A program made the translations under genes and the position numbers. DNA of 64,000 nucleotides from Centroberyx gerrardi (Eukaryota; Chordata; Actinopteri; Beryciformes; Berycidae): contig NC_136004.1 of assembly GCF_048128805.1 (NCBI RefSeq), forward strand, positions 18,164,185 through 18,228,184, written 5' to 3'. The notes under the pieces are model-generated. The model worked only from the letters and a program-made list of their open reading frames with translations, was not told the DNA's origin and searched no databases. Positions 1 to 64,000 of this stretch are shown here, one piece after another (positions within the stretch are counted from its first letter, which is position 1; each line of letters starts with the position of its first letter).

Positions 1-2360
1 AAGGTATTGATCACGCTCGGGGGCTGCTTCCACAACGAGGCAGCTGCATTTTCTGCGCGCGTCGTTCTAATCGGTGCCTTTACATCGCTCTGCTGGTATC
101 CCTGTGATTTATTTGATCACTGACAGAAGTACAGGAAGGTTTGTGACGGCATTAGCACGAGTTCGGCTTTGATCCTACACAGTTGGCAGAATGTTTTCCA
201 GCACAGTGCAATAGATGACCAAGCCACCAGGGTATTCTAGGTACATTGACATTGTTAGAGGTGCAGGAGGTCTCTGTCTCTCTCTCTTTCTCTCTGTGTG
301 TGTGTGTGTGTGTGTGTGTGTTTCACTGCTTCAGTCAGTCTCTGTGAAGCCGCCGCTATCTCCAGTTTCATTTGCCGACAGGCCTGGCAGTGGGAGGAGG
401 GGGGTGGAGAGAGGGAGGGGGAGCAGTAATGTAAGAAAATTGGAGGATTAGACGGCGAGCCCTCTTCCTGTCTGCTGCAGCCCCCCCCTCTCCTCCTCCT
501 CCTCATCCCTCCATCCAGCCCTCAGACTAATAACACAGCCTGACACACTGACAACCAGCCTTTCTCTCTTCCTTTCTCTCTCTTTCTTACCCCTAACAGA
601 TTTGTCTCACCTCTCCTTTCTCCCTCACCTTATTTCTCCTCTCTTTTTTTGCATATCTCAAACCCTGACTCTGCCCATTTACCTCATCCCTTTCAGTTAA
701 TGGCAGGATTACGCTGTCTTTCTCTCTCTCTCTCGTCCTTCCTCTCTCTTTTTCACTGTCATTCTCTATTACTTAGCTCACCCACACCCATCAACAGCTT
801 CTCTGTTATACATTTTTTACCAAGTCCTGGTCCACGCTATTAACGATCTCCGAAGTTTGAGGCAGATTTCATTGTCACTGTGCTTATGCATGCTAGTAAG
901 AGAGCACATAGGGATCTGACATAGGGCAAAGGGGTGGGAGGGTGGGTGTGTGAGTGGGTGGGTGGGTGGGGGTGGGGGGATGGGGGAGTGAGCAAAGAGC
1001 GAGAGTTTCAGAGTGTATAAAAGGGTCTGAAAGGGCCTAAATGGATCTGCGATTGGACTTTCTGAGGTCGTCATCAGCCCAGATTGGAGGCCATTAGGGC
1101 CTATTTAAAAGAATTACTTCCAGGATGCAATCAAAAACCCTGATAGGTAATCAATGGCAACTAGATCAGGGCACAAAGGCAGTCCATGTGTCTCAATCAG
1201 CCACCATTCAGCAGGACAGGGAGATCAGTACTGGCCAGATACTGCATTCACTTTCGATGCGTGCACACACACACACACACGCACGCACACTGTACATAAT
1301 ATGCTATCACGAATAGGTATACCTGAAACACGTGTAGCCTACATACGCAGTCAAATACACACCCTTACAAAAGTGTGCAATCACTGGAAGTATGTGTTGC
1401 CAGAATGTGCACATGCACATGCACACACACATGCACACACACGCACACACACATGCACACACACGGCAGTAAATTGATCTGCAGATGGCCATACGCTATG
1501 TTACTCTGCTCTGCTCCCAGACAGTGATTTATCAGGAAGCAGGTAATGCCTCCACCACCACCCCCTGTGCTTTATAAGAAGAATTACAGGACATAAAGGA
1601 GAGAGATGGAGAGAGAGAGACAGAGAGAAAGAGAGAGAGAGAGAGAGAGCAAGCGAGAGAGAGATGAGTGAGTGGGGAGGAGGGAAGAAGAGAACAGAGT
1701 AATGGGGGAATAGGTAAGAGCAAAGGAGGGGAGGAGGAGGTTGTGGACAGACAGGTTGATTTATTAGACCTTCTAGTTAACGTACCCCTGTACACATGCA
1801 CATACACACACCCAGACACACACACACACACACACACACACGCACGCACGCACGCACACACCTGCAGCACCCAGTGAGAGTGATGAGTGGGGAGAGGTTG
1901 GTAATGCCGCTCAATGATGCGTGTGGCGTTTAGTTCAGTCTGAGTGCGCCCGCTCCTGCAGCCAAGCAGGCTCACAATATGGCCTGGCAGGCAGACAAAG
2001 AGAGAGAGAGGGAGAGCTGGAGAGAGAGAGAGCGCCAAGGCCACAAATTAGGTCAATATGCCTGGTTCATAAACAGAGCAGAACCCCCGCAGCAGCCCGG
2101 CACGCTGAGGGGGAAAATTAGCACCCACAACCGAGCAGGAGGGACTTCTGGATACGCAGGTGTACGTGCACACACACACACACACACACACAGACACATA
2201 CATATACAAACAGAGACAGACACTCAAGAATGTGCAATAAAGCAACGCGATTTATTACGTTATATACACCAGCGCATATAAATGCCGATACACACATACC
2301 AATAGGAACAATAATAGTCCTGACATGATAAAACACCATCAAGAAGGGGATATGAAACAC
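1..2360. repeat. Microsatellite-rich intergenic DNA
   Basis: I see no supported gene here. Simple repeats dominate: (CT)n/(TG)n at about 272-321, a G-rich GGTGG/GGGTGG tract at 930-985, (CA)n at 1261-1290 and 1416-1465, (GA)n at about 1590-1660, (CA)n at 1817-1860 and (CA)n at 2168-2191. The long open frames on both strands are translations of these tracts, with runs of C-V, H-T or R-E residues, and are not genes. Positions 1-200 and 1000-1110 are complex single-copy sequence without a repeat signature. Confidence 0.8.
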
Positions 2361-3043
2361 ACTGTGCCCCCCTGCAATAAGATTACAGGCTATCGTCCCT
2401 CAGTAGATTTGCCAGCGGGAGTCCCCAGTATAATAAAATCAGATTAAAGGACAATCATATTTATTTCTAGTATATACAATATATCAGGCTTGCTCAGTAC
2501 CTCTTATTGTGATAGGCTGTGAAAAGGCGGGCGTCTGTGTACTCTCCTCTTCTAAGTTGACGTTAGGCTGTGTTTAATGAGCTTCAGGTGTCAAGGAGTC
2601 GGCAATGTAACAGGATATGTTGGCGAGGCTTATTGATTTATTGTTTTCCAAAGAAGTTTTTGTACTTTTGTTATTGCCTGGCTGTCACTGGTAATGTCAT
2701 TTCAGAATTATTTCAGGTGAATAAAAGTTGAGGGACGGTGTGTAAATGTGAGTGTGTGGCACTGCGGCTGAATGAAAGATTAGAAATATGATGACTTTGA
2801 GAGGTTAATATGACGCCTGAACAGATCACCTCCTCTAGGAGTAGAGGAGAAGTGCATGTTAAAGTATACATAGGGATTTATTTATAGGGATCCAGGCTAC
2901 TTATATAGCAGTGAGAAATGAAATGGGAACCCCAACTAATTGCTATAATGATAATAATAATTACCAATGATTAATATTACTACTGTTATTACTATTGCTA
3001 TTACTACCACCACCACCACCACTACTACTACTACTACACTACC

Positions 3044-3074
<31 letters not shown>

Positions 3075-5480
3075 CCCACACTGAAAAGCAGTTGTGACAG
3101 CTTTGTGACATGAAATATGTTGAAATTATCCTATTGACTTCAATACTTCATGGTCCTGTCCATGTCATGCAACATACAAATTATACAAAAGGATGTATTT
3201 ATGTGTTTCAACACATAAATCATCATATGTGATGTACAACTGGCGAAAATGAAAAAACAAATATGGGTTCCTTTAAAGGTTATGGGATTCATAAAACACA
3301 AAGCTGTGCAGAAAAAAACACACAGAAAACACAGAAATTTAGATCACTGGAGTTGTGGGATATGGGATAGTAATAAGTTAATAATAAGGCATACGACTAT
3401 ATATATATATATGATTATATGGCAACATGTAAAGCAAAGGAAAGGCACAATGCAAAAATGTTGTAAAGCTTATCTAGGCTTCATTTTCCACTGTACATTC
3501 CAACATCACAATAATTGTGTCTGCTGTTTATCTTGCATATTCAGCAAGTCCTTTATAGAATCATAAATGCTTATTTGATATGACATTGAGAACCATTTTT
3601 GATAGTGTTGTGTAGTCTTTACGCCCTGTATCTTATGAAGGATTATTTTAACTTTAAATAGAAAATTCATTGCTCATGTGGGAGAGGGAAAGGGAGCAGA
3701 AACCATTGAATTACCGAGGGAACTACTCACAACTACATCACACTTCAGAAACATTTAAGACTGTTTTTATATTTGAGAAGTTAAATATTCATGCAGACCT
3801 TCGGAAACAAAGATAGGGTGAGGTCCTACCTCCAAAGGAAACGTCACCTAGGTCTAAATTAGTTCACTATCACCAACAAATCAAAACACAGGTCCGAAAC
3901 ATGTCCGAAACATTCATGTACACAATTTTCCACATCATTTTCCTCTGCACACCAGCGATCAAAATAAATGACTGATATTGTCCAGAAGAGAAAACTGGCA
4001 GTGGCTAATGCTCCAAGTCAACAGACATTTTGTTTTTATCTGTTTTTCCAAAAAGGAAACAGATGCCAACTGAACTGTCTTAGGAAATTTGGTCAACTAT
4101 TCACCTTTGGCCTGAGACAGATGTAAAAACATGTCAACATATAAAGTGAAATTTAAATTTTCCTGTTTTCCCAGTTTCACTCAAACATGGGCCAGAACAA
4201 GAATACATACAGTAAAATATGCATTTGGTGTATGTAGTGTATCGCACTTTCTATTCATGGAAAATAAAGCACTCTTATCAGCCAGAAGGATAGGCAATTT
4301 GTATGCAGTGTTAGTTCGCCCCTCTTATTCTTCTTTTGCTCCAGAGAGGTTTAAGGTCACTTTGCACCCGAGCCCAGCATATGTTCCTTTAGTACCTAGT
4401 CTTTCCTATGAGGCTTTGGCTTTTGACCCAGAGGCTTTTTTCCCTCCACCCTTTGCCTCCACTGAATAAAGGAGGCTCCATGCACTCTGCCCTGTGCCAG
4501 CTTTGAGCTTATGCAACCAGCTGTTTGTCTGCTTTGCTAGTCCTGTCCAGGGCAAGCAACTGTCTAAACAGGACTTGTCTCATTGGATCGTAGAGGTTAT
4601 TACCGAAGCCCTGTGATGCAAAGAAGGTTAAAATAACTGGTGAGATTTGGTAAATTCAGCTAGCGGCATGGCTACTTCTTGGGCATTGTTCAAGGGTGTT
4701 TCAGTGATTTGAGCGTCTGGACATGACGGCTCCCAGCATGGCACATACTGGGCTTTCTGTGGGGTCTCATGGACTGTGACCATCATTTTTCTCTTTACTG
4801 CAAGGGCCCCGTCAGGGTGATGGAAAGCCTCCCTGCCTGGCTTTACAGTACATAAAGTCAACCAAAGTGACAGAGAAGGATAGGTAACATATGTAACCCA
4901 GTGCAACAACAGGAGGCCCCATCACAGAACCTTAACAGGTATGTAGTGCAGGTATGAAGTAAGGAGAATAAGCATTAGTGCTTCATAAGACCAGGGGCAC
5001 CGGGGCCACTAGGGCAAGCCAATTAGACTTAAGGATTATTCATTACCAAGGCAAGGCTAATTTTCTTGCTTAACTCTAATACTTCATTTCCATCTTACAA
5101 AAAATAAAACAATACTTTATGTATTGTATTTGTTGTTGAATTTGTTGAATTTATAAGCTCTGTTCCAGCAGACAGTCTACATTTGCATTTGAAATCCACT
5201 TTTGAGTTCAGAGAAATGGCAACTGTACCTTATCTTTCTAAAACAACAGCTTAAAATATGCTGCTGGGAGGCTACTACTTTTCCAGTGGTCCACTCTCCC
5301 ACTCTAGATGTCCCTTTTCTCTGGCTAAATGCCACACAATTATGAGTGGCTCCAGGTTTGGCAGGGCAAGATGGTTGGGGTTGTTGAGGAGTGAGATTGC
5401 ATGCGTGAGTGCATAAGCGTGTGTGTGTATTTGTGCGTGCGTGCATTGTGTGAACAGAGAAGTCATCTTATTTACCCACC
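2361..5480. other. Intergenic DNA, no gene seen
   Basis: AT-rich, mostly single-copy sequence. It contains a (TACTAC)/(TAA)n patch at about 2985-3075 and no exon-like open frame with splice signals or recognisable protein similarity. Positions 2400-2740 are complex and low in repeats, and could be regulatory. Confidence 0.6.
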
Positions 5481-5489
5481 TTGGTGTTA

Positions 5490-6015
5490 GGGGTGGCCAT
5501 CGCCCGCCCAGCTAAATGCCATGCAAATGCTGCTGCTGCCGTCAAGCTGCCAATCATGCTGGTGTTGGCATTCACGGCGTGCCGCCGGAACATTTACAGC
5601 GTCTGTGATCTTTACTAAATTAGAAATAACCCTAGCCTGTCCAAGCTGGCCGAGACGTTTAAACAACGCAATCCCCATATTCCCATAGGAGAAAATGCTG
5701 TGAAGTGAAGACATCGTATTGTGACAGAGGAATGATAAAGAAAACAAAGGGGGTGGAGGGGAGGTGGGTGGACGTGTGGGTGGTGAGGGGGGTGTCTAAC
5801 TCCCATAGTACAGCCTCATTATGATGATGTGATTTGCTGGAACGGCAGCAGTGGCTCTCGTCACTAATACCAGCTCCCCTGAGCCATGCAACAGCGCTTT
5901 ATTAAACTTTATGAAAGGCTTAGCTGTCCAATTTATGAGCCTGCCTGCCGAGGACATGAGCGCGCTGAGACAGAGGAAACACTCCAATACTACATCAGAT
6001 GAGATTATACAGAAC
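5490..6015. promoter_or_regulatory. Candidate conserved non-coding element block
   Basis: Two neighbouring stretches (5490-5745 and 5815-6015) stand out from the surrounding repeats. They are balanced in composition, free of microsatellites and TE signatures, and rich in short motifs typical of developmental enhancers, such as the octamer ATGCAAAT near 5522 and TTTATGA repeats near 5910-5935. A G-rich GGTGG tract separates them. No frame looks coding. The regulatory role is inferred from composition only, as I cannot align other species. Confidence 0.3.
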
Positions 6016-8000
6016 AAAAAGTTTTACCCCTGACAGTACTTTTTGCCTTGCTTTATTCGGAAATGCAAACATGAGACATCATGTTAGATTGCTCTTACAA
6101 GGGGTGAAGCAATTGTACTGTAGCAGCTTGCTAACTGAAAACACATTCACATCAGCATAGATTCACGGAATGACTGGTGCTCATTCAAACCCAATCTATC
6201 TTATCAAATCCAATCTGTCTAATTACTGTTAAATATGTCATATTTTATACTCTTTCATAAAAGTAGTAAAATGCATTTTATCAGCTGCCAGACAAAAGCT
6301 GCTACTGACAGAAACCAAGGCAAGTAAATCAACGTGTCGAAATCAGCGTGATTTACTGCATCACCATATGTACAGTTTGCAGCAGTGGTTTAGAGCCAAG
6401 GAAATCTTCATACTTTGGATACTAGTTGCCTTCAATTACTTAACATACCGTATACTAATTGCATTAGCATGTACACCAGAGAGTATCTACTGGAGACACA
6501 GATGTGATTTTGATTGCTCTGCCAATCCTCTCGTCAGATGGGTAAGGTGAAACAAATGGGCCAAAAAACCTCAGTGTAGTCCATTAACTCAGCTCTCAAT
6601 ATCATTAAATGCATAATAGTTTACTGCACTAACAATGGATTTGAGAATTCATCCTGATGTATAACATGGGAGTGGTGTGAGTCATGCTGCACAGATCCAA
6701 ATGACAGTCGTGATTACACAAATCCACAGAGCTGTGGGCACCTTGCTCATTCCACTCATGGTGACAAAAAAGGCCTCATTAACTCCTCTGTCTTTGCTGA
6801 CATTCTGTTATCACACACTGACAGACACACGCAGATAAATACGTGCATTAAATATTCACTAAAGTGTTTACGCTGGCAGAAAGACAGGCACACACACACA
6901 CACACACATGCACGCACATTCACACCCGCACACACGTGTACACACACACCTCCAGGCAGCAATTAGTCTTGCCCCATAAGGGTTTTCTACATCATCTCAC
7001 TTTGCTCTAGGTGCAAATTAAATTTGTCTTAATGCACTGTCATTGGTCTCTCTTCATTCAAGAACATGTCAGGGCCACACAACGACAAAGACACGGGTGC
7101 ACACACACACTCACACACACACACACACACACACGGACACACAGACACACACAGGCACATGCAGGCACTCCCACCAAACACGCATAATTACAGAGTTCTT
7201 TTATATTCCCCACTGTGAAAGGTAGATGCTTCAGAAGAGAGCTGCCGAGCTCACATTGAATTTCTGTATGTTGAGGGCTGAAAACACAGTGTCAAGCTGT
7301 CAATCACATAGCTGAGCTTACAGTAAAGCTGACATTTTGAAAAGGGGAAATGGACGTTGTATTAGCTCAGTGTAAAGCATTAATATAACCAATTTGCACT
7401 CGTACAGACAAGTAGCAGAATACTTCAGAAGTTTTTGTTTGACTTGTTTTTAATTTAGAGTAGCATAATGGAAATTGGAATGATTTTAAGTCTGTGAGGT
7501 TTGCATGCTTATGCAACTGCAATTTCCCCATGGGGATCATTAAAGTTTCATCTCATCTCATCATCTCATTTATTCGTCTCTGTTTAGCAATGACATGTGA
7601 GCCCATGTCTAGTGTCTTACCTGTTAGTGTCTGTTGATCCAAAGGAAATCATGTCCATTTGTATCAGCTCAGCTGAAGGAAGACTAAATGAATTCAGTTT
7701 AGTTCAAGTTTCCAACAATATTGTTAAGTTTAAGTGTCTATCTCATGAGATGCACCAGCAGTACAGAGAATAATTATATCAGGATGTGAAGTGCTGTGAG
7801 ATATTGTATTAGGCTCCACAAATGTATTTTAAAAATGTATTTTAAGCAGCTACCTGTCAATTCATAGCATCTTCCCCATTGCTAATACATTGTTTACATT
7901 ACACTGTGATATACCAAACAAATTTAAACAGGCAAAGTTGAAACAAGTTGAACTGAAGTAAAATTGCTCTCTACAGCAAGTTGGTCCTAAATTTAAAGAG
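6016..8000. other. Intergenic DNA with CA microsatellites
   Basis: No gene seen. (CA)n tracts lie at about 6890-6910 and 7099-7150. Around 7530-7565 there is a short match to the widespread fish motif of the type CCCCATGGGGATCATTAAAG followed by CATCT repeats, which looks like the 3' end of a dispersed retroelement. Confidence 0.55.
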
Positions 8001-8009
8001 AAATCATGA

Positions 8010-8074
8010 ATGATTTTTGCCTCATATTCCACTGATTGATGGTATTTACCAGTGGAATATGAGGTAAAAATCAT
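8010..8074. other. 65-nt near-perfect hairpin
   Basis: Arms at 8010-8033 and 8051-8074 are 24 nt each and reverse-complementary with a single mismatch (G against A at the tenth base of the arm), around a 17-nt loop at 8034-8050. The size and shape are those of a pre-miRNA-like hairpin on either strand. I do not recognise a known miRNA seed. A palindromic MITE remnant or a template-switch inversion would give the same structure. Confidence 0.75.
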
Positions 8075-8259
8075 TATGTGATTACGCCCAATACATGAAG
8101 CAGCATCTCAATGACACAGCAAAACACAAGCAAACAAGTGTGCAACGAGGCCGTGCCATGACCTTGCCACCCAAATAAGTTAAGCACACTTGTACTTCAA
8201 CAGGGGCTGACATGAATGAAATGAGTGGCAGCGGTGGCAAAATGACAACTAAACACTCA

Positions 8260-8510
8260 AATCAATGGCACTCTGCTGCTAATGAATGACAAGGCTAATT
8301 GCGGGAACGGCTTGTTGCTCTTTGGTTTAGATAAATACTCCGACAAGTGAAGTGCTTTAATTATCCCCTGTGTGTTTGTGCCTGTGCGCCGCCGCCGCCG
8401 CCGCCGCTTCACTCGAGATGCCTGCCGAATGAGACAAGCTAATTAAGAGTGATTTCCCCACTCCCCACTCATTAATAACACAACAGCAATTAAGACAAGC
8501 TAGCGGAACA
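8260..8510. promoter_or_regulatory. Candidate non-coding regulatory block with GCC repeat
   Basis: A complex, TE-free block containing several homeodomain-type TAATT(A/G) motifs (near 8295, 8357, 8441 and 8490) and an in-line (GCC)6-7 run at about 8387-8407. It has no coding frame or splice signals. The enhancer interpretation is inferred from motif density and lack of repeats. Confidence 0.25.
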
Positions 8511-8559
8511 TGGTGCATTTGGTGCTAACAAGATTAGCCTCATGGAGCAATGAGTTTAC

Positions 8560-8900
8560 TAGAGAAAAAAGAGAGAGAGACACACACACACATAAAGACA
8601 GAGTGAGAGAAAAACGGAAACGTAAAGCAGGGAATTCAATTGAGAGAAATGAATTCAATTGAGAGGGAATGAAGAGAGATTGAAGGGAGATTAGGAGGTT
8701 TGGATGGAAGGAGAAAGATATAAGGAATTGGAGAAAGGATGAAGAGACAATGAGACTAAAAGGAAGCAGGAGGAAATGAAGCAAAGAAAAGAGGCGGTGG
8801 AAGGGAATGAGCAAATGAAGTTAAATAAGGAAGAGAATGAGCAAGGAGGGTCAAGAAGGAGAGAAATGGACAGAAGAAAGAAAAGGAAAACAGAAATTCT
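8560..8900. repeat. Purine-rich low-complexity tract
   Basis: A GA/AAG-rich tract with a two-copy tandem unit based on GAATTCAATTGAGAG at about 8631-8665 and a short (CA)n at 8581-8592. The S/F/L-rich open frames on the minus strand come from the purine skew and are not genes. Confidence 0.7.
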
Positions 8901-9157
8901 GCAATCCAGATTCAAGCATAACCTATTTTTTCCACATTTTCCTGCATGAATCACCAGCGGTCTTTAAATGAGACATTTCCAAAGTACATTCAGTTACATG
9001 AACTCACTGAATAATGACAGAGGCAAGGGAGAGATGCATCCCTGTTTGTGAATGTGTTTAATTACTGACAATACATGAGCGCGTGTGAGAGAGATGATAG
9101 AGGTAATACATAAATTCAGGATGGAGAAAATCTCTCTGTGCAACGTAGGCTATGTTT

Positions 9158-9380
9158 ACACTTGAGCACCAGTTTATTAGGTACACCACCCAGTTCAGGG
9201 AAATGGATCACTCCTACATACAGTGAGTCACATGGCTGTGGTTTGCTATATAAAACAGGCAGACAGGCTTCAAGGGATTTGGTTGCTGTTTAACTAAGTG
9301 ATAAATTGAGCAAAATTTGTGGCCTAAGTGATTTTGAGCATTGTATGATCATTGGTGCTTGGCACACCAGTTTTGTCAAC
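9158..9380 (+). mobile_element. Dispersed repeat of the TTTATTAGGTACACC family (remnant)
   Basis: It begins with the motif TTTATTAGGTACACC and continues into a segment of the type CTAAGTGATTTTGAGCATTG...TGATCATTGGTGC. Both are characteristic of a very common fish repeat, as I recall it. The copy is degraded and I see no open frame. A short (CAGT)n run follows at 9428-9451. Confidence 0.5.
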
Positions 9381-12290
9381 TTCTTTTTCCCACGGCGCAG
9401 CCGAGGGCATCATGAGGCAAATTCAGGTCAGGCAGTCAGTCAGTCAGTCAGGTAATGCTTAGTGAGATGATGCGCTTCATCAGATGGCCTCAAGAGGGCG
9501 TCTTTGACTGTGAGATGCAGTGTTTCCCATACAGAGGCACAAAATCAAAAATGTCTCACTGTATAGAAATGGATCTAAATCGATCTCTAATGTGCCTGAT
9601 GTGTGCATCATGTCATGTCTGTAATTTGTACAGACAGCAGACCAGCAGCACTGAACTCAATCCACAGAGTCTCCCGGTGTGAAAACAAAAGTGAAACTTA
9701 ACATTCCACAGTCAGTAACGGGGATTTGCAGACAGTAACTCGTCTTCGCTGCCCTACAGACTTTAACGGTAGGTGGCTTTAACGTTACCTTGTGGTATTT
9801 AAGTAACGTTAGTGGAATTAGGTAATTTAATGGTGTCGCAGTGCTTAGAGCATAGAATTGAACACGCGCCGTGGGTCTGTACAGGATCTGTGCCTGTTCT
9901 GCTTAAAGCTATAGTCTGTGATTTGTGCTTGATTTGTGCTCATGTGCACCCTCTCATGGCTGTGCAATTACAAAAGTATATAGGCCTACCCCGGAATGTT
10001 TTTAGCAAAAGCTAACCTTGCTGGCTAGCTTGCATGCTGACGCTAACTAGCATGGTAACTCTTCATCACTCGAAAACCCTTTCAAGTTTTTAGCGCTCTC
10101 CATGCTTTTCGTGAATCTAGCATTTTAAGTGCTTTTTAAGTGTGGAGTTTAAATGTAAATGTGGTATTATTTATACTATGGTACTAACTCTTATTTCCGG
10201 GTTAGGGTTAGGGTTTGGTAAAACAGCACTCATGCCATGGTATTGTTATGCATCAAATCACATTTGTACAGTGGTTCTCAATTATTATAGCATGGTATTA
10301 TGGTATGACCCAAGTTGTACCATAGTAAAAACTAGGCTTGGCTGAAATACTTGGCTATAGTTTTATGAAAAGAGGTCAATGATATGCCTCTCTGGCATGC
10401 AAAGTTAACTGCACTGCAGTCAGGGTGCCATAAAACTAGTCTAAACTCACCCCAGTGAGATTGATTAAGTGAGAAACCTAGCCCAACTCAACCCAAATCC
10501 ATAAGGACCTGGTGGGATCGGTCATAAATAATAAGCTCTACTACAAACAGTGCAGCGTAAAGGACCGCCCTGGACTTTTTTCATGCTGTCCACCATCACT
10601 TCAGCACGTTTGCTGGGCTCTTTGTTCTGGGAAGAGCTTGGGTTCAAGCGAATTAAGTAGTAGCGAGTAGCTCTAGGGTGTTCACTGCCTCACTGCGTTA
10701 AAGGCCCAATAAATTGTGGTCATTAATTCATTGCCATGTGTTTTTGCTTGAATAGGTTCAAGCCCTTTAAAAGCAACATTTTCAGCAAATAGACATGGCA
10801 TGCCAAGCAAAGCAATCATATATAATCCAAGTAGTTCAACAAAAATCACTGAGTTATTTAAAAAAGGAAAAAATAACTACATTTTTGGTGTGCTGATAAG
10901 TACTAGTGCCTGCTATCACTGTCAAACCAGATAAGGTACACTTTATCCACAGGAAATCACTGTTTCCACTTAATTCTCTATGGAGCTATGCAGCAGTCTG
11001 GCATCACAGTTAATGGGGAGGGACACAATCATTCTTTTTTTCTTGCTTCGAGCCATGGGAAAAAGTACAGTAAATGCTCTTGAATACAAACTGAGTGGTG
11101 CTAGGGCATAGGAATAACCTATTTCATAGATAAAATTCAGCGGTATTTATCTTGAGGCAGACGGCAAACATGCAATACCTATAGAAAAGACATTTTGAGG
11201 GAATGCAAACTCATATGGCCAACAGAGTGTGTTTTTGTCGGAAACAGACTGCATAAAGGATGTCAGTCACAGTAACTTCATGCTGCAGACACGGAGCTCT
11301 TGACAAGAGACTCAATCAGCAGTACTAAAGCCTGCCTCTGCTTCCTCTGCCTATGCCACCCTACTTTTGTGTCGACTAATCTCCACCGTGGGATGTAGAG
11401 GAGCCATTTGATATTGTCTTCCCCGGTGTTTTTCATTATCACCGTCTTACTGCAGCCTGCCGGTGGCATTACCTCGACATTAGTGGGCTTGACAGGACGA
11501 GGATCACCACACAATCCTGTCACAACCTCCCATCTCTGCAGTAACCCTACTCGCGTTTCAAAGCCCCTCTCCCCCTTCTTATCTTTCACTTACTTTTTTT
11601 TCCCCTTTGAGGTAGTGAGCTGCGGCAGGGTCATGGACAGTATTTCTGGGGCGGTGCGAAAATGATCGAGTGGTTAACTGGTTTGCCGGGAATCTAAATT
11701 GTATTTATTCATCTAGTAGAGTACATGCACAAAGAACTTGTCTTGGTGTAGCTGGTGCTATGATACACACATCAACAAGTAACAAAGTCTCACACAGACT
11801 GGATCTCCACGGGAAAGAATTACAGTACAAAGCATGAAGCCATGAGACATATACAGTAATTTCCTTCAGAAATTTCCCTCTACTCAAGCGCATACCGGAC
11901 ATTTCACTGAGGAGCTGCTGAAATTAGATCAGTTCAAACATCAAAAGTCAATCTTTACTGCTTCCAGTTAAATTGAGCTACCAAGAAATCATTCCATAAC
12001 ATGAGCTTTTTTCATGATTTCTTTATTTGTTTCGCCGTTTTGCCCCCAACAGATATGTCCTTTTTTGACAGTTTGCATTTCTGAAAGTAATGCTGCAGTC
12101 TGGAGGCAGAGTTGGAGGCCTTTAGTTCGCAGCCATAAGTGCAAGCAGTGAATTGCTAAGTTTTCTTCAATAAATACACAATCATACAAGAAGTGCTTGC
12201 AAACTTGCACATGGTGTTACCAGATTAGATCAATCAATGAATGACTGCTGTCCATTGTTGCGCCTCCCAGTGGCTGTTGGCTCAATGGGC
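9381..12290. other. Intergenic DNA, no gene seen
   Basis: Mostly single-copy AT-rich sequence with short microsatellites. Positions 11,278-11,665 carry overlapping open frames on both strands, but without splice sites or recognisable similarity. I see no convincing gene. Confidence 0.5.
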
Positions 12291-12299
12291 TGCACCAGA

Positions 12300-13030
12300 G
12301 CCTTATGGGAGGGACATTACGTGTTTTTCAAGCCCGATTTGGCAACGAACTGAGATTCGGCAGATCAACGGTAGTCCAGGCTAGTCGCGCTGTTTAGTTG
12401 CAGCTGTAATCGTTACGTGTGTGGGAGTGAAAGACTCAAATCTCTCTCGTACAATCCCAATCAGCAATGTTACAATTGAATCAAACATGATTTAACTTAT
12501 CGGGGCTAGTCTTTGCATAATCCTGTGGTGTGCGCTCGCCAAAGACTCAAATCTTAATGGGAATTTTCAATAGCCAATGAAAATTGAGTTTGTGACAGAT
12601 GAAGGAAGAGGGGAAAAATTGTAAACACAAGATCTAATGTGCATGATGGCTGAGCTGGAAAAGAAAAAGAAACGAGAATATCTTCTCCCTCTTTTTTCTG
12701 TGCAAATCGCAGCACAAACCAAAATTGCTGCAAGCAGGGCTGCAAGTCATATGGCCTCCATGTTTGTTTTGGTATCAAAATATTGCGGAAAAATACATTT
12801 TTGCGAGGACAGGGGTACCACGAAAAATCACATTCGTGGGAGAGACTTATTCTCAGTCTTTTGTATACAGTATGGTCTTTAGATTTGTGCTCCTCAAAGA
12901 CAGCCGTCGCTATGTGTGGCGTCACAAGAGGCTGAAAATCTGCAAATTTCAGTTGTAAATGTGCGCTGCTTTTCTTTTCATTGTCGCTTATGATTGGAAA
13001 AATCATAAGCGTGAAAGATCTTAAATCTGG
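12300..13030. mobile_element. Probable decayed transposon-like repeat with hairpin
   Basis: The motif AAAGACTCAAATCT occurs as direct copies at about 12,430 and 12,542, and a diverged copy (GTGAAAGATCTTAAATCT) lies at about 13,011. The right part holds a perfect 11-bp stem (12,985-12,995 with 13,001-13,011) around a 5-nt loop. The open frames here are short and unlike any protein I know. The layout suggests a non-autonomous element, but I could not find clear ends or a target duplication. Confidence 0.3.
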
Positions 13031-13672
13031 GCTTGTCAGTGGGATGGGTTTCCTCTTCCAATAGTCACACCCCATTCCTGCATTTGCCTCTCATCTTTTT
13101 TTTTTCTTCAGTTTTTCTCCCACAGGCTTTTGGGGCTTTGAGGTCTCTTGGCTTTGCTATGAGAAACCTGCTCACTACGTCTACACACACCTCGTGTTGT
13201 AGATGTTGAAAGAAGATCTCCAACTAATGTCTTTGCATCATCCCCACACCTAGCTATATGGACTTTTGGATTTTATCACAGGAGGCTTGCATAACAGTAC
13301 GGACTTCCTTCTTTTCTTTTTTTAAGATTTTCTAGTTCAACAAGAATGTCTGATGTTTCTTGTGTGCAGCCTCCCTATCTACATGCTAGCTTGATATGCA
13401 ACATTGTTGTTTCTAGCCTATTCTCTCTCAGATTCTCACCTGGGCATGTTTTTTCAATATCTTGAAGATGCATTGTTGGATTTACCTTGGTCAAAACATA
13501 GAATTGCTGATTAAATAAAAAGTTAAATTGTTCAGGGGTCAGACAGAGCAGGTTTTCAAGCTGCCATCTTGTGCATCGTGACAGCAGAAGTCCTCACTGG
13601 TTTCGAATGACAGTGGCTGTGAAGTGTGTCAGGACGGGGAAGAACAAAGAGGAGCCAAGCCAAAAAACACAC

Positions 13673-13925
13673 AGGGAATTAGCTCAAATAATAGAGTGTG
13701 TGCTTCGCATGTGCGAGGTGGGATCAAAGCCTACATTCGCCACATGATATTTAGGGTGAAAGAGTAGCCAAGTTGCTAGAGAGACCATCGCTTGACCAGA
13801 AGAGCACAGATTTAATCCCCCACAACAGCTGTGTGTCCTGTTGAAAAGTCCTTGAGACACAGACTGCTTACTCATTGTAAATTGTCCTGAATAATCTACT
13901 AAATGCTGAAAATGTAACAGCAAAA
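13673..13925 (+). mobile_element. tRNA-Ala-derived SINE (degenerate)
   Basis: Positions 13,673-13,743 resemble a tRNA-Ala gene: GGAATTAGCTCAAATAATAG gives a 5' arm and A-box region, GCTTCGCATGTGC an anticodon-loop-like segment with CGC, and GGGATCAAAGCC a decayed B box. A non-tRNA body follows and ends near CTACTAAATGCTGAAAATG, the usual type of fish SINE tail. The damaged B box and missing acceptor pairing argue against a functional tRNA. Confidence 0.65.
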
Positions 13926-14442
13926 TATCTAGCTGGTTTGGTACTTGGAAACCTTTTATTCTCTCAAGCCCTACATGGCAATCTAAAGCAAGGAATTTTA
14001 ATATATAATGACCTTGTTACACAGTAAAATACATCTGGTTTGGGACGTGATTTGATTTGAACTGCTGTTTTTTTGGGGTACTTTGGATTTGCTGGATTTT
14101 TTTCATTATTTTATTTTTGATCATGAAAAAGTATTTTGGGGAAAAAATTTTGGAGGGAATTTGAATTTAAAGATATTTTGGATACCTTTCTGTTTTTTAA
14201 TGAAGATTACCTGCAGAAGCAGTGTGTTTGGACATTTATACAACAGACTGTATAACACGATAACACTGTATTAGAAGCAATACTGCGCTTATAGTTAAAC
14301 ACAATTCTCCTCAAACTTAATGACTGACCCTCCTTTTGTTATTGCATTTTTGTGATTAGGAGTCTGCCACAAAGTTAGAGAATTGCTGGTAAAGAGAGTT
14401 TGTCAGTTAACTTTTGCTGATTTGTGTTGGCTACCATGACGG

Positions 14443-15205
14443 ATGATCAAAGACCTTGAGGAGTGTGCAAGCCCGATCCACTGCCAGATCTATACCTTTC
14501 CACAAGATGAGAGGTGGAGGAGACACCCACAGACTTCACAGCAGGTGCCCTTGCCATCTGTAGAGATGCAGTTGCTGAGAGTCTCAGGTCTCTTTACACT
14601 GAAGATGAGCCTCCGCTGCAGGCTACAGTGAAGATGGAGGTGAAGGAGCTGAGGAGGATCTTTATGCCCCTGTTGCCCCTAGAGGAGGTGGCAAAAGTTC
14701 ACTGACGACTGGACGATGTGTGTGCTATAGCGAGTGTGATGCCAGGGTTTCTGCAGCTGAAGGGAGCAGGAAGGCTTTCAAGACCACAGCTGAAGATGAC
14801 CTTTAGTGCTGAAACGATTAGTCAATTAATCGATTAGTTGATAGACAGAAAATGTATCTATTATAATTTGGATTATTGATTAATCGTTTTAGTCACTTAT
14901 GAAGTAAACATACCAAACATTTGCTGGTTACAGTTTCACAACTGCTAAGATATGCTTGCTTTTCTCCGTTTCATATCATTATAAAATTAATACTTTGGCT
15001 GCTGTTCAGATTAATTAAAAAAGACATCGCTTTGGGCTCTGGTAACTTGTGTGGGCATTTGTCATTTTTGTCATTTCATAGACTAAATGATTAATCGATT
15101 AATCGAAGAAATAGCTGCAGCCCTAATGACCTTGAACCTGTTATAGAGGGATTTGAGCCTGCCATTGATGCTTTCTGTTGGTATGAAAGCTCCAGACACA
15201 AAGGT
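14443..15205 (+). pseudogene. Coding-like relic interrupted by a MITE
   Basis: Positions 14,514-14,705 read as an acidic, helix-like segment (ending ...PLEEVAKVH then a stop). Further downstream another frame reads through residues such as RKAFKTTAEDDL. If the MITE at 14,804-15,125 and one copy of its 8-bp duplication are removed, this second frame continues through EPVIEGFEPAIDAFCWYESS to a stop. The pieces look like a decayed coding sequence, possibly a processed pseudogene or transposon protein. I do not recognise the family. Confidence 0.35.
14804..15125. mobile_element. hAT-like MITE with 8-bp TSD
   Basis: A 322-bp element with imperfect terminal inverted repeats (left TAGTGCTGAAACGATTA, right end reading TAGGGCTGCAGCTATTT on the other strand), each followed by repeats of TTAATCGATTA. 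It is flanked by the perfect 8-bp duplication ATGACCTT at 14,796-14,803 and 15,126-15,133. An 8-bp duplication with TAG...CTA ends fits the hAT superfamily. It has no coding capacity. Confidence 0.85.
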
Positions 15206-15654
15206 TAAGAAAAAGGATGAGGCTGTGCATTATTGTATTAAGAGGAAATGCATCAGGCTTAAAGCAATATTTCACTGTGGTAGAACATTTTTACTTTTCA
15301 GCACACACACCTTCAAAGCAGGTCCAACATCACATGCCCCGGGGATCCACAGTCAACAGCCGCATTCGGGCTTTTCTCCCCTGCTCTTGGTATTGATATT
15401 TGCAAACAGCCAAAATTACTTCTTGAAAAGAATCATCTGGGATGTTATATAAAATAATAACTCCTGGATCCACTTCACCTTGGTTCTGCAGAGCATTCAT
15501 CAACAGCTACCATGTTTTTTTTAGAGGTATACTAAAACTAGAAAACACTTTAAAAGAAGCATCACTTTAAGGATCTCTATTCAGCAAAGGTGGACTGTTT
15601 TGTATTAGAGATGCTACGCCTGAGAACATGTTGAAACATGTTGAAACCTCCATG

Positions 15655-15812
15655 CTGTTACCTTGTGGCCCTGTAAAGCTAAATGGATAGAGCATGGCAC
15701 TAACACTACCAGGGTTAATGGTTCAATTCCTACTGAGGCCACCCATGCTAAAAATGCATGTGCTGATGGTGTCGTAAGGTGTGATGGATAAAAGCACCGA
15801 CCAAATGTCATT
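15655..15812 (+). mobile_element. tRNA-derived SINE
   Basis: It has an A-box-like part (AAATGGATAGAGCATGGCAC) and a good B box (GGTTCAATTCC at about 15,719-15,729). It continues into CCACCCATGCTAAAAATGCA and the typical fish SINE tail GATAAAAGCACCGACCAAATG. This is an RNA polymerase III type retroposon, not a functional tRNA gene. Confidence 0.75.
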
Positions 15813-18084
15813 TTTCATGTTCTGTTAGCATCGTGCCCTTTTCACCAGTTCCCTTTCTCACAAGGCCACATCAGGAAGTCATTGGGGAAGTGCCATTCCT
15901 GTTAATCACCTAAAATCTCCAGTTCTTATTCTGCTGCCTTGTATTGCAGACCTGGAAAGTGAATTCAATCCCACGTCCTACAATGATAATCATGAAGAAC
16001 CTTGCTCTGTGCCCTCTGTCTGATATGAAAATGTTTGCAGCTCTTTGTCTCGAAATGAACTGCTAAGGATTGATTGCATGTGAAGCGCAAATGTGCCGAA
16101 CTATAAACAACTGGCGAATGTTTTGTGGCAAAAGATTATGAAGCTGAGGCTGAGATGTGTATTTGAGAGGGAATGCAGGACCCCTAGAAGAGCAATACTC
16201 TTTAGTTGTGAGCCCTTCGCTTATGGTGGTGAGCTGACCTTATCAGAGAAAACCATACAGATGAGTGTGTGTGTGTGTCTCAGAGAGAGTCTGGCTACAC
16301 CTGCATTACTGTGAAAGGATTACAAACTCCATTTGCTTGGAGAAAAATCAACGAACACCTCTAAATCTTGAAAACAGGAATATCTTGATGAATGCTTCCA
16401 CCTTGAGGTCATTCTCAGCAAGAACATCTTGTAGGTTTATGTTTTGTACCGGAGCACAAAGTTCAATAAACCCTCCATTAGGCTACAGCATGGTATCACA
16501 GCACTGGGAAATGTGTGGCTGTGACTTTCAGAAATAATTAGACTATAAAACAGTTGTTATTGTCTGGGCATTTGGGGCTTTTAGCTTAGATTCCAGCTAA
16601 TTTCTAGATCCTTCTTCAAACTTAAGCTGTGTGTGCATTCAGAAGATGAGCTGGTGAGATTGTCAACGCTCACCATCATGTAAGTTTGGGAAAGGCAATC
16701 TAGGTCCTCATACCACAGGAGAAGAAAAGAAACCCTCTGACGACAATTGAGTCATCAGAGGTTGAGTCTCTCAATGAGGAAAAATTCCTTTCAAACCCAA
16801 TCATGCTTCTGCTGCAGCAGTAGCCTTTGTCAGGGTTACAGGGTTACTGCTACTTGAGGAGGGTGTTTTAAACTCTGATATTTCCACTAAGGTAGCCAAG
16901 TTGTTGAAGTAGCTGAATTCTTTTCATTCCTTTGGTTCGTTGTAATTCATGCACCTTGGTGGAGCTACAAGGTTGTGATTTTTTTTTCACCCTTTAAATT
17001 CAATCATGGTACAATTGCTGCTGATCTCAGTCCACTGTCATGCCAGTTACATGTACAACCTTCTGCAGAAGTCCTTTTGACGGAGAGTCAAAGGACACAG
17101 TGAAGAGCTAAAGTCAAGCTTTGGTCGTAAAGGGACATTAAGTACGATTTACACAAAATGACCATAACATACATACAAGGGGTTGATAGGGTGGCTGATC
17201 AATACAGCAATGCAGCAGCTAATGGGGATCTAAATAAAAAATCAATCAATACAAATGATTCAAAGCAGCACTTCACCAAGTGCTGAGATTTCTGTCTTTC
17301 AAAACTCACTTTCTGGCCTGAACTCTGTACTCTGACCGCCGTCACAAGATGTCTCCTTCTCAAGCCAATCAACAAATGACAAAGCAGGATTATGATTACA
17401 GTATTTTGCATTGTGATTACCTCTTCACTAGACTTTTCTGTTGAATGTCTGTTCTAATTAGCTAGCTTACTTTACTACTTTACTCTCTATTGGTAAAATT
17501 TGAACATGTTCAAATCAGTCTTGTTTTTAACTTGAATACAAAGCGTTTTTGTCATTATCCAATGGGTTTTGAAGGGGTTTGATAAACTCAAGAGGTCAGA
17601 GAAACCATTGAAGACCATGCAATCCTTCAACTGAAGTGAAAACATGAAAATCACCAAAATTGTAGTTACAAGGTTTTCACACACCAGCAGCCAAAAGCGG
17701 ATATTCTGTGTTTCATACATTATCTCATAGTTATAAGGTGCCAAAATGGTGGTGTTGCATAAACTGAGAATGATTTATTATCTTCATAGTTTATTATGAA
17801 ATGTTGGAGAATGAAACAAAGAGAGAGGCAGGGGAAGAAACTGGAGAAGAGCTGGTGGCATGGTGGGGACTTGGCATGACACTCAAAACAAGTGCAGATT
17901 GGATGAGTGACACTAGTCCTTATGCCATGGTGTAGATACACACAGAGGGGTTGGGCCAAGTTAAAAAATAAAGTCACTCATCCACAGCTCATATATTCCC
18001 ATCAGGCATTTAGATTTTTTACATCATTGGTGAACCAAACCTACACAGTGATGTTGTATTTTTGTCAGCCTGTCATGATGTGTG
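15813..18084. other. Intergenic DNA with small dispersed repeats
   Basis: No gene seen. Positions 17,425-17,505 share a repeat with 34,199-34,270: CACTAGACTTTTCTGTTGAATG and, further on, TTAGCTAGCTTACT. Positions 17,628-17,695 share a repeat with 26,742-26,800: GAAGTGAAAACATGAAAATC and, further on, GAGGTTTTCACA/CAAGGTTTTCACA. Both are degenerate dispersed elements of unknown class. Confidence 0.5.
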
Positions 18085-18295
18085 ATACTTTATTGATCCC
18101 TACAAGGAAATTCTGTTGTCACTCAACCCCCCTCCAGGGAGGTCAAAGGTCAGGGTCAGCAACAGATGAGCGCTGCTGGAGCTGGTAGGGATTCAGCGTC
18201 TTGCTCAAGGCTGACATCAGCAAGGCGGATGCTTGCCGTTATCCAGTTGAAGGATGGTCTCTCTAACCATGAGGCCATCCTGCTGCCCTGCTGAT
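18085..18295. mobile_element. Retroelement 3'-end-like repeat (TTTATTGATCCC type)
   Basis: It contains ACTTTATTGATCCCTACAAGG followed by AAATTCTGTTG, then a segment with AGCGCTGCTGGAGCTG and GGGATTCAGCGTCTTGCTCA. This combination is common at the 3' ends of dispersed fish retroelements. Related short motifs appear at 37,437-37,600 and 61,975-62,015. The exact family cannot be assigned by eye. Confidence 0.5.
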
Positions 18296-18775
18296 GTTCA
18301 CCCTGTTGACTCCTTCATATTTCTCTCTGCTTCATCTCTGCTGTCAGCAGGCAGTAAAATAGTAAGAACTGAATACTTGAATTAACAGGCAAAAGAGAGA
18401 CTGGTAGAATTGCTCGCTAATTGGTTGTACTGCATACTGTTAAAGCCACATCGATTTTGAGTGATGATGTTCCATTAGCCATATAAGTCTTATTAGGCTT
18501 GATAGTCACATGGTGTACTTGGTTAACACAATTAGTAGACAATAGTTGCTGGTTAGGGGTATTTTGAGGCACCACAACTACTCAAATCAGTGAGTTGAAC
18601 TTATGCAACTGAGAGTCCATTTCAAACAGCAAGGTTGATCTATTCCCTCTCTGTGTGGCAATTCTTGCTCAAATTGCACATATCAAACAGTTCTACTTGA
18701 AAGGGTAACAAGGCCAGCATAGTACAGTTCAGTTTGGTTGCTTAGCACCTCATTCCCACTTCCCAGGAGTGAAGC

Positions 18776-18781
18776 TTTATT
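18776..18781 (-). terminator. Candidate PSAT1 poly(A) signal
   Basis: AATAAA on the minus strand (TTTATT on plus), about 420 nt downstream of the PSAT1 stop codon. It is the first canonical hexamer I noticed there. Use of the site is inferred. Confidence 0.35.
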
Positions 18782-19203
18782 GCTTTGAAATCAATGCCAT
18801 CTTGTGGCTGTAATGCTTCTAAACTGCAAACTGTAGCCACTAGGAAAACAGCACTTTGGGACACAAATAAGACTGCAAAATATAAATATTGCCAAGTTAG
18901 ATTTAATGGAATGTAAATATACTTTGAACAGGTAACAAGAATTATCTATGTACATCAAAGCACTGTTAGTCAAAACATCCTTCAAAACATGAATTCCATT
19001 AAAACACACGGATGGATTAAGACATTACTGGCACTAGTAGTGGTTAAAGCTTATTAGCAACAATGAATGGGTGTTACAAAACACCTGTCTACAGGTGCAA
19101 CTTACAGATCCAACATGAACCAGAGGTTTGCTTGAAATGGACTGACATGATTGAATGTCAGTGTGTGACAGATGCTAACTGATCATGTTAGCATGGCCTG
19201 TTT

Positions 19204-22200
19204 TTACTGGTGTTCCTTCAGAAACTCTTTCATATAACTGGCCAGGGCTTGAGTGTCTTCCAGGGTTACGGCGTTGTACAGAGATGCACGAATTCCTCCA
19301 ACTGACCTGCAGGAGGAGACAAACTCTGTTAAGGTTGAGGTCTGACTGTGTAGAGGCACGAGTGGAGCAGGGGCAACAATACAAGAACAATACAAAGCCG
19401 CTTTGCATTCAACAACAGAGGTTTGTATGGACAACAGAACCTGCTGAGGAATGCAAACAACATATCTCTGGTATATATTAATGGAAGAGTTACAGGAAGC
19501 ATGTGGTGGGATTTGACCTCAGTTTGTGTATTCTGAGGTTGTGTGTCAACTCTTACCTGTGTCCTTTCAGGGAGATCATTCCACGTTTGGACGCCCCATC
19601 CAAAAACTCCTTTTCCAAGGCTTCATCTCCCTGTTTCTTCCCCACACGAAACGGCACATTCATACGGCTCCGACACGCCATGTCCACTGGACACCTGCAC
19701 AGACGGACACAGAGCCAAGCAGTTCTAATTTACACTTTCAATTTAATATTCTAATCAGTTTATTCTACTGTTGCTCATGTTACTCATTGTAAGTCACTGT
19801 GGATAAGAGCATCAGTAAAATGTATTTAGCCTACAGTAGAACCTGGTTCATTCAAAAAAAAGAAAAACATATGTGGCACAGTTCATGGACCAGTGGGTTG
19901 AATTTCACAGAATTTCCAACATTTAATGATGGATTTTGTAACAATCTAAATCAATGGGTCATATTTTGGTCTTGCAAGAGTCAATGCATAGGAGCTTTCT
20001 GGATATTATCAAATAATTCATGGGATGACAAAAGGTCACCGACCATTTTCAGTACAGTATTTACAACTTACAGTTTAATGTAATATGTATGTATATATGT
20101 ATGTAATATGAGTGGACTATGAGGAAATGTCATCACATACATCTTTTTTTTCCCTGATCACTACTGCGCTAAATTATACACAGAACAACACTGGAGAGAA
20201 TAGATTCTAGTGTTGTGCTATTTTCTGACATTAAGGCAGCCACTGAAATACTTTCAAAATGGCCGTACCTCAGTGTAAAAGTCTGTGAAGAGAGATGATG
20301 GCTTAACGATGGAGGACGGTGCTAAGAGCGACCAACCGGCACTGCAAGCTACATTTCAGCTACAAGTATTTAAAAGCCTCGTTCTCAAAGCAGTTTTAAC
20401 TACAAATTGGAGTCAAATATTTCATTAGTTGAAAGAAACTCCATTCTGTGGATTTGTATCAGCGAGGCTGATTCACATTGTACTGGCCTTCCTTTGAGCT
20501 TTGAGCATTCACTAGACTTTCCTAATGAACCTCTATTGCTGAAGCTCTCTGATACTTACACATAGAAACCATTAGAACCATCGACAATGTCATAAATCAT
20601 GGAGGACTTCTGCTTGTTGAGCGTCTCCATGGCAGCCGTACCTCCATTGTTCTTGATCCACTCCAGAACCAGACCCATGATGTAGATACTGAACAGACAC
20701 AGGGTGATGAGGGAGATTAAAAATACACACACACACACACACACAGGAAGCAAGTGGTATCACATGTTGCTGTTCTTGGATAATCTCTTAACTACAAAAT
20801 ATATATAAATATATATATACATATATATAAATATTATAATTGTTCTCATGATGATTGTCAAATGCGATTGATGGCCCTTGGGCTATTAAAACTGGTTAAA
20901 AATCCAATGTATAATGTCAGAAACTAAGTTTTAACATCCAAGAGTGTGTAAATACTTGAAGCCATGGGGAAGAGAAAACAACAGGACTCAATCTGTAGAA
21001 AAAGAGGAGGTTCTGAAATTAAAAAAAATAAAAACAGGGGTGTGTCTGTACCTGAAACAAGGGGGTGTGTTGTACAGGGAGTTGTTGCCGGCCTGCACCT
21101 TGTAGTCCAGGATGATGGGACACTCATTCAGGGCGTGGCCTAACAGGTCTTCTCGCACGATGACCACAGTTACCCCGGCACAGCCCACGTTCTTCTGAGC
21201 ACCAGCGAAAATCAGCCCAAACTACACAATGTGAAAAGATACCGAAAAAAAATGTCATAAATGATTTTAGGTTTTTTTGTGATGAACTATTGATGCTGGA
21301 AGGAGAAATTCATATTTTATCTTGCTCCCCTCCACAGAAATTTAAACCTGAAGGTTAATATGACAATCATTCAAACCATCCCATAACAAAAAAAATGTTT
21401 AAACACAAAACCACAATCAACTATATGGCAAATAATATACCTTAAATGAATAGTTCATCCAAAAATGTAAATTTTCATATTTGTCATTTCCTACACACCC
21501 TTATGTTGAAACACTGGTGAAGTTTGTATGTCAATATAACATATAGCGGGTTTGCTAGCGCTGCTCTGTAGCAGCTTTCTCCAAAACAACTGGAGTGAAT
21601 GGAAACAGTTTCTTTAGAGTTGCAAAAAATGACCACAAAATTACTCCAAACAGCATAATCCAAGTGTTCTGAAGCCAAAGAAGTGCACTGTGGGTCCAAA
21701 AGTCCAATATTCAGTGGGACGATAATGACGAAAATTTAATTTCCGAGTGAACTATTCCTTTAATCGATGTCTTACAAGCCTAATATGCAGGACATCTTTC
21801 TCTTGAAGCATAACTCTGGCCATTTTTGACCTGAACCTCTTTCCCTCCATCATACCGATTCGATTCGCTTCACTATAGAGCTGCTTACATGTTGCCTGTG
21901 TGTGCGACTCTCCAATACAGTCCTACAGGGCCAATGGACACTCCAAAAATCAACCCCAAAAGCACCCAATGCATGTCTTTGTCAACATATTGATGCTTAT
22001 TCTGTAATGAGGGGGTTAGGGGTTGATTTTAGGACCGAGAGCTTCACAGGGAAACAGCTGACAAGATGTTGGTCAGAATCGTTCGCTGTGATGGAAAAAT
22101 GTAAACGGTCTATTCAGCAGCATTCAAACTTCGCCTCACCTTTGACACATCCACAGGCCGGGACAGGAAGTTGGAGGACATGTCGCTGACCAGGATCACC

Positions 22201-23683
22201 CCGTCTGTTTCCGGGGTGAAGTTGTACTCCACCCCGTGCACCGTCTCGTTGCAGCAGTAGTACACGTAGGAGGCCGAGGGGTTCAGAGTCCAGCTGCTGG
22301 GGTCAGGGATCTCTTGGGTGAGACAAAGACAAAACATGGTCAAAAAAACTTGCTTTGCTTTGGAGAGCATATGTAGGTACATCCCACATCTCCCCCCAGT
22401 TTTCTCCTCTATTGTTTTCAGATCTAGTCTTCTTAAATAAACCAAACCCAAAGAGCGGACCAAGAGGCAGGAAAACTCACATTGTCCTCTTACTTGATCC
22501 TTTCCTTAGTACACCGTTTTCACAGCCAGACTGGCAAATCTGGCTAAATCCAGATAGGCTGGCTGACCTTTTGCCTGCAGGACCAGGTGTTTTAAATAAA
22601 ATATAAAAAAAGTAGGTCTTTGCCTGTAACTGCACCCATTGTTCGCTCTTTTATTTGTTGCTTATAGGCTTTTGTTTCATGAAAGATTGTTAGTGCACCT
22701 TCTAATGTCTAGCTCATTTATTAAATAAAACATTTCAATTTGTGTTCCCAGTCTGGTCCTTTTGTTCTAGTACAGCTCTCATAAGGTCACGCTCAATTTT
22801 CTATTTACATTGTAATCTTTCTTTTTCTCAATGAGCTCTATACTGGTAGAATATCAGAGACAAACTCAAAGCTTGTTTCTGGTGATGGGAGAAAGTAGGG
22901 AATGTTCATTAATACAGACTAGCCTGTCCTCGGGGACACAGTAGAAGAAACATATGCGAAGTCTTGAGTTTTGTATTATATTTTCTAAAAATTTTTTACC
23001 TTGAATTTCATATAAGGATTTGTTTACTGACCACCAACTATGCTGCATTATTCTAAAAAGAAAAAAACACACAGTAAAAGCTCCTCACAGCAGGAGGAAC
23101 AGGAAAGCATTGAAAGCATGGTCCAAAATCAGACACAACCATGTGGAAAGATTACCTGCATGCCAGAGTCTTTTATTGCTAGTCGGCCCTATTGTTTATT
23201 ACGCAACAGCCTAGAATAGACCATCAAATTTTGTGTAGGGATAGCCTTCATGCACTGCGAATGACAATGACCAACTCATAAGAGCCAAAATGAGCCCACG
23301 CTGCAGTGAAAGCAATTCCATTCAACATTCAAAGAAAGGAATTAAAATGCAAAATTAGAAAACCTTCACGCCATTGGCCAGAAATGGCTGGATTTACAAA
23401 ACCTCCTGTCGGGGACTGAAACTTGTCACTGTTACATGCTTGAACATGGATAAAGGCTGGTAAATGACAGTTTTTATGGTTTCTTTGTTTTTTGTTTTTT
23501 GAAGCAATTTTCAGTCTCTGCTAATGTTCGAGTCCAGTGGTTTCTGGACTGGGTTCCTTGAGAGTTACAGGGGGTCGTCAGCAAAACAATAAAGTTCAAT
23601 TTCACGGTTGTTTCATTAATTATATGTCAGCACAAAGACAGAATGTATAATAATGACTATTCTGAATGCAGGTTAACCCCCCC

Positions 23684-23723
<40 letters not shown>

Positions 23724-26700
23724 AGACAGACAACAAGCATCTTAGATGGGTATACAGAGACAGACTCCCATGCCCTGCCCCTCACAATGTGAACAAATGG
23801 AGAATAAGTATTTCAAGAGATCTAGCCTATTTTTGTATAAAATCTTAACAATGAATTTGGCATTTATATATAGGGTGATAAATTTGAATTTGAAACTCAA
23901 CATTTGGATGAATTATTCTGTATCCCATCATCCCCAGAGTCGGGGGTAAAACAGATGGTACAACGCTGCCTTCAAGTGCTCCTCATAAGCTCCTACTTCT
24001 GAGTTTGGCAGCTGTAAATACGATGTGTCACGCATTCAAGATTCAAAAATGCATACAGGCAGTTTTGATTAAATTATTAGCCAAAAGTTGCTGTATGCAT
24101 GACAACTAAAAGTTAACCAAAAAGTTGAAATATAAAACATACAGCAACACTAATTTAATGCGTTGAATGCCAAACAAAAACATAATCCATCACTTTTACC
24201 ATCAGTTGTTGACAAAGTTTCCACGCTACACGTCACATCTCTGCAACTCGGTTCTCAAAGAAGATCCCAACTTTCCTGGATGCATTTACCGCTTTGTTGG
24301 GTCGTTCATGTGTGCTCAACTCATAATTAAGATATTTCCAACAGCACTTGAAGGCAGCATGACAGCTGTCCCTTATCATATTGATTTTTACTATTATACT
24401 GTTTTTCCCATATATTCTTCTTCTCCTTTTATCTTGTGGTGCCTTCTTGTTTTACTTGTATTGCACTTGTGCTATATAAATAAACTTTATTATTATTATT
24501 ATTATTACAATAGAAATCCAAGTGGCAACATTAATCTGCTGCACACTAATGTTTGCATGGCACTGATGTGAGTTGTAGTGCTACCAAAAAAATGAATCAA
24601 TCTGGAATTTGGTTGTATAGCATAGAATCGACTACATGAACATAAAAAATGACAACTAGAGCTACAAGGTTTTCACATGGCAGCAGTGATTATCTTCTTC
24701 TGAATGTGGAGGAAGTCTATAAGGTGCATGTGGTTGGCACTTTGTTTCAAATAGAGACTCAACGAGAGTCATTAGCTACATTAGGTTTTAACAGAACATC
24801 CTATCTCCCATTAGCACTAGTAGCCACTAGTTTGTCTGTGTTGCCATTGACCTACTTTCACAGTTAGTTTTGCAAAGTGCATTCTTGCATGAATAGCAGC
24901 CTGTTGCATAAAAAAAAAAAAAAAATAAATAAATAAATAAATCACAAAAGCATGTTTAACAGTAAATTTTAGTGGCTGGCATTCACACACATGGAATGCA
25001 ATCCTTTCCACACACTGACACACACAAACAGACAGACAGACTTACTGGTGTAACTATCCAGCTTGGGGTGGACAACGTTAATTTTGCCATATTTCTCTGC
25101 CTCTTGTGCAGCTTTTGAAGACCATGTGCCAGTCACGATGTAATCAGCACACTTGTCCTCCTTCAGGCCAATCAGGTTGAGAGGAACAGCGCTGAACTGT
25201 CCAGATCCGCCCCCCTGCAGAAACATCACCTTATAGTTGTCTGGGATATTTCTGCATAGACAAAGGTCATTGTGGTTAGATATAATGTAAAGGCCTCACT
25301 GTGTGCAGCATAATGCCCATAGAGTGAGCCCACATGTTGAAGTCACATACAGAACTAAATGATTCATACTGAGCACAGATACACTTTGCCTTGTATCAGT
25401 ATGAATACTAAAAATATCCACAGTATTCTGGCATTTGCTACATTCATGTGGGTGAAATGTTTGCCTACTATCAGTTTCACACTCAGTGTATTAAAAAACA
25501 AGCGCGAATTTGCAATAGCTGCGACCACGTACGCGCATGCATACACGCGTGGGGACATTTTTGTGGACCAACCAAGCGACCGACCGACCGACCGACCGAC
25601 AGAGCGAGCTATAGAGCTGCTGGTCGCAGCTAAAAAATAAAGTTCTGCAAATACTATCAATGCATGCTGTGTGCTTATCGTTTCTCCTGAATCAACATTT
25701 CCAATACAAGCTAAATACAAATTTGGGCATAAAACCAAGACTTGGCAACACTTTTAAACAGTAGAATAAAAACATACTGTAAAAACATGGTATCTGCTCC
25801 TGTAGGAGTATCTCACATTTCACCACAATCATCTGGTTCTACCAGTTTGCACGGCGCCAATCTTGCCTTAATTACTAGATCATTGTCCTTTTCAACTCGG
25901 CTCAACTGTGAGTCAGCTCTGTTCCCTTACGTGTAAGCTCAACAATGTTGTTCAGTTTGATGCACATTAAAAGCACGATGTGTATTCCTGCAAAAAATAC
26001 AAAAGGTTGACATGCAGGTGCTTGAAGGACTGGAAGTGGAAAAGTCAAACAGATGCTTTCTAAATGCACAAACTCTTTGCAAGCTTGCAAGATTATCAGT
26101 TTCTTTATCATACTAATGGAAGCATAGCAAGGCTAGTCAAGTCTTCCAGGTGTTTCTAGGGTCGACCATGTGGAGAAACACACCTACTAGACTGACAAAC
26201 ACCATGTCAGAGCTGCCCGTGTGCCAAGCTGTTTGTGCATTCAACATTGCAACACTGCTGCCTGCGTTGGCGCCTTGCTGAATGCACTCAGCAGTCTGGC
26301 ATGTAGGAACAAGTGCTACAGAGTTGAGTCAAAAGTACCCGGCAAATTGAATGTGTCTTCGCCACAGTGTTTGTCAGATGAAGTACTCACAGCAACTCTC
26401 GCAGGAGATTCTCTGTCGTGTTCAGAATCTTGCTGAAGTCTGACGATCGGTGACTCATCTCTGGTTTGAACAGAATGAATCATGTTTGAATTTAATCACA
26501 CAGACAGCAAGGCATTTACTCACTTTTTAGCCAATTTCATTCACATCGGTGTCATTTAATGTTGACACACTTATCCAGAGCAACTTCCACTGAGTGAGGA
26601 AATAGGGATCCGCTATGAGGGCAGCAGTTTCACACTGTTGATAGGCTTCTTCACATTGTATAGATCAGTTTTCATGAATCAGCGCAACATCTCTTTAACT

Positions 26701-28327
26701 TTAATCCAATTTTCTCAACCCATAGAGGAGTATGGATTCCTTCAGTTGAAGTGAAAACATGAATATCACCAAAACTGGCATTATGAGGTTTTCACATGAT
26801 AACACACAATCCACAGAGTCACTAGACACATAATGTGTGTGAAGATATGAGCTACGAATTCAACGTTGTTCCTTTTTAGTGAATTGCAACTTTGCAAATG
26901 CAACTTTAAAGTTCACAACACACTGTATGTAGTGAAACGACACATCTAGGTGGATCTGCAGGTGGGTCATTTCACAAGATTCCTTTTTATGTATTGAATA
27001 TGAAGGGTGCATGCAACCTCAATTCTTCTATTATAGTTATACTCACCAAGAACACTAATACCAATGCCGCTGTAGTTGATGAGCTCCTTCTGTGCTTGAA
27101 GCAGCACCTGCAATAGATGACATGTCACGAATGAAATGCATCTCTTTAAGGCAACAAAAATCTGACATTATGAGATTTGAAAGGATTTTTTCAGGGGGTT
27201 AAAAGATATGAGCTGTAGCTAGAGGCCAGATGCTGTAAAAGAAATCAGTAAAATCAATTCTAAAACTAACAGGCAAACAGATTAGAGCAGCGACTGGGTT
27301 TAGTCTTTGTCAATAACCCAAGTTGGTACAGATAAGTCTAAAAATCTAAGATACAGGCTGCATGTGTGTTCATAGAGGACCGACAGACAGACTAAGCCAA
27401 TAACAAGGACCTCAGTTTTGGTTGAATTTAGCTGAAGGAAGTTTTGGGACATCCAGCTGGACAGTCATGTCAAAGCCCAGTGCAAAACCTACTGGGAGTG
27501 CTTGAATTAACTGAGCAATACAGCTAAATATTGTCAGCATAGCAGTGAAAATGGGTTGTATGCCAGCAAATAGGTAATATTACAGAGGGGTAACATAAAC
27601 ATAGTATCTGGCCAAGAATTGAGTCTGGAGGCATACATTAATCAATCAAGAAAGCAGAGTAAGCCTACTTTAAAGAGACAATCTAACTTTTAACTTAATG
27701 TATTAACATTCACATTTGTACAAAGTATGATATATGACAGCTGTGAATATTTTATGTTCTGACAAGCACTTAGGCAGGAGGTTTTTCTGCCATCTAGAGG
27801 TTGCAGCTACTGCGAAGCACAAAAGGAGTAATTTCCACATGAATGAAAGGCTGATGCAACTCAACTCGCTGTTTGAGCCAGTCGGTTTGCCTACAAACGC
27901 CAAGTGAACAGCAGTAAAGCGAAGGCCAGTCATTTTCGCTGACACCTGCATGTCACTTTGTTTCCCCATGAGGAAAATCGGAGAAGCGGATTCAAAGTGA
28001 ACAAAACATGCAAATGCTGTTTTGCGAATATATTTGCATGTCACTTTCATCAACCACGGGGAAATAAAAAAGACTCGAAATGAGCCATAACCATCTCAGT
28101 CTGTTTCACAAGGATGCATCAGCAAAAACATGGCTTTCATCACTGAAAATCTCAAAGCATTGCATTGAGAAAAGTGAAATTTCCCCTTGCAATGACACAC
28201 TTTCAACTTGTCTTTTACGGTGCTTCTTGGCGCATTACACAACCAACATGCGGATCTGATCTGAGCTTACGGATTGCGGGAGTTTCGCAGGTCCAGCGCC
28301 GAAGTTGATGGTTTGTTTCTGCTCCAT
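19204..28327 (-). CDS. psat1: Phosphoserine aminotransferase 1 (9 exons, complete)
   Basis: PSAT1 is the PLP-dependent cytosolic enzyme that makes O-phosphoserine from 3-phosphohydroxypyruvate and glutamate, the second step of serine synthesis. Coding exons in transcript order: 28,271-28,327; 27,047-27,107; 26,391-26,460; 25,046-25,251; 22,140-22,312; 21,052-21,221; 20,560-20,688; 19,557-19,694; 19,204-19,306. All introns are GT-AG and all phases match, giving 1,107 bp and 368 residues (human 370). Key segments are the N-terminus [49 protein letters not shown], the PLP-lysine motif FAGAQKNVG (Lys199), [17 protein letters not shown] and the C-terminal [16 protein letters not shown]. The start is the only ATG of exon 1 in frame and matches the family N-terminus. 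The introns hold several transposon relics. The assignment is certain at family level. Confidence 0.97.
19755..19835. mobile_element. SINE tail remnant in PSAT1 intron 8
   Basis: The segment CATTGTAAGTCACTGTGGATAAGAGCATCAGTAAAATG is the common fish SINE/LINE tail type (GGATAAAAGCGTCTGCTAAATG). The rest of the element is not recognisable. Confidence 0.5.
20731..20754. repeat. (CA)n tract in PSAT1 intron 6
   Basis: On the transcript strand this is a (TG)n tract, 43-66 nt upstream of the exon 7 acceptor. A normal pyrimidine-rich tract with CTGTTCAG separates it from the exon. Confidence 0.85.
21442..21763. mobile_element. TTAA-flanked MITE in PSAT1 intron 5
   Basis: Inverted ends: the left reads TTAAATGAATAGTTCATCC, and the right end read from the other strand is TTAAAGGAATAGTTCACTC. 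Both ends carry TTAA, which would fit a piggyBac-type TTAA target duplication. A shorter TTA/TAA duplication of PIF/Harbinger type is also possible. It is a well-known fish repeat type with no coding capacity, lying between exons 6 and 5. Confidence 0.65.
23677..23719. repeat. (C)n(CA)n microsatellite
   Basis: A run of 10 C followed by about 16 CA units in PSAT1 intron 4. Confidence 0.95.
23963..24360. mobile_element. Inverted-repeat DNA element, copy 1 (PSAT1 intron 4)
   Basis: The ends are inverted: the left reads ACGCTGCCTTCAAGTGCT, and the right end read from the other strand is ATGCTGCCTTCAAGTGCTG. Inside the left end lies CTCCTCATAAGCTCCTACTTC; inside the right end lies CGCTTTGTTGGGTCGTTCATGTG. 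The same left and right segments recur at 28,483-29,214 upstream of PSAT1. It is non-coding, and I could not fix a target duplication. It is followed at 24,455-24,510 by an (ATT)n-tailed segment (AAATAAACTTTATTATTATT) that may be a separate retroelement tail. Confidence 0.7.
25516..25632. mobile_element. Small inverted-repeat element with (CCGA)n core
   Basis: Perfect 12-bp inverted ends TAGCTGCGACCA (25,516-25,527) and TGGTCGCAGCTA (25,621-25,632) enclose an alternating CG/CA-rich segment and a (CCGA)n microsatellite at about 25,574-25,600. It lies in PSAT1 intron 3. It resembles a dispersed fish foldback repeat and has no coding capacity. Confidence 0.6.
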
Positions 28328-28460
28328 GATGCGAAATGGTTTCTGGTGTTAGATGAGTAGCTGTTGCCTCCGTTGAATTCAGTGATGCGAAAGAGCTGAT
28401 TTTCTCCTCTAGCTTTTGCTTTTTTCCACACTCCTGCTCCTATCCTCGGCGTGGAATAGT

Positions 28461-28469
28461 GGATGCAAT
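28461..28469 (+). promoter_or_regulatory. Possible C/EBP-ATF (CARE-like) site upstream of PSAT1
   Basis: GGATGCAAT differs by one base from the CARE consensus TGATGCAAT and lies about 135 bp upstream of the PSAT1 start codon. Mammalian PSAT1 is a known ATF4 target, which makes the site plausible, but a single short motif match is weak evidence. Confidence 0.25.
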
Positions 28470-28482
28470 CGCTCGGCGTAAA

Positions 28483-29214
28483 ATGTTGCCTTCAAGTTCT
28501 CCTCGTAAACTCGTACTTCCGGGCGTTACAGTTCTTGATATCATCGTTTATCATCTTTCAGTAGAAAAATATTGTGACGAAATAACGACATCGAGTTATT
28601 GTGATGCACAATTCTCAAATACTAGTTTAATTTGTTGTCTACATTAATAATAAAAGCATATACTTATTAAAATATCTCACGAACTGAGATCTGAAACAAA
28701 TTAGGGAATTTTATTTGAAAATTACAGTTTTATCATACTTTACATTACCATGCAGTTCAACAAGATGAATATCAATTTGATAATTTAACGTGATTTTTGC
28801 ACGTTAGCAGATATCATTACATATTGATAATAAAAGAAATTCTTATGATTAGTATGATATTGATTTTGTCGATGTCACCCATCTCTAAATGGACGAAATG
28901 TACAAAAGTGCTTTTTTTGGTGGCTGTTGTTTTATTTTTCCAGATCAAGCAGCACAGAATGAAGAGGATCAGACATGTAATTAATGTTTAATTTATTAAA
29001 AAACAACAAAACAAGTTACATACACCAATAATTATTGACAAAGAATGCCAAACAATGACATATAATAATAATAAAATACATAATTTAAGGAAACGGTCTC
29101 ATCTCGCCAATTAGGTAAGGGTATCCCCTTTCATTCGTATTTACCACTTGGTTGGGTCGTTTATGTCCGCTCTATAGAAATTCCAATGTTCCCAGCAACA
29201 CTTGAAGGCAGCAT
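28483..29214. mobile_element. Inverted-repeat DNA element, copy 2 (PSAT1 5' flank)
   Basis: The left end is ATGTTGCCTTCAAGTTCTCC, followed by TCGTAAACTCGTACTTCCGG. On the right are CACTTGGTTGGGTCGTTTATGTCCGC and CCAGCAACACTTGAAGGCAGCAT. It is the same family as 23,963-24,360 but with a longer, AT-rich interior (about 730 bp). Its left end lies only about 155 bp upstream of the PSAT1 ATG, so the PSAT1 core promoter and 5' UTR must be short or partly element-derived. Confidence 0.7.
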
Positions 29215-29471
29215 GAGGACCCCAAAGCGCAGCCAGCCATCCCATTGGCCGATGTCACATTTCCAGACGGTCTGTTTTGTTATCATTGGAGGATATTGAT
29301 TTAGAGGGGACAGGATCTGATTGGCCTTGCTGTCACGCCACAAATATGTGATGCTAGTGCACGCGCGCACCCACAGACACGCACGAGACAGAAACAGAGA
29401 AAAGACTGAGAAAAATCCACTACAGTTATTGTACTGTTATGTAGCCTTCTTTCTCTCTCTCTCTCTTTCTC

Positions 29472-29546
<75 letters not shown>

Positions 29547-30932
29547 AAGACTGAGAAAAGTCCACTAGTTGTGTTTTGTAGTTATTGTAGGCTACTGTAT
29601 TGTATGTTAGACCCTTTACTTCATAATTTGTGCTTATTATTCACTGCAAACCTTTTCACAGGAAAATACTATTCAGTGACAATCAACTAGGTAGGTGGAC
29701 TAACACACAATATTATGGCAAAAAAAAAACACCTGAAAGATTCAGATTCACAGTAAGTCTTTCACAATCATGAACATTATACTGACATTGTTAAACTTAA
29801 TTGTTAAGAATGTTGTATGTATAGCATAGCATGAAACATTGTACGAAAACCTAATTTTATATGCTACCTTTCATTTTTAAGCCTACATGAAACAGCATCC
29901 CTACTGTAAGTACAAGCATGTGAAATAAAATGCAGCTTGTAATGATCTTGTAGCCAAATAAGTCAGTTGATTTAAATGACTGAGCTGTGCAGATTTGCTG
30001 GCGAAATGTGACCTGTTCAAAACTTCTTCTACATGTTCCTAATTAGTTTGCTTGTTTTTAGTCTCTCTACTGTACAAATTACCATCATCACTTTTAATTC
30101 CATGTAGGTCCTGTATGGTTGTTCCTTCTGCAAGGCACCAAAAGATGCTGTTGCAGCTAATGCTGAATTTGCTTGATGTGAGGGGTGAGGTGAGGTGAGG
30201 TGACATGGGAAACCCATATTCTGTTACTATAGCAACTAAGTAAACTATAGCCACAGACTGTATGAAGGAAAAGCGTCACCTAGTGGCTCCAACAAGAAAT
30301 AACCAGACTACAGCCCACCTGTCCTTCAAACATGTTGGGGGGGGGGGGGGGAGGAGGAAAGAGTAAACAAGTGGAGGAGGAGAGAAGAGGAAGAAACAAT
30401 GCACTTTTGAAAAAAATCACAAAACTAACTGAGCAACTGCCTTATAAGGGAAGATATTAATTAATATTGTAGTCTAGGCAACAACAACACAAATTGCATC
30501 CTTTTTCAGGAAAACTCCATAGCATCGCTTTAAGGTGGAATAAAACGGAGTGCTTTCGCTTCTTGCACCAAATTCTTACTGTAACACTTTTAAAAGATTC
30601 ATTACCTTCAACAGGGCAATAGTTAACATGTTGCCCTCTGCTAATGATGCAGTCACTCCTTGGGACAGCCAGTAATAATTACAATCAAGAAGTATTACCC
30701 CACACACTATTTTCTTTGTAAAATATAGCCGTTTTAGTATTCACACCTCCTTGAGTAATTGTGAAGAAGAGCTCAACCTCTTGACATTCAGTAAAATCTA
30801 TGGGGCAAAATTGATTGCAGATCAGCATTGCTACCATAGAAAAATGTGATCAAGATAATTGTATTTTCAGCAGCTCATGCAGGTCACGAGAGGCAAAATC
30901 ACATGGCAGGCATTACTCCTCTACACACTGTC

Positions 30933-30978
<46 letters not shown>

Positions 30979-31070
30979 TGTGTGTGTGTGTGTTTTAACC
31001 TGTCACTTACTGGTGTTCTTAGTGCTTTCTGTATTCAGCTCACATTGTGCCAGGATAGTTTCTATTTATG

Positions 31071-31125
<55 letters not shown>

Positions 31126-31213
31126 ATCTACAATAGTGAGTAGACTGCTCTCATCTCCAGAACAACTATAAATAAACAATGAGTGTACGGTGTCCGAATG
31201 CCCAGCGTGGCCT
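29215..31213. repeat. Intergenic DNA and 3' flank of the kisspeptin receptor
   Basis: No gene seen. The region holds (CT)n at 29,452-29,504 joined to (CA)n at 29,505-29,545, a G run at about 30,336-30,351, and two (TG)n tracts at 30,936-30,993 and 31,075-31,123. The last two lie downstream of the receptor stop codon and would read as (CA)n in its 3' UTR if the transcript extends that far. Confidence 0.7.
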
Positions 31214-33617
31214 TTAGGGTCCAGATGAAAGAAAGTGCATCTCTGTATCTCCTTTGGGTGCCTGGCATTCCCTCTCTCCCTCCTCCTCTGCGTCTCTGTT
31301 CCCCACCCGGCCTCTGGCCCGGGCGCGCCACACAAACATGGCAGGGAAGGCGTGTTTGAAGGCCTTTCTGAAGTTGTTGCCCATGAAGGCATAAACCAGC
31401 GGGTTGACAGAGGAGTTGGAGTAAGACATGCAGTGACCCCAGATCTTCAGCTGTGGACGCAAAATCCAGACAGATTTAGACGAAAAGCATTGATCCATGT
31501 CGCCAATCTAGGTCACCACAGCCGTGTTATTCAGTATCACTGGAAAAGCAAAACTAACGTTTGATCCACACCTCATCTGGAGGGAGCATGATAAATGTGA
31601 GCATTTGAGAATTTACCCAGGCTACTTCATTTTAAGTAATCTCTTTTTTTTTTTTTTTTACTTCAATAGGCTATAGGAGTATTTCCTCTTTATTCATTTA
31701 GCGGTAATGGGTCATCTCAGCAAAAGAAAATGTGAAACAAAATTGAATATTGCCATTTCCCTCAAAAACACAAACATGTCATGCATGGAATTTGTGCTTT
31801 TATCGTAATTATCTATTTAAATGAGAACAGTTTTTGGGTTACAACTAATATAAATATATATGGGGAACACTGGGGTAAAGACAGTGATGGCATCACCTAC
31901 CAAGGCAAACTGAGATTCATTCAATCATGAAAATATGAAAATGGAATAAGATCACAACAAGACATCCAGTCACCTTATAGAGAACGTAACTGCGGAGGCC
32001 GAAGGCTTGCAGGAGGATGCAGACCTGGATGGGGCCCCAGCAGACGAGGAACAGGGCCACCATCACCACCACCATGCGGGAGACCCGCGCCCGCACTGCT
32101 GCTGCCCGCTCTGACTGAGCCTGCAGCTGGAGGGGGAAGAAATGTGGTGAGGCTGAGGGGAGATGTGACACTGACAGAGAAGAAGACTTGGTAATGATCA
32201 AGAGCTGTTCACTGTGGAGTTACTTTTGAGTCTTTATTTTGAAAGTGGAAAAAAAGGTTTGTAAGAAAAAAAAAGGTTTAGAAGCGGGGAAAAAAAAGTT
32301 TGAAAAGTGAATAAAAGTTTCCAGTTTTGGATTCTTTTCCTTTCACTTACAATTAGTATCTCTTCTTCATTCATTCACATCTCTTTTTTCATTCACTCAA
32401 ATCTTTTTGGTGTGGGTAAAGTGTAGAAGAGAGCAGCGTAGTGAGGGAGATTATGACAGGTGAGTAACCGGTCAATCACATCTGTTTCCACTGATCAACA
32501 TGGTTGAATGTATAGCTGAGCCATGACAGCAATGTTATTATGCAGTATGCAATATTGACTGGGCCAATACACTCTTGATTATCTTAATATGACGATAGCT
32601 TGTAAAATGAGATTTGTGAAAAGAGATTTGATTGAATGAAAAGGATATTTGAATGAAAATGAATAGAAAAAAAAATATTTTAATTAATAAAATAAATAAA
32701 TGAATAAATAAAAAAGAACAATGTAAGTGAAGGAAGGAAGGAATCCAAAACTGATTTTTTTTTTCCACTTTTTTTGCTTTCAAAACATTTTTTTCTACTT
32801 CCAAACCTTTTTTTCGCTTTCAGATTTTTTCTCACTTTCAAAATAAACATACAAAAGTAACTTGACAGTTCTGTGTTTCTCTCACTTGGTAGGTGCTGTC
32901 AGTGGGCTGCACGCTGGGCTGGCCCATACGCTTGAGCATGAAGGCGTAGCAGGCGGTGATGGTGAGCAGGGGCAGGAGGTAGACGGCCAGGAAGCTGTAG
33001 ATGATGAAGACTTTCTGGAGATGAGCAGATGGGAAGACCTCGCTGCAGTACGTCTGCGGGCCAAACCAGTAGCCGGCCTCCAGGCGCTGGTACAGAGCCA
33101 CAGGAATGGACAGAAGCAAGGAGCCTAGAGACGACAGGGGGTGTTTTTACCAATGGAATCAATTGCTGCCATAGGAGTGCGCTTTGGTCATGTTTCAAAG
33201 TGAAAGTTGCAGGTTACTGACTGCGTGTGGAGCGGCTTAAAGACCACATGAAGTGAAAACTGACTTTTTTGAGTTGTGAAGGGATGTTCCTAACAATAAG
33301 TGTTCTCCAAGGAGATGATACAGGCAAAACAAAATCTAAAAATAACAAGTTTGCACCTCAAACAGTGTTTTTCATCATTCTTCCTGTAAACATTGAGTAG
33401 AAAGTAACTCAACTGGCTAATTTCCAAAGTAACATGTAGACAATATTCTGTTGGGTCATCATCTTTACCACAGATTAGCAGATTGGCATTCTCTTGAGCT
33501 GCTGTATAACTATATTTCTTTTCATCACATGCTGGTGATGGTCATTGAAAGCTGTCGCATTAGTTATTGTAATATCTCATTACCATTGTCTCATTGCCAC
33601 TGTGTGTGTAAGGCTGT

Positions 33618-33658
<41 letters not shown>

Positions 33659-34549
33659 GTACCTATCCAGATAGATATGGAGATGGCCAGGGCCATGCGA
33701 GGGGTACGGTGGCGGAGTGACTGCAGGGGGTAGACCGTCACATAGCACCGGTCCACACTCATGGCTGACAGAGTGATACAAGTTGCCTGGGCAGTCACCT
33801 GGAACACACACACACACACACACACACTCAGATGACTGTCTGACAAAGATGGGCTAATGTGTTTCTTATGCAAACTACGATACTACTGTCACTAGAAGCA
33901 TTTCCAGGCCTATGCAAAGAGTTGATGTGTGTGTGTGTGTGTGTGTGCGGACATGCAAGCCGTATCATCTCACTTGCTGAAGGTAGTTCACCAGTCGGCA
34001 CATAAAGTCTCCAAAGACCCAGCTGGGCAGAGGGTAGAGCGTGGCTGTGAAGGGCACACAGCACACCAGAAACAGGATATCGGTAGTAGCCAGGTTTACT
34101 GCGAGAGAACAGATGCCTAGAGTAGTTCCTAAACAGAGAAACACACTGCAATTCCACATGCACCACAGCAGTACTATTATTACAGTATTTATATTTACTT
34201 TTCACTAGACGTTTCTGTTGAATCTCTGCTTTATTTAGCTAGCTTACTCATCTCTATTGTGAAAATGTGACTTTATTGTTTGTGCTGAACTTTACGTGTC
34301 TATGTTGCCACAGAAATGAGAAATGTTACCTATGTAAAAGTTGGTGACGGTCTTCATCTGCTGGTGCTTGGTGACCACATGGATGACCAGCGAGTTCCCC
34401 ACCAGGCCGACCAGCATGATGAGGCCGAAGAAGGTGGGCACCAGCCAGGCATCGACCAGCACCGGAGGCCCCTGGCCCTCCAGAGCCGCTGACTGGTTGC
34501 AGACAGACCCACAGTCTGGAAGGTGATTGGCTGTCGAGTCCGCTGTCAT
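31214..34549 (-). CDS. kiss1r: Kisspeptin receptor (GPR54-type GPCR, 6 exons, complete)
   Basis: A class A G-protein-coupled receptor. Kisspeptin receptors signal through Gq and control GnRH neurons and reproduction. Coding exons: 34,330-34,549; 33,974-34,098; 33,663-33,798; 32,886-33,124; 31,974-32,120; 31,214-31,450. All are GT-AG and in phase, giving 1,104 bp and 367 residues. Visible features: an N-glycosylation site NQS (Asn18), TM1 from Trp35 ([20 protein letters not shown]), Cys107 and Cys187 for the extracellular disulphide, DRC at 131-133 in place of DRY (human has DRW), CWGP at 267-270 in TM6, and NPLVY at 305-309 in TM7. The start ATG gives an N-terminus of normal size. The C-tail is short and Arg-rich, then acidic. 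It is closest to the GPR54-1 type. Which teleost paralogue (Kissr1, 2 or 3) it is cannot be settled by eye. Confidence 0.95.
32218..32862. mobile_element. Long-inverted-repeat (foldback) element in receptor intron 4
   Basis: The left end (AGTTACTTTTG, then TTTATTTTGAAAGTGG) and the right end (CCACTTT-like stretches, then CACTTTCAAAATAAACAT and CAAAAGTAACT) are inverted copies. The similarity continues inward through GGTTTG...AAAAAA blocks, AGTTTTGGATTC, TTCACTTACA and ATTCA-rich repeats, so the arms span roughly 130-200 nt each. The element fills about 84% of intron 4 (32,121-32,885). I found no clear target duplication and no coding frame. Confidence 0.75.
33617..33656. repeat. (TG)20 tract in receptor intron 3
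   Basis: On the transcript strand this is (CA)n, starting 6 nt after the exon 3 donor (GTACCG, then CACACA). It is very close to the 5' splice site. Confidence 0.95.
33799..33973 (-). other. Intron 2 with paired (CA)n/(UG)n ends
   Basis: In the 175-nt intron the transcript carries (CA)11 at 33,947-33,926, about 26-48 nt after the 5' splice site, and (UG)12 at 33,828-33,804, ending 4 nt before the acceptor CAG. The two tracts are complementary over about 22 nt and would fold the intron into a hairpin that brings both splice sites close together. Beyond the UG tract there is little classical polypyrimidine sequence. The fold is directly predictable from the sequence; its function is inferred. 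Confidence 0.85.
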
Positions 34550-34675
34550 CGTGACAAATCAGGGTCACCTTGTCTAATCCTGCAGCATATGGAATGTTTC
34601 TGTAACACAGATTTTAATTATGTAACACCTCAGCCAATGTTAATACAGTATGTGCAGAAAATGCTATGCATGTAC

Positions 34676-34706
<31 letters not shown>

Positions 34707-35188
34707 GTAATGACAATTCCTAATAAGAGAAATAATAATTAAGAATTTCAACAAAATAAATCATGAATCAGTCTATGATATCAATGCACATTATTCTTTT
34801 TAAGATATTTTTTTGCATTTTAGCCTTAATGCACATTATTCTTGAAATGATTATTCAACTTAATTTGGCTTTGGCTTTGATCAAAAACACATTGCTTTAC
34901 TAGCTTGAGCAAGCCAAAAAGACAGGAAACAAAGTAAATTGTCAAAGCTTTCTGTGTTTTCTTTTAATTTGCCCTCATCAAAGATAATAAGCTTCAGTCA
35001 CCTGTTTTTGGCCCTGCAGTGTTCTTCTCTCCGCTCTTTACACAAATGTTTAGTCCCGTGTTGGTCAGTGGTCCGGCCAGACTGCTGCTCTGTCTCTGCT
35101 GCTCTGAGATGAAAGCTGTTATAGACCATCGCAGCTCGAGGAGGGAGGGGGGAATATGGAAAATACAAAAGTGGTTTCTGGCATTTAC

Positions 35189-35226
<38 letters not shown>

Positions 35227-37154
35227 AGAGAGAGAGAGAGAGAGAGGAGACTTTAGATACACTCCCCATCATCTGCTGTAATTTACCAGGACTCAGTGCC
35301 CTGTATGAAATAACTGCAGTTGGCTTGACCCTAACTCCCCGGCAGACTGGGAAGAGAGAGGGGCTGAAGTGCGTCTCAGTGGGAAACATGGAGGATGATG
35401 AGGGTCATGGTGACAGTACAGCGTGGTCTCCCTCCACTTCCAGCGGTAGCAAACCGTTTCTAAGGCTGTCATTACATCCTTTATTGCCATGGCTACAAAG
35501 CTACATGTAGCAAACCTTGCCAATTGCACAGCTTGACACAAGTGGAGCGCTTGAGGACGAGGGGCTGTGTTGTGTTTTTAGTTGTTTGTTTTTCTTTTAC
35601 AAAAGATAATGAACAATAATCATCAAAATTTCCATTGTGTAAGAATCTGTGTGGTGTGGAGGGTCGGGGTCGCTGCATGTTCAGCGATGACTATGTGCAA
35701 GAGTGAGGAAAGAAAAAATGATAGTGGATATTATAGCATGTCCATATGTGTCCATGTATGTATGAATACATTCAACTGAACACATATAGCTAGGCAGGAT
35801 TTTAAATGTTCACATTGGATTAAAAATGAGAAAAGAGAAAAGAGAAATGTAAACCATACATGGGCTTTTGGTAAAATTAGAACATAAATTATATAAGTTG
35901 GCCTATATTCATAAAGCGACCACATGGTGTGCATGACTTTGCACCGTAGCAGCCTCAAATAGAAGCTGAGAAATTGACATTATTTAGTTTAGGGAACACT
36001 ACAATCAATGCTACAATCTCTTCTGGGTGTGTATTGTTTGAAGCCCTACAGCCATTTTAAAACCCAAGCATGGAATGTGCATATGCATACTCATGTATGT
36101 GGGAATATACTGTACAGTCACTAAAAAAAAGTATTAAATCCCTAAAATTTGCTTGAGATCAATTAAAAAACAGCTCTATCAAATAAAATGCAATTCTAGC
36201 TATTTTGTTAGTGTATGAAACAGCAAAATAATAATATTAAGTAAATTGCATTGGGAGCTAAAATTTGCGTAACGGTTTATATCAGACATCTTTAGGTTGT
36301 ATTATGGGCTTCCGAATAATGTATTCATAGCTGCTGTAACTTTGTCTCTTTTGTAAATAAATCTGATATCAGGCCCCTTTAATATATCTCAGATGGATTT
36401 TAGACTGTAGTGTGGACTTTGCTTCACAATATTTCAACACAGTGTGAAATAGGCCATTCAATAATAGATGACATTTAAGACCAGCTCCCTAGGTTTCAAA
36501 CAACCTCCACATAGCATGGTGCCACATAGAGCCACATTTAGCCTTTTAGACTAAACATCACTCCAAATGTTTTGCATTTTTTGACCCCAAATAAAAAAAG
36601 AAATGTTTGCCTTTTCCTCTACTGGCTTTACTTTGGAAATGCATCTATTGATTCATTACTGAGTAACAGAAAGCTCCACCAGCTTATTTATATACTGTCA
36701 TAGTGTGTATTTATGTAATGGATTTTTAACTTATTATAATCTGCATTTTAGACACTGTTACACTTGACATCTGTTCTCACACATCTCAATAGTTTTCCTA
36801 CCTTAAAAGAGTGCCACAACACTGACCGGTCTGTCACAAAAAAACAAAATATCCTATATGAAATACAAATAAAATTATTGTTGCTGCTGTTGATTTTATC
36901 TTTATTGATGAAGAAATGCATTAGCCTCCAGGTTTCTACAATCACATTCAGTCTGTTTTTAGGCATTCATTTATTCTTCTAACACTAATGCATGGTGTGA
37001 GTGAGCATGTGTATTCGACTGATGTATGTATGTGTGCGTGTGCGTGTGCGTGTATGATGCTTGCTGGAGTGTGTTGGAGGGCTGCATGTCTGTGTATGAA
37101 GTTAGTGTGTGTAGTGTGTGTTTTTTCTAATCGGGTGTTGAAAAAGTGGACTAG
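34550..37154. other. Intergenic DNA, no gene seen
   Basis: It contains a (CTAT)n microsatellite at 34,677-34,706, (GT)n at 35,194-35,223 joined to (GA)n at 35,226-35,250, and AT-rich single-copy sequence. The 163-codon plus-strand frame across 35,019-35,510 runs through the GT/GA repeats and has no protein-like features outside them. The receptor's upstream regulatory region should lie just right of 34,549, but I see no diagnostic motif. Confidence 0.6.
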
Positions 37155-38142
37155 TCAGATGAGAGGCGGTGAGCAGCGTTCCCAGGAGTCACTGCGGTGA
37201 TGTGTGATGCACTTGGAGCGCGACGCCCTTGACGGCGACCAGGCCATTGTGTCAACGTGTGTTGGGCCCCCTGATTTCTGCAGGACGCCCCAGAACAGCT
37301 TCCTCTGGAGGTCCGTCAAGTCCTCAAAGTACCACTCGCTGCTCAGCCCTGGATTGGGATCAAGCAATCCGACAATCAGTGAATGGCCCTTTATTGATCG
37401 AGTGATTGGTCAGTCTATCTGTCTATCGATAATGTGATACTCTATTTATCCCCTGAGGAGAAATTTGTCTTTTCTCTTGCTCCATTGGTAAGTTCAAAGC
37501 ACACGGTCAGGTATAAGACAGCACTCCTGTCACATAGGGACTGAACCCTGGCCTTCCAGTCTGTGAAGTAATAAGGGATGTACACATATGACTGAAAAAC
37601 TGCCATGTTTCTCTGATGGTTTACTGACCGGCTTGGGGAGACGCCTCTCTGACTGGCGGCCTCCACCACGCCTCACATGACGGTGGCTTGGTCCACGCCT
37701 GCACACCCAGGATGTGCGGACATATCTCTCCCCGTTTGAACAGCTCTCCAGTGGAGGACAGCGAACCAGAGGGCAGCAGCGTATCTTTTGCTACCGGGTT
37801 TGCAAGGACGACAGCATTAGAGGACACCAAGCTGCGCTGCACTTGTCCCTCTTGTCCGGTCAGTGCAGAGGAGGCCATGCCAGTTGGAGGAGCAGGAACA
37901 GGGACTGAGTCAGTGGGAGGTGCGGTTTCACGCCGGTAGTCCCGCCTCTTAAACTGACAATTAGACAGCTGGCGGATGTTTTCGGGGAGGAAGGCTCTGG
38001 ACCCAAAAGTCCCACGGAGGTTAGAAGTGCGTCCTGTGATCTCTGGGACGGGGAGGGGGGCGCTGGCGTTTGGGGGACTACCATGTAAGGTATTGCTAGG
38101 TGGGGATTTCTTCACAGCCAAAGGCTTCAATAACTCTGAAAT
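37155..38142 (-). CDS. Unrecognised protein, 3' part (two exons seen)
   Basis: Two phase-compatible exons, 37,629-38,142 (acceptor TTTCTTAG, donor GTCAGT) and 37,155-37,348 (acceptor CCAATCCAG, ending in TGA), join in frame to give 235 residues. The first exon begins at a codon boundary with ISELLKPLAVKKSPP and has no ATG, so 5' exons are missing; I could not find them in 38,143-39,500. The first exon is Pro/Ser-rich and probably disordered. The last exon holds the most ordered-looking part, a Trp/Leu-rich amphipathic segment WYFEDLTDLQRKLFWGVLQK, then a basic, Ser-rich tail ending CSPPLI. I do not recognise the family. In human synteny a small uncharacterised gene (C9orf153) lies beside ISCA1, but I cannot match the sequence. 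Confidence 0.6.
37437..37600. mobile_element. Retroelement-tail-like repeat in intron
   Basis: It contains GATACTCTATTTATCCCCTGAGGAGAAATTTG and a segment with GGACTGAACCCTGGCCTTCCAGTCTGTGAAGTAA, both typical of dispersed fish retroelement 3' ends (compare 18,085-18,295). It lies between the two exons of the unrecognised gene. Confidence 0.4.
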
Positions 38143-40435
38143 CTAAGAAATGTAGTAGAAACAGAGACAAACAGCAGTGAAGTTGCCCAGACAACTGACT
38201 ATGAATCAGCATTTCTAATTACATGCTAACACAGGGCTCAAATACATTACAAGACTGTCTTTTGAAGGACTTTTTCATACTGAAAGGCAAAGGTGATTGG
38301 CCTTACTAGCTTGGTAGGTATACATCATAACACTTAAACATTCAAAATAAAATCATAAGGAAGTGAAAGAATAAAAAGCTTCACTACATCATTTTACTCT
38401 GCTGATTCAGGAGGAGACAAAGTCTACCACAGCTTTGGTCAAAGATCATCCATTTTACCTTCCTCTGAGATTAAATGATGTATAATGATCTTGAAAGGTG
38501 TAGATATGCACATTTTTTTTATTGAAGGGACCTTGAGCAAAGTTTAGATTTTTCTAAATACTGAATAAACAAGCCAAGATTAAAATATCAGCACGTCATT
38601 CCATCACCCCTAGCCAAGATCTTCCTATTGAGCCCCAAATTGTTCAAACGACCTTCATAAGAACTTGATAGAGCAATTTTCAATTTCTTGAAACCTGTAG
38701 AGCTAAGAGTGATGTAGTCTTATAAATGGCGGAACACACCTATTTGGCCTAACGTAAGCCATTAGACAATTTCAAAAAAAAAATACAAAAATGCATTATT
38801 TTCCTCTATACCTTGAACCCATAGGACTCTCTGCTGTCACAATCTCTCTCCTTTTGATTTTCCATTAGCCACAGGACCTTGAAAATCAAGTGAAGTGTCC
38901 CAGTTGTTGGCTTTGTAATGATATAGCCAAAAAAAATGAGGGTGATGAAAATCAACCTAAATAAATCCCCACTTCTCCTAATCTCAAACAAACCAGAGGC
39001 AAAATGAAAACAAGTCAAAACCGCTGAGTCATTGCAGGACTCAATATGACCTTGTCTAGGGATAGAGTCCCTCGAGGTGCAGGGTATGAAGAACTAAAAC
39101 CCGAGATTCACAACAGGGCTGCAAGAAAATGAGCAAGCCCTGGCCATTATGTGGTAGCAGCCACACTAACTCCATCTGGTTGACAGTTAATCATTTCATT
39201 TATGATGTAATAGTCACCCTGGCACCAATTACATTACAGAGGAAAACAACAGTGTAAGCATTAAAGTATTTTTGACAAAAAATTATTAACAATTTTACTT
39301 AAAAGCATTACTCCATTCTGTACATTGTACCATAAAGCAAACTATCTTCAGTTTTGCCGAATGCAGACAAGTTGGCTACATGCAAACAGGATGAGGAGAA
39401 TGAATTTTCTGTTGTTCTAGCCTAGTGTTTTCACATTTCCACTGCTGAACACAAAACAGTGGGCACACAGTTTCAAATTGCGTGATTAAACTATTTATTC
39501 TAGATATTTCATATCATCTGTATACAGACATATTGCACGAGTTACAAATCTGCACACAGTCTATACAAACACATAGTCCTTCTGGCTTTGACTGAGCAAA
39601 AAGAAACAAACATAAACCTCATATATACTTATGTGAGGGATACAAGTTTTTGTGCGTTATGCTGCGGTTTAAGGGAGATTTACATTCTTTAAATATACAC
39701 ACACAAATATATACTCTTTACTCTTCAAACAAAGAATTTACAAACTGCTAAACCAGTTTCAAGACACTCAGGAACTCTTCCACTTTTGCACACTGCTGGT
39801 ACGTGACACTGCGTAATGGGACATTGTCTGTAATGTGTGGTTTTACAAACAGTTGATGTTGATCATAATATCTTTGGATTTTGGTGGAGAGATTCAAATA
39901 TAAAAACACAAAATACTTAATAGTAACATGTTTCACTCTCTTAGCTTATCCCACTTCAGCTTGATCAAGACTCAGCTTCAGGGGGCCTCAACTTTGGCCA
40001 TTTTGTACCACTTCATCATGCATTCAAATCATGGCGTGATATGATGTAAATTCTCTAAATAGTGGCCATATGTGTAACATGGTAGCTAATACTATTCACT
40101 AAATTAAAAACACTAAGCTACCGAGGTCCTTCTAAGGTCCAGGACAAGGTGTATGTGTTTAGATGCAGAGCACTACAGATTATGCCATCCGTATGGGGCC
40201 CAGAAAAAAACCCACTTGAGACAAGTTTGGGTAGGAACCTGAAAATGATTACGGTGAGGTGGCGGTGATTATTACAGAAGGTAGTAAAACCCCTCCTCTA
40301 AGCGTGAGCATGCTTACTTGGGCTTTGTGAGTTGTGTGTATGCGTGTGGTTTGCAGGAAGAGCAGCAGTAGGAGCACAGGCATGTCCACATCCCAGAGAA
40401 TTCCTCATGTCCGACTCCCTCATCAACACTCAGTC
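38143..40435. other. Intergenic DNA, no gene seen
   Basis: AT-rich sequence that may include the missing 5' exons of the gene at 37,155-38,142 and the distal 3' UTR of ISCA1. No exon with convincing splice signals and protein-like content was found. Confidence 0.5.
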
Positions 40436-40441
40436 TTTATT
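40436..40441 (-). terminator. Candidate ISCA1 poly(A) signal
   Basis: AATAAA on the minus strand, about 70 nt after the ISCA1 stop codon, which would give a short 3' UTR. Another TTTATT on the plus strand at about 39,491 would give a long one. Confidence 0.4.
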
Positions 40442-40509
40442 CGTGGGCATCCGGGAAGGGACGGGGTTTGGAGCAGGGAGGGTGCAGGAGGACGGAGGCT
40501 CTGCAATAC

Positions 40510-43500
40510 TCAGATATTGAAGCTCTCTCCACAACCACATGTGCCCTTGATATTGGGATTGTTGAAGACAAATTCACTGGCCAGCTTTGACTCCACAAAG
40601 TCCATCTCAGTTCCCAAAAGGGTCAGCTGAGCCTTCTTCTCAATGAACACCCTCACACCTGCAAGAGAGTCACCATAGCAGTGTTGTCACTACTCCAAAA
40701 TTTTGACCTTAGCACCAATATTCAGCCCAAGTATTGTAGCTTCAAGTCTAAATTGAAATGACAACAAAAAGTTAAAATGAAAGTAATAAAATACACTGAT
40801 CAATAACACAATGTATTTAATTAGTTAAATTTTTCAAAATGCAATTATCAAAGACATTTTTTTCTATCAAAAAACATTTAAGATACTTTTGAGGGAAAGT
40901 AACTGATACAAGGACAAACTGCTGCACTTAACATTTCACCACTGCTCAGCTAGCAAAACAGCACACATCACAACAGAGAGAAAAAAAAAAAAAAAGGAAC
41001 TACAGTATTATATCAGCATTACTACACTACTAAACTTAAAAACCTTAAACCAAATACTTTCTGCTAAGCTTTCAATTATCAACTACATCAACATCAGGTT
41101 GTCATTCTGATGTAGTCGACCTTTCTTATATTACGATATGGCATGACTCACCATCCTGCAGCACTTCCTCATCAGCTTTGTCCTTCTCCTTGGTGTAGTC
41201 CAGTGTGTAAGTCAGTCCATTGCAACCGCGTGTCCTCACCCCCACCTTCATACCAATCTGGACAGAGTCAGAGACATGCTAGCATTAGTCTAAATCATCT
41301 TTTACCCACCAGCATTTAGAGTTTTAGTTTTATCAGTTTTGCCATAATATACAAGCAAGAGAGATGGGAAATGCAGTGGAGATAGATGAGTTAGAGGTGA
41401 ACTGCTTCAGTCACTTCACATGGTATTCCCTGCAGAGTTTACTGGACTACAGCCAGCAGGGAAGCCTCATAATGACACTGAATTAATCTCTCGAGAGACA
41501 GATCAGAGCCTATATTCACAAAATATATTACCTCTATAAATCTTATTAACTAAGTTACAATTTTCCAGTTATAAGTTTCTTTTATTCCTTCAGCCACATT
41601 TGATAAGGAAGTCTTACATTCGATGTTTAAGAGCCCTGTCTAAAGCAGCTGTACATTTATCATTTATTTGATTTGTTCTTACACATGTTTTAAGATCAAA
41701 TTTGTCTTTACAAATAGTTATATCAAGAGGTTCATTGTCCAAAAGTTTTAAGGTAGAACAGACTTCATTTATTTGATGTAGACAAATCAATGTAATGAAC
41801 CCTTAAGCACTCAGGGCAACACTGCATTCCACCTTTACAGAAGAAGCAAAGAAGGAGCTGAACGCAGTGCACAATGTTAAGCACACAGTGATGACTGGAA
41901 GAGGGCAGCTTGAAGTTTCAAGGAATGTTGGCTGGATTAATCACTCACATATTCAGGCTTATCATGGAGCAGCGTCCTGATCTTGTTCACGGCTGCTGGA
42001 GTCTGAAGAGAAAGGTGTTGGAAGAGAAAAGGTTAACACTCACACCAAGAGCCAAGATGCTTAACATGATCATGATAAACACAATAAGGCTGCGTCTGAC
42101 TGACTTCTCAAATGAATGTGACTGAACAGCCCTAAGCTTCCTGGTAGATATCAATAGTTTTGGTTGAGCCATCGATCACATTCCAAGACAGAGAATTACA
42201 GGCAATTAATTAGTTCCGAATTGTACTGTACATAATAGCAGGTATGACTTTTGTTTTAGGATAGGTTTCCCCACTAACAAAAGACATGTTTGCATTCATG
42301 CATAGCATTTTTTTTTTTTTAATTTTTAATTTAAAAAAAGACTGTCTAGCCTAAATTTAGGTGACAAGCCTAAATCCAACAATTTATGACTGAGTAGGCT
42401 ACATGCCAAAACACATGGTCAACATTTTGTGGCAATGTAGCCTACAAAACACTTATAATTACACAATTTTGTTACCCCCACTCAGCCTAAAAAGGTTGCC
42501 TTTGTATCATGAGATTCAGCCTAATTACAAAAAACATGTTGTAACCTATTGCAGATTATATCACCCTGGACAACACCACTGTTTGGAATGGGCAGCAACG
42601 AATATTTACATCAAACACAACAAGGCATTACCTGTGCTAGATAAGCATTAAATCACCACTGTGGAGGCTGATAGTTCAACAGGTCTGAAATCAGAAGGTA
42701 CCTATGGTGTTGTGCTGTTCTGTAGTTCCTATTGTACTTGGTTAGATGTAAACGAGAGGGAGCCCAGAATTTGGACAGTCATGATGTAGAGGCATTTGGG
42801 AGGCTGATTTAAATTACAGCAGCCACCTGGAACTAATCCCTTAAAGCCTATGTGATCATCTGCATGTGTGCATCTGTGCTGACGCTAAATGTAGGCTACA
42901 TCCCAATATTCAACAACCTCTGACATTGTTTTGTTAATGTGTTCTTTCACAAACATACAGTGAACCAGCTAGCGAGTTCGCAAGCTAGCGAGTTGAAATC
43001 ATAACATTGAACTGCGTAAGTGCGTAAAAAGCAGGCAGCCAACCAAATGACCAACCCGATTGGCTATATACCCTGATTGACGGGCGCTACAGCCAATGAC
43101 CTTACGGATAAATGAGTACAAAAAACACAGATACCGGCTTGTGTAACCACGCTTGTGTAAGCCTAACCCCATGATGTAACCACCGTACGTAACAATAAAA
43201 ACTCTAGCTACAGCTATTCTGGCTACTGTAAAATACTTGAAATATGTTGATGAAGCTTCAATTCAATGAGATCTGTCAATTATTATTAGTTTTTTATGGA
43301 TATATGTCTGATGACTGCTTTTGTATACGTTTTTTTTCTCCTGATTTTGCTTATCTCTGTTATGTCTTGTCTCATCTTCAAATATAGTGTTGAAGGACAA
43401 AACAAAACAAAAATCTCACGACCAAGAGAACCCATGGGTGTGGCTAAAGATAAGGCACTGAAACTGTTTAGCTGTTGTCATGAGTGGATTTTACAGGTGG

Positions 43501-44383
43501 AATGCACTTATTTTTTTATTTCTGCACATAAGAAACCAAGCCCTTTCCATGATTTTTTCGAAGTTTAATTGATAAGCAGGTCTTTCAGACAGATAACTAG
43601 CAGCAAAAGAAGCTCTATTAAGACATCAAAGCTAAAATTGGGGGTCCTTAGTGTATGAAAGCAATTCTTTGCAATGTACACATCATCCCCATGTGAGAAT
43701 ATCTGCAACTGCCTTGGTTTGGAGGATGGCCTGCCACTTCACGTTTATTTACGTACGGCACCTTTATCAGACATGGACACCAGAGACACATTATCTTACA
43801 ACAGTACTGTCAGAAAAGCTAGTCACCCTGATCTACACCGTTAATGCATTTCAATCCCACCCATAAACGAGCCATGACTTGCCAGTGTTTTTAGGTAACG
43901 CTAAACCGATGGCTACGTTACCAAACAACAGCTAACGCTACCTAGCTAGCCTGATAGTAGCATGAGTGCCCACAGTTAGTTAGCGATATATTAATATAAA
44001 CACCAACGTAACATGACCGAACAACCTGTAAATTGGCAAATGCAGAAGACGTTTGATGTGACAATAAAATACCAAATATTAAGATGGGAAGTTTACTGTG
44101 ATGACGACCAAAGCCACCAGGCTAACGACCGTTATCGTTACCAAGAGCAGTTAGCTAACTTTGCTACGCTTTACGTTCACTTACATAACATCCGGTAATG
44201 GTAACGCTATACATTCAAAATAATAAATAAAAATAAACGTAGCTATATTAGAATGGTGAAAATGTATTTTAAGTGAGTTCACAATTATGACTAACCACTT
44301 ACCAGTGTCAAAGCAGCTCTAGTTGCCAATATTTTTCGTTTACTGACCGCTCGGACGGTCGCTCGCACCAAGGAGGCAGACAT
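40510..44383 (-). CDS. isca1: Iron-sulfur cluster assembly 1 (A-type, 4 exons, complete)
   Basis: A mitochondrial A-type Fe-S assembly protein acting with ISCA2 and IBA57 to make [4Fe-4S] clusters. Exons: 44,303-44,383; 41,949-42,002; 41,152-41,257; 40,510-40,658. They sum to 390 bp, giving 129 residues, the same length as human ISCA1. The N-terminus MSASLVRATVRAVSKRK is a basic, mitochondrial-targeting type. The three cluster-binding cysteines are in place: Cys57 in TRGCNGL and Cys121/Cys123 in GTCGCGESFNI. Introns are GT-AG with matching phases. Unusual: the ATG lies 22 bp from a 1.2-kb hAT-like insertion on its 5' side, and exon 1 sits between two near-identical direct repeats. Identity is certain. 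Confidence 0.97.
43191..43611. repeat. Direct duplicate, copy 1 (ISCA1 intron 1)
   Basis: It begins AACAATAAAAACTCTAGCTACAGC and ends near AGATAACTAGCAGCAAAAGAA. It matches 46,425-47,043 in the same orientation at an identity I estimate by eye as above 90%, but lacks about 200 bp present in copy 2 (46,781-46,992). Its origin is unknown; it has no coding frame. Confidence 0.9.
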
Positions 44384-44405
44384 GTTTTACTCTTAACAAC
44401 AGCAG

Positions 44406-45365
44406 CAGGGTTGCCAGGTCTGTGTGACAAAACCAGCACAATGGCCAATAAAACCAGCCCAAAAACCAGCCCAATACCAGAACTCAAAATATGCCTCTGC
44501 CAAACCATATACACTGCTTTTAAAGTCCAACAGCATTGCTATCATTGCCAAATGTATTGTAATATCTACAAAGCAACACCATAAATGTTTAGTGTGCCAG
44601 CATTAAAAGCAGTTTTCCCTAAACAGTTCTTTCACCTAGGTCCTAAAATGGCCTTGTGTAATTAGATACAGTATATTATCATAAATAAAATAATGCTCTG
44701 TGGTGTAGACCAGTGGTTCTCAACCTTTTTGTAGTCTCAGGGATCCCATCTGATAAGATTTAGTTATTCCATAACTGTCTATACTGTAGATTGGCAGATT
44801 AACAGTGAAGAGTGTGAAACCTATGAACAGAATAGTCATTATTATACATTCTCTCATTGGGCTAACTTCTAGTCAATGAAATAATAGTGAAATTAAAATA
44901 TTCCCCATTTTTCTGGGGACCCCCTGGAACCCCCTCTGGGGGTCCCCGGACCCCAGGTTGAGAACCGCTGGTGTAGACCAATTCACTGACGCACAAACTA
45001 ACCTGTTGCTTTGTCTTTTCGCTTTCTCTTCCCTTTTCCCTCTTCCTCCCTGCCTGGACAACATGAATGTACTGTTTTTTACTTCATATGCATTTACTGT
45101 AGTTAATGCAATACCTTATTTCAACTGAAACACCTTATCATGTTGCTTCACTATATTTGAATCATATACTTATAGTAAATACATGTGTAAATAGGCTATG
45201 TATTTACTGTTAGCATTTTTGTTTACCTTATTTCAACTGATACACCTTATCCTGTTAATTCACAACATTTTAATATACTTCGCTAACCAGCAGAGTTGGG
45301 ATCGAGAGGCGGGCGCCGGGCGGCGGAGAGCATTACAGCACGTGTGTGCTGTGCGTGTGTCATAG

Positions 45366-45413
<48 letters not shown>

Positions 45414-45641
45414 TGGGTGGCGTGTTGGCGTGTGTGTACGTGCTGATCTGGAGTCAGTTTGGTAGGATTTGTGTATAAATAAATTATTTCATTTAAAATA
45501 TGGATTTTTATTTATAGATATTATTCATGTAATTTGCATGCAAAATAGGTCTACCCAAACAGCGGACAAAAACATTCAACCCGCGGCAACACTTCAAAAG
45601 TAGCCCAATTCCGCGGGAAAACCGCGGACCTGGCAACCCTG
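44406..45641. mobile_element. hAT-like non-autonomous transposon with 8-bp TSD
   Basis: Inverted ends CAGGGTTGCCAGGTC (44,406-44,420) and GACCTGGCAACCCTG (with one intervening G/C context at 45,627-45,641) are flanked by the perfect 8-bp duplication AACAGCAG at 44,398-44,405 and 45,642-45,649. The length is 1,236 bp. The CAGGGTTGCCA end and 8-bp duplication are typical of hAT elements in fish. The element contains a nested hAT MITE (44,711-44,970) and a (GT)n tract (45,369-45,410). I see no transposase. It sits immediately 5' of the ISCA1 start codon. Confidence 0.85.
44711..44970. mobile_element. Nested hAT MITE (CAGTGGTTCTCAACC ends)
   Basis: A 260-bp element with inverted ends CAGTGGTTCTCAACC and GGTTGAGAACCGCTG. 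It is flanked by the perfect 8-bp duplication GTGTAGAC (44,703-44,710 and 44,971-44,978). These ends are of the well-known hAT/Charlie type. It was inserted into the older element 44,406-45,641. Confidence 0.92.
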
Positions 45642-45685
45642 AACAGCAGAGTGGGAAGTGGGAACCTCCTTGGTGGGAACACTAA

Positions 45686-46314
45686 AGGCCCTGACACACC
45701 AAACCGACTTCAAAGAACCAGCGGCAACGAAGGCCGGCTGTTGCGTTGCCTCACGTCGCCTGCGTCTGGTCCAAAAAGTTGCACTTGAACACACCGCAAA
45801 GACTACAGCCGACGGCCAACTAGCACGTACGTTCTGCGCCTGCGTGAGGGGAAATAACCTTATGTCTGATAAGAAGTTGCAAATGGCACTGGCGTTGTCA
45901 GCCCTTGGTCTTTGGTTGTGGAAGAAGAAAGGAAGAGGCGGAGGCGAAAAATAAATAATACCGCACTAAATGGGTGAAATCATGAATAACGTTACTCCAG
46001 CGACAGGCTCAAGGGGCTTTCCCGAACCTGTGTCGAGAGCTGGAGATAAATGAAACCTCCGATTTTAAAAATTTCGCTCGGCTCTTTCCTGTTCTGTTCC
46101 ACATGTTGAAGGAATTTATCAGTCCAATCATCCAGAGGCAAAACAACGAACTATCAATCAGAGTGATCTCTCTCACCGACGGCTCCGACGCCGATTCAAC
46201 ATGCTCAATCGGCCGAAAACACGCCGACAGGGTCCGACTAGTGCCGACGGTGCGGGACACACCGCAAAAACTAGGGACACCGACGCTTACTGACGGCCCG
46301 ACATGTCAGGGCCT
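45686..46314 (+). mobile_element. PIF/Harbinger-like element with decayed coding piece
   Basis: Inverted ends AGGCCCTGACA (45,686) and TGTCAGGGCCT (46,314) are flanked by TAA on both sides (45,683-45,685 and 46,315-46,317), the 3-bp TWA duplication of PIF/Harbinger elements. The interior reads, over a broken frame, as Harbinger-transposase-like N-terminal sequence: NFARLFPVLFHMLKEFISPI then IQRQNNE. The DDE catalytic part is absent, so the element is a deletion derivative. It lies 5' of the hAT element upstream of ISCA1. Confidence 0.8.
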
Positions 46315-46424
46315 TAACGGTTAAAAACATAGTTAACGTTAGTAGGAAGGCTTATGTGAAAAGCTGGAAGGTACAAGAAGTATGAATAGTATGAAGAGTA
46401 GGTATATATTCAGTAGAAAAAACT

Positions 46425-47043
46425 AACAATAAAAACGGTAGCTACAGCTATTCTGGCTACTGTAAAATACTTGAAATATTTTGATGAAGTTTTCAATTCA
46501 ATGAGATCTGTCAGTTATTATTAGTTTTTTATGGATATATGTCTGATGACTGCTTTTGTATACGTTTTTTTTCCTGATTTTGCTTATCTCTGTTATATCT
46601 GTTTGGACTCATCTTCAAATATAGTGTTGAAGGACAAAACAAAACAAAAATCTCACGACCAAGAGAACCCATGAGTGTGGCTAAAGGCACTGAAACTGTT
46701 CAGCTGTTGTCATGAGTGGATTTTACAGGTGGAATGCACTTATTGTTTTATTTCTGCACATAAGAAACCAAGCCCTTTCCAGGAAATTGCCCTGAATTTT
46801 CATGGGTTCCAAGATAAGGGTTCCTGAACAAGAAACACAATTTACAGTGCTGAAGAACCTTAATAACCCTAGTGTATAACAAAGCTATTTTGCTAAAAAA
46901 AAAAAATAAGGACTAAATTACACTATCCTCAATAAAAAATTTTTAAGATGAAACTCAATCATTAAGACAAGTAAGACAATACAATTTTTTTTAAGTTTAA
47001 TTGACAAGCAGGTCTTTCAGACAGATAACTAGCAGCAAAAGAA
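46425..47043. repeat. Direct duplicate, copy 2 (ISCA1-TUT7 intergene)
   Basis: The second copy of 43,191-43,611, with an extra segment of about 200 bp at 46,781-46,992. It shares long exact stretches such as GTTGAAGGACAAAACAAAAC and ATGAGTGGATTTTACAGGTG. The two copies are about 3.2 kb apart. Confidence 0.9.
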
Positions 47044-47963
47044 TTCACGAGCATGGAGCCTCACAGTACAGATACCAATCTGAGGCACCGTGACCACAAA
47101 ATGTATTTGGCAAATAAATACATTTATCTCTCCATTGAATTAACTTAAATTATCTCTAGCTTAGCTGTGAGTGAACAGTGTATGCAGGCTTTTAGAAATT
47201 AAAATATATAATCAGCTCAACTGAATGAATTGATACGTGTTTGTTTTTTAATAACTTCACCACTGAGTGTCTCACTGTAAGGATGGAGCTACAGCCCGAG
47301 TTTCTCAACTATGTTCTTGTACTAAGTCACTCATGACACTTCCTGGCATGCACACAGGCATATACACACCAGGAGTTAAGCAGAGTTTCACCTTCCTTTA
47401 ATGGCCACAAACACTCACAGGCAGCTGAGGGGCAGTATCTATTAAATGGGGATGGTACCACAATCTTGAAAAATAAAAATACAACCCTGAAAATACAATA
47501 TCTACAGGGTGAAAACCCTAACACATACAGACACACACAAACAGAGACATGGGTGGAGCTGCTTTCAAGGCTGGAGGAGAGGACTGATGGACGTCAGTGC
47601 AGATAACAAATCAAACTCGATTTAAAAGAAATTCAATAAAAACAAATCCTGGCCATTAAGACAGGTAGATAAACAAAGACATGAAGAGCATGCATCATGG
47701 CTTGTCTTGTTAAAATGAAAGCTTTAAAAAGCTCCTCTGAAGAGGAGCGCCAGTTTAAAAAAAACAAAAAAAAAACATAAAAAGGCCCTATTTGGCTTCA
47801 AGTCAAGGCGTCCTGGCTTTGGCTTTTGTGGGTTCCAGCTGGCCGAGCAGTCCCATTCAGAATTCTAGGTTTCAGGGTTTATGGACTTGGACGTTGTTGT
47901 CTGCCTGGACAAGAGAGCAGAACCATGTGGTTTAAGTAGCCACGGCTCGCAAACAGGTTCTGC
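47044..47963. other. TUT7 3' flank / probable 3' UTR
   Basis: Non-coding sequence between the duplicate and the TUT7 stop codon. Part of it should be the TUT7 3' UTR, but no hexamer stood out enough to place the transcript end. Confidence 0.4.
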
Positions 47964-48025
47964 TCATTCCACTGGGCTCCTCCTGTGACCAGAGCGACCC
48001 ATGTGTCGGCTGGCTAAACTACCTG

Positions 48026-48087
<62 letters not shown>

Positions 48088-50310
48088 CAAAGCGATACAT
48101 TTACCAAACAAGAATGCATTCTCAAAACCTCTTCCAAATACATAAAAAATTTGTAAGGCTGCGCTAGGCAAGATTTCAAACTTTACAAAATTCAAAGCAT
48201 TATCTCTTGCTGCCACTTGGGGTTGCCAAAGTGCAAAGTTGCCTAATATAGTCACAATGCAGTGGCAGTTTGAGAGCATCTTGCTTCCGTAACTTTACGT
48301 ATTCCCGGTTGAAACAGGATGTTAAGGCGAGACATAATGTGGGTAGGGATCATTCAACAGTGCCCGACGAAGTAAACCAGTGGGGAAAAGCAGTATCCGT
48401 TAGGGAGAGAAAGGTCATTTTATATGAGGGGAGGGGCGGAGGGGGGTATTGCTCAAAAATGCTGATATTGTTTGGAAATGTTTATGCACGTCTACTGGTA
48501 CACCATGAAGCAACCACTACAATCTAGCCACTTTCCAGGAAGTAAACGCAATAAGATTTTGATATGAAAAAAAAAATATATATATATGAAAAAAATATAT
48601 TATATATATTTTTTGTAAATTGTTTGGCATATATTGTTAAATAGGTCCATATTATGACAGAAAATTATCTAACAAGGTGATAAAGTGATTTTTAAAGTGA
48701 TTTCATTGTGACTTTAAATGTACACACCTGCTTGTGGACTTAATATCACACTTTGTTGCTTTCTCTTCTTTTTCTCCTCTTGGAGGGGAACACCCTAGGC
48801 AAAAAACACAAGAGGATGATAATAAGTGTTGGTTTGCTGTTGGTATGCAATGTCTGAAAACATACATAGTCCTGAAACACAAAAATACATTTGTGTAGTA
48901 TTGTGAGGTGTGTCATGTCATGCCAGTCCTATCTGAATACACTGATGACTGTTTTGATGAGGTCTTGTCTGGGAAAAGAAAATCACAGGGGACTAAACAA
49001 AATAAGCAGCTAGAATGATTACTACCATGTCAGAGACATTTGAAATTAAGCCAAGGTTGGAAAAAATAGAAATACCATTAATGACTAACTACCGTGAATT
49101 TTACTATCATACCTGTTTCTCCTTTTCTCTCAAATTCCTCAAGTGGCCTGAAGAGGAGAAAGGAGAGATCTCCATTTTGGCATTTCCTACCAGACAAAAA
49201 CAACAAGATTAAAAGGAAGCAATAGAATTCTTCCCTGCATTTTATGAGTCACACCAATGAAAATGGTGTGTACAATAACCTGTTCTACCTGTGTGTAATG
49301 TTTTTTTATTCAAGTAATAAGCATTCCAGCTAGAACAATATCAAAGAACTACAAAAACAAGTTTGACTTCCAGTTCAAGAATGGGGGCAAGAGGAATAAT
49401 TTTTTTGGAAGGCCTAACTGAGGTGAAACTGACCACAACTTAAACATTTTTTTATATTTTATATTATATGTTTGATATTATGATCTTGTTACTGTGCTTA
49501 TTTTCTTGGAGTGCTCCTGAAAACAACAACAAAGAATGAGGAAATCAAACTTTTTATGAACCTGCAGGGCCTCTGTACTGCTGACAATCCTTCTTGATGT
49601 GGGCAGTTGAACCACACAGGAAGCAGCAGCGCTTTTCTGGCGTTCTCCTCCACCGCTCGTGCTTCAGTGCCCCCTCCCTGTTCCCGTCTGCTGCGTCTGG
49701 GCTTTCTCGTGAGTTCTCCGCCCTTTTCTCCATGTCCCGCCTCTGCTTGGACCTGGGTCAACGTTTCCCGAAATACAATGTTAACAGGTAGCTCGACACG
49801 TGGTGCAGAAGCGCTGGCATGGCACACCTATCCATGGGTAAACACTGCTACAAGTCAGGCGATACCTACTTCTTACGCATGGGACAGTCTTTCATGAAGT
49901 GGCCAATCTTGCCACAGATGCGACAGCAGCGGTCATTGGGGGCCACCTCTCCCTCTGTGAGAACTTGAGGGTCGAAGAAATACTCCTGGGACAGATGTAA
50001 AGAAATGGTGACATCAGTGCTTAGCTTTGATAGATGCCATGTCTATACGCAAATGCAGTATTTTACAGTGAATACCAACCATCTGACTGGGGTACTCAGG
50101 AGGGTAGACTTTGACTGCCGTGCCAAACACTCTTCTGCCATTGATGAAAGCCTTCATGATGAAGTTAGTCACTGTTATGACAATAAGAAGCACAGAGATG
50201 TCAACACAAGTAGATATGAATTAATGAATGAACAAATGAATGAATGAATGAATGAATCATACTTCTCCTAGACAGGCCGGCACCCAGATTATGATTCAGG
50301 TCGAACGGAT
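47964..50310 (-). other. tut7: TUT7 exons 22-28: C-terminal CCHC knuckles and tail
   Basis: Exons in transcript order: 50,263-50,310 (DPFDLNHNLGAGLSR region); 50,080-50,171 (MTNFIMKAFINGRRVFG); 49,870-49,985 (knuckle CRICGKIGHFMKDC); 49,562-49,752 (knuckle CFLCGSTAHIKKDC); 49,113-49,147; 48,728-48,794; 47,964-48,022 (GSLASRHMGRSGHRRSPVE, stop). The last exon matches the conserved GSLSSKYM region of human TUT7. Several donors are weak (GTTGGT, GTTCAT). Confidence 0.88.
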
Positions 50311-51581
50311 CTGTGGTATGAACAGAGAAAAGAAGCGTGACATTTTGCTGTGGAAAAATATTTCCAAGCAGCCATATGCAATCATTTTTAATTCCACAAA
50401 CTGCTATTAAAATCATTCAATACTGATCCCTAAGTTTGATATGCATTTAATTTAACTGAACAGACTGGCCTATTCCACATTGCAATACACAATCATTTCC
50501 AAGGTGGCAAGTAGATGTCGATATCTGGGCACTCTGCATTGTGGGATGGGTGATAATTTGAAACCAGGGGACTACAATCTTCTGCATCTAACACTTATGC
50601 ATTACTGTGCTTTAAAAGATGTGGATTTCTTGTTATCATTGCATATGTCTAAGCTGACCTTCGATGACAATGTACTTGGACGTCCACTGCTTGTTGAAGG
50701 TGGTGAGACGGGCTTGCTGACGGATGCAGACAACATGCTCCCTGAAGTCAAATTCCTCAGTATAGAAGCGGAGCAGGCCTAGCCACAGCTCCCCCACTGT
50801 CTCAGTGTTCATCCCGTACTGTGTCCAGCGACTGGGCTGCAGGTGGAGGAAGACAAGAATGACAATGTGTTAAGATACTGTGTGTGACGTGCATGCACAG
50901 AGAAACCTTTGCACGAGCACACATGAAGACAGAAAGATGCATAGCATAAAGGCAATTAACCAGTCAATTTTTTAATGCACTTACTGTGACTTCATTAGTC
51001 ATCATTCTCCAACATTACCTTCCCCCTGCCCTTCAGGATTTTCAACTTTGCAACTTTATTTTTTGTTTTTCCTTAAAGGAGAATGAGCAGTGCACTCCCA
51101 AACGTGTTTCAGTTGACAGAGTAGTAAGGTTTAACAGGAGATGGCATAGGGAAAATAGCAAAGTGGACTCCAAGTCAAATGTGTGGTTCCAGCAACAAGA
51201 GTCTCAGCCACTACCACATCTTTAAACATATTCTTTAGAAGTAAATGCAAACACACATAATTACTTCATAATTACTAATGATCCCATAATATATAAAAAA
51301 AACACCATATTGTTGACTGCTCAGGAACTCACCATATGCAAGAAAACAAGTACTGAAAACTATAAATGTTACACCGAAGTGAAATGTCTCCCTAGATCCC
51401 AGTTTAGAGTTTCTATTCAAGTTTCTATTCATTTCTATTCAAGGTTCTGTGTGGAGTATTAGGATATGAGAGCAGAGCATAAGATTCCAATCAAAACTTT
51501 TAACCACACAGAAAATCAATCATGACTCTCCATTTAAAATCAAACACAATGCTTAACACAAACAGAGGTGCCATGCATTGG

Positions 51582-51624
<43 letters not shown>

Positions 51625-54600
51625 AAAAAAAGACTCACCAGTGTTTCCAGAAAATCAAAGAAGTACACATTCCAGCCATCCACCAGAACCTCCGGCTTCT
51701 TCTCTCCATCGTAAATCTGCAACAAACACATACAAAAAGTCCATAGAAGACAACTTCCAGAGTTAATGACAACATCAACTAATCCTAATTGATCAGTTCT
51801 ACAAGTTCTGATATTTTGTGAGCTTGGAATTATAAAGGATCTATCTGGGTAAAGTTCTGAGATACTGAGCATCAAAGTTTTGACATTGCAGCTGGCAACA
51901 CTGTCATGTAGTGAAATCTATTTATAGCTTAACAAGGCCTGCACCTCGATGGTACTTGGAATGCAAAATATCAAAATCCTAAAACAATTAGAAATTGGAT
52001 TTTTAAGAGGGCTCAAACAGAGATAGAGCCTTATAATTCCAAGCGCATGATTTAATGTTGTGAAGCACTTTGTTACCTGTATTGAAAAGTGCTATACCAA
52101 TAAAGTTGTTATTATTATGATTTGTTACCTCCTGCAGCACAGGGATAACTGGTGGTTCTCTCTGCTGGAGGAAGAACAGGACCATGAGGGTGTAGGCATA
52201 GGAGGAGAGGCTGCCGCGGGACGCATCCCCAATATCACACATCTGTAACGGGACAAAAAAAAACATTTATCAATACACAGGATATGATGTTAATATCCCT
52301 TGTGCCATAATCCAAGGTGAGCATTCATATAGAGGCCCAGTTCAGAGTTTAACAGAATGATATACTACCATACCAATGAGCACCATAGAAAACATCAGGC
52401 TACACCGTCATAAATCTACAGCACCATAAGACAGGCAGCAACATTCACCAGCTACCTACTCTAGTTTCAGGGTGCATTAGCATATTCACCTTGGCGAAAA
52501 CCTTCATGACGTAGCAGAGGATCTTCACTCTCCTGTCAATGGCAGCGTACGATGCCAGCAGGTGTGTGTTGTGCAGGGCCTGAAAACAAAAGTGCCAGTA
52601 TGTACAGTCAATGACTAACTTCTTAAACAGCGAATAAGAGAGGTGTGTTTATCCACTGACCCTCCTAACGGTCACTGGAAAAATACTGCATCAGGCCTAC
52701 TGACCGATTTCAGCCTAAACGAGAAGAAAGTGAGAAGAGAGAGAAGAGGGAGAAAGTGAGCGCTTTGAAGTCCCTACCAGTGTGTTGTAGAGGCTGATGT
52801 CTCCCTCCAGGCCGGTGCGAACGTGGTAGAACTTGACGATTGGTACTTTGGCCGTAGTGATGGGCAGGATGTTCCTCAGACCTGGTGGAATGAGAGGATA
52901 TAGATGTGGAGTCAGTTTAAAAAGGATATCTTGACAATTTGCATTTTATTTGTTTTCATAAATATCTTTTTCTTCACCAGGAATTTGTCACATCATCGGA
53001 AAAAGGTTTATTCATTTGACCTTTAGCTTTCCTTAAAATGGCTTGTTAGCATTCCTCAATGGGAACCAAATGCCTCCTGAAGACAAATAACAGACGGTGC
53101 TAGGAACTGGAGGTACATGAATGCCAAATGTCATCTGTTTCCCACCAGCCCAAGTCCCTTGTCCCTAACCTGGGTGTTTCTTTAGCAGTCTCGCCAGGCT
53201 CTCAATGATACCAATGCAGTCAAGATCCTGAGGGGGAAAAAAAAAAAATCATGGACAGATGAGAAAACATACTAGTTGTATCTTATGAATTCGAGATGGG
53301 AATCAATCACACTAGCAAACAAATCATTAATTTTCTCTATTTTCTTCTGACAAGAAACAAGCTGAAAATGTTTTTGAAGTGAGCCAGGTCAAAATTGAAA
53401 AAGCACACAAAAAACTACGTAATGTACTTGTCTTGCAGTATACTAGGATGGCCTCCGAAACAGAAGCTCACTTGATGCAGAGATACTTACGTCTGTGGAC
53501 TCCTTCCCCTCCAGCACCATGCAGATGTCTAGGTCACTCTGTCTGAAGCCAAAGCCATTTTTGGATGATCCAAACAGCTGCAGCCTAGCCCCTGTCCATC
53601 CAAAAACACGAGTTATAGAATTTAATCTTAAATCTGCTCTCTGTTCTCCATCTTGGTAGCGGATTGGTACATACACAAATCCAATAAAGGCATTAACATT
53701 TCTAAGAGGCAAATTAATGGTAATGGTGGTTTACTTCACCAGCAAACTGCCGTCTGACAAAGTTTTCCAGGTCTTGAAGGATGTGCTCTCTTACACCCAC
53801 TTCCAGTTCATCAGGGGCAAAGTCCTCTAAAGAGACACAAAGACCCACACTCAGATACACCATCGTAGACGAAAGTAAAGCTTACTGAAAGGATGTCACA
53901 CTGTTCAAGAATCTATGCATACATGAACAACTGAGATCTTAAAAACAGCATTTGGTCTACTCTACATCTCGGCTGTAGACTGCTTTCACTTGCCAATATT
54001 TGGTCCATGTCGGTAGATAATCAAAGTCCTTCTAAAATACTGTATCTGATGATGGTAAGTAAAATTGAGAGAATCTACTAAATAAACTCATGTATTAGCC
54101 TATGGATTTCAAACACACAAAGTCATTGAATAAACATGTTGCATCAAATGTATGTATGCCGCAGGTAAATGACTATCCATATCCTTAATTTAACATGTCA
54201 TAATAATATTAATATCACTCACAGGTGACATATTTATTACTGATAATGTCATCACCTCTGACCCAAAATATTAATGCAGCCAAATGATGTGTTGGTGGCA
54301 CCAGTGACATCAGTGGGAAAAAAAATCTGGGGGGCGGGACAAAGAGATCTCAAAGAGAGAACTTTAAGCAGTTTTCAAAACAGCAATAACCAGTAATGTG
54401 CACACAAACACACACAGAAACACTTACTGTAGCACTGCTCACAGACTTGGTTAAGGATATTGAGAAACTTTGATGTCATGGGGGGCAAGGGATCCAGCTC
54501 CACTTTCTTGAAATCTTCCGGGCAGTCTTTCTTCAGATGGCCATCACGCTTACACAAGCTGCACACAACCATGTGTGACTGAGAGAGATTGAAAGGAGTT

Positions 54601-57600
54601 TAACACACGCAATGCACGCGAGCTTGTTTGAGACAATTTCTTGTCTAGTTCTACTTCCAGTCATCTCTGATTTCAATGATTATCACCTAACTTTAATATG
54701 ATGTACAAATGTTGTTAGAAATGATTTTGGCTTTGTTTTTCATTGTTTGTTTACACATTAAGATTAGGAGCATCGCTTTCCAGAAAGCCATAGGCTACAT
54801 AAAGACGTATAATGAAAACAAACACGAGGTAACACTTACCTTGCCTCGGGTGAATGCTTGCTTGGTGAACTCATAGGACAGGCTGATCTGTTTTGGGCTC
54901 TGATTTTCTGGGCCCTCATCTTTAGTTGTGTCCTCTACAGGTGGGTGTGACAGACTGGAAGGAGCCTCCTCCTCCTCTTCCTCATCCATGGAACCAGGCG
55001 TGTCCAAATCTGGACCCTCCTCGTCAGAGAGAAGTTCCTCCCCTGAGATCTCATCCACTGGGAAAAGCTCCTCGTCCTCCGTGGTGAGGCTATCCAGGTG
55101 GCGTCTGTTGTACATGTCCACATCGTCATACTCCTCCACCTCATCTTCCTCGTCTTCAGAGAGGCTGCTTTTGCCCAAGTCCACTTTTTCTTTCTCTCTC
55201 TCTTCGTCCGAGTCATTCTCATCCCCAACTTCCTCCTCTTCTTCAATAATGCAATCAGAATCTTGAGGGCCATCTTCTTCGGTTTTGGGGCTATTGGCAG
55301 CTTGTGACTGAAGGGTGAGAGCACCGATACCTGATAGGTGCATGGTTTCCTCTTTCACAGCCTTAGTGCCTGCCCCCTGAATAGGCCCTTGCATTGTTTC
55401 CATCTTGTGATTAGGAGCTGGGGTGTTGAGTGGCAGTGCAAAGTACTTGTATGTGGTTTTGAGGCAGTGGAGGATATACTCGTACATTTGCTGACTGTTC
55501 ACAGTCCGGGCCACGTTCCTCTTCACAGCAAATGGGTCTGAACACAGGAACACAGATATTAATGTGGCAGTTTAAAACACCTCAGAGTAAGACCAAAACA
55601 CTTGAGTGATCACGCTCTTTTAAGATTCAACAGACAAGCCAAAAGTGCAGACCAAGCTCAAGGTTAAAAGGGCAAATACATTTATATTAACAAAGTTAGG
55701 GCTGGGTAGCATTTGGAGCTTTTTAGTACCATTGAATTCTGATACCAAATAAACCTTTTTCAACATTTTGTTGAATGAAAGCATTTTAAACCCTTTTATT
55801 TTTTTTTATAAAGCCAGCTATTTACTTTCACAAATGACCACATGGCAAAAAAATCCTCAGAAAATCTATTTAGTCTATTTATATAGCAATTACAATTTCT
55901 TTATGAAATGATTTATTTAATATAGGAATTAAGATTTAGATATAAATTACAATGAATCAATCAATCAAATGAATCAAACTGTTGTTGAGAAGACATAAAA
56001 TGGAGTTGAGGATGCTTGGAGATAATATATTTAGGTTAAACAAATTGGGATGCAGTCTTGTCATCACAGCAACTGCTGCCACAAATAAAAGGGGATCACA
56101 TGGGAGAAACTGGAGGAGCCAAGACTTGTTTTTGGCAGAAGGGGTTGGAGTGGCCATTGGCTTAGAATGTAATGAGTTATGATCACATTACCTAGGTTAG
56201 CTCTTTCTTAGCCAACGGTGCTAACAGTAAATGGAAAGGAAACAAAGCGTGGAGAAAGGCCTGCCTCCATGAGAGAGGGCTTTGTTGTTGGCTAACGTTA
56301 GCACTGTCTGAATCAAGTCTAATAACCAGACAGTTAATAGTAGCCTATCTATCACAAAATCACAAAGTATCACTGAACAAATCACTAGCATTCATGCATG
56401 CATCGTTGGCTGGGGTTGAGTCAAATTCTTTGACCGCTTCCTTTTTAAGATTAGGAAAAAAAAAAAATCAGTCAGAAGTGCACTGAAGCAATATTTGCTG
56501 TTTCAAGCAGAGCACTGGCACACAGCCAGTAGCCTTGCACATGATTGCTTTCCCAATCACAACTAAACCTGAATACAACAACACTAGTCATGACTGGCTG
56601 TGAGAAGAGTGACAATAGAATGGATTGGCCCAATGATCCATGTCTCTGAAACTTAAAGCATCGGAAGTTACCAAAGATCCAAACATTTCTTGGTGCATGG
56701 TAGTGGGTGAATTTCATTACCCAGCCCTAAACAAGGTACACTTTTTAGTCTCTGTTCAAACTCATACTAAAAGTGAGAAAGCTCCTAACCCTCCACAGCA
56801 ATGCGTTTCTTTGGCCAGTCTTTAGCCTCCCGGGAGAGAACAGCACTGGTGCGCACGCTGATTACATTGTCTGCCATGTTGAACTCAAGCGAATAGAAGC
56901 GAAGCATTTCAACCCACAGGAGCCCAACTTCCACAGAGGAGCGAGTGCTCTGAAACACCAGTGGAGCCTGTGGAGAAACAAACGTACACACACTTACACT
57001 AGATCCTTTCAGGTACTAGTCACCTTAATAGCTTAAAACAAAACAAGTGAATTTTTCTCCTGATATCAATTTCAACGTGTAACTTCATCACTTTCTAAGT
57101 TGAGATTCATCGTTCACTGGCAAAGTCTTCTCTAGTAGAAAAAAAGCTCACCCTCTGGCTGAGATCAATTTGTGATTCATCTAAAATATATGCATTGTAA
57201 ATCACACATTTATGCATTCAGAGAGAAAATATGCATAGTTCAAGAATAAAATGACCCCTCCTCCAGACATCTCAACAGACAGGCTCACATGGATCTGAAT
57301 AGTTCACGTGAGGCCACTCACTGAAAACAATGTTATGTGAACAATCATTGTGTTCACTGGAGGAACGTGGACATTAACCAAAAAGTTTGTGTGCAGCACA
57401 CCACAAAAACAACAAACAAAACTGCTAAAAAATAAATATACTTTTTAGAAATCCCACTTAGATTTACATGTGTGGCCATGATTACCTTTCCCTTCATATA
57501 GGAGCCGTCTGCTGGCTGTGATGATTCTTTGGAGGCAGGGCCGTAAGTCCAGTGCACATATCCATCTTCTAGGTGTGTGAGACTGAAGTCAGGCAGCTTG

Positions 57601-60600
57601 CTCAGTGAAAACACCTTAACCTAAAAGGCAATAAGATGATAAATAAAGCTTATATTGAACAAATCTTAAGAACATGATGAATGTTTCAGAGTTAAACCAA
57701 TGCTATATATTTAATTTACTCCAGGATAAAGGTGAAAAACACACACCTCATGGTTCAGGTAGGTGGGCAAGAGGGACTCTTTGCGCTGCTGCAAGAAGTA
57801 GATGACCATGAGTGCGAAGACATATGGTGGCAGCCCGCCTTCGTCTGCTCGGTCCACCTGACAGATCTAAGCCCACATACATAACAAGAACAACAAATGT
57901 TAAACTAGAATGTAGTCTTACCAATGAAGAATAATGTGATGTTTTGCAAATAAAACTCATTGGGACAAACTGGGCCACCTGTACCAGTTGCCTCGCTAAT
58001 GTGAGCAACAGGTTAGAGTCTCAACTGGAAACTCACCCGGGCCCAATGTCTGAGGCCAACGACCAGTGGAGGGAGGAGATGCTCCCGATTGGCTACGGCA
58101 GAAAGATAGGAGGTGGTCTGGCACGCGTTGTCATTCCCTGCACTCACTTTGCAGATCAGGCCACTGTGGGAAAAATAACAATATCAGCTAAACTTCTCCA
58201 GTAGATGTAGTGCCCGTCTGCATGTGATTATGTAATCCTGATACGTGTCATTCTTTTTTTTCTCTCTGCATGGAAGAAAATGTTGCGTCAAACTCCATTG
58301 CAAATTCTGGTAGTTTCATGTTGCTTTACTTAACAAACATGAATACCTCAAAGAACATGAGTTTTTCTGAATCATTAGGGTCCATTGGTAAATTCGGTAT
58401 ACAAATAATTCACCAAGCAGCACTTATTTCCACAGAATGTCAACTTTTACAATTAATTCGCACTGCTTACTGGAAGAACATTTTAGGAATTCTAGGATTA
58501 ACCAGTTCTAAACTATGACAGGTTAACAAGAATCCAGCTACTGTATCCGGGATACAGTAACTGTTCAGGTGTTTGTGCCCAATAGTGCCATTTCAGCATT
58601 GCACAGTGAAAAAAGCACCATTTTACTGGGTTTCGGTTTACAGTATTCTCACATGTACGCCTACATGTGTGTTTGGGCTTGCTGCACCTATGTGCAAAAC
58701 AAAATGAGGCACCAATAATGAACCTGCAGACTCAACCAATTTAACAACAAATGTACTCGCTGATGTCAACAAGTCATTGTAGTCATGATTTCTACAATCA
58801 AGACACTGAAATAACAAACCTAACAACAACAAACCTGTCAGCAGAGAAGGAATTGTCTCAATATGAAACAGTGGCTACATGTCCAAGTTGGTTCAAGACA
58901 GTTCTAGAGCAAATAATTGTTACAGCAAATGAATGAGACACCCACCTCTTTTTCTCTTTGCACATGACCACAGGCACCCTAGCATGGAAATCAGCTTCCA
59001 GGTCGAAGTAGAGAGCTGAAGGCACAAGACAGGTTAAAGAAAAAAAAACAACAACAAACATCCATGACAGGCTTGTTCTTAGAGGATACTCGACTGGATA
59101 TTTTGTTTATTGTTAATCCCCTCGGTGAAATATCTCAATAAGGGAAACAGCTAAATATTTTAGGCATTGGAAGAGAGGCAAAGCGACTCACGGCTCACAG
59201 AGAGGCTCTCCTTGACCAGCAACAAGACATCTGGCTGATGCATCTGTGAATACATTCCATTTCAAAGCCTTTATACAACATAAATACAACATAAAAGGAC
59301 ATATATGAATATGGCGAGCCCTGCAAGCACAACAGCCACAAAACAATCAACATCAACATGTAATACTAAGAATGCAAAGGAGATGCAAAGGAAATGGTTT
59401 AACATACACACTATCGACGTCACTCTGGGATACTCACGTGAGGGGGATACTGAATGTCAATGTTGATATCTGAATCCTTAAATCCAAACTTAGTGCAAGA
59501 CGATCCATATAGCCTGAGCTTGATCTCTATAGATTAGAGATAAAGAGACGGGGAGAGAGAGAGTTGATGTAAGGTGTAACCAAAAGCCTGTTTGCTTAGA
59601 TGCAGTAACATCTTAAGGATGAATTCTGTCACCAATCCAAGCTTTTCTCCTGAGGTGGCTTACCAGGCAGGACGGACAGAAGGAGGTCTTGCATGGTGGA
59701 GACAATAAACTGTCTCCTCTCTACATCCTGGTCACTCAACCCTTGTTCCCTGACAACAGCCTCTAGCACAGCACCCACTGCACTGATCTGCTCCGGCCCA
59801 GGAGGTAGGATCTCAGTCAGCATCACCTGCTCTTGCCTCTCCTATGAGCCCAAATATGAACACACACACAAAAATCCCAGTTTTTAATGCACAAAGACTG
59901 ATATTATTTATGATGCACTGGTCCAAACTGTACATGCTATACATTAGTTACTGCACAGTGACAGAATGGTAGCTTCATGTGTCTACAAATAGCCTAAGTG
60001 CACTGTCATAGTCAAGTTTTACCATGACTGTTACAGAAGGCTAATAATAATAAGACCATCTCTTACCTTGGCCCTCTTCTTGTGCCACTTGTCCTTGATG
60101 TGTCTGTGGGCAGCAGACACCGATTCCAGCAGAACATCACACAGACAGCAGGTGTAAAGTGCATTGGGGTTGCTGCGGGACCTCTGAACCAATTTAAAGG
60201 AGGAGAATACAGACATCACACAATCGCTGCAATAATTTGGAACCCAGCAAAAATAGGATTCCTTTAATGCTGTTTATACAATGGCATTGGTTAGTTTCAA
60301 CCAGAGATGCATTACACGCTGATATTTCCCATAAACCACTGCTACCTATGCTTTATTGGTTGCTACAGCAACTCTTGTTGTAACCAGGGAGCAAGTTAGT
60401 GATATGTAGTGATCTTTTCCCCTGTTTTTTATTCTTATGTATGTACGCCTCTTTAAAGAAATTTTTAAGACACACATGCATCATAACCACTGTATAAAAA
60501 CCATAATACCCTTGAGGACTTTCTTAACCCAGCTGAACCTCATACCTGTTGCATCAGTACTAACCCTAATCAGAGTAAAGAAGGCCTTCTCAGGTATTTT

Positions 60601-61517
60601 TGCTACAAAAAGAACTTAGGGGGAAAATTTTGAGCTGTGTCACTGAAGCAACCCCGTTGAGTGCACTCACCTTCTTCAGGCGGAAGATCTCGTCTCTGTT
60701 AAGTCGCTCCTCCGCCTGCCGTAGGCCTAGCAGCTCTTTAGCAGAGAGCGTTGACTCATCAATCACTGGGCCCCTGTCGTCTTCCCCAAAAGCCCTCCTC
60801 CTGTCTCGGTTTCTCCTTGTTCCCCCTTTGAGAAGAACAAATAACATGCATTACAAACCAATAGATTGACTGGGCTTACATGGATGCATAGCATAGATAT
60901 TGTAAATTTAGCCTACTTGTTAGTCAACATGATAAAATGACAGTGTTAATGAGCGGCATGTAAAAGTCATAGTAAGTCAATAGTGCTTATTGTTAACGGG
61001 AGAACAGTGAGCCAACATGGTTGCTTGCTATAGCTCAACATCTCATTTTACCATGCATCTGTTCCATTCTTTCCCAATTGAGTTTGGTCCTCAAGTCCTC
61101 ACCCGAGTTGTGAGCAGTGCCATCAGCGGACTCCCTCCTCCCCTGCTCCCTGTCCTCCTTCAGATCTTCTCCCTGGCTGCTCTTCCTCCAGTGCTGCTGC
61201 GGGCGTTCTCTCCAGTTATCCTCCCGACCCCCAACATTGTTTTCAGGGCCTGGGAACCTCCGGAAGCCATCCTTCTGCGAGGGGCTGTGTCCACCTCTGA
61301 ATCCCCCAGGGGAGCTACTCAGGGGCCCCAGTCCTCCCTTCTTAGGGCTGGCGCGGTAGGGTCCACCCTGGTTCTTCTTGCCCTGGTGACCTCCCTCATG
61401 TTTGGAGCTGTATCCTCGACCCTGGTCCTGGTTTCTCCAGCTTTCTGCCTCATCTGCTGCCATGCCCCTCTCCCAGCCTCCTTGCCTGGCGCGGTGCGGC
61501 CTGCCTGACTCTTCCAT
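47964..61517 (-). CDS. tut7: Terminal uridylyltransferase 7 (ZCCHC6; 28 coding exons, complete)
   Basis: A cytoplasmic RNA 3'-uridylyltransferase that oligouridylates mRNAs and, with LIN28, mono- or oligouridylates pre-let-7. The protein is 1,300 residues (human about 1,495), from 3,903 bp in 28 coding exons whose phases all agree. Domain order: disordered basic N-terminus, C2H2-like zinc finger (about 195-222), an inactive first nucleotidyltransferase domain, a long acidic linker (about 560-760), CCHC knuckle 1 (from Cys784), an active nucleotidyltransferase domain (Asp877, Asp879, Asp938), CCHC 2 (Cys1166, Cys1169, His1174, Cys1179), CCHC 3 (Cys1227, Cys1230, His1235, Cys1240) and a basic tail. 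Synteny with ISCA1 and sequence favour TUT7 over TUT4. The start is the first ATG in frame after an apparent acceptor, so a non-coding first exon lies upstream. Confidence 0.97.
48028..48084. repeat. (AC)28 tract at the TUT7 last-exon acceptor
   Basis: On the transcript strand this is a 57-nt (TG)n tract followed directly by TTCAG and the last coding exon. The repeat therefore takes the place of the polypyrimidine tract. Confidence 0.95.
50659..54578 (-). other. tut7: TUT7 exons 13-21: CCHC 1 and active nucleotidyltransferase domain
   Basis: Exons in order: 54,428-54,578 (knuckle CSLCKRDGHLKKDC); 53,740-53,826; 53,491-53,591 (FGSSKNGFGFRQSDLDICM, holding the GS motif and Asp877/Asp879); 53,170-53,227; 52,778-52,881 (LEGDISLYNTL, third catalytic Asp938); 52,490-52,579; 52,129-52,242 (MCDIGDASRGSLSSYAYTLM); 51,639-51,716; 50,659-50,836 (PAP-associated part, EEFDFREHV). 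The catalytic triad is complete, so the enzyme should be active. Confidence 0.92.
51585..51617. repeat. (TA)n microsatellite in TUT7 intron
   Basis: About 16 TA units, 22 nt into the intron after exon 51,639-51,716 in transcript direction. Confidence 0.95.
54840..56967 (-). other. tut7: TUT7 exons 11-12: end of first domain and acidic linker
   Basis: Exon 56,790-56,967 encodes the end of the first nucleotidyltransferase unit (RFYSLEFNMADNVISVRT, DWPKKRIAVE). The large exon 54,840-55,537 (698 bp) starts DPFAVKRNVARTVNSQQ, continues through YILHCLKTTYKYFALP, and then encodes a long Glu/Asp/Ser-rich linker with runs of five or more acidic residues before YEFTKQAFTRGK. The linker is low in complexity and accounts for much of the length difference from mammals. 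Intron 55,538-56,789 is non-coding, with an A/T-rich repeat-like interior. Confidence 0.9.
57486..61517 (-). other. tut7: TUT7 exons 1-10: N-terminus, zinc finger, inactive first domain
   Basis: Exons in order: 61,103-61,517; 60,671-60,825 (GPVIDESTLSAKELLGLRQ); 60,067-60,183 (zinc finger CCLCDVLLESVSAAHRHIKD); 59,664-59,841; 59,438-59,526 (YGSSCTKFGFKDSDINIDIQ, with Asn in place of a catalytic Asp); 59,192-59,243; 58,946-59,015; 58,037-58,163; 57,747-57,866; 57,486-57,620. The missing carboxylate in the first domain is the known state in vertebrate TUT4/TUT7, where this unit binds LIN28/pre-let-7 instead of catalysing. Confidence 0.9.
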
Positions 61518-62768
61518 GGTACACTTACACTAAAACTGCAGGAGGAAATGTCATGTTCATTTTCGTTTCATTTACAAACAGCCCTTGTGAGATCAACTCA
61601 GCCATATCATTATACACATCAGACAACTTCGTTATCACGCATGTTGACTCAACACCTGCCTAAATTGTCAACATTGCCTTTTTGAAGGCTGACACAAAGG
61701 CTTAATGTGATGTCTAAACATTCTACCAGTTAGCGACCCTAATGACTTAACGTTAGCGATCACTTAACCATGCAGCTGACTGAAAGTGGATAATAAGCTA
61801 GCTACTCTTTGAATTCAGCACCTGCTTAAGTTAGCCATCAGACAGCTGACGTTAGATTATGTCGATTATTATGTTAGCCTCATGCAATATAGTTACTTGA
61901 TTTCCTAAAACTCAAGTTAACAGTTAACCGAACTGGACTGGCTAAAAAGCTTGACAGTTCCAATAAGCTAAGATAAGATGAAACGTTTATTGACCCCGTA
62001 GGGAAATTAACGTTAGATCCTTCTCTAAGCTTGTCACACCAAAGTCGCAAAATAAAATCGAGTTAACATATAATAACTAGACTCACTAGTAACATATTTA
62101 ACGTTGGTTTAATTAACTGTGTACGCACAAATGTAGCCAACGACCTAACTTACGTTATATTAGCGTGACATAGCGTTGCTAGTTAGCCAGGGTTAGCTTG
62201 CTAGCATTGGCTGAGTTCCCAAACCTTAACTCTACTTCTTCCTCTTCCTGGAGTTAACGATAACTTACATGTACGTAAGGCACTGTTGACTAATGTGGAC
62301 TAACTACTGTTCAGCAAAGCCAAAGCTAGCTAGCTTGCCAAATAACGGTATTAATAACTACTAACTTAACAAAGCTAGGCCGTCTAGCTATGCAGCTAGC
62401 AAGCTAACGTTAATGTTATCTTTGTGTTATGCTGTTAACCTGGCAGCCAGTTTAAAGACAGCTAACAGTAAAATTACACGGCATGCTAAATGTCCATAAA
62501 TAACTACAGCCATTAAATACCTTTTGTACGTATACGGAGGGCATACTTGAATACCAACTGGCAGCCTTGTTCAGGTCTGACTGTGCTTGTTAGCTTGTCT
62601 TGCACTGGACTGGAGTTTAGAAGGGGGTGGGACGTGTTGTCTGTTTTCGTGTCGTCATTTGGCCACAAAGTAACTAACCGGTAGCTACACTGTTTTCTCA
62701 TTGCTCCTTTTGTCATGACATCATAGCCGATACTTTATGTTTATGATTGTGCAACTATGTGGAATATT

Positions 62769-62771
<3 letters not shown>
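61518..62771 (-). promoter_or_regulatory. TUT7 5' UTR, first intron and promoter region
   Basis: Just upstream of the TUT7 ATG lies an acceptor-like CTGCAG, so a 5' non-coding exon is expected further right, probably in the more GC-rich stretch 62,560-62,720. A short retroelement-tail motif (AAACGTTTATTGACCCCGTA) occurs at about 61,982. The rest is AT-rich and rich in TTAGC/GCTAGC motifs, with no coding frame. Confidence 0.4.
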
Positions 62772-62806
<35 letters not shown>

Positions 62807-62875
62807 TCTCATTAGTTTAATAAATATTTTGTAAATCTGCCAGTTAGGCTAGTTTTCATATGTCGTCCCTGGCCA

Positions 62876-62913
<38 letters not shown>

Positions 62914-62919
62914 ATTATC

Positions 62920-62952
<33 letters not shown>

Positions 62953-63480
62953 CGTTTTATTTTAAGCGCCTTTCATGGTACTCAAAGACACTGAACAGTC
63001 AGGCACAAAATGGTACAATAAAAACGAAACAAAAACGAACGAAACAGACTAAACGAAACAGAAGCGAAACATTGATTAAAACATAAAGCTCCGAGTTTAC
63101 GAAGAAAGAGGGAAGGCAAATTTGAAAAGTCCTGTACACATCTCTCTCTATATATAAGACAGATAGATACATACATACATAGCCTACAGATATAGATTTT
63201 TATACATTTATTTATTATCATGTATGTATATTTATTTATATTTAGCATTTTTATTTGTTTAATATTTAGTAGGCTATTTAGGCCTATTTATTTTTATTTT
63301 ATTATATTTTATTTATTATATAGGCCTACTTCATTTTAATTAGAGGTTTAGAGGTTTAGTGTGCATATGGCTGTGTCCTCTCACTGGGCCAGTTTTCGTC
63401 CATTTAGGTAAATATGTAGGCTATATGAATTTTGAATATTTTGGGAAACAAAAACAAAAAAGATGACCACATAAACCATT
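62772..63480. repeat. (CT)n and (ATT)/(CATTAT)n microsatellites, AT-rich spacer
   Basis: (CT)n at 62,772-62,810, then (ATT)n and (CATTAT)n at about 62,877-62,952, followed by AT-rich sequence with TTTATT repeats up to 63,340. No gene seen. Confidence 0.85.
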
Positions 63481-63584
63481 CAACTTTTAATGTGCCAAAT
63501 GGTATCTACACTTTGGCAAAAGGATGAGGAAATATCCCATGGTGTTGATGTTAATGATTGTTTTGTGTTAGCCCACACTGAACA

Positions 63585-63784
63585 AAAGCTGACTCGGTTG
63601 CTCCGGGCGACGGGCGGAGGGCGAGCTGTCAGAGCGGGGAAGACCCCGGGAAACCTGACGTCACCAGACGGAACTCCCCCGCCGTCCAAGTGCCTGCTGT
63701 AAGCCCGGTGTCCGTGCACAGTACGGTACCAGCAGCCAGTGTGGACGAGTCAGCGCTAACTGGCTCTGGCACAGATACAAGAAA
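63585..63784 (+). promoter_or_regulatory. GC-rich promoter with full CRE
   Basis: A sharp change to GC- and CpG-rich sequence with the palindromic cAMP response element TGACGTCA at 63,656-63,663, about 125 bp upstream of the ATG at 63,785. The composition and position fit a CpG-island promoter for the plus-strand gene. It faces away from TUT7, whose start region lies about 1 kb to the left. Confidence 0.55.
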
Positions 63785-64000
63785 ATGGTGTTATTCATGA
63801 GCGGTGACGGCGGCTCCGAGACAATTTACAAACGAAGAAGAACGACACAGACAGAAGCGCTCACACCGGTTCAACAACAGCAGACCGCCAGGCACCGAAA
63901 ACAGAAAATCATGTCCAGGCTGAGCGACTCTGGTTTCGGGGAGGACTTATCCTTAACCTCCCCGGTTGCATCCCCGGTTCGGACCGTTGTGTCCCCGCTA
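63785..64000 (+). CDS. Start of an unrecognised gene (partial, cut by window end)
   Basis: An open frame of 72 codons runs from the ATG to the window edge. It encodes a disordered-looking N-terminus: MVLFMSGDGGSETIYKRRR, a Gln-rich patch, then RHRKQK, and a Ser/Pro segment MSRLSDSGFGEDLSLTSP with repeated SP motifs (ASPV, VVSPL). The basic cluster KRRR and the SP sites suggest a nuclear, cyclin-dependent-kinase-regulated protein, but I do not recognise it. The second ATG at codon 5 could also be used. Codon use and the CpG-rich promoter support a real gene. Confidence 0.6.
   Translation, partial: MVLFMSGDGGSETIYKRRRTTQTEALTPVQQQQTARHRKQKIMSRLSDSGFGEDLSLTSPVASPVRTVVSPL

Follow-up and report, generated by a model that had tools for sequence, protein, structure and literature searches.

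Complementary CA and UG repeat tracts at intron 2 of a Kissr-3-type kisspeptin receptor gene of Centroberyx gerrardi, and a predicted contest for a shared UG arm across exon 3

The locus described here lies in a window of 64,000 nucleotides from Centroberyx gerrardi (genome size 779 Mb; contig NC_136004.1, hereafter C8), and all positions given below are those of this window. A kisspeptin-receptor gene of six exons was delineated on the minus strand at 31214–34549, with an intact open frame of 369 aa. Its exons are found at 34330..34549 (coding part of exon 1, 220 nt), 33974..34098 (exon 2, 125 nt), 33663..33798 (exon 3, 136 nt), 32886..33124 (exon 4, 239 nt), 31974..32126 (exon 5, 153 nt) and 31214..31450 (coding part of exon 6 including the stop codon, 237 nt). 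A PDB search using the 369-aa product returned human KISS1R as the best match (E 1.2e-121) and galanin receptor 2 as the next family (1.1e-55), in agreement with the initial annotation, which had named the gene a kisspeptin receptor from the sequence alone. The alignment with human KISS1R runs ungapped over the junction of exons 2 and 3 (QQ/V). A perfect TCTA tetranucleotide array of 7.8 copies (34676–34706) lies a short way upstream of coding exon 1 and is a possible genotyping marker.

The lengths of exons 2–4 are identical to the 125, 136 and 239 nt listed for the eel Kissr genes in the accessible part of that report (PMC3502363), and the last two of the six exons have the lengths of their counterparts in pejerrey kissr3, which is also described as a six-exon gene ending in exons of 153 and 237 nt (PMC6200147, available in part). 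A family scan of the 83 open reading frames of the window gave two matches to Aminotran_5 and one each to the TUTase and related nucleotidyltransferase families. The Kissr-3 locus is reported to be flanked by PSAT1 and ZCCHC6 (TUT7) (PMC3502363, section 26, as available), and these frames are, as expected, probably the same two neighbours, although the matches are at the level of the family and the gene identities are presumed from the synteny. On the strength of the KISS1R match, the exon lengths shared with eel and pejerrey and the neighbouring families, we therefore call the gene Kissr-3 type, an assignment made from these features rather than from a tree. Another of the 83 frames matched the VPS8 beta-propeller family (E 1.1e-5), a family-level match that applies to the window as a whole rather than to a position in it. 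Comparison of ten single frames with Pfam yielded one sub-threshold match and nothing else.

Intron 2 spans 33799..33973 on the minus strand (175 nt, GUGAGA...UUCCAG, phase 0), exactly where the initial annotation had placed it, and bears CA and UG tracts at its opposite ends. On the transcript, (CA)11 occupies intron nt 27–48 (33926..33947) and (GU)12 occupies nt 147–170 (33804..33827), the latter being followed by UCCAG and serving as the arm common to both of the helices considered below. Both tract sizes stand as first described; the distance to the acceptor had to be corrected, in that (GU)12 ends 3 nt before the AG and the 4 nt originally given applies only when counting from the last full UG. 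This is the sole UG tract of at least 6 units between 1.2 kb upstream of the ATG and 0.4 kb past the stop codon, and the scan of the gene region returned six CA-type tracts against one UG tract of at least 6 units. A candidate branch-point A, judged by what we take to be the branch-point consensus, is located at 33828 (minus strand) in AUCUGAG, 30 nt from the end of the intron and directly before the GU tract. Retention of intron 2 would introduce a stop after two intron codons and yield a 117-aa product.

No other acceptor of the gene's five is as poor in pyrimidines as that of intron 2, where the longest pyrimidine run between −20 and −4 is 3 nt; the runs at the other four are of 4–13 nt, with intron 5 nearly as weak (run of 4). 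The GU tract occupies the usual place of the polypyrimidine tract, and the weakness of the latter fits an acceptor with a relaxed requirement for U2AF2. The donor of intron 2 is ordinary, with seven of nine matches to the consensus. When the intron RNA was folded alone, nt 25–47 paired with nt 147–169 in a continuous 23-bp helix, close to the 22 or so continuous base pairs anticipated, and the minimum free energy was −61.8 kcal/mol against a mean of −50.1 for 200 dinucleotide shuffles (z −2.87), two of which folded as well. The published precedent invoked in the initial annotation does exist: paired AC and GT repeats were found to bridge fish introns and to relieve the need for U2AF2 (Lin et al., 2016, Genome Res. 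26:12-23, as described in papers that cite it). With AC repeats near its donor and GT repeats near its acceptor, intron 2 is, by its sequence, a member of this AC/GT-bridged class. The bridging idea itself is already known, and the intron is one candidate of the published class.

To place the arrangement against its background, we used a sample of 264 kb that comprised the window and twenty 10-kb stretches, four of them adjoining the window; 5,000 bases of the sample were N. It contained 83 CA/TG tracts of at least 8 units, or 0.31 per kb, and 18 of these are in the window. We scanned 175-nt frames on both strands for CA in the first 60 nt together with TG ending in the last 10; 18 of 520,650 frames matched, all of them representing this one locus read on two strands, and the mirror arrangement was found in none of the 520,650 frames of the sample. 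Multiplying the frequencies of the two single ends gives 6.6e-6. Such a geometry is unlikely for one given intron, and alone it shows no selection, since the genome has very many introns and the tracts cluster. Without regard to geometry, six pairs of opposite-type tracts with gaps of 30–400 nt were present in the sample, two of them in this gene. On the plus strand three of the six run CA-then-TG and three TG-then-CA, and inverted pairs as such are therefore unbiased as far as a small sample can tell.

The adjoining intron 3 (33125..33662, minus strand, 538 nt) opens with GUACCG(CA)18. Its (CA)18 tract (33621..33656 on the minus strand, intron nt 7–42), which the initial annotation had overlooked, starts 6 nt after the donor and is longer than the CA tract of intron 2, making it a rival partner for the UG tract. 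No UG tract of at least 5 units is present in intron 3. A single UG arm consequently has a nearby CA partner both upstream and downstream, the downstream one being separated from it by exon 3. The intron-3 donor, UAG/GUACCG (33657–33665), is the weakest of the five, with five of nine matches to CAG/GURAGU (the others have 6–7). Skipping of exon 3 would shift the frame and give a product of 215 aa, and retention of intron 3 one of 187 aa. A further possible partner is (CA)24 at 31076–31123 (minus strand), which comes soon after the stop codon and is probably part of the 3' untranslated region.

Folding in transcript context revealed a change of partner. In transcripts ending anywhere from the end of intron 2 to the end of exon 3, 93% of the UG bases paired with the CA tract of their own intron. 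Once the CA tract of intron 3 was included, own-intron pairing fell to 0.1% or less and 99.9% of the pairing was across exon 3, and the same was obtained with longer transcripts up to exon 1–exon 4. When all 24 nt of the GU tract were counted, own-intron pairing amounted to 87–89% before the appearance of the intron-3 tract and cross-exon pairing to 98–99.6% after it. The switch was assessed with the Turner 2004, Turner 1999, Andronescu 2007 and Langdon 2018 parameters at 15, 25 and 37 C, and it was the same in all four sets and at all three temperatures. In the minimum free energy structure of the 3,490-nt pre-mRNA, all 24 of the 24 UG bases paired with the intron-3 tract and none with the intron-2 tract or with (CA)24. 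As a control, the intron-3 tract was shuffled, and the own-intron helix was then retained (88%) in 20 of 20 shuffles. Judging the fold of intron 2 in isolation was therefore rejected, as the partner of its UG tract changes when intron 3 is taken into account. These results speak against the description of the intron as a "clean natural example" of a bridged intron, in that folding predicts an almost complete exchange of partner, the UG tract giving up the CA tract of its own intron for (CA)18 across exon 3. The original observation was true and well placed, and its interpretation is partly supported, being correct but incomplete.

The switch depended on tract length. At least 10 CA units were needed in intron 3 (the change occurring near 9–10), and at least 16 CA units in intron 2 undid it (change near 14–16); with 24 UG units the two helices shared the arm, 31% own-intron and 68% cross-exon. 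Blocking the intron-3 CA tract cost 8.4 kcal/mol in ensemble free energy and blocking that of intron 2 cost 3.1. Taken as a whole, the 972-nt stretch was no more stable than its shuffles (z −0.20, with 8 of 20 as good), and the accessibility of the splice sites differed modestly between the helix states, the intron-3 donor for example being 0.54 versus 0.32 unpaired. It should be kept in mind that nearest-neighbour folding leaves out proteins, kinetics and helicases.

A second kisspeptin receptor, the Kissr-2 paralogue, is encoded on contig C13 of the same genome. Its intron 2 is about 9.5 kb long and ends in an acceptor with a full pyrimidine tract (run of 7), and its intron 3 measures 409 nt. 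No CA/TG run of at least 4 units occurs in the ends of intron 2 that were read (412 + 383 nt) or in intron 3. As far as these stretches go (for intron 2, the ends only), the homologous introns are tract-free, and the tracts are therefore not needed for splicing of homologous kisspeptin-receptor introns. We also considered the tracts as a conserved property of kisspeptin-receptor genes and rejected this as unproven, given the tract-free stretches of Kissr-2 and an intron 2 of 1,116 bp in pejerrey kissr3, according to the accessible part of that report (PMC6200147), against 175 here.

The reading that we prefer, at a probability of about 0.38, is structural, namely that intron 2 is a bridged intron whose UG arm is contested by two CA tracts. 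The CA–GU helix would bring the two splice sites of intron 2 together; it would presumably form first, because its arms are the first to be transcribed, and could then assist the joining of exons 2 and 3 where a normal polypyrimidine tract is missing. The longer CA tract of intron 3 would emerge a few seconds afterwards and, as the computed pairing suggests, may take over the UG arm. The resulting cross-exon helix would loop out exon 3 and cover the region beside its weak donor. Whether exon 3 is included or lost would depend on how long each of the three microsatellites is and on CA- or UG-binding proteins, and which helix lasts would depend on strand-exchange kinetics and proteins, both outside the folding model. 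Arguing for this structural reading are the tracts at both ends of intron 2 together with its fold in isolation, a polypyrimidine tract weaker than at the other four acceptors, the partner switch across parameter sets, temperatures and the pre-mRNA structure with its shuffled-tract control, the length dependence of that switch, and the intron retention and exon loss noted for several teleost Kissr genes in the available portions of three reports (PMC8982144; PMC3502363; PMC6200147). Against it stand the unexceptional overall stability of the longer pre-mRNA, the modest changes in splice-site accessibility, the paralogue introns that lack tracts in the stretches read, and the isoforms in the accessible literature, which affect exons and introns other than exon 3 and intron 2. 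A stronger form, a three-tract switch with two mutually exclusive helices, we consider improbable: pairing of the UG arm with its own CA tract would join exons 2 and 3, and pairing with (CA)18 of intron 3 would loop out exon 3 and favour its skipping or circularisation and a truncated receptor. Under such a switch, the relative lengths of the two fast-mutating CA microsatellites would tune receptor output between individuals.

The structural reading has to be weighed against the view that these are neutral microsatellites, three of which happened to land in or beside one short intron of a CA/TG-dense genome, with splice sites that are adequate and little effect on splicing. This is possible, if somewhat doubtful. 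The tract density of the sample and the 18 tracts of the window agree with it, as do the several further CA tracts around the gene, the ordinary intron-2 donor and the paralogue that does without tracts; it accounts less well for an exact geometry restricted to this locus among 520,650 frame positions, and for the occurrence of that geometry at the very acceptor whose polypyrimidine tract is the gene's weakest. Rather unlikely, in our estimate, is a role of the tracts as protein-bound single strands, in which TDP-43 or, presumably, a CELF-type protein on the UG tract would weaken exon 3, hnRNP L would bind CA beside the donors, and pairing would be secondary. Hui and colleagues reportedly showed in 2003 that hnRNP L binds variable CA repeats in eNOS, and it can be envisaged that hnRNP L on CA assists weak donors like the one of intron 3, the weakest of the five and only 6 nt before (CA)18. 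For the UG side of this proposal the locus has the sequence feature of a TDP-43-type element, some 11 or more UG units immediately preceding an acceptor, and the model is CFTR, where TDP-43 causes skipping of exon 9 from (TG)11-13 beside a poor polypyrimidine tract (PMC12171016, accessible in part). The (TG)m(T)n element of CFTR intron 8 resembles intron 2 in having about 12 UG repeats near the acceptor and a poor polypyrimidine tract, and by analogy the expected effect would be a shifted inclusion of the downstream exon; it differs in the T run that follows TG, where UCC is found here, and in that complementary CA tracts flank the UG element on both sides here (PMC12171016, in the same part). 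Against this proposal, perfect complements of at least 22 nt close by are expected to pair and so to hide the single-stranded sites that these proteins would bind.

Very improbable is a pUG fold, in which (GU)12 would form a left-handed quadruplex by the acceptor and the CA tracts would act as antisense strands that hold it open. The complementary strands nearby argue against it, and so does time, splicing usually being faster than 13–17 minutes. According to the accessible text of one study (PMC12276007), the in vitro folding half-life of (GU)12 is 13–17 minutes; the same source states that the fold requires 12 guanosines, a number that (GU)12 supplies as the minimal case, and that pUGs are enriched near human splice sites. 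We treat the intra-intron helix, the cross-exon helix and UG- or CA-binding proteins as candidates for control of splicing at this locus. The contest over a shared arm, as modelled, is the part that goes beyond the initial reading, and we consider it worth testing.

AC and GT repeats were reportedly described as fish splicing enhancers by Yeo and colleagues in 2004, and the AC/GT-bridged class is said, from the work of Lin and colleagues in 2016, to occur in about 10% of zebrafish genes; on that figure, intron 2 would be ordinary for its class. Like the introns of Lin and colleagues, it is a short teleost intron with a poor polypyrimidine tract and with dinucleotide repeats at its two ends that are complementary to each other; a helix bridging the splice sites is predicted for the intron folded alone and for transcripts up to the end of exon 3. 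It is unlike them in that a longer CA tract at the donor of the next intron competes for the UG arm and is the predicted winner. Complementary sequences in the two introns flanking an exon can pair with each other, and the exon between them is then looped out or circularised. The UG tract upstream and the CA tract downstream of exon 3 are likewise complementary and predicted to pair; unlike in that case, the upstream arm here has a second possible partner within the intron that carries it. General mention of such exon loops and circles is made in the available part of one report (PMC9198270). If the contest is real, the dose of a reproductive receptor would be tied to two fast-mutating microsatellites, and the AC/GT class, so far one of single introns, would come to include an exon with competing partners on its two sides. 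It also follows that folding intron by intron can mislead where the next intron has a second complementary repeat.

Alternative splicing of teleost kissr genes concerns the same gene family, and the isoforms described in the accessible parts of the literature are unproductive ones that arise through intron retention and exon loss (PMC6200147; PMC8982144; PMC3502363) and involve introns and exons other than those considered here. Kissr-3-type isoforms of eel and zebrafish lose exon 2, and not specifically exon 3, in the portion available (PMC3502363), and the introns listed as retained in pejerrey are the third of kissr2 and the fourth of kissr3, rather than intron 2 (PMC6200147, available in part). 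The available portions of these splicing reports make no mention of CA/UG tracts (PMC6200147; PMC8982144; PMC3502363). A literature query combining kissr3 with microsatellites gave no kissr3 paper among the matches listed, which is no proof of absence. The weak intron-3 donor with its adjacent (CA)18 is worth recording in its own right, intron-3 retention having been reported for kissr2 of sole and pejerrey in the parts of those papers that could be accessed. In the Kissr-2 paralogue, intron 4 carries two pyrimidine-only repeat runs of 61 and 99 nt (L041, 1285–1345 and 1532–1630, 0-based start, reverse strand), the second of which lies near the exon-5 acceptor and represents an acceptor style opposite to that of Kissr-3 intron 2 with its UG tract.
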